Positions 1-64,000 of a stretch of 64,000 nucleotides of DNA are shown one piece after another (position 1 is the stretch's first letter; each line of letters begins with the position of its first letter). The position numbers were made by a program, and so were the translations under genes. The DNA is from Bifidobacterium breve (lineage in GTDB: Bacteria; Actinomycetota; Thermoleophilia; Solirubrobacterales; Solirubrobacteraceae). The stretch lies in NCBI GenBank assembly GCA_945881845.1, contig CAMCVN010000003.1, positions 1 to 64,000 of the forward strand, given 5' to 3'. The notes under the pieces were generated by a model. The model was not told the origin of the DNA. It saw only the letters and a program-made list of their open reading frames with translations, and did not search any database.

Positions 1-39
1 CAGCCGCTAGCCGCTCGTCGCTACACTGACGCCTCACTT

Positions 40-112
40 GGGGCTGTAGCTCAGCTGGGAGAGCGCCGCCATGGCATGGCGGAGGTCAGGGGTTCGAGCC
101 CCCTCAGCTCCA
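40..112 (+). tRNA. tRNA-Ala (anticodon GGC)
   Basis: Cloverleaf: acceptor GGGGCTG/CAGCTCC, anticodon arm CCGCC-ATGGCAT-GGCGG, T-arm GGTTCGAGCC; discriminator A. Confidence 0.95.
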
Positions 113-135
113 TTGATCGATTGAACGGAGGAGCG

Positions 136-489
136 ATGCTCAGCGGACTACGCACAATCGTCTACCCGGCACCCGACCTCGCGGCGTCCAAAGCTTGGTT
201 CAGCGAGGTTCTCGGCGCCGCCCCGTACTTCGACCAACCCTTCTACGTCGGCTTCGAAGTCGGCGGCTACGAGCTCGGGCTAGACCCAAGCGGAAGCATC
301 GAAGACGGCGCCGTGACCTACTGGGGCGTTGACAACGCCGACAGCGCCCTAGCCGAACTTCTCAGCGCCGGCGCGCCGCCGCACACGCCGGTCCGCGACG
401 TCGGCGAGGGCATTCGCCTCGCCTCCGTCCGCGAACCGGGCGGCGCGATTCTCGGGATCATCGAGAATCCGCACTTCAAGCTGAGCTAA
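136..489 (+). CDS. Glyoxalase/VOC-superfamily protein
   Basis: ORF; the listed start at 76 lies inside the tRNA, so ATG 136 (MLSGLRTIVYPAPDLAASKAWFSEVLG) is likelier; VOC-like fold pattern. Confidence 0.8.
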   Translation: MLSGLRTIVYPAPDLAASKAWFSEVLGAAPYFDQPFYVGFEVGGYELGLDPSGSIEDGAVTYWGVDNADSALAELLSAGAPPHTPVRDVGEGIRLASVREPGGAILGIIENPHFKLS

Positions 490-497
490 TCCGCGCG

Positions 498-989
498 CTA
501 AACGACTTCGCGCAGGACGCCGGTCTCTACCTCGTAGACGAAGCCGCGAACGTTGTCCTTGAGAGGGATGAACGGGCTGGCGTGGACGCGGGCGAGCGAC
601 TGGCGAACGTCCTCGTCGACATCGGAGAATGATTCGGCTGCCCACTCCGGCTTGATTCCGACTTCGGCCTGAATTGAGGCTTTGAACTCGTCATCGGTGA
701 AGGTCAGCATTCCGCAATCGGTGTGGTGGATCAGGACGATCTCCTCAGTACCGAGCAGCCGCTGCGAGATCGCGAGCGAGCGAACCTCGTCGTCGGTGAT
801 CACGCCACCTGCGTTGCGAATCACGTGCGCGTCGCCCTCCTCAAGCCCGAGCAAGCCGTAGACGTTGAGCCGGGCGTCCATGCAGGCAACGATCGCGATC
901 TTGCGCGCCGGTGGCATTGGGAGGTCGCCCTTGTCGAAGTTTGCTGTGTACTGCTCAGAGTTGGCGAACAGTTCGTCGGTGACGGTCAT
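498..989 (-). CDS. Beta-carbonic anhydrase family protein
   Basis: CMDARL and HHTDCG motifs typical of beta-CA. Confidence 0.88.
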   Translation of the reverse strand: MTVTDELFANSEQYTANFDKGDLPMPPARKIAIVACMDARLNVYGLLGLEEGDAHVIRNAGGVITDDEVRSLAISQRLLGTEEIVLIHHTDCGMLTFTDDEFKASIQAEVGIKPEWAAESFSDVDEDVRQSLARVHASPFIPLKDNVRGFVYEVETGVLREVV

Positions 990-1091
990 TTTTCAGCTTC
1001 TTCCTCTCGGTTGCGGGACCAACAAGGTCCTCGTTTAGAAAGAAAGTAGCAATACCTGATCGGAGTTGTCGGGTATTTACGCGGAGAGCGC

Positions 1092-1616
1092 CTAAGTAAA
1101 GCTCACGAGCGTCGTCACAGGGATCCCGGAAAGTGCCTTGCGGCCATCCAACGAAGCGATCTCACTGACGAACGAAGCGCCGATGGGAGTAGCGCCAGCA
1201 CGGATCATCAGCTCGATGAGAGCCGCTGCCGTCCCCCCTGTAGCGAGCAGATCGTCATGGATCAGAACGCGTGCGCCGTCGAGCTCATGGTCGTGGATGT
1301 GGAGCTGCTCGACTCCATATTCGAGCTCGTATTCGGCCGAGCTGGTCTCCGGCGGCAACTTGTTGGGCTTGCGCGCCGGAATGAAGCCAGCGTCAAGCGC
1401 CACGGCCAGTGCCGGGCCGAAGAGAAAACCGCGCGCCTCAGGGGCGATCACGTAATCGACCTCGTCAACAAGCTCGCGGGAGGCGGCGACCAGCTCCGCT
1501 GTCGTCTTCGCAAGCAGCTCTGCGTCGCGCATCACGGGGCCGATGTCGTAGAAGAGGATCCCTGGCTTCGGCCAGTCAGGGGTCGTTGCGAAGTCTTCAG
1601 GCCGTAGCGTCGTCAT
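1092..1616 (-). CDS. apt: Adenine phosphoribosyltransferase
   Basis: APEARGFLFGPALA and PRPP-binding VLIHDDLLATGGT motifs. Confidence 0.93.
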   Translation of the reverse strand: MTTLRPEDFATTPDWPKPGILFYDIGPVMRDAELLAKTTAELVAASRELVDEVDYVIAPEARGFLFGPALAVALDAGFIPARKPNKLPPETSSAEYELEYGVEQLHIHDHELDGARVLIHDDLLATGGTAAALIELMIRAGATPIGASFVSEIASLDGRKALSGIPVTTLVSFT

Positions 1617-2025
1617 CGACTAGATCCTCGGCGGGTTCCGGCTCGTCACTGGCGATCGTGCGGCGCGGAACCTCACCCCAGAGCGTTTCGAGCCGGTAGT
1701 ACTCGCGCGTCGCGGGCGTGAAGACGTGCACTACGACGTCGCCGTAATCGAGCAGCACCCAGCTCGCCTCGCCAAGCCCTTCGACGTGGTTTGGCAGCAT
1801 CGCGTGATCGTTCTTCATCCCTTGATGAATTGAGTCGTGGATCGCTTTGACTTGGCGGTCGCTGCGGCCGGTCGCGATCACAAACGCGTCGGTGAAAGCC
1901 GAGGCGCCACTGAGGTCGAGCACAACTAGGTCAACGGCCTTGGGGCCCTGAGCGTAATCGGTGATCAGATCGATCATCTCAGCCGTTGTCATCGGGTTGG
2001 CGGCGGCCGCGCTCATCGGTACCAA
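1597..2025 (-). CDS. rsfS: Ribosomal silencing factor RsfS
   Basis: RsfS/Iojap signature (DLSGASAFTDAFVIATGRSDRQVKAI..DYGDVVVHVF); next to nadD. Confidence 0.93.
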   Translation of the reverse strand: MVPMSAAAANPMTTAEMIDLITDYAQGPKAVDLVVLDLSGASAFTDAFVIATGRSDRQVKAIHDSIHQGMKNDHAMLPNHVEGLGEASWVLLDYGDVVVHVFTPATREYYRLETLWGEVPRRTIASDEPEPAEDLVDDDATA

Positions 2026-2609
2026 CCTTCGGCGCCAATCAGCTCGCCAACAGGCGCTGGGACGAGATACTCAATCGAACGACCAGCGGCAACGCGCTCA
2101 CGGACCAACGACGACGATATATCTACTCGCGTCATCGTCACGCCAACAACCTCGCTGCCCGGGAAGCCTGCGCTCAGCTCCTCCGCCAGCAGCAGCTCCG
2201 ATTCGCCTTCGCGCGAAACGACGGCAAGGCGAGCCGAGGCCAACACTTCGGCCGGCTCGCGCCAGGAGGGAAACTCAGCGGCGACGTCGTTGCCGACGAT
2301 CAAGGTCAGCTCATCGTCGGGGTTAACTTCGCGCCAGCTGCGCAGCGTGTCGATGCTGTAGGAGGTTCCGCCCCGTTCGACTTCGATTGCGCTCACAGTT
2401 AGCCTTTCGCTTCCATCTACGGCAGCTTGGCAGAGAGCTAGGCGTGCCTGCGGGCCGGGATCGTCGGGCAGGTCGCGGTGGGTCGGCGTGTGCAGTGGGA
2501 TCAAGACGACGCGGTCGAGCTGCAGCTGCTCTGCGGCCTCTTGGGCGCAGATCAGGTGACCGAGATGTGGCGGGTTGAAGCTGCCGCCGAATAGGCCAAC
2601 ATTGCTCAT
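2013..2609 (-). CDS. nadD: Nicotinate-nucleotide adenylyltransferase
   Basis: GLFGGSFNPPHLGHL motif. Confidence 0.95.
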   Translation of the reverse strand: MSNVGLFGGSFNPPHLGHLICAQEAAEQLQLDRVVLIPLHTPTHRDLPDDPGPQARLALCQAAVDGSERLTVSAIEVERGGTSYSIDTLRSWREVNPDDELTLIVGNDVAAEFPSWREPAEVLASARLAVVSREGESELLLAEELSAGFPGSEVVGVTMTRVDISSSLVRERVAAGRSIEYLVPAPVGELIGAEGWYR

Positions 2610-3877
2610 CCCCGCACGTGCCCATCTCCGCTGATCACGTACTTGAAGGTGCAGAGCTCGCGCAGTCCAATCGGTCCACGTGCGTGAAGCTTCTGCGTCG
2701 AATTGCCGATCTCTGCTCCCATGCCGAACTCGGCCCCGTCGCTGAAGCGGGTAGAGGCGTTGACGTAGACGCAGGCCGCGTCGACGCCAAGCTCGAAAGC
2801 CAGCGCGACCGCAGCGTCGTCAGTGACGATTGCCTCCGAGTGGCCGCTGCCGTATTGCGTGATGTGGTCGATCGCTTCGTCGACCGAGGCGACAACCTTG
2901 ACGGCAAGAATCAGATCAAGGAATTCGGTTGACCAGTCGGCTTCGGTCGCGTCGACGAGCAGTGCCGCGCGCGCAGTGTCGCAATATTCTTTGGTCGCGC
3001 CGTCGGCGCGTACTTCGACCCCGAACGCCAGCATCTGATCGATAATTTGCGGCAGAAACTCGGCTGCAACGTCGCGATGGACCAAGAGCGTCTCGGCGGC
3101 GTTACAGACACCGGGCCGCTGAACCTTTGCGTTGAGCGCGATCGCTGCTGCCTTCTCCAGGTCGGCGCCGCGGTCGACGTAGACATGGCAGTTGCCTGAT
3201 GCGGCGTAGAGGACAGGGATCGTCGCGACCTGCTCGAGCGCCGCCTTGAGCCCTTCTCCGCCGCGTGGAACGATCAGGTCGACGATGCCTTGCTGCGTTG
3301 CCAGCTCCGCGAGCTGATCGCGGCCGCCGCCAACGAGCGTGATCACGGCGCGCGGCAGGCCGACCGACTCGGCAGCGCTGGCGGCGATGCCAACCATCAT
3401 CGCGTTCGAGTTTTCGGCCGTACCGGAGCCACGCAGCAGGCAGGCATTTCCTGACTTGAGGCATAGCGCCGAGGCGTCGATCGTGACATTGGGGCGAGCC
3501 TCATAGACGACGGCAACGACACCGAGCGGCACACGGAGCTTGCGCAACTGCAGGCCATTCTCCAATTGACGCTCTTCGATCAGCTCACCAACCGGGTCGT
3601 CGAGCCTTGCGACCTGGCGCGCGCTGGCAGCGATCGTCGCAATTCTCTCCTGATCCAAGAGCAGACGGTCGAGCAGCGCCGCTGACAAGCCAGCCTCCAC
3701 GCCGGCGGCCAGATCGAGCGCGTTGGCCTCAATCAGCTCATCCGAGCGCTCCTCGAGCGACGTCGCGAGCGCCTCCAGCGCGGCGTCCTTAACTTCGCGC
3801 GGAGCCCGCGCCAAAGCCGGAGCGGCGGCTTTTGCTTCAGCGCACAGCTGCGTGACGGTCGTCAGTTCGGTTGCCAT
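2606..3877 (-). CDS. proA: Glutamate-5-semialdehyde dehydrogenase
   Basis: Full-length ProA similarity, adjacent proB. Confidence 0.95.
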   Translation of the reverse strand: MATELTTVTQLCAEAKAAAPALARAPREVKDAALEALATSLEERSDELIEANALDLAAGVEAGLSAALLDRLLLDQERIATIAASARQVARLDDPVGELIEERQLENGLQLRKLRVPLGVVAVVYEARPNVTIDASALCLKSGNACLLRGSGTAENSNAMMVGIAASAAESVGLPRAVITLVGGGRDQLAELATQQGIVDLIVPRGGEGLKAALEQVATIPVLYAASGNCHVYVDRGADLEKAAAIALNAKVQRPGVCNAAETLLVHRDVAAEFLPQIIDQMLAFGVEVRADGATKEYCDTARAALLVDATEADWSTEFLDLILAVKVVASVDEAIDHITQYGSGHSEAIVTDDAAVALAFELGVDAACVYVNASTRFSDGAEFGMGAEIGNSTQKLHARGPIGLRELCTFKYVISGDGHVRG

Positions 3878-3915
3878 CAGCAGAGAGTAGTCAGGGCCAG
3901 CAGCGAGCGCGATCG

Positions 3916-5007
3916 CTAGCCGAGCGCCAGATAGTCGCGGTGGACGGCAGCTTCAGGCGAGCGGCCGATGATCTTCTCAACCTCGTCCGATTTGAGGCCC
4001 GCTACTCGCCCAAGCTCATCGGCCGAGTAGTTGCAGATCCCCTTACCTATCAGACCGCCAGAACCGTGCAGCTCGACCGCGTCTCCCGGCTCAAAGTCAC
4101 CTTCAACGCCGCTGATCCCGACCGGAAGCAGCGAGGCGCCTGCCTCACGCAGAGCCCGCTCAGCGCCGGCATCGAGCGTTAGCGTTCCGCGCGACGGCTT
4201 TGCGTAGCGCAGCCAAAGCTCGAAGCTTGAATAGCGCTCCTCTTGTGCTGCGAAGCGGGTCCCTTCAGGTTCACCGCTAAGCGCGCGTGCGAGTGCTCCC
4301 TCGCGGAGACCACTAGCGACCGTTGTTGGAATCCCGGCCGCCGTCGCCATCTCGGCGGCAACTACCTTGGAGCGCATGCCGCCGGAGCCGAGCCCCGACG
4401 GTGCCTGCCCGATCTCGTATTCGCTCAGCTGCGACGGGTGACTGATCTGATCAACGAGCGGGGCGTTCGGATCTGTCCGCGGGTCGGCTTGGTGGAGCCC
4501 ATCCTGGTTTGTCAGCAGCACGAGCCGATCGGCGCCAACCATGATCGCCACCTGCGCCGCGAGGAAGTCATTGTCGCCGAACGAGATCTCCTCGGTTGCC
4601 GTCGTGTCGTTCTCGTTCACGACCGGCACGACACCCCACTCGAGCAGGCGACCGAGGGTTTGGCGGGCGTTGAGGTAGTGGCTGCGGTGACCGACGTCGA
4701 AGAAGGTCAGCAGCACCTGCGCGCTGGTTATCCCACGCTCGCGCAGCAGCTCGTCGTAAACGCGGTAGAGCTTGCCCTGGCCGACGGCGCTGGCGGCCTG
4801 AAGATCGGCCATCGCTTGCGGGCGCGAACCAAGCTCCAGCACCTCAATCCCACGCGCGATCGCACCGCTCGAAACGATCACGACTGAGTCGCCAGCCTCG
4901 TGGCGGGCGGCAACCTCGTCGCAAACTGCCGTAAGCAGGTCGGCGCGCAGCGCCCCCGCTTCGTCAGCGACGATGTTGGAACCAAGTTTGATCACGTAAC
5001 GAGCCAT
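3916..5007 (-). CDS. proB: Glutamate 5-kinase with C-terminal PUA domain
   Basis: VIKLGSNIVAD..VSSGAIARG..NENDTTATEEISFGDND; PUA-like C-terminus. Confidence 0.95.
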   Translation of the reverse strand: MARYVIKLGSNIVADEAGALRADLLTAVCDEVAARHEAGDSVVIVSSGAIARGIEVLELGSRPQAMADLQAASAVGQGKLYRVYDELLRERGITSAQVLLTFFDVGHRSHYLNARQTLGRLLEWGVVPVVNENDTTATEEISFGDNDFLAAQVAIMVGADRLVLLTNQDGLHQADPRTDPNAPLVDQISHPSQLSEYEIGQAPSGLGSGGMRSKVVAAEMATAAGIPTTVASGLREGALARALSGEPEGTRFAAQEERYSSFELWLRYAKPSRGTLTLDAGAERALREAGASLLPVGISGVEGDFEPGDAVELHGSGGLIGKGICNYSADELGRVAGLKSDEVEKIIGRSPEAAVHRDYLALG

Positions 5008-5033
5008 TGCCTGCGCAGCGTAGCCGCGAGCGG

Positions 5034-6320
5034 CTAGCCGGGATCCAATTCGAAGACCACGCCAGCGATCGAAACCTCGTCACCGGCTTCAAAGCCAGCC
5101 TCAGTCAGGGCGTCGGTCACGCCCATCCGCCGCAGCCGCTGCTCAACCTGCGCGAGCGCCTCGTCATTCTCGACGTCGTAGCGGGCAAGAAGTCGCTCCA
5201 CAGGCTCACCGCTGACGAGATAACAGCCGTCCTCGAGCTGGTTGACCTTCCATTCGCGCCCCGCCCCAGGTCGAAAGACCTGATGCTCGGCGAGCGTTTC
5301 ACTGGCCGCCAGCTGCGGCACTGCTGCCTCTAGCGGCACGCGCTGCACGAGCGCGTCGGCGAGCGCGTCCAAGCCTTCGCGCGTGGCACTGGAGGTCACT
5401 ACGACCGGGATCTCGTCGCCGAGCCGCGCGCGCCACTGCTCGGCAACCGCGGCCGCCTCGTCGGCCGGTACAAGGTCAGCCTTTGACAGCGCGAGCACAC
5501 GCGGCAGGGCAGCGAGCTCAGCGTTGTAGCGCCCTAGCTCGCTCTCAATCAGCTGATAGTTGGCTTCGGGGTCGCTGCCGTCGAGCGGCGCGAGGTCAAG
5601 AACGTGAACAAGCAGGCGCGTGCGCTCGACGTGGGCGAGGAACTCGTGGCCGAGCCCGGCTCCATCACTGGCGCCCTCAATCAGCCCGGGAATGTCAGCC
5701 AGCACCAGTTGCCTACCGCCGCGGTCGAGCACTCCGAGCTGCGGCTCCAAGGTCGTGAACGGATAATCGCCAACCTTGGCGACGGCTCGCGTCAGCGCCG
5801 AGATCAGCGATGACTTGCCAGCGTTAGGAACGCCGACGAGGCCAACGTCGGCCAGCAGCTTCAGCCGAAGATCGATCCAGAACTCATCGCCGGGCAGGCC
5901 GCGCTCGGAGAAGCGCGGCGTCTGCCTCGTCGAACTCTTGAAGTGGTTGTTGCCACGGCCGCCGGAGCCGCCGCGTGCAACCACGGCGCGGGAACCGGGG
6001 ACGACGAGGTCATGGATCGTCCCGTCGTCAAGCTCCGCGACGGTTCCTGGCGGCACATGGATCTCAAGCGATTTGCCGCCAGCGCCGGAGCGCAGAGCGC
6101 CCTCTCCGTGACCACCGCGACCGGCCTTCAGTTCGTTGCGCCCGGCCAGCGACTGAAGGTCGCGCAGCGAACCGTCACAGATCAGCACTACGTCGCCACC
6201 GCGGCCGCCATCGCCCCCGTCGGGGCCTCCGCGGGGTACGTGAGCTTCGCGGCGGAACGAGAGGCAGCCATCGCCGCCGCGCCCCGCCTGCGCAAAGATG
6301 CGAGCCTTGTCATGAATCAT
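5034..6320 (-). CDS. obgE: GTPase ObgE/CgtA
   Basis: Gly-rich Obg domain, GVPNAGKSSL, DIPGLIEGA, C-terminal OCT domain. Confidence 0.96.
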   Translation of the reverse strand: MIHDKARIFAQAGRGGDGCLSFRREAHVPRGGPDGGDGGRGGDVVLICDGSLRDLQSLAGRNELKAGRGGHGEGALRSGAGGKSLEIHVPPGTVAELDDGTIHDLVVPGSRAVVARGGSGGRGNNHFKSSTRQTPRFSERGLPGDEFWIDLRLKLLADVGLVGVPNAGKSSLISALTRAVAKVGDYPFTTLEPQLGVLDRGGRQLVLADIPGLIEGASDGAGLGHEFLAHVERTRLLVHVLDLAPLDGSDPEANYQLIESELGRYNAELAALPRVLALSKADLVPADEAAAVAEQWRARLGDEIPVVVTSSATREGLDALADALVQRVPLEAAVPQLAASETLAEHQVFRPGAGREWKVNQLEDGCYLVSGEPVERLLARYDVENDEALAQVEQRLRRMGVTDALTEAGFEAGDEVSIAGVVFELDPG

Positions 6321-6371
6321 CGCTAACCAACCCTAGGACCTGCAAGCCACGCAGCCTGAACAGGAGCAGCC

Positions 6372-7073
6372 ATGCCAGACGAAAAAGTGATTCTTATAAC
6401 CGGCGCATCGACTGGAATTGGCGCCGCGACAGCGCGCGCAGCAGCCGCGCTCGGCCACAAGGTCGTACTCGCCGCCCGAAGTGAAGAGAAGCTCGAACAG
6501 GTCGCCGAGGAGTGCGGCGGCAAAGGCAACGCGCTGGCGATCCCGACCGACGTCACAAGCTGGGAAGCGAACGAAGCGCTGGCCGACTCCGCTCTCGCCG
6601 AATTCGGTCGTATCGACGTCGCTTTCGTAAACGCCGGCTTCGGCGGCAAAGGGAGCTTCAGTAAGGATGGGGCCAGCGTCGAACACTGGCGCGAGATGGT
6701 TCTAACGAACGTGCTCGGCACGGCACTAACGATCCGCGCAACGCTCGACGCCGTCAAGGAGTCCAAGGGCCACTACCTACTAACCGGCTCGGTCGCCGGC
6801 CGAGTCGCAATCCCCGGCAGCCTCTACTCATCAACGAAGTGGGCCGTCAACGGCATCGGTCAGTCGCTCCGCGGAGAAATTACCGGCAGCGGCGTCCGCG
6901 TCACACTGATCCACCCCGGCATCGTCGACACCCCGTTCTGGGACAACGGTTCGCCAATCCCCGACGGCCTAACCGACGACGACATTGCCAACTCAGTGCT
7001 CTACGCGATCTCCCAACCCCACCACGTAGACGTAAACGAAATAGTCATCCGCCCCACCTCCCAAGGCGTCTAG
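6372..7073 (+). CDS. Short-chain dehydrogenase/reductase
   Basis: TGASTGIG and YSSTK motifs. Confidence 0.9.
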   Translation: MPDEKVILITGASTGIGAATARAAAALGHKVVLAARSEEKLEQVAEECGGKGNALAIPTDVTSWEANEALADSALAEFGRIDVAFVNAGFGGKGSFSKDGASVEHWREMVLTNVLGTALTIRATLDAVKESKGHYLLTGSVAGRVAIPGSLYSSTKWAVNGIGQSLRGEITGSGVRVTLIHPGIVDTPFWDNGSPIPDGLTDDDIANSVLYAISQPHHVDVNEIVIRPTSQGV

Positions 7074-7074
7074 G

Positions 7075-7180
7075 CGCAGTAGGGACGGTCGCGGGGCCCG
7101 CTGTCGGCCTCGCCGAGCGGGGCGTCCGGCCGCCTTCCAGGCGACCGCACGGACTTCCCCGCCTCGGCGAACCGACTGCG
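7075..7180. other. Extended imperfect inverted-repeat element between convergent genes
   Basis: Nested arms: CGCAGT/ACTGCG, TCGCCGAGCGGGG/CCCCGcCTCGGCGA, GTCCG/CGGAC, CGCCT/AGGCG. Confidence 0.5.
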
Positions 7181-7194
7181 GGCACCGCGGCTAC

Positions 7195-7455
7195 CTAGGC
7201 AGCTTCAGTGGTGACAACGTTCACGATGCGGCCACGGCGGCCACGAGTGAACTCGACTACGCCGGGCGCAGTCGCAAAGAGAGTGTGGTCGCGGCCAATG
7301 CCGACGCCGTCACCAGGGCGGAAGACGGTTCCACGCTGGCGCACGATGATCTCGCCGCCGGTTACGGCCTGTCCTGCGAAGACCTTTACGCCAAGTCGCT
7401 TCGACTGTGAGTCGCGACCGTTCCGTGATGAGCCGAGGCCCTTCTTATGTGCCAT
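7195..7455 (-). CDS. rpmA: 50S ribosomal protein L27
   Basis: [24 protein letters not shown]. Confidence 0.97.
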
Positions 7456-7460
7456 TAGGT

Positions 7461-7826
7461 TTAGGCCTCCTGCGCTTCGGCCTTGGCCGGCGCGCTCTTC
7501 GTTGCGGCGGCACCCGTGCCGGCCTGCTTGATCTCTGTCACTTCGATCCGCGTCAGCTCCTGACGGTGACCGGTGGTGCGCTTGTAGCCGCGCTTGGGCT
7601 TGTACTTGAAGACGCGAATCTTCTCGCCGCGCAGGTGCTCGACGATCTTCGCCTTGACGCTGACCTTCGAGAGCGACGAGGCGTCGAATACGGCGTCATC
7701 TGAGCGGTAGAGCAGCGGCTCTAGTTCAACCGTCGCTCCTTCATCCTCAGGCAGGCGCTCGACGAGAAGGGTTTGCCCCTTCTCGACGCGGTACTGCTTG
7801 CCTCCGGTCTTTACGATCGCGTACAT
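7461..7826 (-). CDS. rplU: 50S ribosomal protein L21
   Basis: [18 protein letters not shown]; adjacent rpmA. Confidence 0.97.
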
Positions 7827-7840
7827 CAGTTCACTCAGCT

Positions 7841-9721
7841 TTAGTTGGATTCTTCAGCGGCGGTTGCCACTTCGGGTGTAGCGGCGGAACCGCTCTCGCC
7901 GGCATCTACTTCACTGCCTTGCGGAGGCGAGTCTAGGGCATCTTTGCCGTTTTCTGCGTCTAGCAGCGTCGCTGAGGCCGAATTTCGCCCGGCCTCCTCG
8001 ATCTTGACCATCCGTTCCTCTCCCAGATGCGGCCCTCCGCCGGCAACCGAAACGATGTAGCCGTCGATCTTGGCGACCGCGTCATCGACGTTGTACATGT
8101 GCGGCTCAACCAGTTTCACTAGCACTTCATCGCCGGTGGCAAATGGCACGGCGCGCTCGCGCACAGCCTCGGCGCCGCCTTCCATAGTCACTTCGAAGTG
8201 GCCTAGTGGCAGGTTGTCGGTTCCCTCGAAGTGGAACAGCTTGCCGGTCGACGCCTCCAGTTCACGGAGCATGCGTCCGCCTGCGCCGGTGAATTCAGCG
8301 CTGACCCTTGGGCTCATTTGGATCAGGAACGCTTCGCTCGCGCGCGGCGATCGCGCCGCAATCTCGCGCAGCTGACGATCAAACTCAATTGCGATCGTTT
8401 CCTCGCTGAGGACGACGGCGTCGCCGTTGCAGGTTGGGCAGGTGCGGGAGATGATTTCGCGCACGCCCTCGGTCACGTTCTGGCGCGTCATCTCGACAAG
8501 CCCGAGCTTCGAAATCTCAGCCGTGAAGGTCTTAGTGCGGTCCTCGTTGAGCGCCTTGCGCAGCGTCTTCATCACTTCGTCGCGATTCTTCGCTTTCGTC
8601 ATATCGATGAAGTCGATCACGATGATGCCTCCAACATCGCGGAGCCGAAGCTGGCGGACGATCTCATCAGCCGCTTCGAGGTTCGTCTTCGTGATCGTGT
8701 CCTCAAGCCGCGCCTGACGGCCACGACCGACGTACGAGCCGGTGTTGACGTCGAAGACGGTTAGCGCCTCGCCGTAGTCGACCATCAGGTAGCCACCGCT
8801 GGGAAGGTCAACGCGCCGCGAGGTGACGCCTTCAATTACCTCCTCGACTCCGGCCTGCTCAAAGAGTGGCGTCGACTCCTGCCACAGCTCTACGCGCTCA
8901 ACGAGCTCGGGAGCTGTGCGCTCAAAGAACGAACGCAGGCGGTTGTATTGACCTTCGTCATCGACGATTGCGCGTTCGAAATCAACGCTGAAGATGTCGC
9001 GCACAACGCGCACCGAAAGGTCTGCTTCTTGGAAAACGAGCGACGGAGCCGACTGGCCCTCTGCCCGCTCAACCAGAACCTCATGCAGCTTGAAGAGGTA
9101 TGGCAGTTCGCGTTCGAAGTCTTCCTTCTTTGCGCCGTGGGCGGCGGTCCGCAGAATCGCGCCACCGCTCTTCAGGTCGAGGTCCTTGAGCGCGCGGCGC
9201 AAACGTGCACGCTCCTTGTCCTCTAGCCGCTTTGAGATCCCTACGCCCTCGCCGCTTGGCGTGTAGACCATGTAGCGGCCGGCGATTGCAAGCTCCATCG
9301 AGCAGCGTGCGCCCTTCGTCTTCAGTGGATCCTTGACGACTTGGACGACGACCTCCTGGCCTTTCTTCAGCAGCGAGCTGATCTTCTTACCGCCCTCTTC
9401 GCCTCGGCCGCGCCGTGGCGTCTCAACGCCTGGCAGGACGATCTCATCGATGTGCAGAAAGGCGTTCTTCTCGAGCCCGATGTCGATGAATGCCGCTTCG
9501 AGCCCGTCGATCACGTTGTCGACCTGACCTTTGTAGACATTGCCGACGATCGAGCGATTGCCTCGCCGTTCGATGTACAACTCGGCTACGCGGTAGCCGG
9601 CCGATGGGTTTGCTTTCTCCGACGGGCGCTGGTCGCGCTCGGTAGCTGGAGTTCCTGCTTGTTCGAGCAGCGCTACGCGGGTCTCCCACGGGTCAACGCT
9701 GACTAGTACTTGCTTCTTCAT
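7841..9721 (-). CDS. rng: Ribonuclease G/E family
   Basis: GNVYKGQVDNVIDGLEAAFIDIG, GGIIVIDFIDM, RTCPTCNG zinc-link motif. Confidence 0.94.
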   Translation of the reverse strand: MKKQVLVSVDPWETRVALLEQAGTPATERDQRPSEKANPSAGYRVAELYIERRGNRSIVGNVYKGQVDNVIDGLEAAFIDIGLEKNAFLHIDEIVLPGVETPRRGRGEEGGKKISSLLKKGQEVVVQVVKDPLKTKGARCSMELAIAGRYMVYTPSGEGVGISKRLEDKERARLRRALKDLDLKSGGAILRTAAHGAKKEDFERELPYLFKLHEVLVERAEGQSAPSLVFQEADLSVRVVRDIFSVDFERAIVDDEGQYNRLRSFFERTAPELVERVELWQESTPLFEQAGVEEVIEGVTSRRVDLPSGGYLMVDYGEALTVFDVNTGSYVGRGRQARLEDTITKTNLEAADEIVRQLRLRDVGGIIVIDFIDMTKAKNRDEVMKTLRKALNEDRTKTFTAEISKLGLVEMTRQNVTEGVREIISRTCPTCNGDAVVLSEETIAIEFDRQLREIAARSPRASEAFLIQMSPRVSAEFTGAGGRMLRELEASTGKLFHFEGTDNLPLGHFEVTMEGGAEAVRERAVPFATGDEVLVKLVEPHMYNVDDAVAKIDGYIVSVAGGGPHLGEERMVKIEEAGRNSASATLLDAENGKDALDSPPQGSEVDAGESGSAATPEVATAAEESN

Positions 9722-9734
9722 TGGGTTGCTCTTT

Positions 9735-10934
9735 TCATTGGAATTGGAGCACCCGTCCCTGCGACATCGCGGCCCTGCGGCCTTGAGCGTAGATCGACTG
9801 CAGCAGACCGATGGCGATCATCGTCGCGATTAGCGACGAGCCACCGTAACTCATCAGCGGCAACGGGATTCCCGTAATCGGCATGATGCCGACCGTCATT
9901 CCCACGTTGACGAAGACCTGGAACATCAGCATCACGACGATGCCACCGGCCAGTAAGGCGCCGTAGAGGTTCTTCGCCATCGTCAGGATCCGCAGCGCGC
10001 GCCAAATAATCAGCGCGTAGAGCGAAAGGACGAATGCCGCCCCCGCGAAGCCCCACCGTTCGCCAACTACGGCGAAAATAAAGTCGGTGTGGTGTTCGGG
10101 GAGGAAGTTGTACTCGGTCTGAGTTGCGCTGCTGCCGCGTCCGACCTTTTCGCCGGACCCGATCGCGATGCGCGACTGGTTCTGCTGATAGCCCTCTTTG
10201 CCCGATGTCTCGGACGGATGCAGGAACGCCGTTAGACGATCCTTTTGATAACTGTGCAAAACGTTTATGCCGACGCTTGGCAGCACTGCCAGCGAGAGCG
10301 CGACCGCCACTGCGGCGAGAGCGCCAAACGCCGCGAAGTGCTGCCACGGAACGCCTGCGATGAATAGGACCGCCAAAGTAATGGCGACAAAAACCAAGGC
10401 CGAACCAAGGTCAGGCTGAAGCATCACAAGTGCTGCCGGCGCAAAGCCGATCAGCATCAAGCGAATCGTCGTTCGACGATCCGCCATGCGGCGCGTCATG
10501 TCGATCGTGAACGCCGAAAGCGAAACGATCAACAACACCTTGCCTAGTTCGGAGGCCTGGAACGAGAAGAATGGAAGGTCAACTGCTCGGCGCGAACCAC
10601 GAGCGACTGAACCAAAGGCGATCACAGTCAGAATCGATGCGATCAGTAGCCCGTAGAGGAAGTATTTGACCTCGCGCAGGCGCGAGTAGTCGCTGCGCCA
10701 GAGGCCGGCCGCGACCAACGCGCCGACGACGAAGTAGATCAGTTGGCGAATCAGGAAGTAGTCGGGGCTGCCGGGAACGTCGTTGGCGGTCGCCGCAGCG
10801 ATTGTCAAAAGCGAGCAGGCTGCAAGCCCGAGCGTTGCCAAGACGAGCACAAGATCAAACGGCAGCTGCAAGCCGATTGCCTTTTCGGCCTTTGAGTCGT
10901 CGCTACTGCGTTGGATGACGGTAGTTGCGCTCAT
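9735..10934 (-). CDS. rodA: Rod shape-determining protein RodA (SEDS)
   Basis: SEDS family motifs; the start at MSATT gives an ATGA overlap with the PBP2 stop. Confidence 0.93.
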   Translation of the reverse strand: MSATTVIQRSSDDSKAEKAIGLQLPFDLVLVLATLGLAACSLLTIAAATANDVPGSPDYFLIRQLIYFVVGALVAAGLWRSDYSRLREVKYFLYGLLIASILTVIAFGSVARGSRRAVDLPFFSFQASELGKVLLIVSLSAFTIDMTRRMADRRTTIRLMLIGFAPAALVMLQPDLGSALVFVAITLAVLFIAGVPWQHFAAFGALAAVAVALSLAVLPSVGINVLHSYQKDRLTAFLHPSETSGKEGYQQNQSRIAIGSGEKVGRGSSATQTEYNFLPEHHTDFIFAVVGERWGFAGAAFVLSLYALIIWRALRILTMAKNLYGALLAGGIVVMLMFQVFVNVGMTVGIMPITGIPLPLMSYGGSSLIATMIAIGLLQSIYAQGRRAAMSQGRVLQFQ

Positions 10935-12985
10935 CGCGTCCTCGACGCGCCTGACGAGCAGCGGTTGGGCTGTGAGAACCAAGTCGCGAGCATTTCGCAG
11001 ACGGCCGGAGCGGCAGCCTCGGCGCCAAAGCCGCCATCTTCAACTGTTGCGACGATCACGATCGGCTTGGTGGCGCTCGGCACGTATGCGGCGTACCACG
11101 ATTGGTCGGGCCGCGGTGGTCGCTCGGCAGTCCCTGTCTTGCCGTAAACGGGGAATTTGGCTTGGTTCCAGCCCCTGAAGACGTCGGCCGAAGTACCGTC
11201 GTCGAGCGTCGATTGATGGAGCCCGTCGAGGATCGATTTCTGGTAGATGGGGTCGATTACAACCCGCCGCAGCGGCGGTGCCACGATCCGCTCCAGCTGC
11301 TGTCCAGTTTCGCTCTCGATCGCCGTCGCTAGGTGTGGCCGAACGACTGTGCCGCCGTTGGCGATCGCCGAGTAGGCAACCGCCATCTGCAGCGGCGAAG
11401 CCTGGACGTCACCTTGGCCGACGGAGAGCTGAATGTTGTCACCGACCGACCATGGTCGCTTATCCGAGTAGAGGCAATCCGGCGGGCACTTCTTGCCACT
11501 CTCCTTCTCCCAAGCGATCTCCTTGGCGTTCTGCTCCGCGCGCCATTGGCGGTCGGGGATAGTTCCCGAGGCCTCTCCGGGAAGGTCGATCCCAGTTGCC
11601 TTGTCGAGGCCTAGTTTCCGAGCCCAACTTTGGATGATTTGACCCTTCATCGGGTTGGCGTCGCGGCCGAGCGTGTAGAAGTAAACATCGGAGGAAACCT
11701 GCAGCGCGCGGACCAGACTCACGGGCCCGTTCGCTTGACGGCCGGCGTTGTAGAACTTCTGCTTTCCAACCGTCAGCACACCGGGGTCGTCGACGCTCGC
11801 GTCAGTCGTGATCACCCCTCCGTCGAGCGCTGCGAGCGCGGTGATTGGCTTGAAGATCGAACCGGTCGGGTAGCCACCGCTAATCGCACGGTTAAATAGC
11901 GGCGCGCCAGCAGCTTCGCCGAAGAGCCGTTCGTAATCGGCCTGACTCGCGATCGGCTTGGCACGCACGCTCGGGTCGTATGTCGGGGCCGAGCCGAGCG
12001 CCAGCACGCGGCCATTACGGGGATCGAGTGCGACGAACGCGCCGGCCGTCCCGCCACCGCTCATTGCCGACGCCAATGCGGCCTCGCCGCTGCGCTGGAG
12101 GTTTGAGTCGAGCGACGTACGGACGCTGTCACCGGCGCGCGACTCGCGCGAAATGCGTTGACCCTTCAGCTTCCCGGCAGCGTCGATCGTGATGCTCTTG
12201 GTGCCGTCGGAGCCGCGTAGATAACGGTCGTAGGAGCGTTCGATCCCTTCCTGGCCGACTATCGCGCCGGAGATCACGCCGCGGAACGAATCGGCCTTCA
12301 GCTGCTCGGGACTGACCTGGCCAACTGCGCCAAGCAGCTGAGCCGCGCCGACGCCGCCGGGATAGCGGCGCATGTAGATCTGATCAACGCTTACGCCAGG
12401 GAATTGATCTGGCCGTTCAAGCAGATAGTTGCGAACCGCGGTCGGAACATCGACCTGGACACGAACATTGGCGTACGGAAGTTGGGCGAGCTGCTGGACC
12501 ACGCGCTCGTTGATCGTTTTCGGTGAGATTCCCAGCACCGCCGCCAGCTGTGCGTATCGCTTTTCAAGCGCCGCGTTGGCAGGAGCGGGGACCTTGGGGC
12601 GAGGGCCGCGCTGGCTCCGCGGGGTGCGGGCCCAAGTTGTCATTTGCTGCCCCCACGTTGCCGCCGCTTCGCGCGTGGCGGCAGGAAGCTGCGCGGGGTC
12701 GAGCTGCATCACCGAGGCTGGCCGATTCTCGACCAGCGTCTTGCCGTTGCGGTCAAGAACGGCGCCGCGCGGCGCCGCGACAGCGACCGTTCGCACGCGG
12801 TTGTTGGCGGCCTCACGGACAGCTTGATCACCGGTCAACACCTGTAGGAACCAAAGCTTGAAGAAGACGATCGAGAACAGCACCAGCGCGATCGCACCGA
12901 GCATCGCAACGCGCATCGCAAGTTGCGGCGAGAGTGGCGACTCGCCGATGCTGCGCAGTGGTGTCTTGTCGAGTGGATCGATCAT
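10931..12985 (-). CDS. mrdA: Penicillin-binding protein 2
   Basis: PBP dimer and transpeptidase domains; YGKTGTAE motif; mre/rodA context. Confidence 0.94.
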   Translation of the reverse strand: MIDPLDKTPLRSIGESPLSPQLAMRVAMLGAIALVLFSIVFFKLWFLQVLTGDQAVREAANNRVRTVAVAAPRGAVLDRNGKTLVENRPASVMQLDPAQLPAATREAAATWGQQMTTWARTPRSQRGPRPKVPAPANAALEKRYAQLAAVLGISPKTINERVVQQLAQLPYANVRVQVDVPTAVRNYLLERPDQFPGVSVDQIYMRRYPGGVGAAQLLGAVGQVSPEQLKADSFRGVISGAIVGQEGIERSYDRYLRGSDGTKSITIDAAGKLKGQRISRESRAGDSVRTSLDSNLQRSGEAALASAMSGGGTAGAFVALDPRNGRVLALGSAPTYDPSVRAKPIASQADYERLFGEAAGAPLFNRAISGGYPTGSIFKPITALAALDGGVITTDASVDDPGVLTVGKQKFYNAGRQANGPVSLVRALQVSSDVYFYTLGRDANPMKGQIIQSWARKLGLDKATGIDLPGEASGTIPDRQWRAEQNAKEIAWEKESGKKCPPDCLYSDKRPWSVGDNIQLSVGQGDVQASPLQMAVAYSAIANGGTVVRPHLATAIESETGQQLERIVAPPLRRVVIDPIYQKSILDGLHQSTLDDGTSADVFRGWNQAKFPVYGKTGTAERPPRPDQSWYAAYVPSATKPIVIVATVEDGGFGAEAAAPAVCEMLATWFSQPNRCSSGASRTR

Positions 12986-13551
12986 GAGCGCGAAAGCGGC
13001 GAGAGGCCGCCGGTCGTGTAGGCGCGCCGACGGCGACGGCGCGGATCTTCGGGGAGTGCAGCGAGTAGGCAGCGGCGCACGATCAGGTAGACCGGAATTG
13101 CGATCACCGCGTTAAAGGCAACCGTGCCGAGCAGCTCCCACATCAGCGCCCAGCCAAGCGGCGCCTCCTGCCCAAGCAGGAAGGTCAAGAGCGAGAAGCC
13201 GACCTGAGCGGCGGCAGTGGCAGCGGCACCAACCAAGAGCGGAACGATTGCTCCCTGCGGGTCGCGAAGCTCGCGCAACCTGCCAGCCGCGTAACCAATT
13301 GGCATCAGGATCAGCGACGCGACTCCAACCGTCTCAACGAGCGCAAAGTCGAGCAGCATGCCAATCGCAAAGCCGAAGATCGCCCCTGGCAGCGAGCCAA
13401 CGATCAACCCAACCGAGGCGGCAACGAGCGGCACGAGGTCGGCGTTGACGCCGAGAACCGTGACCTGCGAGACGGCTGCGACCTGGAAGACAACGGTCAC
13501 TACGCAGAGCAACGCGAGTCGCCAGCCAAGGCTTCGATAGTTCAAGTTCAT
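12982..13551 (-). CDS. mreD: Rod shape-determining protein MreD
   Basis: Multi-TM MreD-like protein between mreC and mrdA. Confidence 0.85.
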   Translation of the reverse strand: MNLNYRSLGWRLALLCVVTVVFQVAAVSQVTVLGVNADLVPLVAASVGLIVGSLPGAIFGFAIGMLLDFALVETVGVASLILMPIGYAAGRLRELRDPQGAIVPLLVGAAATAAAQVGFSLLTFLLGQEAPLGWALMWELLGTVAFNAVIAIPVYLIVRRCLLAALPEDPRRRRRRAYTTGGLSPLSRS

Positions 13552-14438
13552 CGCCGGTTCCCGTTGATCGGTGCCGTCAGGACTTGGACGATCTCAAGCT
13601 TCTGCAGGTCGGCGTATGTGCGCAGATAGATCTTCTGCGCGTCTGTCCCTGGGTCGACGACGCGCGTGACTGAGCCAATCGGAATTCCCGGCGGGTAGAG
13701 CGACTCAAGGCCAGCCGTGCTGGAGAGCGTTCCCGCTGTCACCACGGCAGCCCCCGGCTCAACGCGAAAGCGCCGGGCGATGAACTTAAGACGAAGGTCG
13801 TCGGGGCCGCCGGCGCCCGTCTGGGCGATCCCTTCGGCGCCGCCGGCGCTAACACGCGCAGGTACAGCCAACTCACCGTCGCTGATCAGGGTCACGATTG
13901 AGGCGTGACCCGTGACGGTCGAAATCTGACCGATCAGGCCATCGCTGCTGATCACTGGGTTGCCGGTCTTGATCCCGCTGTCGCTGCCCTGGTTGATCGT
14001 CACCGTCGAGTACCAGACGGTCGGCGATCGGCCGATCACTCGCGCCGTGACAGGCTTCGCAGCCGCAAGACCGCCGGCGTTGTCGAGGCTCAGCAGCCCC
14101 TCGAGCTGGCGATTGATCCTCAGTGCCTCGCTGCCGGCGATCGCCCGAGCACGAAGATTCTGGTTTGAGCTCTCAAGCTCACCCAGACGGGCCTTGGCGT
14201 CGATCGTGTCACCAAACCAACCGAACAGGTCGCGGGCCGGTTTGAGCACCGTCGAGGCGCCCTCTTGAATCGGAGCAAAGACGCTAAAGACGCCGCGCTG
14301 GACGTTGTGAAGCGCGCCACCATTTGACTCGCCGAAGTAGACGGTCAGCAGCAGCAGCGAGCACGCCAGTAGCGCCGCTAACGTTAACCGGCGCCGACGA
14401 ATAGTCCGGTCGTACATCTCAAGATGTTGGTTACGCAA
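13548..14438 (-). CDS. mreC: Rod shape-determining protein MreC
   Basis: N-terminal TM, coiled coil and MreC beta domain; gene order. Confidence 0.92.
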   Translation of the reverse strand: MRNQHLEMYDRTIRRRRLTLAALLACSLLLLTVYFGESNGGALHNVQRGVFSVFAPIQEGASTVLKPARDLFGWFGDTIDAKARLGELESSNQNLRARAIAGSEALRINRQLEGLLSLDNAGGLAAAKPVTARVIGRSPTVWYSTVTINQGSDSGIKTGNPVISSDGLIGQISTVTGHASIVTLISDGELAVPARVSAGGAEGIAQTGAGGPDDLRLKFIARRFRVEPGAAVVTAGTLSSTAGLESLYPPGIPIGSVTRVVDPGTDAQKIYLRTYADLQKLEIVQVLTAPINGNRR

Positions 14439-14467
14439 GGCATAAGCGTTTGTCGTAGCTGCGGCGC

Positions 14468-16207
<1,740 letters not shown>

Positions 16208-16215
<8 letters not shown>

Positions 16216-16615
16216 GCTCAGGGAAGAAGAGCGCGGCTTCACGAGCGGCGGACTCGTCGGAGTCTGAGCCGTGCACCATGTTGCGGCCGACCTCAAGCGC
16301 ATAGTCGGCGCGGATCGAACCCATCGTCGCTTCGATCGGGTCGGTCGCCCCGATCACCTGCCGTGCGGCCGTGACGGCGTGGTCGCCTTCGAGGATCATC
16401 GCCACAAGCGGGCCGCTGGTAATGAAGTCAACGAGTTCACCGAAGAATGGGCGCTCGGCATGCTCGGCGTAGTGCGCCTCGGCCAGCTCGCGGCTAGCCG
16501 TCATCTGCTTCATCGCAGCCAGCTGCAGCCCTTTGCGCTCGAAGCGGGCGATGATCTCGCCGCTGAGGTTGCGGGCAAATGCGTCCGGCTTTACAAGGAT
16601 CAGTGTCCGTTCCAT
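16208..16615 (-). CDS. ndk: Nucleoside diphosphate kinase
   Basis: [22 protein letters not shown] motif and [12 protein letters not shown] active-site His. Confidence 0.96.
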
Positions 16616-16637
16616 CAGGCTCTCTGCTTTCGGTTAG

Positions 16638-17279
16638 TTAGCGCGTCTTGTCAGGGTCGTCGACCGCGACCGGCGCTGAGGGTTCTTCCGTGACGGTATC
16701 GAGATCGAACTCTTCAAACTCTGCGACCTCTTCCTCGACATACGCCTCTTCGTACTCCTCTTCGTACTCCACCGGCTCGTCCTCGACCTCGCGGCCACGT
16801 TTCAAGCGTGGCTTCGTGGCTGGCGTTACTCCCTCGATCTCGGACTCGCAGTAGGGGCACAGAAGCCAGTCAGGGTCGAGTGGCTTGCCGCAACCGACGC
16901 AGGCGTCGCGCAGCTTACGCATGCAGTGTGGGCAGCGTAGGAATTGGCCGCCGACGATCTCTTCGCAGTGCGGGCAGGCTTGGTAGTCGGTCGACGCTAG
17001 GCGCGCCGCGGCTGCCTCCATCTCAAGCTCGCGTTCGATCCGATCTTCGATGTACTCCGGCGGGCGAACGATCACGTAAACGACCGTTCCGACGAGCGGG
17101 AAGATCAGCGCTGCGGCAGTTGCCGAGCGGATCAGCATCTTGTCTTCGAGGCGGCGGCGAGCGTCGGTAAAGGTGTACCAGACGAGTGCGAGCCAGATCA
17201 CGATCGCGGCGAGCACAATCAGCTGGGCAACCATGTTGAAGAGGCCGTCGAGGCCGAATATTGCTAGTGGAAGAGTCAT
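16638..17279 (-). CDS. Membrane-anchored zinc-ribbon protein with acidic C-terminal tail
   Basis: Two TM segments, several CPHC/CxxC pairs (CPHCEEIV, CPHCMRKL, CVGCGKPL, CPYCESE), Glu-rich C-terminus. Confidence 0.75.
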   Translation of the reverse strand: MTLPLAIFGLDGLFNMVAQLIVLAAIVIWLALVWYTFTDARRRLEDKMLIRSATAAALIFPLVGTVVYVIVRPPEYIEDRIERELEMEAAAARLASTDYQACPHCEEIVGGQFLRCPHCMRKLRDACVGCGKPLDPDWLLCPYCESEIEGVTPATKPRLKRGREVEDEPVEYEEEYEEAYVEEEVAEFEEFDLDTVTEEPSAPVAVDDPDKTR

Positions 17280-17366
17280 CGTGGCAGTCAGATCGTAGAG
17301 CACTGTTCGCCATCAACCGGCCGAAGCCTGCCAACTGTTGCGGGCGGCTATGCGTCCGGTCGTGAG

Positions 17367-17483
17367 CTAGAGGACGACCTTGCCCAAAAGGTAACCGACG
17401 CCGAAGAAGGCGAGGATCACGACCGAGACGAGCACCGCAACGGTCACGACCATCACGATCACAGACGGGCCGTTGTCGTTCAT
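17367..17483 (-). CDS. 38-aa single-TM small membrane protein (MNDNGPSVIVMVVTVAVLVSVVILAFFGVGYLLGKVVL)
   Basis: ATGA start/stop overlap with the folC stop (17480-17483); hydrophobic helix; below the ORF-track size cutoff. Confidence 0.6.
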   Translation of the reverse strand: MNDNGPSVIVMVVTVAVLVSVVILAFFGVGYLLGKVVL

Positions 17484-18748
17484 AGCGTTGACCCCCCCGC
17501 TGCCTCTGGCCCACGCTTCAGGTCAGCGATCAGGTAAAGCGAACCGGCAGCGAAGACGAGTCCGTCGCTACCGGCAGCTGCGCGCGCCTGAGCGAGCGCT
17601 TCGTGTGGTGCTTCGACGACGCGGCCGGGCGGGCCACCGAGCCGCTGGTTAACTGCCGCAAGAAGGGTCGGGGCGACTGCCCGCGGGTGAGTCGCGCGGG
17701 TGAAGATCAGCTCGTCGGAGCACGGTGCCAGAGCGTTCAGCATCGCTTCAGCGTCCTTGTCGTCGAGGACGGAAAGACAACCGACGGTCTTGCCGACCGC
17801 CGCCTCAGCCTGCAACGAGCTAGCTAATGCTTCAGCACCAGCGCTGTTGTGGGCGCCGTCGAAGATCGTCGTCGGCTCGCTGTCGGCGAGCTCATAGCGG
17901 CCTGGAATCACGAGTCCCGCGGCGGCGCGTTCAACTGCCGCGCCGTCGAGCGATCCGAGCAGGGCATGGGCCGCGGCGGCGGCGAGGGCGAAGTTTCTCA
18001 GCTGGAATTCACCGCCGAGCGACAGTTTCGCTGGCGCGTCGCGGCCTGCGACGACGAGCCGCGCGCTCTGCTCGGAGCAGCGTTGAATCGCCACAGCGAG
18101 CGCCGCCGGGTCGAGATCGGCGGGGACGACGAGGGTGCCGCCGGGGCGCACGACGTCAAGCTTCTCGCGCGCAATCGCGTCGATCGTCTCGCCGAGCACG
18201 GCGGTGTGTTCGAGTGACACGCTGCTGCAAACCTGGACCGCCGAGTCGATCACGTTGGTCGCGTCTAGGCGCCCTCCGAGCCCGGCCTCGATCACGGCGG
18301 CGCCGACGCCGGCTTCTTCCATGACGAGAAAGGCGATCGCTGTCAGCGCTTCGAACTGCGTCACCGGCCCAAGCTCGGCCTCGGCCAGCTCGAGCTGCCC
18401 AGCGGCCATCTTCACGCTCCGCGCCGCTTCGACGAAGCGCTGCGCATCGCAGGGGACGCCGCCGACCAGCACGCGTTCGGTGAACGAAACAAAGTGCGGT
18501 GAGAGGTAAGCGCCAACGCTGAAGCCGTGTTCGGCGAGGATCGCGGCAACCATCCGCGTTACCGATGACTTGCCGTTTGAGCCAACCACGTGAATCAGCG
18601 CCGGCAGCCGCTGGGGCGAGCCGAGCGACTCCAGCAGCAGCTCAATCCGCTGCAGTCCAAAGTCGATGCCGAAGATTTCTAGCCCAAGCAGCCAAGCTTC
18701 AGCGTCGGCCTCGCTCCAGTCTGCTGCTTGCTCCGACGAAGCGTCCAC
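17480..18748 (-). CDS. folC: Bifunctional folylpolyglutamate/dihydrofolate synthase
   Basis: HVVGSNGKSSVTRMVAAIL, Mur ligase-like. Confidence 0.93.
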   Translation of the reverse strand: MDASSEQAADWSEADAEAWLLGLEIFGIDFGLQRIELLLESLGSPQRLPALIHVVGSNGKSSVTRMVAAILAEHGFSVGAYLSPHFVSFTERVLVGGVPCDAQRFVEAARSVKMAAGQLELAEAELGPVTQFEALTAIAFLVMEEAGVGAAVIEAGLGGRLDATNVIDSAVQVCSSVSLEHTAVLGETIDAIAREKLDVVRPGGTLVVPADLDPAALAVAIQRCSEQSARLVVAGRDAPAKLSLGGEFQLRNFALAAAAAHALLGSLDGAAVERAAAGLVIPGRYELADSEPTTIFDGAHNSAGAEALASSLQAEAAVGKTVGCLSVLDDKDAEAMLNALAPCSDELIFTRATHPRAVAPTLLAAVNQRLGGPPGRVVEAPHEALAQARAAAGSDGLVFAAGSLYLIADLKRGPEAAGGSTL

Positions 18749-18760
18749 GCTTACCTCGTG

Positions 18761-21310
18761 TTAGGCGCCGAGCGCGGCCAGCTCTTCGCGCAGTCGATCG
18801 AGTTTGGCCTGCTCGCCGGCGACAAGCTCAGCCGGCGCTTTCGCTACGAAAGCCTCGTTCGAAAGTTTGCTCTCGGCGCGCGCGATCTCGCCTTCGAGCC
18901 CTGAGCGACGCTGTGCACGCTCCCGCTGCTGGGCCTCGACGTCAATCGCGTCGCCGGCGCTGATCTCGATCGTGCCACCGGGAACAGCGATGCTGTCGGT
19001 GACGTTGCCGTCGAAGGCGGCGAGGTCGAGCCGGGCCAAGCGAGCGATCAAGGCGCCGTCCGCGTCCAAGGCGGCCGAGTCAATCTTCGCTCCGAGTTGC
19101 GCCCCAGGCTTCACGTTGGCGCCGCTGCGCCAAGAGCGCAATGCCGTAACGACGACGATTAGGTCGCTGACGCGCTGCTCGGCGTCGGCGTCGATCAGCC
19201 CCCCGTCGGCGACCGGGAACGGCGCGCCTATCAGCAGCCCTTCAGCGCCGGGTACGGACTCCCAAAGCTGTTCGGTCACGAACGGGATGAACGGGTGGGC
19301 TAGCGCCAGCGTTGAGCGCAGCACGAAACAGACCGTTGCCGACAGCTCAGCGTCAAACTCGCGGCCCTTGATCAGTTCGAGGTACCAGTCACAAAGCTCG
19401 CCATAGACGAAGTCGTAGAGCCCGAAAGCGGCCTTCGAGAACTCAAACTGTTCGATCTGCTCGCTCGTCTCGCCGACGACCTGCTGTAGGCGCGAGACGA
19501 TCCAGCGATCCTCAACCGGCGCGCCAGCGCCAACGAACGGCTCAAGGCCGACCTCATCGCCAACGTTCAGCAGCACAAAACGCGAAGCATTGAAGAGCTT
19601 GTTCGCGAGCGCCTGGCCTTGCTCCACGCGCTCGCGTGAGTAGCGCACGTCCTGAGTCGAGGACATCGCCAGCAGACCGAAGCGAACGGCGTCGGCGCCG
19701 TGCTCGTCGATCTCTGTGATCGGGTCGATCCCCGTGCCGAGCGATTTGCTCATCCGGCGCCCGTCGGGGGCTTGGATCACGGAGTGGACGTAGACGTCGC
19801 TGAATGGAACGTCGCCGGTGAAACGGAGTCCCATCATCACCATTCGCGCAACCCAGAGGAAGAGAATGTCGCGCGCAGTCGAGAGCACGTCGGTCGGGTA
19901 GAAGGCCTTGTATTCGGGCGTTTCGTCCGGCCAACCGAGCGTCGCGAACGGCCACAGAGCGGAGCTAAACCAGGTGTCGAGCACGTCCTCCTCGCGGACC
20001 CAGCCGTCGCCTTCCGGTTCTTCCATTCCAACGTAGGTTTCCTCGCCGCGGTACCAGACAGGCAGCCGGTGACCCCACCAAAGCTGGCGCGAGATGCACC
20101 AGGGGCGGATCTCTTCGAGCCAGTCGGTGTAGCGCTTCGACTGGCTCGGCGGATGAATCTTTACGCGCCCATCCTTGACGGCCTCGATCGCCGGCGGCGC
20201 AAGTTCGTCCATCTTCATGAACCACTGCAGCGAGATCAGCGGCTCGATCCGCTCTCCGGAGCGATGAGAGAACGGCACGGCGTGGTCGTACGGCTCTTCG
20301 GCGCGCAGCAGCCCTTGCTCTCGCAGCGCAGCGACAACGGCTACTTGCGCCTCGGAAGCTTTCAGCCCAGCAAACTCGCCAGCCAGCTCCGTCATCGCGC
20401 CGTCTTCACCAATCACGATGATCTCGTCAAGGCCGTGGCGACGGCCGATCTCGAAGTCGTTCGGGTCGTGCGCGGGCGTGATCTTCAACGCTCCGGTGCC
20501 GAAATCGGTCTTGACGTAATCGTCGCCGATGATCTCCAATTCGCGCTCGGTCAGTGGCAATTTGACGCGCTGGCCGATCAGGTGCTTGAAGCGCTCGTCA
20601 CTGGGATTGACGGCGACGGCGCTGTCGCCGAGCATCGTCTCCGGCCGCACCGTCGCGACTACGACTTCGCCGCTGCCGTCGGCCAGCGGGTAGGCGATCT
20701 CAAAGAGCGTGTCGGTTACTTCGCGCTCCTCAACCTCAAGGTCGGAGATCGCCGACTGGCTGCCTGGGTCCCAGTTGACGAGGTACTGGTCACGGTAGAT
20801 CGCGCCGTCCTCGTAGAGGTCGCAGAAGACTTGGCGAACGGCGCGCTCGTAGCCCTCGTCGAGCGTGAAGCGTTCGCGCTCGTAGTCGCACGAGGCTCCA
20901 AGCCGACCGAACTGTTCGATGATCGTGCCGCCGAACTGCGCGCGCCACTCCCAAACCCGTTCGACAAACGCCTCGCGGCCGAGCTCTTCGCGCGAGCTTC
21001 CTTCTTCGACCAGTTTCTTTTCAACTTGGGTTTGTGTCGCGATTCCTGCGTGGTCGGTGCCGAGGATCCACTCCGTGTTGCGGCCGCGCATGCGGTGGAA
21101 GCGAATTAGCGCGTCTTGGATCGAGCCGTTGAGCGCGTGACCCATGTGCAGCGCGCCGGTCACGTTCGGCGGCGGAATCGCAATCGAGTAGTTCTCGGCC
21201 GCGCTTCCTTCCGCCTTGCCGTGGAAGAGGCCGGAGTCGAGCCAGCGCTGCATCATCTGCGGCTCGGCCTCAGCCGGCTCGAAGCGCGTTTTCTCAGCGA
21301 AGTCAGGCAC
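18761..21310 (-). CDS. valS: Valyl-tRNA synthetase
   Basis: PPPNVTGALHMGHALN and RMSKSLGTGIDP motifs. Confidence 0.97.
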   Translation of the reverse strand: MPDFAEKTRFEPAEAEPQMMQRWLDSGLFHGKAEGSAAENYSIAIPPPNVTGALHMGHALNGSIQDALIRFHRMRGRNTEWILGTDHAGIATQTQVEKKLVEEGSSREELGREAFVERVWEWRAQFGGTIIEQFGRLGASCDYERERFTLDEGYERAVRQVFCDLYEDGAIYRDQYLVNWDPGSQSAISDLEVEEREVTDTLFEIAYPLADGSGEVVVATVRPETMLGDSAVAVNPSDERFKHLIGQRVKLPLTERELEIIGDDYVKTDFGTGALKITPAHDPNDFEIGRRHGLDEIIVIGEDGAMTELAGEFAGLKASEAQVAVVAALREQGLLRAEEPYDHAVPFSHRSGERIEPLISLQWFMKMDELAPPAIEAVKDGRVKIHPPSQSKRYTDWLEEIRPWCISRQLWWGHRLPVWYRGEETYVGMEEPEGDGWVREEDVLDTWFSSALWPFATLGWPDETPEYKAFYPTDVLSTARDILFLWVARMVMMGLRFTGDVPFSDVYVHSVIQAPDGRRMSKSLGTGIDPITEIDEHGADAVRFGLLAMSSTQDVRYSRERVEQGQALANKLFNASRFVLLNVGDEVGLEPFVGAGAPVEDRWIVSRLQQVVGETSEQIEQFEFSKAAFGLYDFVYGELCDWYLELIKGREFDAELSATVCFVLRSTLALAHPFIPFVTEQLWESVPGAEGLLIGAPFPVADGGLIDADAEQRVSDLIVVVTALRSWRSGANVKPGAQLGAKIDSAALDADGALIARLARLDLAAFDGNVTDSIAVPGGTIEISAGDAIDVEAQQRERAQRRSGLEGEIARAESKLSNEAFVAKAPAELVAGEQAKLDRLREELAALGA

Positions 21311-21350
21311 GGCGGCTGAGTCTACGGCGCGCGCGGCGCCGAACGGGTGC

Positions 21351-21617
21351 TCAGCGGTTCTTGCGGCCGCCGCGAAGCCCCGGAACGGGGATCGGTGAGA
21401 GGTCGGCCATCAAGCCGCGGTGGTCAATCTTGCGAGCAACTTCGATCAGGTGCTCGCGCTGCGCATTGGTCATTCGGTTCGGCAGGCCGCGCGAGTCGGC
21501 GAGCGTCTTCAGCGCCTTCGAACGGTCCTTCGGGTCGATCCGACGCCAGTGGTCGGTCACAACCATCGTTGCCTGCATCGCGGCCATCCACGGGATTGTC
21601 TTGAGGTTCGGCTTCAT
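21351..21617 (-). CDS. Small conserved-looking hypothetical protein
   Basis: ORF; likely start MKPNLKTIPW after the clpX stop region; charged helical protein. Confidence 0.55.
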   Translation of the reverse strand: MKPNLKTIPWMAAMQATMVVTDHWRRIDPKDRSKALKTLADSRGLPNRMTNAQREHLIEVARKIDHRGLMADLSPIPVPGLRGGRKNR

Positions 21618-21621
21618 CGCT

Positions 21622-22902
<1,281 letters not shown>

Positions 22903-22937
22903 TGTTTCCCCTTCGTCTAAACGCAGGCGCCGCCCAG

Positions 22938-23522
22938 CTAATGCTTGGCGATCACCTTGTCGATTATCCCGTACTCGGCGGCCTCTTCGGCCGACATGAA
23001 GTAGTCACGTTCAGTGTCGCCGCGGACCTTGTCGTACTCCTGGCCGGTGTGCTCAGCGAGGATGTGGTCGAGGCGCTGACGGACGTCGATGATCTCTCTG
23101 GCGTGGATCTCAATATCGGTCGCCTGGCCTTCAAAGCCCGAGCTGACCTGATGGATCAGGATCTTCGCGTTAGGCAGCGCCATCCGCTTGCCTGGTGCTC
23201 CACCGGCCAGCAGCAGCGCACCCATAGACATTGCGATTCCAACGCAGATCGTTGAAACGTCAGGCTTGACGAACTGCATCGTGTCGTAGATCGCTAGGCC
23301 GGAATAGACCGATCCACCGGGCGAGTTGATGTAGATCGAGATGTCCTTGTCCGGATCCTGCGACTCAAGGTGGAGAAGCTGCGCGACAACGAGGTTGGCG
23401 ATCTGGTCGTCAACTTGGCTGCCGAGGAAGATGATTCGCTCGTTTAGAAGGCGCGAGTAGATGTCAAACGAACGTTCTCCGCGTGAGGTCTGCTCGACGA
23501 CCATTGGGACTAGGGGGCTCAT
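22938..23522 (-). CDS. clpP: ATP-dependent Clp protease proteolytic subunit
   Basis: [37 protein letters not shown] catalytic Ser; HQVSSG catalytic His. Confidence 0.96.
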
Positions 23523-23627
23523 GTTCCTCGCTTTGTTTCGGTCGGCTGGGTTGATTCCTCCCGCGTGCAACTTTGCTCGCAGATGGAGCAGTCAAGACTA
23601 GCAACGGGGAGCGGCCGAAACGGCGCT

Positions 23628-24935
23628 TCAGGAAGGGCTTGTCGCGACTGCGCTCTCGACGATTAGGTCGAGTGCTTGGCGCTGCGAGAGCTCTTCGATC
23701 AGGTCGTCGAGGCGACCCGCCTTCTCAAGTCGCTCGCGCAACTTCTCCGGCGTTGTCTGCTCCTGCGCGGCTGAAGCCTGCAGCGCCGTCAGGATGTCGC
23801 CGTCTCCGGGCTGAACGTCCTCAGCTTCGACGATTGCGACCAGCGCAGCCTCATGGCGCAAGCTCTTCTGCGCAGCCTCAGCGCTTTCACCGAGCATCTC
23901 TTCTTCAGTGCGGCCGGAGATCTGGAAGTACATCTCGCGGCTGATGCCCTGGTGTGAGAGCTGGTGCAGCATGCGATCGAGCAGCTCGCTGGCGCGGGCA
24001 TCTACGAGCGGCTGTGGCAGGTTGATCTTTGCGTTGTCGGCGACGGCATCGAGCACCGCTTCGCGGAATTCTTCCTCAGCCTTGTCACCATCGGCGGCAA
24101 GCATCTGCGTCGCGAGATCCTCGCGCAGCTCAGCGATCGTCTCGAGTCCAGCGGCCTCGTTCGCAAACTCGTCGTTTAGCTCGGGCAGGATGCGGCGACG
24201 AATCTCTGTTGCCGTGACGGCAAACTCAGCGTCCTTGCCTGCCAGCTCTTCAGCTTGGTAGTCCTCAGGGAAGGCGAGCTTGACGGTCCGCTCGTCGCCA
24301 GCCTTGATCCCTTCCAGCTGCTCCTCGAAGCCTGGGATCAAGCGACCCGAGCCGAGTTCGATCAGCTGGTCGGTTCCTTCTCCGCCCTCAAAGACCTCAC
24401 CATCGATCGATCCGACGTAGTTCATCACAACGAAGTCGCCGGTCGCGGCGGCCTCTTCGACTGCTTCGAGACTCGCCATCCGGCCGCGCAGCTCTTCGAT
24501 CTGCTGATCAATTGCTTCCGGGTCGGCAACCGCTTCGCGGCGTTCAACCTTCAGCCCCTTGTACTTGCCGAGCTTGGCTACCGGTCGCACGCCGACCTCA
24601 AAACTGAACTTCAGATCCTCGCCGGCAGGAGGCAGCTCGCCGAGCTCAACATCAGGCTGACCGACGATTGCGAGGCGCGCGCCTTCGACCGCCTCGGTGT
24701 ACCAGTGACCGAGCGACCCACGGATCGTTTCATCGACGACCGCGTCGCGACCGATCCGCTGAATTACAACCTCGGCCGGAACCTTGCCTTTGCGGAAGCC
24801 GGCCATCTTCATCTCTTTGCCCATCGAACGGGCGGTCTGAGCGATCCGGCGATCAAGCTCTTCGAGCGGTACCTGAACCTCCACGCGGACGCGCGAATCG
24901 GGCAGCTCTTTGACGTTGGTAGTGACGTTGCTCAT
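23628..24935 (-). CDS. tig: Trigger factor
   Basis: Starts MSNVTTNVKELPDSRVRVEVQVP; FKBP-like and C-terminal domains; upstream of clpP. Confidence 0.95.
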   Translation of the reverse strand: MSNVTTNVKELPDSRVRVEVQVPLEELDRRIAQTARSMGKEMKMAGFRKGKVPAEVVIQRIGRDAVVDETIRGSLGHWYTEAVEGARLAIVGQPDVELGELPPAGEDLKFSFEVGVRPVAKLGKYKGLKVERREAVADPEAIDQQIEELRGRMASLEAVEEAAATGDFVVMNYVGSIDGEVFEGGEGTDQLIELGSGRLIPGFEEQLEGIKAGDERTVKLAFPEDYQAEELAGKDAEFAVTATEIRRRILPELNDEFANEAAGLETIAELREDLATQMLAADGDKAEEEFREAVLDAVADNAKINLPQPLVDARASELLDRMLHQLSHQGISREMYFQISGRTEEEMLGESAEAAQKSLRHEAALVAIVEAEDVQPGDGDILTALQASAAQEQTTPEKLRERLEKAGRLDDLIEELSQRQALDLIVESAVATSPS

Positions 24936-25176
24936 CGGCCGCACGATAGCGTCAGGGCGTGGCCAACAACCGCCAGCCTCTGCCGCGCAGGATCGAAACT
25001 TGGGTCGTAACCGGCCCCGTCGGCCACCTGCTCTCCGCTGTCGGAGACTGGGCTGTACTGCTGACGACACTGGCGCGAAACAGGATCAGGCGCGACGGGT
25101 AAGCGCGCAGCTCCAACGCCGCGGCGAAAAAGGTCCCGACCGCCAACGAAGCCGTTACCGCGACGGAAGAGAAAGG

Positions 25177-25896
25177 TTAGGCGCCGAGTTTCGCGCGACC
25201 AAATCCGACGGTGAAAGCTCTGCACCAGATATAAACGTTGCTGTACTTACTGGCGTCGAAGTTCTTCGGCAGGCTGTACTGCTGGTTTCCTTCGTTACCT
25301 TTCAGCCTACCGAGGTCAATGAAATCATTAACATCATCATCGCCCTCGGGGCTTCCAGCGACCGCATAAACAAACAAGTCCGGTCCAGGGTCTGTTCTAA
25401 AGCCTGACAGAGTGAGCTTCGACGAACCGTTAGCTAGCTTAATAACCTCCACGTTACCGGTAGTCGGGTGAGCGAGAGCCTTGAAAGAACCGGAAGCAAC
25501 TCTGACATTACCTTGCGGTTTCGGTTTAACTACCTTCGCAGCCGGTACGTCAGGCGCGCCGGCAGCCTGAGTGTCAGCAGGTTCGGCAGCGGCCGGGGCG
25601 TCAGCTTTAACGATGTCCTCATCAACCGTATTTGGTCGAGACAGAAACGCTCCGAAAGCCATCGCAAGAACAAGCGTTGCTAGAGCTCCACCTAAAGCGA
25701 ACCAGCGAAGTTCGCGCTTATTGGTTCGAGTTGCGATCCAGATAGCAGCAGCAGTAACGGCAACAAAAGCAGCTATCGCTGCTCCGTGGGCATATACGGT
25801 CGGAGTTAGGTTACCGGTCAGCCAAACACCAAATATCACCCATATTGATGCTGCGATTACGGCGGTAACTTTCGCGACAACTGGTGAGTTAGTCAT
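25177..25896 (-). CDS. Membrane protein with C-terminal DM13 (electron transfer-like) domain
   Basis: Three N-terminal hydrophobic segments, Pro/Ala linker, then GSFKALAHPTTGNVEVIKLANGSSKLTLSGFRTDPGPDLFVY...YSNVYIWCRAFTVGFGRAKL, resembling DM13. Confidence 0.75.
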   Translation of the reverse strand: MTNSPVVAKVTAVIAASIWVIFGVWLTGNLTPTVYAHGAAIAAFVAVTAAAIWIATRTNKRELRWFALGGALATLVLAMAFGAFLSRPNTVDEDIVKADAPAAAEPADTQAAGAPDVPAAKVVKPKPQGNVRVASGSFKALAHPTTGNVEVIKLANGSSKLTLSGFRTDPGPDLFVYAVAGSPEGDDDVNDFIDLGRLKGNEGNQQYSLPKNFDASKYSNVYIWCRAFTVGFGRAKLGA

Positions 25897-25948
25897 TGGT
25901 CTATCTTTCCGCCCTGATGGGCTTCAGGTTAGGGGCACAATGGCTCAG

Positions 25949-26083
25949 CTAATTCAGGCCTGATCCTTCGATTCCGTCGCGATCAAGGATTGCGTGGCGT
26001 TCCCGTGGTGCTTTCGCGTTCCTTAACTCTTCAGCGAGTTCGGGGTTGTCTCTATAGGCTTCCGTCAGGGGATCAGAACTCAT
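25949..26083 (-). CDS. Short leader-like peptide, copy 1 (44 aa, truncated): MSSDPLTEAYRDNPELAEELRNAKAPRERHAILDRDGIEGSGLN
   Basis: Manual translation; homologous to the ORFs at 26463-26690 and 27016-27264; below the ORF-track cutoff; stops where the variable region begins in the other copies. Confidence 0.65.
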   Translation of the reverse strand: MSSDPLTEAYRDNPELAEELRNAKAPRERHAILDRDGIEGSGLN

Positions 26084-26462
26084 CGGTTAGCTCCATTCGC
26101 CAATTACTTAGCTGCTGCGCACCTGCGCGCTGTCAACACGCAAGCACACAGATCACGGTACCAAGGCCCGCAGCACAGATCCGACCCTCATCCAGGGCTG
26201 ACCAGCAAAGCGGCGCCTTGCCGCCCGCTGCGCCGAGCCCGAACCGACTAGCTGAACGATCACGCCGGCAACGCGACCCAAGGAGCCACGCAGCAACGGC
26301 TCTGGCAATACGTTCAGCGCTGGTATAGCTGAGTACGCAGCGGACTACACGGCCACGTGAGAAACACCAATGCGATGGAAACCGTAGACCAGCCCACAAC
26401 ACGACCCGCCAAACCGGCTCAGGCGCGACCCGGTACACCCGATTCACTACGCGAAATCATCC

Positions 26463-26690
26463 CTAACCTTCGAATTCGCCTTCGTCGGGTTCTGACGCTA
26501 CAAAAACGCCGCGGGTAAACCCCGGTTCCAGACCGCCACTTGCTTCGGGGAATTGTGAGTCGAGGCCTGGCTTTTCGATTCCGTGGGCGTCAAGAATTGC
26601 GTGGCGTTCGCGTGGTGTTTTTGCGTTCCTTAGCTCCTCGGCGAGAGCTGGGTTGTCTTTCAGGGCCTTCATCAGGGGATCAAAACTCAT
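26463..26690 (-). CDS. Short leader-like peptide, copy 2 (75 aa), putative precursor peptide with GG-delimited variable C-terminus
   Basis: MSFDPLMKALKDNPALAEELRNAKTPRERHAILDAHGIEKPGLDSQFPEASGG|LEPGFTRGVFVASEPDEGEFEG; GGAG RBS; upstream TTGACA-N16-TATCGT. Confidence 0.75.
   Translation of the reverse strand: MSFDPLMKALKDNPALAEELRNAKTPRERHAILDAHGIEKPGLDSQFPEASGGLEPGFTRGVFVASEPDEGEFEG
26548..26639. repeat. 92-bp perfect direct repeat (other copy at 27122-27213) within peptide genes
   Basis: Identical 92-nt string encoding most of NAKTPRERHAILDAHGIEKPGLDSQFP. Confidence 0.9.
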
Positions 26691-26763
26691 CGGTTAGCTC
26701 CATTTGTGATTGGGTTAGCTGCTCTTCCACCTGCGCACCATCAGCACACAAGCGCGCGGCGCG

Positions 26764-26791
26764 ACGATACCAGCCGCCACAACCCTGTCAA
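26764..26791 (-). promoter_or_regulatory. Putative sigma70-type promoter of peptide copy 2 (TTGACA-16-TATCGT)
   Basis: -35 at 26786-26791, -10 at 26764-26769; same arrangement conserved upstream of copy 3. Confidence 0.6.
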
Positions 26792-27015
26792 CCCAGCGAA
26801 CTAGGCGGCCACGTGAGCACCAAACGACGTGGCACGAGAATCTGGATTTACGTACTCAAACCACGACAAATCACTGCCTACACCATCAAACCCAACCGAC
26901 ACGAGGCCTCAGGCAACGTGGGAGGCGCCAGGGCGATGGCGAGGCAAAACTAGGAGTTATTTTGTCGGTGGTTAGTGGTCTTGCGCGACCCAACCCGCCG
27001 GTCCAACAACACCCA

Positions 27016-27264
27016 TTATTGAAACAAGCCCGGGGTCATCGTCGAATACGACGAGCCGCCCGAAGGCCTCTGAACCATTATCCATCCCGGTCCCCTCGGT
27101 CCCTTTACACCGCCTACTTCCGGGAATTGTGAGTCGAGGCCTGGCTTTTCGATTCCGTGGGCGTCAAGAATTGCGTGGCGTTCGCGTGGTGTTTTTGCGT
27201 TCCTTAGCTCCTCACGTAATTCGGGGTTCTCTTCCAGAGCCTTTATCAGTGGATCAAAACTCAT
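27016..27264 (-). CDS. Short leader-like peptide, copy 3 (82 aa), putative precursor peptide with GG-delimited variable C-terminus
   Basis: MSFDPLIKALEENPELREELRNAKTPRERHAILDAHGIEKPGLDSQFPEVGG|VKGPRGPGWIMVQRPSGGSSYSTMTPGLFQ. Confidence 0.75.
   Translation of the reverse strand: MSFDPLIKALEENPELREELRNAKTPRERHAILDAHGIEKPGLDSQFPEVGGVKGPRGPGWIMVQRPSGGSSYSTMTPGLFQ
27122..27213. repeat. 92-bp perfect direct repeat (other copy at 26548-26639)
   Basis: Identical string by eye. Confidence 0.9.
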
Positions 27265-27335
27265 CGGGTGACTCCATTCGCCTCGTAGTTAGTGGATCTT
27301 TACCTGCGCACCATCAGCAGACAAGCACACGCGCC

Positions 27336-27363
27336 ACGATACCGAGGGCCCCAGCCCTGTCAA
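27336..27363 (-). promoter_or_regulatory. Putative sigma70-type promoter of peptide copy 3 (TTGACA-16-TATCGT)
   Basis: -35 at 27358-27363, -10 at 27336-27341; conserved with copy 2. Confidence 0.6.
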
Positions 27364-27397
27364 CCAGAAGCCACAACCAACCCGCCCCGCAGCGGAA

Positions 27398-27471
27398 GGT
27401 GAGTGACGGGACTCGAACCCGCGACCGCCTGGACCACAACCAGGAGCTCTACCAACTGAGCTACACCCACC
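27398..27471 (-). tRNA. tRNA-His (anticodon GTG)
   Basis: GGTGGGTG.../CACTCACC with the extra G-1:C73 pair typical of tRNA-His; loop TTGTGGT. Confidence 0.95.
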
Positions 27472-27563
27472 GCGCAGGGGGCAGTGTACGGCTTGGCGCC
27501 CGCGCTGGCCTCGCAGCCGTGTGGGAGCTTTGGTTCGGGAACAGGCAACCTCGGCAGCCGGAC

Positions 27564-27995
27564 TCAGCTGGCTGGTAGGTCCTCCGGAAGGGAGACCTCT
27601 TGCGGCGGGCGCCCCTCGCCGTCCTCCTCCCACGTCTCCCAGGCGCGGGCGTCGCGCGACTCGTGCACGTTGGCGGCCGACGCCCCGACGACGAGCAGCA
27701 CAAGGCGCCCCGGCCCGCGGTTGACGACCTGGCGCCGCGTTACCGGGCCGACGCGGGCGTAGTTCCCAGGGCCGAGGCGGTGCTCCTCGCCTTCGACGAC
27801 CAGCGTTAACTCGCCGTCAAGCACGGCGTAGACCTCCTCCTGGCGCTCGTGCACGTGGACCCGCAGCCGCTGGAGCGGCTGCAGCGTGATCAGGTTGATC
27901 CCCAAGCCCGAAACCCCGAGAAGCGACCCCAGTCGCTGGAACAGCTCCTCACTGTCGGGGTCGAGAGTTGCGAACGTGACGTCAGGCTCCGGCAT
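27564..27995 (-). CDS. Cupin-domain protein
   Basis: LRVHVHERQEEVYAVLDGELTLVVEGEEHRLGPGNYARVGP cupin motif. Confidence 0.85.
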   Translation of the reverse strand: MPEPDVTFATLDPDSEELFQRLGSLLGVSGLGINLITLQPLQRLRVHVHERQEEVYAVLDGELTLVVEGEEHRLGPGNYARVGPVTRRQVVNRGPGRLVLLVVGASAANVHESRDARAWETWEEDGEGRPPQEVSLPEDLPAS

Positions 27996-28036
27996 CGTCG
28001 GAGAGTAACCCAGAACGGGGAGGGAGGCGACTCAAC

Positions 28037-28110
28037 GCCCCCGCCAGGACTCGAACCTGGGACCTGCCGGGTAGAAGCCGGCCGCTCTAATCCAACTGAG
28101 CTACGGGGGC
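28037..28110 (-). tRNA. tRNA-Arg (anticodon TCT)
   Basis: GCCCCCG...CGGGGGC acceptor, loop CTTCTAC. Confidence 0.95.
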
Positions 28111-28187
28111 TTGGGTCGGCTAGCCGCCGATCACTCGCACAACGGTATCGGGCGCGGCGGGTGCGGCGCCATTACTCTTGCCTACAG

Positions 28188-29069
28188 ATGGAGGGGAACC
28201 CAATCACATTGGTCGCACTACCGCTTGGCCTTGTCTTCATCATGTTCTCGCTCGGGATGGGCCTGATCAAGGATGATTTCCGCCTCGTGCTGACGGCGCC
28301 GCGCGGGGTCGTCGTTGGGATGCTCAACCTGCTGCTCGTCGCCCCACTGCTGGCTCTAGCGATTGCCACTCTCTTCAACCTGCCACCGGTTCTCGCCGTT
28401 GGCCTAGTGCTGCTTGGCGCCGCGCCGGGAGGAACGATGGCCAATCTCTTAACTCACTTGGCGCGCGGCGAGACGGCGCTCTCGGTAACGCTCACCGGCA
28501 TCTCGAGCGCACTAGCGGTGGTGACCGTCCCGCTCTACCTCTCGATCAGCTCGGCCTGGTTTGACCTAAGCGGCGTCGACAACGATGTTGAGATCGTTCC
28601 GATCGCTATTCGCGTGCTGGCGATCACGCTAGTTCCACTGATCGCCGGAATGACGATCAAGCAGCGCGCGCCGCAATGGACTGAAAAGAACTATCACCGC
28701 TTCAGGGTGATCTCATTGGCAATCTTCGTGCTGATCGTGGCAGCCGCCGTGGGCAGCGAATGGAGCCGCGTCAGCGGATACTTGGGTGACGTGCTGCTGG
28801 CGGTGATCGCGCTCAACGTCTGTGCGATGGGAATCAGCTTCATGATCGCCCGCGCGGCCCGCCTAAACGACCGCAGCTCGACTGCCATCGCGCTCGAGCT
28901 TGGGCTCCATAACGCGACTCTGGCAATCGCCGTCGGCGCCTCTCTCGACCCCGAGATGACAATCCCAGCCGCGGTCTACGGGCTCTTCATGTGGGTCACC
29001 GGCGGATCGTTCGCTTGGCTGATGGCTCGGCGCAACGGCGACCAAGCCCCGCTCGCCGCCAACACCTAA
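28188..29069 (+). CDS. Bile acid:sodium symporter (BASS)-like transporter
   Basis: Multi-TM protein MEGNPITLVALPLGLVFIMFSLGMGL..GAAPGGTMANLLTHLARG; the longer ORF start at 27849 crosses tRNA-Arg. Confidence 0.85.
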   Translation: MEGNPITLVALPLGLVFIMFSLGMGLIKDDFRLVLTAPRGVVVGMLNLLLVAPLLALAIATLFNLPPVLAVGLVLLGAAPGGTMANLLTHLARGETALSVTLTGISSALAVVTVPLYLSISSAWFDLSGVDNDVEIVPIAIRVLAITLVPLIAGMTIKQRAPQWTEKNYHRFRVISLAIFVLIVAAAVGSEWSRVSGYLGDVLLAVIALNVCAMGISFMIARAARLNDRSSTAIALELGLHNATLAIAVGASLDPEMTIPAAVYGLFMWVTGGSFAWLMARRNGDQAPLAANT

Positions 29070-29084
29070 ACCCGACCCTTCAAA

Positions 29085-29158
<74 letters not shown>

Positions 29159-29211
29159 ATGAGTTCAAGATGGTAGGGCTGTTTGGGGCCGGCATGTTCT
29201 AGCGTGCGGGT

Positions 29212-30492
29212 ATGGCCGACGTCCGCCCGCTCAATTCTCTCCGTTATGACCTCGACCGAGTCGGTGATTTCGAGGCTGTTCTCTCGCCCCCTTACGACGT
29301 TATTGACCCGGCGCAGCGGGCCGCGCTCGCTGCCCGCTCGCCGTTCAATGTCGTTGGCGTTGATCTTCCCGAGCCGGCGATCCCGGGCGGCGACCGGTAC
29401 GAGCACGCGGCCACGCTGCTTGCCGAGTGGCAGCAGGCTGGTGCACTCGTGAGAGACGAAGAACCCTCGTTCTGGATCTTGACGCAGGACTACCTCGCCC
29501 CCGACGGCAACCGCCGCACGCGCTCCGGTTTCCTCGCAGCGGTCAAGATCGAGGAGTACGGCGCCGGCAAGATTCGCCCGCACGAACGCACCCACCCAGG
29601 GCCAAAGGAAGACCGCCTCCGCCTAACACGCGCGACGAAGACCAACCTCTCACCGATCTTCGCGCTCTACTCCGATTCGACCGGAGCGGCCCGCGCAACG
29701 ATCGCCGCCCAGACGGCGGGTGATCCCTACGGCGAACAGATCGACGAGGACGCCACCGTCAACCGCCTGTGGCGAGTCACCGACCTTGACGCCCAGGCAG
29801 CGCTAAGCGAGGCGCTCGACCCAGCCGAGCTGCTGATCGCCGATGGCCACCACCGCTACGAAACGGCCCGCATCTACGCCGACGAGATCGGCGGTGACGG
29901 CCCGCACCGTTTCGTACTGATGGATCTGGTCGCGCTCGAAGACCCGGGCCTCAGCGTCTTCCCAACCCACCGCCTGATTAGCGGCCTTGCCGATGACCCC
30001 GTCCGCGCCAACGCTCTGCGCGAAACGGTTGAGGAATGCTTTGAGGTCACGGAGCTCGGTTCGACAGACGAGCTGCCGCCGAATGGCCTCTCAGCCGATG
30101 GACGCCTTCAGTTCGGCTACCTCGATTCGCGCCACAAGAGGCCCCTGCGGTTGGTGCTGCGCGACCAAGCAATCGCTGAAGAGGCCCTGGCCGAGTTCCC
30201 GCCGCCGTACCGCAAGCTCGATGCCGCGGTGCTCGAAGCGCTGATCCTCAAAGGACCGCTAGGCCTCAGCGAAGACGACATCTCACACTTCAAGGGCCTC
30301 GGCTATTCGCGCAGCGACGAAGAGGCAGTGGCGCTGATTGAGAGCGGCGAATACGACGCCGCCTTCTTCCTCTCCGGCGCGCCGATCGAGCAGATCCAGG
30401 AGATCGCCGCCGCCGGTGTCAACATGCCGCCGAAGTCGACATTCTTCACGCCGAAGGTGCCGACAGGGCTTGTCTTCAACCCGCTGTCGTAG
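29212..30492 (+). CDS. DUF1015 family protein
   Basis: VLSPPYDVIDPAQR, HPHERTHPGPKEDRL-like and DGHHRYETAR motifs. Confidence 0.88.
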   Translation: MADVRPLNSLRYDLDRVGDFEAVLSPPYDVIDPAQRAALAARSPFNVVGVDLPEPAIPGGDRYEHAATLLAEWQQAGALVRDEEPSFWILTQDYLAPDGNRRTRSGFLAAVKIEEYGAGKIRPHERTHPGPKEDRLRLTRATKTNLSPIFALYSDSTGAARATIAAQTAGDPYGEQIDEDATVNRLWRVTDLDAQAALSEALDPAELLIADGHHRYETARIYADEIGGDGPHRFVLMDLVALEDPGLSVFPTHRLISGLADDPVRANALRETVEECFEVTELGSTDELPPNGLSADGRLQFGYLDSRHKRPLRLVLRDQAIAEEALAEFPPPYRKLDAAVLEALILKGPLGLSEDDISHFKGLGYSRSDEEAVALIESGEYDAAFFLSGAPIEQIQEIAAAGVNMPPKSTFFTPKVPTGLVFNPLS

Positions 30493-30500
30493 TCTCTTTA

Positions 30501-30911
30501 GTGATGATGAAAGCAACCGCAACCCGCACCGAAGGCCGCCAGCACAGCATCGCGATCCGCGACCACCAGCTGACGGTTGATGAAACAGCCGACCTAGGCG
30601 GCGTCGACGCTGGCCCGACTCCACTCGAACTGCTGGCCGCAAGCCTCGCCGGCTGCGTCGCCGTGACGGTTGAAATGTACGCCGAGCGTAAGGGCTGGGA
30701 CGTCGGCAAAGTCGAAGTTGATGTTGAGTACGCCCCCGCCGAGCGCGGAACGCCAACCAAGTTTGAGGTAGTGCTGAAGGTCCCGAGCGCATTGAGCGAC
30801 GAGCAGGTCGAACGGCTCTCGGTGATTGCCGCCAAGTGCCCGGTCCACCGGATGCTCGACGGCGAAGTGATGTTCGACGAGCGTGTCGAGCGCACCGCTC
30901 TCGCGAGCTGA
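30501..30911 (+). CDS. OsmC family protein
   Basis: GPTPLELLAASLAGCVAVTVEMYAERKGWD..KCPVHRML. Confidence 0.9.
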   Translation: MMMKATATRTEGRQHSIAIRDHQLTVDETADLGGVDAGPTPLELLAASLAGCVAVTVEMYAERKGWDVGKVEVDVEYAPAERGTPTKFEVVLKVPSALSDEQVERLSVIAAKCPVHRMLDGEVMFDERVERTALAS

Positions 30912-31482
30912 GCTAGCGGGCGCGCTCGCGCCCGCGCTACTGAGCGCTGAGGCCGCGGCGGCGATGCCGGTGCGCGGCCGCAAGAAGGCCGGAGTGCTGG
31001 TCCCGCTCTTCGCCAGCGACGCAGGGTCACTATCGATCGTTATGACGCGCCGAGGCGATCAGCTTCGCCGCCATGCTGGCGAGCTCTCGTTCCCAGGCGG
31101 CCGCTTCGACGATGACGACGCGGACCTCAGTTCAACGGCTCTGCGCGAAGCCCACGAGGAGATCGGCCTCGCGCCGCCGTCGGTCGAGCTGCTTGGCGCG
31201 CTGCCGCCGACGCCAACGATCGCGACCGGCTACGCCGTCCACCCCTTCGTCGGATTGATCGACCCGGGTCAGGAGTGGGTTCGCTCGCAGCGCGAGGTCG
31301 CCGCCGTCCACGAGTTCGACGTCGCAGAGCTGCTCGCGGGCTACGGCAGGCGCCGGATCAAGCGCCGCGGGATCGGCTTCACAACCGACACCTATGTGGT
31401 TGACGATCAACTCGTCTGGGGTGCGACAGCGAGGATCTTGGGCGATCTATTCGCCCGCCTCGAAGCCGCCGGACTTAGCTGA
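30883..31482 (+). CDS. NUDIX hydrolase (CoA pyrophosphatase-like)
   Basis: GELSFPGGRFDDDDADLSSTALREAHEEIGL Nudix box; GTG start overlaps the previous gene. Confidence 0.9.
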   Translation: MSSAPLSRAELAGALAPALLSAEAAAAMPVRGRKKAGVLVPLFASDAGSLSIVMTRRGDQLRRHAGELSFPGGRFDDDDADLSSTALREAHEEIGLAPPSVELLGALPPTPTIATGYAVHPFVGLIDPGQEWVRSQREVAAVHEFDVAELLAGYGRRRIKRRGIGFTTDTYVVDDQLVWGATARILGDLFARLEAAGLS

Positions 31483-32146
31483 TCTTCACGCCGCTCGGGT
31501 CCTGAACGATGCGGATGTACGGACGTGGCTCTTCCCAGCCGTCGGGGTACTTCTCCGCCGCCTGCTCGTTCGTGACGGAGCCGGCGATGATCACGTCCTC
31601 GCCCGGCTGCCACTGAGCCGGCGTTGCGACGGCGTACTTGGCAGTTAGCTGAAGCGAGTCGAGCACGCGCAGCACCTCGTCGAAGTTGCGGCCGGTCGTC
31701 ATCGGGTAGATCAGTACGAGCTTGATCTTCTTGTCGGGCCCGATCGCAAAGACGTTTCGAAGCGTGCCGTTCTCAGCCGGGGTGCGCTCGGTTGGGTCAC
31801 CCTCAACGTCGGCCGGGAGCATCCCGTAGAGCTTGGAGACGTTGAAGTCGGTGTCGGCGATCATCGGGAAGTTCGGTGCCGTGCCTTGAGTCTCCGCGAT
31901 GTCGGAGGCCCACTTCTCGTGGTTGTCGAGCGGATCGACCGAGAGGCCGATGATCTTGACGCCGCGCTTGTCGAACTCCGGCTTGATCGAAGCCATGTAG
32001 CCGAGCTCAGTCGTGCAGACGGGAGTGAAGTCGCGCGGGTGCGAGAAGAGGACGGCCCATGACTCGCCGATCCAATCGTGGAAGTTGATCTTCCCTTCCG
32101 TTGTTTCAACGTCGAAATCTGGTGCTGTATCGCCAATAGTCGGCAT
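31475..32146 (-). CDS. Peroxiredoxin (Prx6/1-Cys type)
   Basis: SHPRDFTPVCTTELGYM. Confidence 0.93.
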   Translation of the reverse strand: MPTIGDTAPDFDVETTEGKINFHDWIGESWAVLFSHPRDFTPVCTTELGYMASIKPEFDKRGVKIIGLSVDPLDNHEKWASDIAETQGTAPNFPMIADTDFNVSKLYGMLPADVEGDPTERTPAENGTLRNVFAIGPDKKIKLVLIYPMTTGRNFDEVLRVLDSLQLTAKYAVATPAQWQPGEDVIIAGSVTNEQAAEKYPDGWEEPRPYIRIVQDPSGVKIS

Positions 32147-32207
32147 GCGTCTCTCTCCTTGGAGTCGGTGTTCTAGAGCAAACTATACAAACCGGATCGC
32201 GATTATG

Positions 32208-32717
32208 TTATTTCGATGTTCTGCGCGGCCCCGCGAGCAGCCCAGCGATTGCCTGCTGGGATTCCGCGAGCCAGGCATCACGGTCGCCAAGAGGGTCGCA
32301 GTGGAGCAGCGCGAAGGGGATCGCGTTCTTCTCACGAGCCAGTTCCATCTCAGCGATGCCGCTCGCCAGCAACGGCTCGCCGATCGACCCTGCCGCCTCG
32401 TAGATCACGCCACGCACAGTCGTGTCGGTCGTCTTCTCGAGCATCATCCGCAGCCTCGAGCCGTGCAGCGCGGCGACCTTCTCCTCCTCACCGCTGGCTG
32501 TGCCAAGCAGCCAGAAGAGCAAGGTCACATTCTCGAGCGCGTAGCGCAGCGTGCCGATCACGTCCGGCGTGCCGATCCAGCACTCCCCCCCAGCCGCTTC
32601 GATCGCCGCGCGCCCGTCCTCGGTCCGCGTGACGCAGCGCGCCGCGTGGCCCTCGGCGACTAAATCCCGCGCTAGGTCGAGCCCGCGGCAGCCGCCGCCG
32701 ACTATTAGAGCCCTCAC
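32208..32717 (-). CDS. NAD(P)-binding (Rossmann) protein
   Basis: MRALIVGGGCRGLDLARDLVAEGH. Confidence 0.65.
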   Translation of the reverse strand: MRALIVGGGCRGLDLARDLVAEGHAARCVTRTEDGRAAIEAAGGECWIGTPDVIGTLRYALENVTLLFWLLGTASGEEEKVAALHGSRLRMMLEKTTDTTVRGVIYEAAGSIGEPLLASGIAEMELAREKNAIPFALLHCDPLGDRDAWLAESQQAIAGLLAGPRRTSK

Positions 32718-33124
32718 TGCGAGCCGCCATCTGAACCGGCCACCAGCGAGCGCTCGAACTCTTCCAGCGTCTGCTCGGCCTCGCCGCGCTTGCGGCGCCG
32801 CGCGTTGCGTGCCTCAAGCAGCTGCGCGAGATCTTCCTGCTCAAGCTGCGGGTCTTCGTGAATTCCGGCCAGCTCGCGATCGATCTCAGCCTTCAGCTCA
32901 TGGTGGCTGATCTCGGCGGCGCCGCGAGCACGACGCTTCGCGTTGACAGCCTCCTGCATCTGTTCAAGGTCATCGATCTCGTTCGTGTACTCCAGTTCGG
33001 CCGAGCGGGTCTGACGCCAATCGAGCTGCTCGGCGCCCGAGCCCGGGTAAAGGATGCCGATCAGCACTACCGCAAGGACGAGCAGGGCGATGACGGCGAT
33101 CACGATCAGTGCGAATGAGTCCAC
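32714..33124 (-). CDS. Single-TM coiled-coil hypothetical protein
   Basis: N-terminal TM plus charged helical region; 4-nt overlap with downstream gene. Confidence 0.6.
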   Translation of the reverse strand: MDSFALIVIAVIALLVLAVVLIGILYPGSGAEQLDWRQTRSAELEYTNEIDDLEQMQEAVNAKRRARGAAEISHHELKAEIDRELAGIHEDPQLEQEDLAQLLEARNARRRKRGEAEQTLEEFERSLVAGSDGGSQ

Positions 33125-33199
33125 GATCTAGCAAGTCTATGGCGCGGAGTATCACCGTTACCTGCGCGTCAAGTCACCAGAACCGTGTAGGTTTCTCTA

Positions 33200-33952
33200 A
33201 TGCTCATCGCCCGCAGCGCAAAGCTTCTGCTCACGACGGTCTGCCTCGCATCCTTTGCCCTCTCGGCAACAGCGGCAACCGCCAAGTCGCCCGTCAGCGT
33301 CGGCAACAACCCGAAGATGTACAACGAGCGTTACTGCGAGTACCTCTTCGTCCACACCGTGCCCAATGGCGCCGGAGTCAAGTATGTCGGTGATGTCTGG
33401 AACACATTCGGGCTAAACAAGTGCCCGGCCGCTCAATGGGCCGCGTCCGATCAAACGGCGCTTAAGGCGCTCTTTCCCGGCACGCTGGTGGTAAAGATCA
33501 ACGGCCCACGCTACTGGCTGATCAACAACGCGACGATCACGTGGGATTCACGGATCGACCCGCGCGGCGGCAAGGTTCGCCAGTTCCCTGGCCTCAAGAT
33601 GCGGTTCTTGACCAGCGTCGACATTCCTCTCAGTGCTCTTGCGGCCGGAGGCATCACACCTTATGAGGAGACGATCGTCAGTCGCACGACCAACTTCAAC
33701 TTCTCGCGCAAGCATCCAATCCACGAACTCGTCTCGCCCGCAGGCAAGGTCTACGCGATGCAGGCCTACTCGCAGATCGTTGACAAGACGCTGAAGCTGA
33801 AGGACCTTGCGGGACTCGGCTCGAAGCTGGCGCTGCCAGCCGGTTGGAAGTTCCGCACGCGCAAGCTTAAGAAGGACCTGACGCTTAGGACCAAGGGAGC
33901 GACGACAGTGCTCCAGGACGAGCTTCAGAACACCTATCAACTCGTGAAGTAG
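33200..33952 (+). CDS. Secreted hypothetical protein
   Basis: Signal peptide MLIARSAKLLLTTVCLASFALSATAATA. Confidence 0.65.
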   Translation: MLIARSAKLLLTTVCLASFALSATAATAKSPVSVGNNPKMYNERYCEYLFVHTVPNGAGVKYVGDVWNTFGLNKCPAAQWAASDQTALKALFPGTLVVKINGPRYWLINNATITWDSRIDPRGGKVRQFPGLKMRFLTSVDIPLSALAAGGITPYEETIVSRTTNFNFSRKHPIHELVSPAGKVYAMQAYSQIVDKTLKLKDLAGLGSKLALPAGWKFRTRKLKKDLTLRTKGATTVLQDELQNTYQLVK

Positions 33953-34002
33953 TAGCTCGAAGCGGGCGCAGTGCAGCGGCCCCAAGTCGATAAGGTCGCA
34001 GA

Positions 34003-35181
34003 ATGAACTTCGACCTTTCCGATGAACAGAAGCTGATCGAGCAAACCGCTCGCGAGTTCACCGACGGCGAGATCAAGCCGGTCGCGGGCGAGAACTCGGA
34101 GAACCACTTCTTCGACCGCGAGCTCGTCAACAAGATCGCCGCGCAAGGCTTCCTTGGCGCGATCGTGCCGCGTGAATACGGCGGCGCCGGCCTCGATTAC
34201 ACGACCTACGCGATCATCTGCGAAGAGATCGGCCGCGGCTGCTCGGCGATGCGGACCGTCGTCTCGGTCCAGACTTCGCTCGTCTGCTCAACGATTCTCA
34301 AGTGGGGAACCGAGGAGCAGAAGCAGCGTTATCTGCCGCTGCTCTGCTCGGGCGAATGGCTCGGTTGCTTCGGCCTGACCGAGCCCGACAGCGGCTCGGC
34401 GGCCGGCGATCAGAAGACGCGCGCCGTTCAGCAGGACGACGGAACTTGGCTTATCAACGGCGCGAAGATGTGGATCTCGCTCGGCAACAACGCCAGCCTT
34501 GCCTTGATCTTCGCCCAGACCGACCCGTCCCTGGCCCACCGCGGCCTCGCCTGCTTCCTCGTCGAGACAGACCAGCCCGGCTTTGTTCCTTCTCAGATCA
34601 CAGCCAAGATGGGGCTCTGGGCTTCGGATACGGCCGAGATCGCACTGAACGATGTAACGGCATCGGCCGATTCGATGCTCGGCGAAGTTGGCGACGGCTT
34701 CAAGGTCGCGATGAGCGCGCTCGACTCGGGGCGCTATTCGGTCGCCGCTGGCTGCGTCGGCCTTGCGCGTGCCTCGCTTGAGGAGTCGATCGCGTACGCC
34801 AACGAACGGACCCAGTTCAACCGACCGATCGCCGGCTTCCAGCTCGTCCAGGCGATGATCGCCGACATGGTCGTCAAGACCGAAGCTGCACGACTACTGG
34901 TCTATAAGGCGGGCTCAGTCAAAGATGCCGGCAAGCCAAGCACGCTCGAAACTTCGATCGCCAAGTACTACGCCACCGAAGCCGCTGTCTGGTGCTCGGA
35001 CAAAGCGATTCAGGTTCACGGCGGCGCTGGCTACAGCCGCGAACATCCCGTCGAGCGCTACTACCGCGACGCTCGTGTGACGACGATTTACGAAGGAACC
35101 TCGCAGATTCAGCAGCTAATCATCGGCCGCGCCGTGACAGGTCAGGACGCGCTCAAGCCGATGACGGTCGAGGGCCGGTAG
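34003..35181 (+). CDS. Acyl-CoA dehydrogenase
   Basis: FGLTEPDSGSAAG; YSREHPVERYYRDARVTTIYEGTSQIQ. Confidence 0.95.
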   Translation: MNFDLSDEQKLIEQTAREFTDGEIKPVAGENSENHFFDRELVNKIAAQGFLGAIVPREYGGAGLDYTTYAIICEEIGRGCSAMRTVVSVQTSLVCSTILKWGTEEQKQRYLPLLCSGEWLGCFGLTEPDSGSAAGDQKTRAVQQDDGTWLINGAKMWISLGNNASLALIFAQTDPSLAHRGLACFLVETDQPGFVPSQITAKMGLWASDTAEIALNDVTASADSMLGEVGDGFKVAMSALDSGRYSVAAGCVGLARASLEESIAYANERTQFNRPIAGFQLVQAMIADMVVKTEAARLLVYKAGSVKDAGKPSTLETSIAKYYATEAAVWCSDKAIQVHGGAGYSREHPVERYYRDARVTTIYEGTSQIQQLIIGRAVTGQDALKPMTVEGR

Positions 35182-35190
35182 AGCTCTGAG

Positions 35191-35727
35191 ATGACCGCTG
35201 CGGTCGAGCTCCGGTGGGCGCGGCACGATTCACCGCTCGGCCCACTGCTGCTGGCCTGCAGCGACCGCGGACTGGTAGCTGTCAGCTTTCTTGACGGCCG
35301 CGACGCAGACGAGGATGCGGCGCGGTTCGCGACTGCCCGCGGCGCCACCGCGATCGAGCAGCCTGCCGCACTGGCCGATCTGGGGCGCCAACTTGATCGG
35401 TACTTCGCGGGCTCGCGGGAGCGGTTCGCGCAAGCGATCGACTGGGAGCAGTTCGAGCCGTTTCAGAGGCGAGTGCTCCAGCGCTGCGCGACGATCGAAT
35501 ACGGCGACCGGATCAGCTACGGCGAACTGGCCGAGGAGATCGGCGCGCCACGCGCCGCGCGCGCCGTCGGCAACGCGCTGCGGTCGAACCCGATCACGAT
35601 CGCGATTCCCTGCCACCGAGTTGTCCGTTCCGATGGCAGCATCGGTGGCTACGGCGGAGAAGATCGCGAGCAGCGCAAGGCGCGGCTGCTGGAGCTTGAG
35701 CTGGGCAGCGCAGCGGCCGCGGCCTAA
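35191..35727 (+). CDS. ogt: Methylated-DNA-[protein]-cysteine S-methyltransferase
   Basis: IAIPCHRVVRSDGSIGGYGG. Confidence 0.93.
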   Translation: MTAAVELRWARHDSPLGPLLLACSDRGLVAVSFLDGRDADEDAARFATARGATAIEQPAALADLGRQLDRYFAGSRERFAQAIDWEQFEPFQRRVLQRCATIEYGDRISYGELAEEIGAPRAARAVGNALRSNPITIAIPCHRVVRSDGSIGGYGGEDREQRKARLLELELGSAAAAA

Positions 35728-36734
35728 GCCTGCGTGCTGCCGTACTGCTCGGAGGCGAGGTCGTCGCCAGCTACCCCTGCCGGAGTTTCAATTTCCGGTG
35801 TGTCACGCAGGTACCACTCGGCGTCAAGCGCGGCTTGGCAGCCGAGCGCGGCAGCCGTTATTGCCTGGCGGTAGGTGTGATCAACGAGGTCGCCAGCGGC
35901 GAAGACACCAGGCAGTTTGGTGCGAGTCGAACGCCCCTCCGTAATCACGTAGCCCTCGTCGTCGATCTCAACCATGCCGGCAGCGATCTGCGATTGCGGT
36001 TCGTGGCCAATCGCGATGAAAGCGCCCTGCGTCGGCAGTATCTGCTGCTCCCCGGTCTCGGCATTGAGCAGCGTGGCGCTCTCCAGCGCACCGTTCTCGC
36101 CAGCCTCAAAGCTTTCGACAGTGAACGGAGTCGCCCACTCGATGTTCTCCGTTCCACGCGCGCGGTCGAGCATGATCTTCGAGGCGCGGAACTCGCTGCG
36201 GCGGTTGACGATCGTCACCTTCGAAGCGAACTTGGCGAGGAAGATTGCCTCCTCCATTGCCGAATCACCACCGCCGACAATGATCGTCTCCTTGTCGACG
36301 AAGAATGCCGCGTCGCAGGTGGCGCAGTAGGAGACTCCGCGGCCCGAGAGCTCGTCTTCGCCGGGCGCGCCGATCTTCTTGTGTTCGGCGCCCATCGCGA
36401 GGATCACAGTGCGGGCCTGATACTCCTGCTCACCGACCCAGACGCGGTGCACGCCGCCGGGCTGGTCGGAGAGCTCAAGCTTGGTCGCCAGATCCGTAAT
36501 GAAACGAGTGCCAAAGCGCTCGGCCTGGTCGCGCATCGTCTGCATTAGCTCGGGGCCTTGGATGCCGTCGCGGAAGCCGGGGTAGTTCTCAACCTCGGTC
36601 GTCTGCTGGAGCAGACCGCCCCACTGCCAACCCTCGATCAGCAGCGGCGAGAGGTTGGCGCGAGAGGTGTAAAGCGCCGCCGTGTATCCGGCCGGGCCGC
36701 TGCCAACAATGATTACGTTCTCGATCTCGGCCAT
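35724..36734 (-). CDS. trxB: Thioredoxin reductase
   Basis: GSGPAGYTAALYTSRA; CATCDAAFF redox motif. Confidence 0.95.
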   Translation of the reverse strand: MAEIENVIIVGSGPAGYTAALYTSRANLSPLLIEGWQWGGLLQQTTEVENYPGFRDGIQGPELMQTMRDQAERFGTRFITDLATKLELSDQPGGVHRVWVGEQEYQARTVILAMGAEHKKIGAPGEDELSGRGVSYCATCDAAFFVDKETIIVGGGDSAMEEAIFLAKFASKVTIVNRRSEFRASKIMLDRARGTENIEWATPFTVESFEAGENGALESATLLNAETGEQQILPTQGAFIAIGHEPQSQIAAGMVEIDDEGYVITEGRSTRTKLPGVFAAGDLVDHTYRQAITAAALGCQAALDAEWYLRDTPEIETPAGVAGDDLASEQYGSTQA

Positions 36735-36746
36735 GCTCTTCTCCAC

Positions 36747-37874
36747 TCAGGTTGCGGGTGACTTTACTTTGTATAGCGTAGCTGCATTCTCTCGCCCTTC
36801 ATCGCGCCAGCCCTGAACCGTACGGCGCAGCTGGAAGTAGGCGATCGCCCCGGGAATCGTTGGTAGCCAGAAGGAGAAGGCGCGGTAGGTAAGGACCGCG
36901 ACGATCGCAAGGCTGCTGGGAACGCCGAAGGCGATCAGCACGCCGATCATCCCGCCCTCGACGCCGCCAATCCCACCCGGCAGCGGCAGCAGGTTGGCGA
37001 ACATCCCGACGTAATAGGCCATCACCAAGACCGCGAACGGCGGCGGATCGCCGAAAGCGTGAAAGGCTGCCCAGAGCGTGAAAATGTCGAAGTACCACCA
37101 GATCACGGCCCCCAAGAGAGCCCCGTCGCGCTCGCGCACGATGATCAATGCCTCGCGGACACCTACCGCGACGGTGTCCGGCACCGGTGCCAGCTTCGCG
37201 ACTAGGCGCCCAAACCAGCCTGAGTCTTTGGCCCACTGTTCGATCCGGCGATCGATCTGATCTGGGATCAAGGCGCAGGCGAGCGCGAGAATAATCGCGA
37301 TCCCACCGATGATCGCTGGCACCATCGTCAGCGCAAAGACGCCGCTGCCGTTGAAGGCTCCGACGTAGAGGCCGATCCCCGCGATCAGCAGCGTGAACAT
37401 GTAGACGGCGTAGAGGATTACGTACTGAGCGATCATCCTCGTCGCGACGGTGCGGCCCGGCATTCCCGATCGACGCAGCGCCCAAGCGGTCAGGATTGCG
37501 CCGCCCGCTCCCGCGGCAGCGAAAAGCCTCGCCGCAACGAGACCGGCCATCGTGATCTGGTAGCTGACCGCCCAGTTGATCCTTTTGCTCCCGCGCACGA
37601 AGACACCGCGGAAGAGCCAGATGTAGCCGCCGAACGAGATCAACTCAAAAAGCGCGCAGACGATCAGCCATTTCGGGTCGCCATCCTGAATCCGATCCCA
37701 GGTCTTGTTGATACCGGCGATCTGAGGCAGGCCGAAGTAAAGAAAGACGGCAACGGTGAGCGCGAAGAAGCTAGCGAAGAATGCATGGCGACGCGAAAAG
37801 CGCCGCCTTGGCATCTGCTCGTCGTCAGCAACCCCAGGAGCTAGCGCGTCAACCTCGCTCTGAGGCAGCTCCAT
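36747..37874 (-). CDS. Lysylphosphatidylglycerol synthase TM region/UPF0104-like membrane protein
   Basis: Multi-TM; LLPLPGGIGGVEGGMIGVLIAFGV motif. Confidence 0.85.
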   Translation of the reverse strand: MELPQSEVDALAPGVADDEQMPRRRFSRRHAFFASFFALTVAVFLYFGLPQIAGINKTWDRIQDGDPKWLIVCALFELISFGGYIWLFRGVFVRGSKRINWAVSYQITMAGLVAARLFAAAGAGGAILTAWALRRSGMPGRTVATRMIAQYVILYAVYMFTLLIAGIGLYVGAFNGSGVFALTMVPAIIGGIAIILALACALIPDQIDRRIEQWAKDSGWFGRLVAKLAPVPDTVAVGVREALIIVRERDGALLGAVIWWYFDIFTLWAAFHAFGDPPPFAVLVMAYYVGMFANLLPLPGGIGGVEGGMIGVLIAFGVPSSLAIVAVLTYRAFSFWLPTIPGAIAYFQLRRTVQGWRDEGRENAATLYKVKSPAT

Positions 37875-38785
37875 CAGGCTCCTTGGGCGCGGTGCTCAAG
37901 ACTCTGGATCAGTCGCGAGAGGCCCTCGGCCAGCGGCGCAGCTCGCGGAGCCGCAGTCCGAATTCCTTCGACTAGCGCCAAGCCTGCCAGCAGGTCGATC
38001 ACGTAGTGCTCCCCGAGATACACGAGCGCGAACCCAAGCGTTCCAGCGTAGATCCAAGCGACAGTTCCCTCGGCGCGTCCAACGTCGGAGAGGACGTGAG
38101 CGGACATCACCGATGTTGCGAAATGAAGGGAAGGCATTGCGGCTAGTGGGTTGCCTGCCAGCCCATCGTAAAGTGTCGGCCAGCGGCCGCGCCAGAACTG
38201 CTCGCCATATTCGATCATCATCCGTCGAAGACCAAGTTTGGTTCGCGCGACGTCGCCGCCAAGGCGACCCTTCTGCGCCGCGTACCACGGCGGCGCGGTC
38301 GGCACGAGCCAGTAGCCGATTAGGCCGAGGTCGAAGGTGCCGTAGACCATTGCGGCTGCTTTCGGGAACTGATCACGGCGCCTGATGAAGACGTACGCGA
38401 CGGTCGCGTGCGGAACGAGGAACCAGATCCAGTGGGCCCAGATCAGCACCTTCTCGGGCGTGCGTATGTTGCCGGGATCGGCGAACGTGCGTTGCAGACG
38501 AACGGCAGGGAGCTCGCCGAGCCCAAGCCAGCGATCAACCTTTACCGGGTAGTCAACGAACGCGCGATTCTCCAGCTCTTCAGGGTCATCGGCTGGCATC
38601 TCGTAGGTTGCGAAATAGGCCCACATCTGAAGGATTGACACGGCAACGTCGCGCTTCGGCGAGCGCGGGGTCGCGACGCAGAGCGCAACCGGCGCGCTCC
38701 ATGCTGCTGCCAACACGGCGGCCTTCGGAAGCTTCACGCGGCGACGCAATAGCGGCGCAGCTACGCCGACGGCAACCGTTGCCAT
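37874..38785 (-). CDS. PAP2-superfamily membrane phosphatase-like protein
   Basis: AAMPSLHFATSVM..LGEHYVIDLLAG PAP2 motifs; start uncertain (ATG 38785 or TTG 38818); overlaps downstream gene. Confidence 0.82.
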   Translation of the reverse strand: MATVAVGVAAPLLRRRVKLPKAAVLAAAWSAPVALCVATPRSPKRDVAVSILQMWAYFATYEMPADDPEELENRAFVDYPVKVDRWLGLGELPAVRLQRTFADPGNIRTPEKVLIWAHWIWFLVPHATVAYVFIRRRDQFPKAAAMVYGTFDLGLIGYWLVPTAPPWYAAQKGRLGGDVARTKLGLRRMMIEYGEQFWRGRWPTLYDGLAGNPLAAMPSLHFATSVMSAHVLSDVGRAEGTVAWIYAGTLGFALVYLGEHYVIDLLAGLALVEGIRTAAPRAAPLAEGLSRLIQSLEHRAQGA

Positions 38786-38843
38786 TGCCGCAATTCGCAG
38801 GGCTTTCGAGGGGCTCAAGGTTGGCGCAGTATACGGTTGGTGG

Positions 38844-39824
38844 GTGCAGCTAGGCGGGCAAAGAATCGCAGTGACCGGCGCCGGTGGCTTCATCGGCCAG
38901 GCGCTCTGCCGACGCCTAACCGACGAGGGCGCTGTCGTTGTCGGCATCGAACGGCGCGCGGAGACGCGCAGCGAAGTTGAAGCGACAGGAGCGCAGTTCG
39001 TAGCCGCCGACGTGCTTGACGGTGACTCGATCTCCGCCGCGCTCGAGGGCTGCGACGGGCTCATCCACACGGCCGCGATCGTCGGCGACTGGGGTTCGAT
39101 GGAACAGTTCATCGAGGTCAATGTGCGCGGCAGCTGCACGGTTTTCGACGCTGCCGCCGTTGCCGGGGTAAAACGGATTGCCCACCTCTCGTCGGTCGCC
39201 AGCTGGGGTTACGAGTTCACGAGTGATCTCGAGGAAGGGGCCGCACCGCGCGCCAGCGGCGCTCCCTACGCCGACACCAAAGCGGCCTCCGACTACCTTG
39301 CGCTGCGACGCGGAGCTGCCGTCGTTCGCCCTGGCGATGTCTACGGCCCGGGGTCGGTGCCGTGGGCAATCCGGCCGATCGAAGCGCTCCGCGCCGGCAG
39401 GTTCGCCCTGCCCGGGCAAGGCGACGCGTTGATGACGCTGGTCTATATCGACGACCTCGTCGACTGCATTCTGCGCGCGCTGACGACCGAGGCCGCCGCG
39501 GGTCAAGCCGTCACGGCCTGGGACGGCGTACCGATCACGACCTCCGAATTCTTCGGTCGCTACGCGCAGATGCTCGGGCAGAAGAAGGTGCGCACGGCGC
39601 CAGCGCCGGTAATCGAAGCGATTGCCTTTCTCTCAGAGGTCGCTGCGAAGATCTCAGGCAACGAGCCGAGCATCAGCCGCGAGGCAATCCGCTACGTCTC
39701 GCGCCAAGCGGTCTACCCCAACACTCGCGCCCGCGAACTACTCGGCTGGGCGCCGCAGGTCGCGTTCGACGAAGGGATGAGCCGAACTGAACTCTGGCTG
39801 CGTGCGGAAGGAATGCTGGACTAA
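38844..39824 (+). CDS. NAD-dependent epimerase/dehydratase
   Basis: VTGAGGFIGQALCRRL; extended SDR. Confidence 0.9.
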   Translation: MQLGGQRIAVTGAGGFIGQALCRRLTDEGAVVVGIERRAETRSEVEATGAQFVAADVLDGDSISAALEGCDGLIHTAAIVGDWGSMEQFIEVNVRGSCTVFDAAAVAGVKRIAHLSSVASWGYEFTSDLEEGAAPRASGAPYADTKAASDYLALRRGAAVVRPGDVYGPGSVPWAIRPIEALRAGRFALPGQGDALMTLVYIDDLVDCILRALTTEAAAGQAVTAWDGVPITTSEFFGRYAQMLGQKKVRTAPAPVIEAIAFLSEVAAKISGNEPSISREAIRYVSRQAVYPNTRARELLGWAPQVAFDEGMSRTELWLRAEGMLD

Positions 39825-40537
39825 AGACCATCAGCGCAAGCGCGAACGAAGGAGCCGATCACGGGGCTCGCCGCGTCGCCTTCAGGGTGCCACTGGACGC
39901 CGAGCACGAAACGGCGGTCGTTCATTTCGATCGCTTCCGGCAAGTCATCGGTGACCGACCAGGCCGTCACCGTCAGTCCGTCGCCGATCCGACCAACTCC
40001 TTGGTGGTGATGCTGCATCGCCGAGTGAACCAACTCGCCAGTGACGGCGGCGGCCAATGAGCCGTCGGCCAACCGCACGTCGTGCTCGCTGCCTTCAAAA
40101 GATCCGGGATTCGGGCGGTGGTACTGCGGGAGGTCTTGGATCAGCGTGCCGCCGCGCGCGACGTTGAGCAACTGCATCCCGCGGCAGATGGCAAGCAGCG
40201 GTAGGTCGATTTCGATCGCCGCGTTGATCAGCGCTATCTCGCTGCGATCGCGTTCGATCCGCGACCCCTCGTGTTCCGGTGCCGCCTCCTCTCCATAGAG
40301 CGAGGCGTCGACATCGGGGCCTCCGGTCAGCAGCAGACCGTCGACTGCGGCGAGAATGTCGGCTGCGGCGCCGCAAGCGAACGATTCATCGGGTGGCAGC
40401 AGCACGGCGATGCCGCCCGCCTTCTGAACCGCGTCAACGAAGAGCTGTGGCACAAGCGCGGCCTCGATGTCCCAGAGACTCCAGCGCGCCTGCTCAACGT
40501 AAGCGCTGATCGCGATTAGTGGCCTTCGGTCGGTCAT
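39821..40537 (-). CDS. Gamma-glutamyl-gamma-aminobutyrate hydrolase-like (peptidase C26)
   Basis: LLTGGPDVDASLYGEE, PLLAICRGMQLLNVARGG, GVQWHPEGD. Confidence 0.9.
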   Translation of the reverse strand: MTDRRPLIAISAYVEQARWSLWDIEAALVPQLFVDAVQKAGGIAVLLPPDESFACGAAADILAAVDGLLLTGGPDVDASLYGEEAAPEHEGSRIERDRSEIALINAAIEIDLPLLAICRGMQLLNVARGGTLIQDLPQYHRPNPGSFEGSEHDVRLADGSLAAAVTGELVHSAMQHHHQGVGRIGDGLTVTAWSVTDDLPEAIEMNDRRFVLGVQWHPEGDAASPVIGSFVRACADGL

Positions 40538-40593
40538 CGTCGCAAGGCTAGAGCCAGCGCCCGATACTCGCCCTGACTACGTAGGATGAGCCG

Positions 40594-41415
40594 ATGTCCA
40601 ACTTTGAGATCGAGACCGAGTACGAGACCGTGAACCTGCTGCGCAGCGGGGCGGCAGCGAAGATCGAGTTGAACCGACCTGACTCGCTGAACGCCTGGAA
40701 CCGCCAGATGAGCGCCGATCTACTTGCCGCCTACGAGACGGTTCGCGACGACGATGAGATTCGCGCCGTCGTGATCTCGGCCGCCGGCCGCGCCTTCAGT
40801 TCAGGCGCTGATCTAAAGGACGGCGCCGCCGGTGGACTCACAACGGAGGACGGGATGCCCGACCTCGAGCGCGCACTCCATCAGAGCTACCACCCGGTCA
40901 TCACCGGCCTGCGCCGACTTCCCAAGCCGGTAGTAAGCGCCGTTCAAGGACCGTGCGTCGGCGTTGGGCTTTCGCTAGCGCTCTCTGCTGATCTGGTCTA
41001 CGCGACCGAGAACGCCTACTTCCTCTTGGCCTTCGTCAATATCGGCCTCGTTCCCGACGGCGGCTCGTCGGCCTTTATCCCGGCGCGCATCGGATTGGCA
41101 CGCGCAACAGAGATGGCGATGCTTGGCGAACGTGTCGACGCGGCGAAGGCAGCGGACTGGGGGCTGATCAACGGCCTGGTCGCGAGCGACAAATTCGAAG
41201 GCCAGATCGACGCCCTCGCTGCCCGCCTAGCCTGCGGCCCGACTCGCTCATATGCCGGTTCCAAGCGCCAGCTCAACAACTGGGTTTTTGGTCCGCTCGA
41301 CGATCAACTAGCGCTCGAAGCATCGATCCAGCAGGAGATGGCCAGCAGCACCGACTTCGCCGAAGGAGTGCTCGCTTTCGTCGAAAAGAGAGAGACATCC
41401 TTCACCGGGCGCTGA
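40594..41415 (+). CDS. Enoyl-CoA hydratase/isomerase
   Basis: RAFSSGADLKDG; crotonase fold pattern. Confidence 0.92.
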   Translation: MSNFEIETEYETVNLLRSGAAAKIELNRPDSLNAWNRQMSADLLAAYETVRDDDEIRAVVISAAGRAFSSGADLKDGAAGGLTTEDGMPDLERALHQSYHPVITGLRRLPKPVVSAVQGPCVGVGLSLALSADLVYATENAYFLLAFVNIGLVPDGGSSAFIPARIGLARATEMAMLGERVDAAKAADWGLINGLVASDKFEGQIDALAARLACGPTRSYAGSKRQLNNWVFGPLDDQLALEASIQQEMASSTDFAEGVLAFVEKRETSFTGR

Positions 41416-41460
41416 GGCGGACTTCCTCCCGTCCGATTCCTTTATAGGATTGCCTTCTCC

Positions 41461-42705
41461 GTGCGCTCTCCGATTACCTCTCTCCCAGCCAAGAACGGCA
41501 TCCTCTTCGGGATCGTCCTCGTGTCAGCGCTGCTGATCCCAGCCACCGGCGCGTTTGCTGGCATCCTCGCGCCCGAAGCCGGAGGCGGCACACCGAACGC
41601 CGAAGCGATCCGTTCGCTCTACCTATTGATCTTTGGCCTTGGCTGCATCGTCTTCTTCGGTGTCGGCGGGTTGATGATCTGGACAATCGTCCGCTACCGC
41701 GCAAGCAAGGGCGCCGTAGCGGTTCAGGTTCATGGCAACAACCGCCTTGAAGTCGGTTGGACGGTCGGGGCGGCGCTGCTGCTTGTGCTGATCTCGGTTG
41801 TAACGTTCATCAAGCTCGACCAGATCAAGAACCCGCCGAACTCAAGCGCCAACGGTCTCTCCACGCCGCAGAACGCCTCGTTCAGCAGCGGCCCGGCAAA
41901 GCCATCGCTGCCGCCGAACGGCCGCTCGCTAAACATCGACGTCAACGGCCAGCAGTACCTCTGGCGCTACACCTACGCCGATACCGACACCAACAACCTC
42001 AACAACGTCTTCTCTTACGAGCAGATGGTTGTGCCGACGAACACGACCGTAACGCTCAGCATTCGCGCGCAGGATGTTCAGCATTCATGGTGGATCCCCG
42101 AGCTAGGCGGCAAGTTCGATGCCGTCCCCGGCTACACCAACTACACCTGGTTCAACATCACCGAGCCGGGTGTCTACGACGGCCAGTGCGCCGAGCTATG
42201 CGGCCGCGGCCACGCGACGATGATCGCTTCCGTGAAGGCCGTCTCGCCCGACGAGTTCAAGCTCTGGTACGCGAGCCAGAAGGCCTCGATCGTCGCAGCT
42301 GAGAAGCAGGCCGCCACGGCGCGCAACGCGCTGATCGCGAAGGACGCTGCAGCGCTCAAGAACGCGCCGAGCGCAGACGCTCCCGCTGCTGCCCCGGCGC
42401 CAGCCGCCGCGGTCGACGGCAAGAAGATCTTCGTCGCCGGCGTGCCGGCGACCGGCGCGCTTGCCTGCGGTTCCTGCCACGCGCTAGCCGACGCTGGCAC
42501 GACGGCCGCCGTTGGTCCGAATTTGGATACGACGCTCAAGGGTCAAAGCGCGGCGATGATCAAAGCCTCGACGCTCTATCCGAACAAGCTCATCTCAAAG
42601 GGATTCGCAGCCAATATCATGCCGGCGAACTACGGCAGCTCGCTGACGAAGGCCCAGCTCGACGCACTCGTCAAGTACCTCAATGACGCTGTAAACGGAA
42701 AGTGA
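41461..42705 (+). CDS. ctaC: Cytochrome c oxidase subunit II with C-terminal cytochrome c domain (set 1)
   Basis: Cu-A motif CAELCGRGHATM; heme c motif CGSCH; GTG start. Confidence 0.92.
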   Translation: MRSPITSLPAKNGILFGIVLVSALLIPATGAFAGILAPEAGGGTPNAEAIRSLYLLIFGLGCIVFFGVGGLMIWTIVRYRASKGAVAVQVHGNNRLEVGWTVGAALLLVLISVVTFIKLDQIKNPPNSSANGLSTPQNASFSSGPAKPSLPPNGRSLNIDVNGQQYLWRYTYADTDTNNLNNVFSYEQMVVPTNTTVTLSIRAQDVQHSWWIPELGGKFDAVPGYTNYTWFNITEPGVYDGQCAELCGRGHATMIASVKAVSPDEFKLWYASQKASIVAAEKQAATARNALIAKDAAALKNAPSADAPAAAPAPAAAVDGKKIFVAGVPATGALACGSCHALADAGTTAAVGPNLDTTLKGQSAAMIKASTLYPNKLISKGFAANIMPANYGSSLTKAQLDALVKYLNDAVNGK

Positions 42706-42712
42706 TCGGAAG

Positions 42713-44407
42713 ATGACAACCACTTCAGCCGCCGCAAGCACGACAGCGATCCCAGAGGTCGTTACCAACTCTGCCGCGCCACGGCCAAGCGGCTGGCTCT
42801 CATGGCTTACCAGCACCGATCACAAGCGGATCGGGATCATGTACATCGTCGCCTCTTGGATGTTCCTCGTGATCGGCGGCGTTGAGGCGCTACTGATCCG
42901 CCTCCAGCTTGCGGTTCCCGACAACACGCTTCTCTCTCCACAGACCTACAACGCGCTCTTCACGATGCACGGCACGACGATGGTCTTCCTCTTCCTGATG
43001 CCGATGATCGCCGGCATCGCCAACTACACCGTGCCGCTGATGATCGGCGCCCGCGACATGGCATTCCCGAAGCTCAACGCGCTTTCGCTCTGGCTCTTCA
43101 TCGCCGGCGGCATCGTCTTCTACGGCTCGCTGCTGTTCAGCCCTGCCGAGTGCGGCTGGACCTGTTACGCACCGCTCTCAGAGACCGCCTTCTCTCCCTC
43201 CAACGGCGTTGACTCCTGGATCTTCCTCGTACACCTCGTAGGCGTCTCGTCGTTCGTTGGCGCGCTCAACATCTTCGTCACGATCACCAACATGCGCGCG
43301 CCGGGGATGAGCTGGGGCCGCGTGCCGCTATTCGTCTGGACGATGTTGACGCAGGCGATCCTGCTGATCATCTCGATTCCGGTGATCGCAGGCGCAGTCA
43401 CGCTGCTACTAACCGACAGACACTTCGGAACCCACTTCTACGACCCAACCAACGGCGGCTCGCCGCTGCTCTGGCAACACCTCTTCTGGTTCTTCGGCCA
43501 CCCCGAGGTGTACATCCTCGTGCTGCCTGGCTTCGGTGTGATCTCCGAGATCCTCCCGGTCTTCTCACGCAAGCCGATCTTCGGCTACAAGGCGATCGTC
43601 GCTGCGACGCTCGGCATCGCCGTAATCGGCACGCTGGTTTGGGCGCACCACATGTTCACAGTGCCACTGCCGTTCTTCCTGATGATCTTCTTCATGCTCG
43701 GCACGTACCTCGTGGCGATCCCGACCGGAGTCAAGATCTTCAACTGGGTCTTCACGATGTGGCGCGGAGCAATCGAGTTCCCGGTAGCAATGCTCTACGC
43801 GCTTGGCTTCCTTGCGACCTTCCTGCTCGGCGGCATCACGGGCATCTTCCTCGCAACCTTCCCGGTTGATTGGCAGCTGCACGACACCTACTTCGTCGTC
43901 GCACACTTCCACTACACGATCGTTGGTGGTGCAGTCTTCTCGATGATGGCCGGGCTCTACTACTGGTTCCCGAAGATGACCGGCCGGATGATGAACGAGA
44001 AGCTCGGCAGGGTCAGCTTCGCGCTGACGCTCGGCGGTTTCTGGATTACCTTCCTGATCCAACACTCGGCCGGGCTGAGCGGAATGCCTAGGCGTGTCTA
44101 CGAGTACGCTGACGTCAACAACCTCGGCACCTACAACATGATCTCGACGGTCGGCTCGTTCATCCTCGCGCTCGGCGTGCTGCTGACAATCATCAACATT
44201 CTGCAGAGCCTTAAGAACGGCGCAAAGGCAGGCCCGGACCCTTGGCGCGGCAACACGCTCGAGTGGTTCACCCCTTCGCCTCCCCCAGTCAACAACTTCG
44301 ACATTGTCCCGCGCGTGCGCTCAGTTGAGCCAATGCAGGACATCCGCCGGCAGATTGAACGGCAGGACCGCGTCGGTGAAGAGGCCGGCGTAGCCGCCGG
44401 GAGTTAG
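42713..44407 (+). CDS. ctaD: Cytochrome c oxidase subunit I, A1-type motif GHPEVY (set 1)
   Basis: WFFGHPEVYILVLPGFGVISE; HHMF; VVAHFHYTIVGG. Confidence 0.96.
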   Translation: MTTTSAAASTTAIPEVVTNSAAPRPSGWLSWLTSTDHKRIGIMYIVASWMFLVIGGVEALLIRLQLAVPDNTLLSPQTYNALFTMHGTTMVFLFLMPMIAGIANYTVPLMIGARDMAFPKLNALSLWLFIAGGIVFYGSLLFSPAECGWTCYAPLSETAFSPSNGVDSWIFLVHLVGVSSFVGALNIFVTITNMRAPGMSWGRVPLFVWTMLTQAILLIISIPVIAGAVTLLLTDRHFGTHFYDPTNGGSPLLWQHLFWFFGHPEVYILVLPGFGVISEILPVFSRKPIFGYKAIVAATLGIAVIGTLVWAHHMFTVPLPFFLMIFFMLGTYLVAIPTGVKIFNWVFTMWRGAIEFPVAMLYALGFLATFLLGGITGIFLATFPVDWQLHDTYFVVAHFHYTIVGGAVFSMMAGLYYWFPKMTGRMMNEKLGRVSFALTLGGFWITFLIQHSAGLSGMPRRVYEYADVNNLGTYNMISTVGSFILALGVLLTIINILQSLKNGAKAGPDPWRGNTLEWFTPSPPPVNNFDIVPRVRSVEPMQDIRRQIERQDRVGEEAGVAAGS

Positions 44408-44417
44408 CGCCGCAGCG

Positions 44418-45326
44418 ATGCCACAGGTAATTAGAGGCGCCACCGGCGCGGCCGCGCTAGCACCCTCGGCTGCGCGTCAGCTCGTTAACGACTACGTCGC
44501 TCTGACGAAGCCGAAGGTTCAAAGCCTGCTGCTGTTCACGACCGTGGCAGCGATGCTGATCGCTGGCCGGCCCTCGATCGCGCTGATCATCGCGACGCTA
44601 ATCGGCGGCGCGATGTCGGCCGGAGGTTCTGGCGCGATCAATCACTGGTACGACCGCGATGTCGATCTCTTGATGGAACGCACCGCCGATAGGCCGGTCG
44701 CGTCGGGACGCGTCTCGCCACGCGCAGCGCTCAGCTTCGGCCTTCTGCTCGGAGCAGCGTCTCTGGTTTGGCTGGCCGTGTTGGTAAACCCGCTTGCCGC
44801 CGCTCTCTCGTTCGCCGGCTTCGTCGGCTACGCAGTTGGCTACACGATGCTGCTCAAGCGCCGCACATGGCAGAACATCATCTGGGGAGGCGCCGCAGGA
44901 GCCGTTCCGCCGCTCGTAGGCTGGGCGGCCGTAACTGGATCGCTGAGCGGCCTCGCGATCTTCCTCTTCTTCATCGTCTTCTTCTGGACGCCGCCGCACT
45001 TCTGGGCGCTCAGCCTGCTGATGAAAGACGATTACGCCGCTGCCGGCATTCCAATGCTGCCCGTGGTCCGCGGCGAGGACGAGACTCGGCGCCAGATCCT
45101 GCTCTATTCGGTCCTGCTTTACGCCGTCTCCCAGCTCCCATTCTGCGCTGGCGGGCTCGGTGTTCCCTATCTGATCGTCTCGCTCGGCCTTGGTTCAGCG
45201 CTGATCGTGATGGCCTGGCAGCTCCGGCGCCGCGCCGACCGCGCCTCCGCCTTGCGCCTCTACCTATTCTCTCTGTTCTACCTTGCCGCCCTATTCGCAG
45301 CGATGGTCGCCGACGTCTGGCTGTAA
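44418..45326 (+). CDS. ctaB: Protoheme IX farnesyltransferase (heme O synthase)
   Basis: UbiA-type NHWYDRDVDLLMERTADRPVASGRV. Confidence 0.93.
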   Translation: MPQVIRGATGAAALAPSAARQLVNDYVALTKPKVQSLLLFTTVAAMLIAGRPSIALIIATLIGGAMSAGGSGAINHWYDRDVDLLMERTADRPVASGRVSPRAALSFGLLLGAASLVWLAVLVNPLAAALSFAGFVGYAVGYTMLLKRRTWQNIIWGGAAGAVPPLVGWAAVTGSLSGLAIFLFFIVFFWTPPHFWALSLLMKDDYAAAGIPMLPVVRGEDETRRQILLYSVLLYAVSQLPFCAGGLGVPYLIVSLGLGSALIVMAWQLRRRADRASALRLYLFSLFYLAALFAAMVADVWL

Positions 45327-45343
45327 GCTTCAGTACTCAAGTC

Positions 45344-45454
45344 ATGGATAAGAAACTCGCCCGCAAAAACAACCGCGCCGCACTGCTGATCACAGCGATC
45401 GGATTCGTCATGTTCGGCCTCTCCTTCGTCGCTGCGGCGCTCTACGTTTCATGA
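45344..45454 (+). CDS. 36-aa single-TM peptide MDKKLARKNNRAALLITAIGFVMFGLSFVAAALYVS, putative oxidase-associated subunit
   Basis: Between ctaB and the next ORF with an ATGA overlap; hydrophobic helix; in-frame inside a longer spurious ORF. Confidence 0.6.
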   Translation: MDKKLARKNNRAALLITAIGFVMFGLSFVAAALYVS

Positions 45455-45675
45455 GCGAGCAAGAACAAGAAGCCCCTCCCGCGGGAGAGAAGATCCGCCT
45501 ACCCGGAGGGAGCCTTCAGCCGGTTCTGGTCGCAGTCGGGCTCTCGCTGCTGCTTATCGGCGTACTTGGGCTGTGGTACCTCAGCGTGATCGGGCTGCTG
45601 ATTATGGTTGCCGCGATCTTCGGCTGGATCCGTGACGCTGTTCGCGAGCACGGCGAACTTCCCAGCGGCCACTAG
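45451..45675 (+). CDS. Small two-TM protein, candidate cytochrome c oxidase subunit IV-like
   Basis: 74 aa, hydrophobic, in the oxidase cluster, translationally coupled. Confidence 0.6.
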   Translation: MSEQEQEAPPAGEKIRLPGGSLQPVLVAVGLSLLLIGVLGLWYLSVIGLLIMVAAIFGWIRDAVREHGELPSGH

Positions 45676-46097
45676 CTCTCGCTAGCTGCAGGCGGTCCGG
45701 CCGCCTCCGCCGCAGACGCGGCCTCGACGTAACAGCGCACAAGGTCGCGCATTGACAGCATTCCGGCCAGCTCTCCGCCACTAACGACAATCAGGTGGCG
45801 GAAGCCGTGATGAACCATCGCCTCGGCGGCGTCGTCAAGCGACCAGTCAGGGGCCGCAAAGATCACGTCGCTAGCCATGTGCGCCTCGACGAGCTCCTCA
45901 TCTGGCGATTCACCAGCCCCGAGCGAGAGCATGATGTCGCGCTCGGTGATGATTCCTGGGCCGGGGCGTTCCGGATCGTGAACTACAGCCGAGCCGATAT
46001 GCCTTGCCGCCATCAGCGTCGCGACCTCGCGCAGCGTGTGGCTTGGGCCAACCGTCAGGACCAATTCACTCATTGCTTCGCGAACGTGCATCGTCAT
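45672..46097 (-). CDS. CBS-domain pair protein
   Basis: MTMHVREAMSELVLTVGPSHTLREVATLMAARHIGSAVV. Confidence 0.88.
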   Translation of the reverse strand: MTMHVREAMSELVLTVGPSHTLREVATLMAARHIGSAVVHDPERPGPGIITERDIMLSLGAGESPDEELVEAHMASDVIFAAPDWSLDDAAEAMVHHGFRHLIVVSGGELAGMLSMRDLVRCYVEAASAAEAAGPPAASES

Positions 46098-46228
46098 GGC
46101 TGCTCCTCCGGATTCGACGCTGCTCTGAAGATAACCCCTGCCGCGCCCGCTGTCTACAGCGCCCGGCGTAGCGCGAGCGGGCTGCGGCGAGTAATCCCGC
46201 GCTGCCGCCGACCCGTATCCAGTTAACA

Positions 46229-46624
46229 ATGCAAAGACAAGCAACCATCTCACTGCGTACAAGCCTTTACCAAGAGATCACCTCGATCGTTGAGTTCGAA
46301 TACGGCGAGGAGCTGTCGCTCGATCAGCTTGCCCACCGCGTCTCGTCGTCAAGGCGCCAGCTCCAACGCGCTTTCGCCGAAGTTGGCCATACGACCTTCC
46401 GCCAATACCTGACGGGCGTACGGATGGATCGCGCGGCCGAGATGCTGCGCAGCACTGATCTCACGGTGCGTGAGGTAGCCCACGCTGTCGGCTACCGCCA
46501 GCCAGCTCAGTTCGCCAAGGCCTTCCGTCGACGCCATGGTCGAGCGCCCTCCGACTACCGCGCAGAGAGTCGCCGCTTCGCATCTATCGGCAGCGCGAGT
46601 GCGCCAGTTGCAAGCGCCGCATAG
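46229..46624 (+). CDS. AraC-type HTH transcriptional regulator (DNA-binding domain only)
   Basis: LSLDQLAHRVSSSRRQLQRAF..TVREVAHAVGYRQPAQFAKAFRRRHGRAPSDYR. Confidence 0.88.
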   Translation: MQRQATISLRTSLYQEITSIVEFEYGEELSLDQLAHRVSSSRRQLQRAFAEVGHTTFRQYLTGVRMDRAAEMLRSTDLTVREVAHAVGYRQPAQFAKAFRRRHGRAPSDYRAESRRFASIGSASAPVASAA

Positions 46625-46726
46625 CGCCGATTTTGGCGCGACGTGGCGGCGCCGTTGAGTGGCAACGCGTCGAACATCGCTACGAGCACTCCTGCAGTCA
46701 TCAGCTACCGGTAATCTTCTGCGCCA

Positions 46727-47806
46727 GTGACTGGTCAATCGCATCGCGGCGCCGTTACCGCGAAAAACTGGATCGTGCTACTCGCGATCATCGTCGTCGC
46801 CTCCGCGATCGGCATCGCTTTCATGCTCGCGCTCAGATGGTTCCCAGAGCAGGGCTCAAACGTAGCCCCCGACATCGACACCTTCTGGGACGTGCTTGTG
46901 ATCGTCTCGGTCCCAATCTTCGTCGCCGTTACGACGATGTTGCTTTTCAGCGTCTGGCGCTGGCGCCAGCGCCCGGGCGAGGAAGATCTAGACGGCCCGC
47001 CGATTCACGGCAGCACGAAGCTTGAAGTGATCTGGACGATCGTGCCGACGATCATCATCGCCGCTCTCACTACCTACGCAGCGATCTTGCTCGTAGACAT
47101 CCAAGCTGCCCCGGCGAAGGGAACGCGCGTCGTCAACGTCAATGGCGTTCAGTTCGCTTGGGACTTCGAGACGCAGACGCCGGACGGCCCAGTCAAGACG
47201 GCGAAGCTCTATCTGCCGATCAACGAGCCGGTCAAGTTCAACGTCCGCTCAAAGGACGTAATCCACGACTTCTGGGTACCAGCATTCCGGCTCAAGGTTG
47301 ACGCGGTTCCTGGCATCACGACGACCTACAACTTGACACCAACCAAGCTCGGCACATTCGACGTCGTCTGCGCCGAACTTTGCGGTCTCGGACACGCCTA
47401 CATGCGCCAGACCGTCACCGTGATGACGCGTGAGCGTTATGACGCGATGATGGCCCGCCTTGCGGCGCCGGCGGGGACGCCGGCACCCGCAACAGACGGA
47501 GCGGCGGCCGATCTGGGCAAGACGATGTTCGTTGCGGGTAACCCGGCAACCGGAGCAACAGCCTGCGGCGCCTGCCACACGATGAAGGCTGCTGGGACGA
47601 CTGCCGCGACCGGCCCGAATCTCGATGAGGCTCTCAAGACCGCCAACGCTGCAGCAATCACGGAAATGATCGTCGATCCGAACAAGCAAGTTGCCGCGGG
47701 CTACAGCAAGGGCATCATGCCCGCCAACTACGCCACGACGATGACTAAGGCGCAACTTGCCGCTTTGGTCAAATACATTGACCAAAGCGTTCACGGAAAG
47801 GGTTAA
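46727..47806 (+). CDS. ctaC: Cytochrome c oxidase subunit II with C-terminal cytochrome c domain (set 2)
   Basis: CAELCGLGHAYM Cu-A motif; CGACH heme motif; start GTG. Confidence 0.92.
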   Translation: MTGQSHRGAVTAKNWIVLLAIIVVASAIGIAFMLALRWFPEQGSNVAPDIDTFWDVLVIVSVPIFVAVTTMLLFSVWRWRQRPGEEDLDGPPIHGSTKLEVIWTIVPTIIIAALTTYAAILLVDIQAAPAKGTRVVNVNGVQFAWDFETQTPDGPVKTAKLYLPINEPVKFNVRSKDVIHDFWVPAFRLKVDAVPGITTTYNLTPTKLGTFDVVCAELCGLGHAYMRQTVTVMTRERYDAMMARLAAPAGTPAPATDGAAADLGKTMFVAGNPATGATACGACHTMKAAGTTAATGPNLDEALKTANAAAITEMIVDPNKQVAAGYSKGIMPANYATTMTKAQLAALVKYIDQSVHGKG

Positions 47807-47809
47807 CTG

Positions 47810-49705
47810 ATGGCCGCGAAGATCCGACAGCCAGGCTGGTACCGAGCACTCGCCTTCTCGATCCTCGGTGTCCTTGTCTGCCTCGGCCTGAGCACCGGCC
47901 TCCGCGCCGCATTCACCGTGGATCCCGTCTATGACGGAGAGGCCTTCTTGCAGATCGCGCTGCTGATGGTGCCGCTCTTCTTCCTCGGCGGGATTGGCTG
48001 CTTTGACTACTGGCTGCGCTGGGCGAGTGGGCGCACCGTTGTTGACGACCATGCCGACCACGGCGCAAAGAGCTGGCGCGACTACTTCAAGGTCAACACC
48101 GACCACAAAGTAATCGGCATTCAGTACATCGTTGTCTCGATGTTTTTCATGTTCGCTGGCGGCCTGATGGCGATGCTGGTGCGCGCCGAGCTTGCGGCGC
48201 CTGGGCGTCAATTTGTCGACCCCAACACCTACAACGGGGTCTTCTCGATCCACGCGACACTGTTGATCTTCCTGTTCGTGATCCCAGTCTTCGCTGGGAT
48301 CGCCAACTACGTCCTACCGCTGATGATCGGCGCGCCGGATATGGCCTTCCCGCGCCTCAACGCGCTCTCGTTCTGGATGCTGCCGGTGGCCGGCACAATG
48401 ATGCTGCTCTCGTTCCTCGCGCCGGGAGGCTCGTTCGCGGCTGGATGGACGGCCTACGCGCCACTCTCTGTCGATGCGCCCATAGGGCAAGCTTTCTTCA
48501 CGATCGCGGTTCAGTTCGCTGGCGCCTCATCGATCGCGACAGCGCTCAACTTCCTCGTCACGATCATCACGATGCGTGCTCCCGGGATGACTTTCTTCCG
48601 CATGCCGCTGCTGGTCTGGGCCAACTTCTCAACCTCGCTGCTGGTCGTAATCGCAACGCCGTTCATTGCCGCCTCACAGTTCATGGTGCTGCTCGACCGC
48701 GCGCTCGGCTTCAACTTCTTCAATCCGGCCAACGGTGGCGACGTCCTGATGTACCAGCACGTCTTCTGGTTCTATTCGCATCCGGCCGTCTACATCATGC
48801 TTCTGCCCGGCTTCGGAATCATCAGCGAAGTCCTAGCCACGCGTGCTAGGAAACCGGTCTTCGGCTACCGAATGATGGCCTTCTCGCTGCTCGCGATCGT
48901 GCTGCTCGGGTTCACCGTCTGGGCCCACCACATGTTCGTTTCGGGAATGTCGGACTGGATTCGAATACCGATGATGATTACGACAGCGATCATCGCGATT
49001 CCAACCGGAATCAAGATCTTCTCGTGGGTCGCGACTCTATGGCGTGGTGTCATCAAGATGGATACGCCGATGCTTTGGGCCGTCGGCTTCATCTCGATGT
49101 TCACGCTCGGCGGAATATCCGGCGTCATGCTTGCGATGGTGCCGCTCGACATCCACGTCAGCGACACCTACTTCATCGTCGCTCACATCCATTACGTGCT
49201 GTTCGGTGGATCAATGTTCACGATCATGGCTGGGATCTACTTCTGGTTCCCGAAGATGACTGGGCGGATGTTCAACGAACGGCTCGGAAAGATTCACTTC
49301 TGGTTGACCTTCATCTTCTTCAACGTGACGTTTGCGCCGATGCACCTGATCGGCGTCCAAGGGATGCCGCGCAGGGTCTCGGATTACGCCGACCAGTTCG
49401 CAACTTGGAACCTGGTGATCTCGATCTCATCTTTCATTCTCGGCTTCGCATCGCTAATTTTTCTCTACAACATGATCACCTCGTGGCGTTCAGGTCCGAA
49501 GGCCGGTTCCAACCCTTGGAACTCGTTGACGATCGAATGGCAGGTCTCATCACCGCCGCCGATCTTCAACTTCGACGCGATTCCGTCGGTCGTCGGCGGC
49601 CCTTACGAGTACGGCGTTCCTGGAGCGGTCCATGCCGTCTTCAACGACACCAAGCCCGACCCGCTGCCGGTCGGCGCCGGCGCCGGCGCGGCAGAGGCGG
49701 ACTGA
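47810..49705 (+). CDS. ctaD: Cytochrome c oxidase subunit I, A2-type motif YSHPAVY (set 2)
   Basis: WFYSHPAVYIMLLPGFGIISE; N-terminal two-TM extension. Confidence 0.95.
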   Translation: MAAKIRQPGWYRALAFSILGVLVCLGLSTGLRAAFTVDPVYDGEAFLQIALLMVPLFFLGGIGCFDYWLRWASGRTVVDDHADHGAKSWRDYFKVNTDHKVIGIQYIVVSMFFMFAGGLMAMLVRAELAAPGRQFVDPNTYNGVFSIHATLLIFLFVIPVFAGIANYVLPLMIGAPDMAFPRLNALSFWMLPVAGTMMLLSFLAPGGSFAAGWTAYAPLSVDAPIGQAFFTIAVQFAGASSIATALNFLVTIITMRAPGMTFFRMPLLVWANFSTSLLVVIATPFIAASQFMVLLDRALGFNFFNPANGGDVLMYQHVFWFYSHPAVYIMLLPGFGIISEVLATRARKPVFGYRMMAFSLLAIVLLGFTVWAHHMFVSGMSDWIRIPMMITTAIIAIPTGIKIFSWVATLWRGVIKMDTPMLWAVGFISMFTLGGISGVMLAMVPLDIHVSDTYFIVAHIHYVLFGGSMFTIMAGIYFWFPKMTGRMFNERLGKIHFWLTFIFFNVTFAPMHLIGVQGMPRRVSDYADQFATWNLVISISSFILGFASLIFLYNMITSWRSGPKAGSNPWNSLTIEWQVSSPPPIFNFDAIPSVVGGPYEYGVPGAVHAVFNDTKPDPLPVGAGAGAAEAD

Positions 49706-49709
49706 GCCG

Positions 49710-50549
49710 ATGCGGACGATCCTCGTAGTCGCTAACGAGACCCTGACCGGAGGACCGCTGCTTGAACGGGCCCGCGCTGAAGCTGCAGCCGGGGAGTTGC
49801 GGGTCGTGCTTTGTGTACCGCGCCGGATCCCCACCCACGGCACTTTTATCTACTCCGACAACGTCTACGAAGCGGCTCAGGTTCGAGTCGACCTTGCTCG
49901 CGGCGTTCTGCGCGAAATCGGGATCGATTGCATCGGCGAGGTCGGCGACCCCGACCCTTACGCCGCGACGATGGACGCGATTGCCGAGCACGAGCCTGAC
50001 TTGATCCTGATCTCAACACTGCCGGAAGGCGAATCAGGCTGGCTTGCCAACAAGGTCGTTGAGCGCGTTAGTAATGCGACCGACACTCCGGTCGAACACG
50101 TGGTTACGGAGGCGAGCGCCGGCTCGCCATTCGATGTCACACTCGTCGTCGCCAATCGAACCACCAACAGCGACGCGTTGATCGCCGAGCTGCACAAGCT
50201 TTCAGACGCCGAACCGAGTGACCGCGAACGACTCTTCATCTTTGTCGTGCCGATTGAAGGAGGCGATGCAATCGCCGCCAAGCGTGCGCGCGCGCGCCTC
50301 ACCCAAGTCGTCGACCGCGCCAAGGCGCAGGAGATGCCATCGGCCGGAATGATCGGCGACCCCGACCCCTACACCGCGACGATGAACGCCCTCGCCTTCT
50401 TCGACATAGATGAGATCGTTATCTCAACCTACCCCGAGACGCGATCCGGCTGGCTTCGCGCCGACCTGATCGAACGGGTCAAGAAGTCGTCGGGACTGAC
50501 CGTCGATCACATCGTCGCCGAACCGGCATCAGCGCGGTCCGGGGCATAA
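49710..50549 (+). CDS. Tandem universal-stress-like alpha/beta domain protein
   Basis: Internal duplication: GDPDPYAATMDAI..DLILISTLPEGESGWL and GDPDPYTATMNAL..EIVISTYPETRSGWL. Confidence 0.7.
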   Translation: MRTILVVANETLTGGPLLERARAEAAAGELRVVLCVPRRIPTHGTFIYSDNVYEAAQVRVDLARGVLREIGIDCIGEVGDPDPYAATMDAIAEHEPDLILISTLPEGESGWLANKVVERVSNATDTPVEHVVTEASAGSPFDVTLVVANRTTNSDALIAELHKLSDAEPSDRERLFIFVVPIEGGDAIAAKRARARLTQVVDRAKAQEMPSAGMIGDPDPYTATMNALAFFDIDEIVISTYPETRSGWLRADLIERVKKSSGLTVDHIVAEPASARSGA

Positions 50550-50559
50550 GGAGAAGCAG

Positions 50560-51174
50560 ATGGAAGCCGCCTCAATCCCCACCCCGGTTGCGCACGACGA
50601 TCACCACCACGGGCCGCCGATCGCCAATCAAAGCTCGCGCGTTAACTCCGAGGTGCTCGGGATTCTGCTCTTCATCATCTCTGAGATCATGCTCTTCGGA
50701 GCATTCTTTGCTGCCTATTTCTTCATTCGCGTTGTCTCCGCCGACGGATGGCCTCCTGGAGAAGGCCTGCCGGTCGCGGTTGCCGCAATCAACGCCGCGA
50801 TCCTGCTCTCCTCGTCGGTCACGATGCACTGGACCGATGTCTCAGCCAAGCGCGACAACCAGCGCGCTATGCGCGTTGGCATCGTCACGACCTTCCTGCT
50901 CGGCTGCACCTTCCTCTTCATCCAAATCAACGAATACTTGCACCTTGGATTCGCGCCGAAGACGAGCGCTTCGGCCTCCGTCTTCTTCGGCCTGACCGGC
51001 CTTCATGGTGCCCACGTCCTTATCGGCCTGCTCTTGCTGTGGATGTCAGCGGTGAGGATCTTCAAGGGCAAGGTTGGGCCAGACCACCATCGTGGCCTCG
51101 AGATCCCCGGGATCTACTGGCACTTCGTCGATGCGATGTGGATCGTCGTCTTCACGACGATCTACGTGCTCTGA
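50560..51174 (+). CDS. ctaE: Cytochrome c oxidase subunit III
   Basis: SEIMLFGAFFAAYFF; FFGLTGLHGAHVLIGLLLL; YWHFVDAMWIVVFTTIYVL. Confidence 0.94.
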   Translation: MEAASIPTPVAHDDHHHGPPIANQSSRVNSEVLGILLFIISEIMLFGAFFAAYFFIRVVSADGWPPGEGLPVAVAAINAAILLSSSVTMHWTDVSAKRDNQRAMRVGIVTTFLLGCTFLFIQINEYLHLGFAPKTSASASVFFGLTGLHGAHVLIGLLLLWMSAVRIFKGKVGPDHHRGLEIPGIYWHFVDAMWIVVFTTIYVL

Positions 51175-51184
51175 GCGCGCTGCG

Positions 51185-51364
51185 GTGGAGGAAGACCCGC
51201 AAGCACCGCCGCAGGGCTCGGATGAACTGTCGCCGGCCGAGAAGGGCGTGCCACGGATTCTCGACCCAGTGCGCACCGAGTCCGGTGCCTTCAAGGCGCT
51301 GGCGTGGGTCGTCGGCAGCTGCTTGCTGGTGATCGCCGTTGTAGCTATTGCGCGAGCGCTCTAG
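51185..51364 (+). CDS. 59-aa C-terminally anchored small membrane protein at the end of oxidase set 2
   Basis: GTG start; VEEDPQAPPQGSDELSPAEKG...ALAWVVGSCLLVIAVVAIARAL. Confidence 0.55.
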   Translation: MEEDPQAPPQGSDELSPAEKGVPRILDPVRTESGAFKALAWVVGSCLLVIAVVAIARAL

Positions 51365-51368
51365 CGCT

Positions 51369-52103
51369 CTAGCGAACTGTGAGCTTGCCGACCATGCCCG
51401 CCTCGCGGTGGCCGGGGACTGAGCAGAAATAGACGAACTCGCCGGCCTTCAGCGTCCCTGATGCTTTCGCGATGCCGTTCGTAACGACCGGAGTAGTGAT
51501 GCCGCCGTTTTCGATCACGATGTTGTGAGGGACGCCGGACTTGTTCGGCATCTGAAGCTCGACCGGCCCGGGTGTCCCGGTCGCAGTCGATTCAACGTAG
51601 AGCAGTTGTCCGTTTGGATCGGCCGAGATCGAGAGAACACCGTTCTTCTCAACTGCCGGCTTGCCACCACCGGCTGGCGCTACTGCGCTCGCGAGCAGGC
51701 CGACGTCCTTCCCTGGCTTTCCAGCGACAGTTGAGACGTACGCGGCGACATCAGAGGCGTCGTGGCCGGTCACGAGATTGGCGGGCATCGGCGCGTTCTG
51801 GTTCGGATAGAGAATCTGACCGTAGACAACTCCGCGGATTCCGTCGTCACCCCAGTTCTCCCGACGCGCGCTCGCGAACGCCTCGTCGAGGTTGGGGCCT
51901 GACACGCCTTTGCTGCCAGCCCGAGCGAGTATGTGACAGGCGCCGCACTTCTGGACAAATAGCTGCTTACCGTTGACCAAGTTGGCGCTCGTCGCGGGAG
52001 CCGAATCGTTGGTGCAGCCGGAAACCGCCAGCAGAGCGCCAGCGGCAAGTCCCAAGCTAAGCGCGCTGCGCCAGCGACCGTTTAGTCGTGTCTCAATCAT
52101 CAA
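51369..52103 (-). CDS. Lipoprotein with cytochrome c domain fused to a cupredoxin domain
   Basis: Lipobox-like VSGC; CGACH; VPHNIVIENG..YFCSVPGHREAGMVGKL type-1 Cu pattern. Confidence 0.85.
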   Translation of the reverse strand: MMIETRLNGRWRSALSLGLAAGALLAVSGCTNDSAPATSANLVNGKQLFVQKCGACHILARAGSKGVSGPNLDEAFASARRENWGDDGIRGVVYGQILYPNQNAPMPANLVTGHDASDVAAYVSTVAGKPGKDVGLLASAVAPAGGGKPAVEKNGVLSISADPNGQLLYVESTATGTPGPVELQMPNKSGVPHNIVIENGGITTPVVTNGIAKASGTLKAGEFVYFCSVPGHREAGMVGKLTVR

Positions 52104-52209
52104 GCCTGATGTTATCGAGAACCGAGGACCGTGGAGCGTTGCTTGGCGCCTTAACGCGGGCCACCCGCGCGGCGCAGCAAGTGGCCGCCTCGCTCGATAG
52201 GATGACCCA

Positions 52210-52476
52210 ATGGATTCAGCCCAGCGCTACCGACTCCGCGAACCATCATCTGGACGCGAAGTCGTGATCGAAGCAAAGCCTGACGTCATCTACCGCGACC
52301 AGGAGAATGGCGAACAGCTTGAGGTCGTCGGTGAGGTGCTGCCGCTTGCCCCATCGAAGTCAAAGCTGCCTTGGGCGGTAGAGAACCTGCGCTTCTGCAA
52401 CTGCTGCGGTGCAATGGCACAGCGTGATCTCAATGACTGCCCCACCTGTGAGCGTCGTATGGCGCCTCCAGCTTGA
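52210..52476 (+). CDS. Small zinc-ribbon protein
   Basis: CNCCGAMAQRDLNDCPTC. Confidence 0.65.
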   Translation: MDSAQRYRLREPSSGREVVIEAKPDVIYRDQENGEQLEVVGEVLPLAPSKSKLPWAVENLRFCNCCGAMAQRDLNDCPTCERRMAPPA

Positions 52477-52497
52477 TCAGTCGCTACCGTTAGTGGC

Positions 52498-52863
52498 ATG
52501 CGTTCATTCTTTATTGCCTCCAGCTGCGCGCTCGCTGTAACCAGCGCGCTCGCCGTCTCCGCCTGCGGTGGAGATAGCCGTCCATACGATCAGATCCCGA
52601 CTTCGACGCCAGCTCTGGTTCCGCCTGCTGACGCCAATGACGTCGCGAGCGGCACCGGTGCGACGACAACAACGCCTCCGACCACCACGACCGACTCCAC
52701 CGGTTCAACCGATACCGGCGGGGCTGGCGTAGATACCGGCGGCACTGGTGGCGATACCGGCGGCACTGGTGGCGATACCGGCGGCGATACCGGTGGCGGC
52801 ACGGGTGGCGATACCGGTGGCGGCGGCACACCGGCCGACACCGGCGGCATCACACCGAACTAG
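52498..52863 (+). CDS. Putative lipoprotein with Thr-rich and TGGD-rich low-complexity tail
   Basis: Signal plus lipobox (LAVSAC); repeats DTGGTGGDTGGTGGDTGGDTGGGTGGDTGG. Confidence 0.65.
   Translation: MRSFFIASSCALAVTSALAVSACGGDSRPYDQIPTSTPALVPPADANDVASGTGATTTTPPTTTTDSTGSTDTGGAGVDTGGTGGDTGGTGGDTGGDTGGGTGGDTGGGGTPADTGGITPN
52725..52850. repeat. GGCGATACCGGCGGCACTGGT-type degenerate coding tandem repeat
   Basis: Repeated gataccgg(c/t)ggc(a)... units by eye. Confidence 0.75.
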
Positions 52864-52869
52864 CGGGGC

Positions 52870-52914
52870 GCTTGGCCGCAGTTTGCTTGGCCGCAGTTTG
52901 CTTGGCCGCGGTTG
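52870..52914. repeat. Three tandem 15-bp repeats (GCTTGGCCGCAGTTT x2 + GCTTGGCCGCGGTTG), running into palindrome CGGTTGGCCAACCG
   Basis: Direct inspection. Confidence 0.85.
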
Positions 52915-53004
52915 GCCAACCGGCGAACCAATGCACCCGCTCCAGCCGACGGTGCCGGCCGAGGCGAAGCTCTACGAGGTGTTGCGGGGAGAGGCGCGCG
53001 CGGC

Positions 53005-53682
53005 TTACGGATCCGGAACAATCTGGACGCTGTAAGTGATACGCGCGGTCGTGTACTTGCAGTAGTAGTCGGAGAACTGCTTGACCGCAAGCTGCGACGT
53101 CTGGCCCTGAGTGTCCTCGCACTGACCTTTTCCGCGCGATGCGTTCCAGACGGTCGTGCTGTCGAGCCCGGTTGCGAGAGCCGGAGCCCAAGTCGGAACC
53201 GTCAGCGCGATGATCTGGCCCTTCTTGACCCAGATTGAGCGCTGCAGAGCGATCTGAACCGTCCGGCCGAAGTAAGGCTTCAACTTAACAAGCTCGCCTT
53301 CGCGGCTGACGACCGCGCCGTCTTTGGCCTTCGGCGTCTTCTTCGACTTCTTTGTGACCGAAAGAACGGTCAGCTGGGCTGTTGCTTCGCCGCCTAGCTT
53401 GGAATCGAAGAAGGCAATCTGTTTCGTCGTCGGCTTGCCGAGCGAAATTGTCCAAGCGACGATCCGTCCGTTGCGCGTGGCAACCATCGGCGATTTCTTT
53501 GAGCCGCTGCGTGTCTGATAGCCGGTAGTGCGGCTGATCGCGTAGCAAGGTGTTCCGGGGCAGCCCGGCTTGAGCGCCGGGTCGAGCGCACCGAGGTCGA
53601 TCATTTTCGCCGAGGCAAGGCCTGGAGCCGCTAGAGCGACGGCGCTGAGGAGTGCGAGCAGGGAAAGTAGTCGTTTGTCCAT
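53005..53682 (-). CDS. Secreted hypothetical protein
   Basis: Signal peptide MDKRLLSLLALLSAVALAAPGLASA. Confidence 0.7.
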   Translation of the reverse strand: MDKRLLSLLALLSAVALAAPGLASAKMIDLGALDPALKPGCPGTPCYAISRTTGYQTRSGSKKSPMVATRNGRIVAWTISLGKPTTKQIAFFDSKLGGEATAQLTVLSVTKKSKKTPKAKDGAVVSREGELVKLKPYFGRTVQIALQRSIWVKKGQIIALTVPTWAPALATGLDSTTVWNASRGKGQCEDTQGQTSQLAVKQFSDYYCKYTTARITYSVQIVPDP

Positions 53683-53804
53683 ATGACTATCTAAGCGCAC
53701 AGCGCGGGGAAATGAGCCGGTTCAGCGTCACAGAACGGTCAAATTCGACTGTTTATGGGCGTTTTCGAGACTCAGGCTGCACGAGATCTGACGTTTTCAG
53801 GCGC

Positions 53805-54212
53805 TCAGTCGGCGCGCAGCAACGACGCGCTCTCTGCAATCTGATCGGAGTCGCCAGCTACCGGCACCCACGGGAGTCGCAAAGGATCGCCCTGATAGCG
53901 AGGGATTACGTGGATGTGGAAGTGGAATACGGTCTGCCAAGCATCTGCCTGGCAGGAGTTGAGCAGGTTGACGCCGTCGGCGCCGAGTAGATCGCGCGCA
54001 AGGATCGCTGTCCTCTGTGCGGCCGTCACACAGGCCGCGAGGTCGGCGGCCGAAATCTCGTAAAGGTCGCGTGCGTGCTCGCGAGGGATCACCAAGGCGT
54101 GGCCTCGCGTAGCGGGACTGATATCCATGAAGGTGACCGTCCGCTCGTCCTCGGCGATTATCTCGGCCGGAATCTCGCCGGCGACAATTGAACAGAAGAG
54201 GCAGTCCTTCAT
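53805..54212 (-). CDS. HIT family protein
   Basis: MKDCLFCSIVAGEIPAEII; HFHIHVIPR. Confidence 0.93.
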   Translation of the reverse strand: MKDCLFCSIVAGEIPAEIIAEDERTVTFMDISPATRGHALVIPREHARDLYEISAADLAACVTAAQRTAILARDLLGADGVNLLNSCQADAWQTVFHFHIHVIPRYQGDPLRLPWVPVAGDSDQIAESASLLRAD

Positions 54213-54235
54213 CTTCCAGAGCGTAACCTCTGCTG

Positions 54236-55429
54236 GTGGCAATCAGCAAAGAAGATGAGCTCGGCACGCTCGCGCGGACGATCATCGGTGAACTCGCATC
54301 GTTCGATCGCCCGTCGGCCTCGGAGGGCGAGCGCCGAGCTGCCGGCTTGATCGCCGCGCAGCTCGAAAGCGACGGCTGCAGCGCCCAGATCGAGCGAGAA
54401 CGGGCACACGGCACGTACTGGTGGCCGCTCGGCCTGCTGACGCTCGCTTCCGGACTATCAGCGCTGAGGCGCTCGCGTCTGCTGCGCGTCCTCGTCGGCG
54501 CCTTCACCGCTGCGGCGCTAGCCGACGACATCAGCGGTGGCAGCCAGTGGTTCCGCCGCGCCGTTCTAGCCCGAAACGACACCTGGAATGTTGTCGGTGA
54601 GGCCGGAGACAAGAGCGCTCCGGAGACAATCGTCTTTGTTGCCCACCACGACGCCGCCAACTGGAGCCTGCTCTTTGCGCCGCAAATCCCCGAGTTCTTC
54701 GCTAAGCACTTCCCGCAGCAGCTAGAGCGCTCGAAGACAACGCCGCCGATCATGTTTCCGGTCTTCGCCGGACCGGTCCTGACGCTGCTCAGCGGCTTGA
54801 CTGGCTCAAAGCTGCTGCGCCGGGCGGCGGCATTTCTATCGCTCGGCAGCGCACTGACCTTCGCCGAGATCGGCTCACGCTCAGTCGTTCCCGGCGGTAA
54901 CGACAATCTCAGCGGCGTTGCCGTGCTCGCGGGCCTCGCTCGGCTACTACGCCAGCAGCCGGTCGAGGGATTGCGAGTCCTACTTGTCTCAACCGGCTCC
55001 GAAGAGTCCTTCATGGAAGGGATGCGCGGTTTCGCCAACAGGCACTTCGACTCACTAGCTCTCGACTCAACGAAGTTTGTCTGCATCGACAGCGTCGGTT
55101 CTCCGACGCTGATGCAGCTTGAGGGCGAAGGAATGCTGCGCATGGCGGACTATGACGAGAGTTTCAAGCAACAACTCTCGGCTGCGGCAGCCGAGCTCGA
55201 GATCGAACTGGTTCGCGGACTGCGTTTCCGCAACGCGACCGACGCACTGATCTCACTTCAGGCTGGCTACCCGACGCTGATGCTTGGCTCGATCTCGCAG
55301 TACAAAGCGCCGTCCAACTACCACTGGCCGACAGATACCGCAGAGAACGTTGACTATTCGAGCGTTATTGACGCGACGCTGCTCTGTGAGCGACTGATGC
55401 GCAACCTCGCGCAGCCGGACCAAGACTGA
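54236..55429 (+). CDS. M28-family-like metallopeptidase
   Basis: VFVAHHDAANW, NDNLSGVAVL, STGSEESFMEGMRGF; GTG start. Confidence 0.8.
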   Translation: MAISKEDELGTLARTIIGELASFDRPSASEGERRAAGLIAAQLESDGCSAQIERERAHGTYWWPLGLLTLASGLSALRRSRLLRVLVGAFTAAALADDISGGSQWFRRAVLARNDTWNVVGEAGDKSAPETIVFVAHHDAANWSLLFAPQIPEFFAKHFPQQLERSKTTPPIMFPVFAGPVLTLLSGLTGSKLLRRAAAFLSLGSALTFAEIGSRSVVPGGNDNLSGVAVLAGLARLLRQQPVEGLRVLLVSTGSEESFMEGMRGFANRHFDSLALDSTKFVCIDSVGSPTLMQLEGEGMLRMADYDESFKQQLSAAAAELEIELVRGLRFRNATDALISLQAGYPTLMLGSISQYKAPSNYHWPTDTAENVDYSSVIDATLLCERLMRNLAQPDQD

Positions 55430-55432
55430 GCG

Positions 55433-56863
55433 TCAGCTGCCGCTGGCGATGATTGAGCGCGCCAGCTCGATCGCTGACGCCTGATCGTTCACGGTGCCGC
55501 AGTACTGCGCCTCAGCAATCGCGGCCAGCAGCTCGCCCAGCAGCGGGCCATGCTCGATACCCAGCTCGCTGGCTAGCTGGTCGCCGCGCAGCAGCGGCTC
55601 CGGCGGCCCTTGCTCGCGCCAGCGCAGCGCCTCGGTCAAGACCTCGAGCGCAAGCTGCTGGTGGGCCGAGATCGCCTGCTCGGCCTTGCGGCCGCGAGTA
55701 GCGAGCCTGTCGGAGAGCGAAAGCAGAGTGACGTCAACCTCGACCGGCTCGGAAGCCGTTAGGTAGCGATAGAAGGCCTCTGGCGTGAGCGGCCGCTCGT
55801 GGACGAGGAAACCGAGACGAAGGTGCTCGAGTGTCAGCTTTGCGACGTGAGCCTTCAACCGTTCGCTCGCTTTCAGCCGCTCGAGAATCACGCGAGCCTG
55901 CGCCGCGCCTTCCACTGCGTGACCGGGAAAGCCAATTCGCCCGTCGTCAAACTGGGCGCGCGTCTGCGGTTTCGAGATGTCGTGGAGCAGCGCGCCCCAG
56001 CGCAGCCCGACGCCGCGACTTAGGCCGTCCGCGAGCGGCTCGGCGAGGACCGCCGCGACCGCTGCGCGGTTCGCTTCGCCAAACAGAGCCGCCGGATTAT
56101 CTTCCAAGTCGATCACGAACTGCAGCACCTCGAGCGTGTGCTCATAGGCATCAAGGTGGTGGTAGACGTTCTGCTCAAGGCCTTGGAGCTCGAGCAGTTC
56201 AGGGGTAACAACAGCGATGACACCGATCTCCTCAAGCAAGCGCAGACCCCTCACCGCCTGCGGCGATTCGAGAATCAGGTTCAGTTCGGCGAAGATCCGC
56301 TCGCCAGCGACATTCGCCAGCCCGCCGGCCTGCGCCTGCGCCGCCGCCAGCGTCGCCGCGTCGATCTCGAAGCCGAGCTGCACCGCGAACCGTGCCAAAC
56401 GAACGCAGCGCAGCGCATCATTGGCGAACGCTCGCTCGCCGGCCATCCGCAGGATGCCCTCCTGAAGGTCCGCTAGGCCGCCGGTTGGATCGATCAGCTC
56501 GCCGCCGTTGAGCGGCTCGGCGATCGCATTGATCGTCAGGTCGCGCGCGCGCAGGTCGTCCTCAAGCTCTGCCCCCTGAAGCGGCGTGCAGTCAATCTGC
56601 CAGTCGCCGTCTGCGCCGCAGACGCGCCAAGCGCCGAACTGGTCGGAGAGCGTGAAGACTGCCGCCCCACGCGGCGCGGCGGCGCGCAGATCGCGCGCAG
56701 CCTTTTCGCTGTCGCCGTCGATGATCAGGTCGAGATCGACGACGCCGGGAGTGCGCTCAAGGTCAGATAGGCGGTCGCGAATCGCTCCGCCAACGAGCCA
56801 GACCCGGTTAGATCCGAGCGCGCCTCGCGCTAGTTCCAGCGCCTGCTGCTCGGCCGCGCTCAC
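55433..56863 (-). CDS. cca: CCA tRNA nucleotidyltransferase/poly(A) polymerase family with HD domain
   Basis: VWLVGGAIRDRL..DLDLIIDGD; RDLTINAIA; LLHDISKP HD motif. Confidence 0.88.
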   Translation of the reverse strand: MSAAEQQALELARGALGSNRVWLVGGAIRDRLSDLERTPGVVDLDLIIDGDSEKAARDLRAAAPRGAAVFTLSDQFGAWRVCGADGDWQIDCTPLQGAELEDDLRARDLTINAIAEPLNGGELIDPTGGLADLQEGILRMAGERAFANDALRCVRLARFAVQLGFEIDAATLAAAQAQAGGLANVAGERIFAELNLILESPQAVRGLRLLEEIGVIAVVTPELLELQGLEQNVYHHLDAYEHTLEVLQFVIDLEDNPAALFGEANRAAVAAVLAEPLADGLSRGVGLRWGALLHDISKPQTRAQFDDGRIGFPGHAVEGAAQARVILERLKASERLKAHVAKLTLEHLRLGFLVHERPLTPEAFYRYLTASEPVEVDVTLLSLSDRLATRGRKAEQAISAHQQLALEVLTEALRWREQGPPEPLLRGDQLASELGIEHGPLLGELLAAIAEAQYCGTVNDQASAIELARSIIASGS

Positions 56864-57972
56864 CGATCCGTATCCTCAGCCGCTGAGTATTGGCGCGGGA
56901 CGCGGGCGCTAACCGACGTCACGATCTCGTAGTTAATTGTTCCCGCGCGCTTTGCGAGCTCCTCGCTGAGAACCAGTTCGGATCCATCGGCGCCGAGCAG
57001 TGTCACGCGATCACCAATCTCGACGCCTCCCGCTTCGGCGCCAAGATCGACGGTCATGTTGTCCATGCTGATGTTGCCAACAACAGCGAAGCGCTGGCCG
57101 TTGATCAACACATCGGCGTTGTTCGAGAGCACCCGCCTCCACCCATCCGCGTAACCGATCGGCACGGTCGCGATCATCGTCGCCGCATCGGCGATGAAGC
57201 TGCGTCCGTAGCCGCTGCTTTGGCCCGGCTGACAGGCCTCAATGCAGGCGACGTAGGAGTCGACGCGCATCGCTGGCGTGAGCCGCTGCTCCGCAGGATC
57301 GGATCCGAACGGATCGAGGCCGTAGCAGGCAACTCCGGGGCGGACTAGATCAAAATGCGAGCGATCGTCCCGCAACAAGGCCGCGCTGTTGGCCGCGTGG
57401 CGAATCACTCCAGGGCAGATCGCAATCGCCGCGTCGGACCAGTGACGAAATGCTTCAAGCTGCTGGCCGAAGAACTGATCGCCGAGCTCATCGGCGGTCG
57501 CGAAGTGGGTCATCAGCCCTACGAGCTGAAGCTGAGGATCATCGTTCGCTTGGCCGACCAGCCGCAGCGCCAGCTCAACGTCGCGCGTCCCGAGCCGACC
57601 CATGCCGCTGTCGAGCTTGATGTGGACGCGGCCGCCGCCGAGCGCCGAGAGCTTGGACAGGAAATACTCGCTCCATGCGACGACGTCGGCGCCTGCGCCG
57701 AGCGCAATCTCTAGCTCAGCGTCGCTTACTGCGCCCATCACCAGAATCGGCAGCTCGGGCACGCTTGCGCGTAGCGACTGCGCCTCGCCAGCGGTAGAAA
57801 CCGCCAGCCAAGTCGCGCCGCCGCGGAGCGCAGCGGTTGCTGCCTCGGCCGCGCCGTGGCCGTAACCATCGGCCTTGACGACCGCGCAGAGCTGCGACGA
57901 GCGGGCCTGAGCGGCCAGCAGCGCGACGTTGCGTTCTATCGCAGCGAGGTCAACCGTGGCCAGCGCACGCAC
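56860..57972 (-). CDS. alr: Alanine racemase
   Basis: CAVVKADGYGHGA PLP lysine; C-terminal motifs; GTG start. Confidence 0.95.
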   Translation of the reverse strand: MRALATVDLAAIERNVALLAAQARSSQLCAVVKADGYGHGAAEAATAALRGGATWLAVSTAGEAQSLRASVPELPILVMGAVSDAELEIALGAGADVVAWSEYFLSKLSALGGGRVHIKLDSGMGRLGTRDVELALRLVGQANDDPQLQLVGLMTHFATADELGDQFFGQQLEAFRHWSDAAIAICPGVIRHAANSAALLRDDRSHFDLVRPGVACYGLDPFGSDPAEQRLTPAMRVDSYVACIEACQPGQSSGYGRSFIADAATMIATVPIGYADGWRRVLSNNADVLINGQRFAVVGNISMDNMTVDLGAEAGGVEIGDRVTLLGADGSELVLSEELAKRAGTINYEIVTSVSARVPRQYSAAEDTDR

Positions 57973-57989
57973 CGCGATCAGCTCACTCG

Positions 57990-58457
57990 CTATCGATCTT
58001 CGAGCAGTGCCTCGAGCACGTCGACTCGCGTCACGACGCCAACGAGACGGCCTTCATCATCAACGACAGGCAAGCGGTTGTGACCGTGCTCAGAGATCAG
58101 ATGCCCAGCGTCGTGAGCGTCAGCGTCAGGGCTGACGGTGATCGGCTCGGTGGTCATTATTTCCTCAACGGTGCTGGCAACCGACTTGCGGATCCGCTCC
58201 TCCCAGTGCTTGACCGAGCCGAGATAGATAACGCCGCCCATGATCTGAACATGAGCAGGCGGATCAAGATCCTCTTGCTCATCGAACATCAGCAGGTCGC
58301 TCTCAGTGACGATGCCGATCAGGATGTCGTCCTCATCGACGACCGGGAGGCCAGGAAGCTCGTGGTCGTGCATACGTTGAACGACCGTTTCGACACTCTC
58401 CTCGGGACCCACGCTCTGCGGGTCGGCGTCCATGATCTGACTGACTGTTGAGCTCAT
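57990..58457 (-). CDS. CBS-domain pair protein
   Basis: MSSTVSQIMDADPQSVGPEESVETVVQRMHDHELPGLPVVDED. Confidence 0.9.
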   Translation of the reverse strand: MSSTVSQIMDADPQSVGPEESVETVVQRMHDHELPGLPVVDEDDILIGIVTESDLLMFDEQEDLDPPAHVQIMGGVIYLGSVKHWEERIRKSVASTVEEIMTTEPITVSPDADAHDAGHLISEHGHNRLPVVDDEGRLVGVVTRVDVLEALLEDR

Positions 58458-58473
58458 GGGAGCAATCTTACAG

Positions 58474-59985
58474 TCAGGCCCACGCCAGCGGCAGGTCGGC
58501 GACGACGTCGCTTGCAACGATCCCTTCGGCGCTGAGCCGTTCGGCGGCAAGAGCAGCTGCGCGGGCGTGCAGTCGGACGGCTGCCGACGCTGCCACGAAC
58601 GGCTCCGCGCCACGCGCCAGGAGCGCACCAACGATGCCGCCGAGCACGTCGCCAGTGCCAGCTGTCGCCAGTCCGGGCGAAGCGCCGGGACTGACCGCAA
58701 CGACTCCGCTAGGGCTACAGATCAACGTATCGACGCCCTTAAGGACCACGGTCGCCTTGGCAGCCTTGGCGGCCGCCCGGACATGCGCCAGGCGCTCTTC
58801 GCGGACCTTTTCGGAGCTGCAATCCAGCAGCCGCGCGAGTTCGCCTTCGTGCGGCGTAAGGACGGTCGGCTGTTTCCTCCCCCGCAGCTCCCCCAGCCGA
58901 CCGGCGAATGCATTTAGGCCATCGGCGTCGATCACAAGCGGCCCTTTTAGGTTCATGGTCAGCTCACGCGCAAAAGCTCGCGCACCCTTGCTCGCTCCTA
59001 GCCCAGGGCCAAGCAGCACTACTCCCGAACGCGCTTCGACCGCGTCGAGCAGCTCGCCAGCGCCTTTAAGCGTGTGGTGCCCGTCATCGCTGTCTAGCGA
59101 CAGCTGCATCACCTCGACTAGCTGGCTCGCGACGACTGGCTGCTCGCTCGCTGGGACCGATGCCGTGACGTAGCCAGCCCCGGCGCGCATCGCGGCAGTC
59201 GATGCGAGCACAGCAGCTCCGGTCAATCCACGCGAGCCGGCCGCTACGTAGAGGTGGCCGCTGGTGAACTTGTTGGAGTGGGCGCCGCGGCGCGGCAGCA
59301 GCGCAATCAGTGGCTCGTCGATAATCAAGCCAACCGAAGCCTCGTCGAGCGGTGCTCCTGCAGGAATGCCAATGTCGACAACTCTGACGGCACCGGCGTG
59401 TTCGCGGCCAGGGTTGATGTGAAGACCAGGCTTGTCGGAGTTGAAGGTCACGGTCATCTGGGCCGTGACCGCCGCGCCAAGAACCTCACCGGTCGATGCG
59501 TCGACGCCACTTGGAACGTCGACCGCGACAACTGGCAGCCCGCTGCTCTCGATCGCGTTGATCACATCGGCGACCTCAGCTCGCGGCTTTCCCTTAAAGC
59601 CGGTTCCGAGCAGCGCATCGACTATCACTGAGCCGCCATCGAGCAGCTGCGCTGTGAAGGGGACCGCTGGCTCGTCAGCGAGCAGGTTCCGCTGCTCGCT
59701 AGCATCGTCGCTGAGCTTCTGCGGGTCAACCAGTTCGAGCACGCGGACCTGTCGACCGGCGAAACGCAGGATCCGAGCCGCCGCATAACCGTCCCCGCCG
59801 TTATTGCCGCCGCCGCAGACAATCACGACAAGGCCTTCGGGGATATAGCGGTCTACATAGTCGGCGAGGCCAGAGGCCGCAGCTTCCATCAGCGTTAGGC
59901 CTGAGATACCGAGAGTCTCGATCGCCCACTGGTCGGCGGCGCGCGAGCGCTCTGCGTCGGATAGCGCAATCAGCCAGTCGCTCAT
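58474..59985 (-). CDS. nnr: Bifunctional NAD(P)H-hydrate epimerase/ADP-dependent dehydratase
   Basis: VIVCGGGNNGGDGYAAAR and ATAGTGDVLGGIVGALLA. Confidence 0.93.
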   Translation of the reverse strand: MSDWLIALSDAERSRAADQWAIETLGISGLTLMEAAASGLADYVDRYIPEGLVVIVCGGGNNGGDGYAAARILRFAGRQVRVLELVDPQKLSDDASEQRNLLADEPAVPFTAQLLDGGSVIVDALLGTGFKGKPRAEVADVINAIESSGLPVVAVDVPSGVDASTGEVLGAAVTAQMTVTFNSDKPGLHINPGREHAGAVRVVDIGIPAGAPLDEASVGLIIDEPLIALLPRRGAHSNKFTSGHLYVAAGSRGLTGAAVLASTAAMRAGAGYVTASVPASEQPVVASQLVEVMQLSLDSDDGHHTLKGAGELLDAVEARSGVVLLGPGLGASKGARAFARELTMNLKGPLVIDADGLNAFAGRLGELRGRKQPTVLTPHEGELARLLDCSSEKVREERLAHVRAAAKAAKATVVLKGVDTLICSPSGVVAVSPGASPGLATAGTGDVLGGIVGALLARGAEPFVAASAAVRLHARAAALAAERLSAEGIVASDVVADLPLAWA

Positions 59986-60353
59986 GCTGGGCCACCAACG
60001 ACGATCGCTCCAGCCGTCAGCTTGGAATGCGTGAGCGAGCAACCGAGCTGAAGCCCGAGCTGGTCGGCTCGTTCGGCTGCGGCTCCGCTCAGCCGCAACT
60101 GCGGCGAACCGTCGCTCAGCGACTCAACCTCAATCTCCAGCGGCCGCAAAACCGACAGCCCTAGCGCTTTGGTGGCGGCCTCCTTGGCGCAGAACCTGGC
60201 GGCCAGGTGCTGACCGGGGCGAGCTTGCCGCGCCGCGTAGGCCCGCTCAGAGCCCGTGAATAGACGCTCTGCCAGTCGCGGGCGACGCTCAAGCGCGCGC
60301 TCGATGCGGTCGATCTCAAGCAGATCAATGCCAACGCGAGGGGCTTGAGCCAT
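59982..60353 (-). CDS. acpS: Holo-[acyl-carrier-protein] synthase
   Basis: VGIDLLEIDRIE; FCAKEAATKALG. Confidence 0.92.
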   Translation of the reverse strand: MAQAPRVGIDLLEIDRIERALERRPRLAERLFTGSERAYAARQARPGQHLAARFCAKEAATKALGLSVLRPLEIEVESLSDGSPQLRLSGAAAERADQLGLQLGCSLTHSKLTAGAIVVGGPA

Positions 60354-60362
60354 CAACTAAAT

Positions 60363-62225
60363 CTATTCGACTGTGACCGTCTTTGCGAGGTTGCGCGGCT
60401 GATCGACGTTGAGGCCGCGCAGACGAGCAATCCGATAGGCCAATAGCTGCAGAGGAATAACGGCCAGTAGTGGCTGAAGAATCCAGTCGCTCTGCGGGAT
60501 TGAGATAACAGCGTCGGCTTGCTGATCGATCGTCGTGTTGCCGGCGCTGGCAACTGCGATTAGGTAGGCACCGCGCGCGCGGACCTCCTGCATGTTCGAG
60601 ATCACCTTCTCAAGGACCGGCGAATCGGTCGCCACCGTCACGACCGGCGTCTGTTCGCTCAGTAGCGCGATCGGCCCGTGCTTCATCTCACCAGCCGCGT
60701 AAGCGTCGGTCGAGATGTAGGAGACCTCTTTCAGCTTCAGTGCTCCCTCATCGGCGACGGCGACGCCAGCGTGGCGGCCGAGATAGAGGAAGAAATTGGC
60801 CTCCCAGACGTGCGCTGCGATTTCGTCGACAACCGGGTCAACCGACTCCAACAGCTCGCTGATCAAGCTCGGCATCTGCTTGAGATCCGCCACCAGTTTG
60901 ATCCGCCGGTCGAGATCAAGCGCATCGTGCAACTCCGAGAGCCGCAGTGCCAACAGGTACATAACGGCGACCTGACAGACGAAAGTCTTCGTCGCCGCGA
61001 CCGAAACCTCAAGCCCAGCGCGCGTGTAAAGCACTCCATCAGCGTCACGTGTGGCCTGCGAGCCCATGATGTTCGTGATCGCCATCACGGTCGCGCCGCG
61101 CTCCTTGGCGATTCGCATCGCCGCCAGCGTGTCGGCCGTCTCGCCAGACTGTGTAATGCCGATCACGAGATCGCCAGGGCCGACAATCGGGTTGCGGTAG
61201 CGGTACTCCGACGCGATTTCGACATCAACCGGCACGCGCGCGAGCTCTTCAATTGCGTAGCGGCCGATCAGCCCGGCGTGGTAGGAGGTGCCACAGGCGA
61301 CGACGATGATCCGCTTCGCGCTGCGCAGCTGCTCGTCGCTGAGTGCGCCAACGTCATCAAGGTCAACGCCGTCTTCACGAACTGTGCGATCTGAAATCGT
61401 CTCGGCGATCGCGGCCGCCTGCTCGTGAATCTCCTTCAGCATGAAGGTCTCGTAACCACCCTTCTCGGCCGTCTCCTCATCCCAGTCGACGGTTACGACC
61501 TCACGCTCGATCGGCTCGCCGCTCGGTGTCGTGAAGCTGGCGCCGCTCGGGCGGACGGCGACGATCTCTTCATTCTCGACGTACTGCACGCGCCGCGTCT
61601 GCGCGAGAAAGGCTGGTACCGCCGAAGCGAGGAACATCTCACCTTCGCCGACGCCGATAATCAGCGGGCATTCCTTGCGAGCGCCGACGAGTAGATCGGG
61701 AGAGCCAACGGCCATCGCGACGAACGCGAAGTGGCCCTCAAGTTGAGCGTACGCGTCGCGAACCGCATGCTCGAGGTCATCATCGAGGTACTCGGCAACC
61801 AGGTGGGCGATCACCTCGGCGTCGGTCTCGGAACTGAAGTTTGCGCCGCCAGCAATCAGCCGCTCGCGTAGTTCCATGTAGTTCTCAACGATCCCGTTGA
61901 CGACGACGTGGACATTGTTGGCGGTATCGAAGTGCGGATGCGCGTTCTGCTCATTGACGCGACCGTGGGTTGCCCAGCGCGTGTGGCCGATACCGATCGT
62001 TGCCGCCTCAACCAGAGTTGCCGTTGCACCCCCGGCGGCCTGCCGCGCCTCGACGGCGGTCTGGAGATGGGCGAGATTGCCGACCGCGCGCACAGCCTCG
62101 ATCGAGCTATCCGACATGACCGAGATGCCGGCCGAGTCGTAGCCGCGGTACTCGAGCTTCGAGAGCCCTGCGAGCAGCAGCTCTTCAGCGGCGCGAGAGC
62201 CGACGTAACCTACGATTCCACACAT
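60363..62225 (-). CDS. glmS: Glutamine--fructose-6-phosphate aminotransferase (isomerizing)
   Basis: MCGIVGYVGSR; GATase and two SIS domains; ARLRGLNVDQPRNLAKTVTVE C-terminus. Confidence 0.97.
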   Translation of the reverse strand: MCGIVGYVGSRAAEELLLAGLSKLEYRGYDSAGISVMSDSSIEAVRAVGNLAHLQTAVEARQAAGGATATLVEAATIGIGHTRWATHGRVNEQNAHPHFDTANNVHVVVNGIVENYMELRERLIAGGANFSSETDAEVIAHLVAEYLDDDLEHAVRDAYAQLEGHFAFVAMAVGSPDLLVGARKECPLIIGVGEGEMFLASAVPAFLAQTRRVQYVENEEIVAVRPSGASFTTPSGEPIEREVVTVDWDEETAEKGGYETFMLKEIHEQAAAIAETISDRTVREDGVDLDDVGALSDEQLRSAKRIIVVACGTSYHAGLIGRYAIEELARVPVDVEIASEYRYRNPIVGPGDLVIGITQSGETADTLAAMRIAKERGATVMAITNIMGSQATRDADGVLYTRAGLEVSVAATKTFVCQVAVMYLLALRLSELHDALDLDRRIKLVADLKQMPSLISELLESVDPVVDEIAAHVWEANFFLYLGRHAGVAVADEGALKLKEVSYISTDAYAAGEMKHGPIALLSEQTPVVTVATDSPVLEKVISNMQEVRARGAYLIAVASAGNTTIDQQADAVISIPQSDWILQPLLAVIPLQLLAYRIARLRGLNVDQPRNLAKTVTVE

Positions 62226-62278
62226 CGCGTAAGCGTAGCTAGTGGGCTAGATGGCCCCGCCCCAGCGATTCGTGCCGG

Positions 62279-63586
62279 TCAGCTTGCGGCTTCGACGACG
62301 GCAACGAGGCGGGCGCAAATCGCTTCGCACTCCGCAGCGTCAGGTGCTTCGACCATCACGCGCACCAGCTCCTCTGTTCCGCTGGCACGAACCAGCACTC
62401 GCCCGCGCCCGCTGAGCTGCTCGTTCTCGTCCGCCGCTGGTGCAGCGACCGCCTCGAGCGCAGTTGCCTTGTCGCCGACCTTGACGTTGACGAGCCGCTG
62501 CGGAAGCTTCTGCATTGCCGAGCGCTCAGCAAGGTCTGCGCCCGCGAGCGCTTCGAGCGTCAGCAGCGCGCTGGCGATTCCATCACCCGACGGGACGAAG
62601 CCCATGTCGATGATGTGGCCGGACTGCTCTCCCCCGAGAGTCCAGCCACGCTCGCGCAGCTCGGCGAGGACATAGCGGTCGCCTACATCGGCAGTTGCGA
62701 CCTCAATATCAGCCTCAACCATTGCTGTGTGGAAGCCGTAGTTGGTCATCACCGTGACGACTACGCCGTTGCCGCTCAATCGCCCATTGGCCCGTAGGTG
62801 GATCGCAGCAAGCGCGATCAGCTCGTCGCCATCGACCGTTGCGCCCGTTCGGTCGGCGGCCAGCACGCGGTCGCCATCCCCGTCGAAGGCGAAGCCGAGA
62901 TCATGCCCACCCGCCACAACCGCGGAGGCCAGAGCGTCGATATGCGTCGATCCGACGCCGTCGTTGATGTTGCGGCCATCGGGCTCGTCGCCGATCACTG
63001 TCACCGACGCGCCGAGGCGACGAAATATCTCGGGGCCAACGCGGTAAGTCGCGCCGTGTGCGCAGTCGAGAAGCAAACTGATTCCGCTGAGGTCAAGCCC
63101 CGCAAAACGCGTCTCGAGCGCGCGCAGGTAATCCTCCTGCGTTCCGTGGAGCTCGCGCACACGGCCGATCTCAAGACCGGGGCCAGCGCCGGCCTCGAGC
63201 CGCGCCTCAATTGCCTCCTCGGCTGCGTCTGTCAGCTTCAGGCCGTCAGCGCCGAAGAACTTGATTCCGTTGTCCTGATATGGGTTGTGCGAAGCGGATA
63301 CGACGACGCCGACGTCGAAGCCATATTGGGCGATCAGCAGCGGCGCTGCGGGAGTTGGCAGCACGCCGCCAAGCAGCGCCTCGCCGCCGGCCGCAGTGAT
63401 CCCTGCAGCGAGCGCCGATTCGAGCATCTCGCCGGACTCGCGCGTGTCGCGAATCACGAGCACGCGCGCGCCAGCACCGCCAGCCTGCTCGGTCGCCGCG
63501 CGCCCGAGCGCCATCGCCAGCTCGGCTGTGAGCTTCTCGCCGGCGAGGCCGCGAACACCGTCGGTGCCAAAGAGATGACGAGCCAT
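62279..63586 (-). CDS. glmM: Phosphoglucosamine mutase
   Basis: MARHLFGTDGVRG; SASHNPYQDNGIKFF; FDGDGDR. Confidence 0.97.
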   Translation of the reverse strand: MARHLFGTDGVRGLAGEKLTAELAMALGRAATEQAGGAGARVLVIRDTRESGEMLESALAAGITAAGGEALLGGVLPTPAAPLLIAQYGFDVGVVVSASHNPYQDNGIKFFGADGLKLTDAAEEAIEARLEAGAGPGLEIGRVRELHGTQEDYLRALETRFAGLDLSGISLLLDCAHGATYRVGPEIFRRLGASVTVIGDEPDGRNINDGVGSTHIDALASAVVAGGHDLGFAFDGDGDRVLAADRTGATVDGDELIALAAIHLRANGRLSGNGVVVTVMTNYGFHTAMVEADIEVATADVGDRYVLAELRERGWTLGGEQSGHIIDMGFVPSGDGIASALLTLEALAGADLAERSAMQKLPQRLVNVKVGDKATALEAVAAPAADENEQLSGRGRVLVRASGTEELVRVMVEAPDAAECEAICARLVAVVEAAS

Positions 63587-63631
63587 TAGATGAAAGCTAA
63601 AGAATCCACGCCGACTGCGCGGGCAGCAGCG

Positions 63632-64000
63632 CTAGCGCTTGCTGAACTGAGGCCGCTTGCGGGCCTTCTTGAGACCGGCCTTCTTGCGTTCCTTGGCGCG
63701 AGCGTCGCGCGTAAGGAAGCCGCGGCTTTTGAGAGCGCCACGAAGATTCGGGTCAGCTTCAAGCAGCGCGCGTGAGATGCCGTGACGGAGCGCACCGGCT
63801 TGGGCTGAGACGCCACCGCCGTGCATCCGTGCGATTACGTCCATCTTGTCTTCAAAGCCGACGGCCTCGAGCGGCTGGCGGATGTTGCGCTGGAGCGCAG
63901 GGCGCGGGAAGAAATCATCGATCGAACGACCGTTGATCAGGTACTCGCCCTTGCCGGGCTTAAGAATGACGCGAGCGACCGCCCGCTTGCGCTTGCCGGT
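63632..64000 (-). CDS. rpsI: 30S ribosomal protein S9 (5' part outside window)
   Basis: [37 protein letters not shown]...[12 protein letters not shown]. Confidence 0.96.

What the first reader, a model, noticed from the sequence alone, without database searches (positions are those of the whole stretch)
25949..27363. Tandem array of three paralogous short peptide genes with conserved leader and completely different tails after Gly-Gly: candidate orphan RiPP/double-glycine precursor family
Seen: copy 2 is MSFDPLMKALKDNPALAEELRNAKTPRERHAILDAHGIEKPGLDSQFPEASGG|LEPGFTRGVFVASEPDEGEFEG. Copy 3 is MSFDPLIKALEENPELREELRNAKTPRERHAILDAHGIEKPGLDSQFPEVGG|VKGPRGPGWIMVQRPSGGSSYSTMTPGLFQ. The DNA can be aligned up to GGC GGT (Gly-Gly) and is unrelated afterwards. 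Copy 1 has the same N-terminus but stops where the tail would begin. Established: conserved leader, GG and hypervariable core is the hallmark of Nif11-like/NHLP and other double-glycine RiPP or bacteriocin precursors, and the leader xNPELREELRxAKTPxERHAILDAHGI loosely resembles the Nif11-type pattern. Inference: these are multi-core precursors for a maturase or exporter encoded elsewhere. The cores lack Cys, which argues against classical lanthipeptides.
Basis: partly seen in the sequence, partly recalled or inferred. Interest (0 to 1): 0.88.

Follow-up and report, generated by a model that had tools for sequence, protein, structure and literature searches.

The report
Nif11-like leader peptides with swapped tails
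A freshwater actinobacterium carries ten copies of a small gene with one shared front end and a different short tail in each copy; it is most likely a family of exported peptides whose active end is replaced wholesale at a fixed seam, with none of the three commonest peptide-modifying enzyme families found in the genome.

Summary
Copies 2 and 3 (26463-26690 and 27016-27264, minus strand) share promoter, ribosome site and leader, then differ completely after Gly-Gly. Copy 1 (25949-26083) is a relic lacking ~71 nt that its orthologue in G042 keeps. The genome has ten copies at four loci. Leaders are 88% identical in DNA under purifying selection (dN 0.06, dS 0.44). Cores are 12-45 residues, Cys-free (12 expected) and aromatic-rich (45 against 24). 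At one orthologous position in two species DNA is 92.6% identical up to the last Gly codon and unrelated beyond it, so cores are replaced, not merely diverged.

Leaders match only Nif11 in Pfam, just below cut-off. In a related MAG a copy lies 52 bp behind NHLM_ABC1 and NHLM_ABC2; G033 has the whole exporter with a C39 peptidase. No LanC/LanM, YcaO or SPASM radical-SAM gene was found in G000 or relatives. The exporter is absent from the window's own assembly.

Best reading: leader-guided, C39-cleaved export peptides with interchangeable, probably unmodified cores. "Nif11-like double-glycine precursor" is supported; "RiPP" is not. The canonical motif before Gly-Gly is missing, so cleavage is unproven.

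The parts
25949..26083 (-). copy 1: degenerate leader, 44 aa, no Gly-Gly and no core; deletion relic
   Evidence: lacks ~71 nt present in the orthologue L034:4651-4848
26463..26690 (-). copy 2: 75-aa precursor
26532..26690 (-). copy 2 Nif11-like leader up to Gly-Gly (53 aa)
   Evidence: PF07862 21.1 bits, cut-off 23.8; helices 5-12, 14-22, 26-35 in the model
26466..26531 (-). copy 2 core LEPGFTRGVFVASEPDEGEFEG
   Evidence: no similarity to other cores; low model confidence, pLDDT below 50 from residue 49
27016..27264 (-). copy 3: 82-aa precursor
27109..27264 (-). copy 3 Nif11-like leader up to Gly-Gly (52 aa)
   Evidence: PF07862 22.8 bits
27019..27108 (-). copy 3 core VKGPRGPGWIMVQRPSGGSSYSTMTPGLFQ
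26764..26791 (-). promoter-like TTGACA-16-TATCGT upstream of copy 2
   Evidence: 2 sites found, 0.4 expected; conserved upstream of most copies
27336..27363 (-). promoter-like TTGACA-16-TATCGT upstream of copy 3
26698..26701 (-). GGAG ribosome-binding site of copy 2
   Evidence: sequence; conserved ATGGAGCTA block
27272..27275 (-). GGAG ribosome-binding site of copy 3
   Evidence: sequence

Best explanation
Each gene is an independently transcribed precursor: own promoter, a three-helix Nif11-like leader of about 50 residues, a Gly-Gly seam and a short disordered core. The constant leader delivers every precursor to one shared exporter of the NHLM type (C39-peptidase ABC1, ABC2, HlyD-like protein), which removes the leader and secretes the core. 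Because only the leader is recognised, cores are free to change, and they change by whole replacement at the seam as well as by fast substitution. The cores are probably not modified by the usual RiPP enzymes and act outside the cell as bacteriocins or signals. Shown: gene family, leader homology, purifying selection on leaders, core constraints, core replacement at an orthologous site, exporter genes in relatives. Inferred: export, cleavage, absence of modification, activity.
For: Ten copies, nine intact; 15/16 match only Nif11. Leader dN/dS 0.060/0.441. Core length CV 0.35, about 1e-5 under random stops; 0 Cys in 399 codons vs 11.9 expected and 45 aromatics vs 23.7 expected. Orthologous first copies beside the sigma-factor gene in G000 C26 and G033 C60: 92.6% over 391 nt ending at the Gly-Gly, unrelated after. 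Orthologues G33d/G46: leader dN 0.025/dS 0.22, core dN 0.28/dS 0.31, core DNA 77% vs 97% downstream, P 7e-8. L036: copy 52 bp after NHLM_ABC2 (622 bits), which follows NHLM_ABC1. G033: ABC1 778 bits with Peptidase_C39 91.6 bits, ABC2 625 bits, HlyD-like. No PF05147, PF02624 or TIGR04085 match, controls positive.
Against: Exporter not found in the window's genome (92.8% complete). The site used in G033 and G046 falls on a contig break in G000, but G042 has one copy and an empty site, G045 a filled site and no detected copy; presence of leader and exporter correlate only weakly (P 0.09). The stretch before Gly-Gly lacks the canonical hydrophobic helix motif, and four copies read GR or AG at the seam. 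Leaders score below the Pfam and NCBIfam cut-offs.
Confidence: 0.66

Rival explanations
1. True RiPP precursors: an unrecognised or distant maturase (P450, ATP-grasp, epimerase, other radical SAM) modifies the aromatic-rich cores before export.
For: Most described Nif11 precursors serve LanM, YcaO or other modifying enzymes that may be encoded far away (Haft 2010). Cores are aromatic-rich. G043 has a two-domain Nif11-like ORF beside a cytochrome P450.
Against: No LanC/LanM, YcaO or SPASM match in seven genomes; nothing enzyme-like in the G033 exporter cassette or visible beside the precursor loci read; no Cys in cores.
Confidence: 0.22
2. The promoter-leader unit is a dispersed repeat; the tails are chance read-through of whatever DNA lies downstream and have no function.
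For: Copies sit between genes, three loci beside tRNAs. The tail of one copy (L011:3485-3535) overlaps, on the other strand, the end of a reverse-transcriptase-like remnant. Counting terminal stops, tails are not poorer in stops than other frames.
Against: Core lengths far less variable than random stops give; zero Cys and a near doubling of aromatics against shuffles; a recognisable core kept in two species; leader under purifying selection; copy linked to NHLM genes.
Confidence: 0.07
3. Small cytoplasmic proteins with a Nif11-like domain and variable C-terminal tails that act inside the cell, not exported.
For: No exporter in the window's assembly; no canonical C39 recognition motif (PMC6363468).
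Against: Linkage to the NHLM exporter in L036, exporter in G033 and G046, seam and hypervariability as in exported Nif11 precursors.
Confidence: 0.05

Closest known systems
Nif11-derived peptides N11P (TIGR03798) with the NHLM exporter trio (TIGR03794/03796/03797), Haft et al. 2010, PMC2887384
   Same: Nif11-like leader, paralogous expansion, end of similarity at Gly-Gly, short hypervariable core, adjacency to NHLM ABC1/ABC2 in one relative
   Different: Below the model cut-offs, no canonical hydrophobic helix before Gly-Gly, cores without Cys, no linked maturase, order Solirubrobacterales by the titles of relatives
Prochlorosins ProcA/SyncA (PMC10783134)
   Same: Many dispersed and tandem precursors with one leader and unrelated cores served by shared machinery
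   Different: No LanM in any genome checked, no Cys in the cores
LahT and LahA1-9 (PMC6363468)
   Same: One C39 exporter serves several Nif11 leaders with diverse cores
   Different: The leaders cut by LahT carry hydrophobic residues at -4/-7/-12; these do not
EbfG1-4/PteB double-glycine secreted proteins of Synechococcus elongatus (PMC4997328)
   Same: Small Gly-Gly proteins secreted with the help of a C39 peptidase
   Different: No link to a Nif11-like leader or to core replacement was established here

Membership tests
Nif11 / N11P (PF07862, TIGR03798) | score at or above the curated cut-off | tested here: not met
   PF07862 at most 23.2 bits vs 23.8; TIGR03798 at most 20.3 vs 32.3
Nif11 / N11P (PF07862, TIGR03798) | homology to the Nif11 domain | tested here: met
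   15 of 16 members match PF07862, best E 1.1e-4; the only other family is one match at E 0.15
Nif11 / N11P (PF07862, TIGR03798) | conservation ends at Gly-Gly, hypervariable core follows, paralogous expansion | tested here: met
Nif11 / N11P (PF07862, TIGR03798) | double-glycine recognition motif with hydrophobic -4, -7, -12 | tested here: not met
   SQFPEASGG / SQFPEAGG: -4 is A or E, -7 is F or Q, Pro within; GR or AG in four copies
NHLM export system substrate | precursor next to NHLM ABC1/ABC2/HlyD genes | tested here: met
   L036 in the CANFDS MAG only; G033 and G046 have the exporter at a separate locus
NHLM export system substrate | C39 exporter in the same genome as the window | tested here: inconclusive
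   no match in G000; the known integration site is a contig break there
RiPP (lanthipeptide, LAP, SPASM-type) | LanM/LanC, YcaO or SPASM radical-SAM maturase in the genome | tested here: not met
   other maturase classes not searched
Lanthipeptide / prochlorosin | Cys in the core | tested here: not met
   0 of 399 core residues
Unmodified double-glycine peptide | cleaved, secreted, unmodified core | not testable with these tools
   needs peptidomics

The most novel reading that the evidence does not exclude
A promoter-plus-leader cassette that is repeatedly given new reading frames at a fixed Gly-Gly seam, so that exported peptide cores arise from unrelated or even antisense DNA: a bacterial system that continually creates new secreted peptides without modifying enzymes, guided by a leader that lacks the classical C39 motif.
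Probability: 0.25. Interest if true: 0.78.

Novelty: new variant of a known kind. Interest (0 to 1): 0.55.

Why it matters
It carries the leader/core logic of Nif11 precursors to Solirubrobacterales MAGs (no paper in the held library names both) and to genomes without the common maturases, which bears on how far the leader serves export rather than modification. Two species with the same locus and different cores behind a 92.6% identical leader give a clean case for studying how peptide cores are replaced.

Tried and rejected
Viral relatives: two tblastn hits (L015, L016) are chance; L015 reads like a WhiB protein. Maturase search: three families, none found. C39 in the own genome: none. Foldseek of the precursor model against PDB: no match at E 0.001 or better. 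Leader-exporter co-occurrence across the genus: P 0.09, not conclusive. Reverse-transcriptase driven diversification: only one degenerate remnant at one locus (RVT_1 18.6 bits, cut-off 29.6), no intact RT sought, so not claimed.

Full report
WHAT IS THERE. The three genes lie on the minus strand at 26083-25949, 26690-26463 and 27264-27016. They repeat as a 185-nt unit. The two intact copies have the only two promoter-like sites in the region, TTGACA-16-TATCGT, about 74 nt before the ATG, and GGAG ribosome sites. The block from promoter to leader is conserved in most of 19 copies compared. The window's genome (G000, 2.07 Mb, 66 contigs, 92.8% complete) holds ten copies: three here, four on C26, two on C1, one on C2.

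LEADER AND CORE BEHAVE DIFFERENTLY. Over the nine intact copies leader DNA is 88% identical, with dN 0.060 and dS 0.441; identity after the seam is 26%. Cores are 12-45 residues long; the length spread is too narrow for random stops (about 1e-5). They have no Cys in 399 codons where shuffles give 12, and 45 aromatic residues where shuffles give 24. The tails are therefore constrained as peptides, though counting terminal stops the reading frame is not unusually open. AlphaFold gives three helices in residues 5-35 and low confidence from residue 49 on; no solved structure matches.

CORES ARE REPLACED, NOT JUST MUTATED. The C26 array of G000 and the array of G033 (L031) lie between the same sigma-factor and HxlR-type genes. 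Their first copies align at 92.6% over 391 nt, ending at the last Gly codon; beyond it the two cores score no better than shuffled sequence. One orthologous pair in G033 and G046 keeps a recognisable core; there the leader evolves slowly (dN 0.025, dS 0.22) and the core fast (dN 0.28, dS 0.31), and core DNA is 77% identical while the DNA just downstream is 97% identical (P 7e-8). Copy 1 of the window aligns with the single copy of G042 (L034) but lacks about 71 nt carrying the end of its leader and its core; copies 2 and 3 are absent from G042.

DISTRIBUTION. Leaders of this family occur in 5 of 232 genomes of the order, all in one genus of 54; one of the five, G043, has only a divergent two-domain form. 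A further MAG named only as Actinobacteria (CANFDS) has three. Record titles of relatives name Solirubrobacterales.

FAMILY. 15 of 16 members match Pfam Nif11 and essentially nothing else, always under the gathering score (23.2 against 23.8 at best); TIGR03798 gives at most 20.3 against 32.3. The match covers the helical part and not the stretch before Gly-Gly, which reads SQFPEASGG or SQFPEAGG and lacks the hydrophobic residues at -4, -7 and -12 that the Nif11-processing C39 peptidase LahT uses (PMC6363468).

EXPORTER. In the CANFDS MAG a copy starts 52 bp after NHLM_ABC2 (622 bits), preceded by the end of NHLM_ABC1. G033 has HlyD-like, ABC1 with a C39 domain (91.6 bits; Cys, His and Asp visible in the sequence) and ABC2, without an enzyme gene, between an alpha/beta-hydrolase and fumC. 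In eleven other genomes of the genus the two flanking genes are directly adjacent; in G033 the cassette is flanked by a repeat of about 25 bp of the hydrolase 3' end. In G000 no such exporter was found, but the hydrolase is cut by the end of contig C32 and contig C18 starts inside the last codons of that gene. Whether G000 carries the exporter is open. Haft et al. argued that NHLP leader conservation follows the exporter rather than the modifying enzyme (PMC2887384); a family without the common maturases would fit.

MATURASES. LanC/LanM, YcaO and SPASM radical-SAM families gave no match in seven genomes while the controls rang. P450, ATP-grasp and other classes were not searched, so 'unmodified' is an inference.

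VERDICT. A new variant of a known kind: Nif11-like leader peptides, probably exported by an NHLM system, with Cys-free cores that are exchanged at a fixed seam and no evidence of modification.

Noticed in passing
L011:3181-3527 (G000 C26): Frameshifted reverse-transcriptase-like remnant (RVT_1 18.6 bits, E 0.0017) beside the four-copy array; its 3' end overlaps, on the other strand, the core of the last copy.
   Followed up: partly
L084:3877-9442 (G033 C103): NHLM exporter cassette inserted between an alpha/beta-hydrolase and fumC, flanked by ~25 bp repeated from the hydrolase 3' end, lower GC3 than its neighbours; site empty in eleven congeners.
   Followed up: partly
L085:570-8762 (G046 C215): A second NHLM-like system: HlyD, ABC1 matched only without its peptidase part, ABC2, and an S8 (mycosin-like) protease nearby.
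   Followed up: no
L035:2214-2672 / L020 (G043): 152-aa ORF with two divergent Nif11-like domains beside a cytochrome P450 gene.
   Followed up: no
L030:7654-10427 and L036:1-3567 (CANFDS MAG): Lower-GC3 stretches with precursor copies inside very high-GC3 contigs: horizontal transfer or chimeric assembly.
   Followed up: no
L014:9461-17506 (G000 C2): Several similar secreted pentapeptide-repeat proteins in tandem next to the single C2 copy.
   Followed up: no
window 27397-27471; L013:9272-9344; L030:10397-10468: Precursor copies lie beside tRNA-His, tRNA-Gln and tRNA-Arg genes.
   Followed up: no
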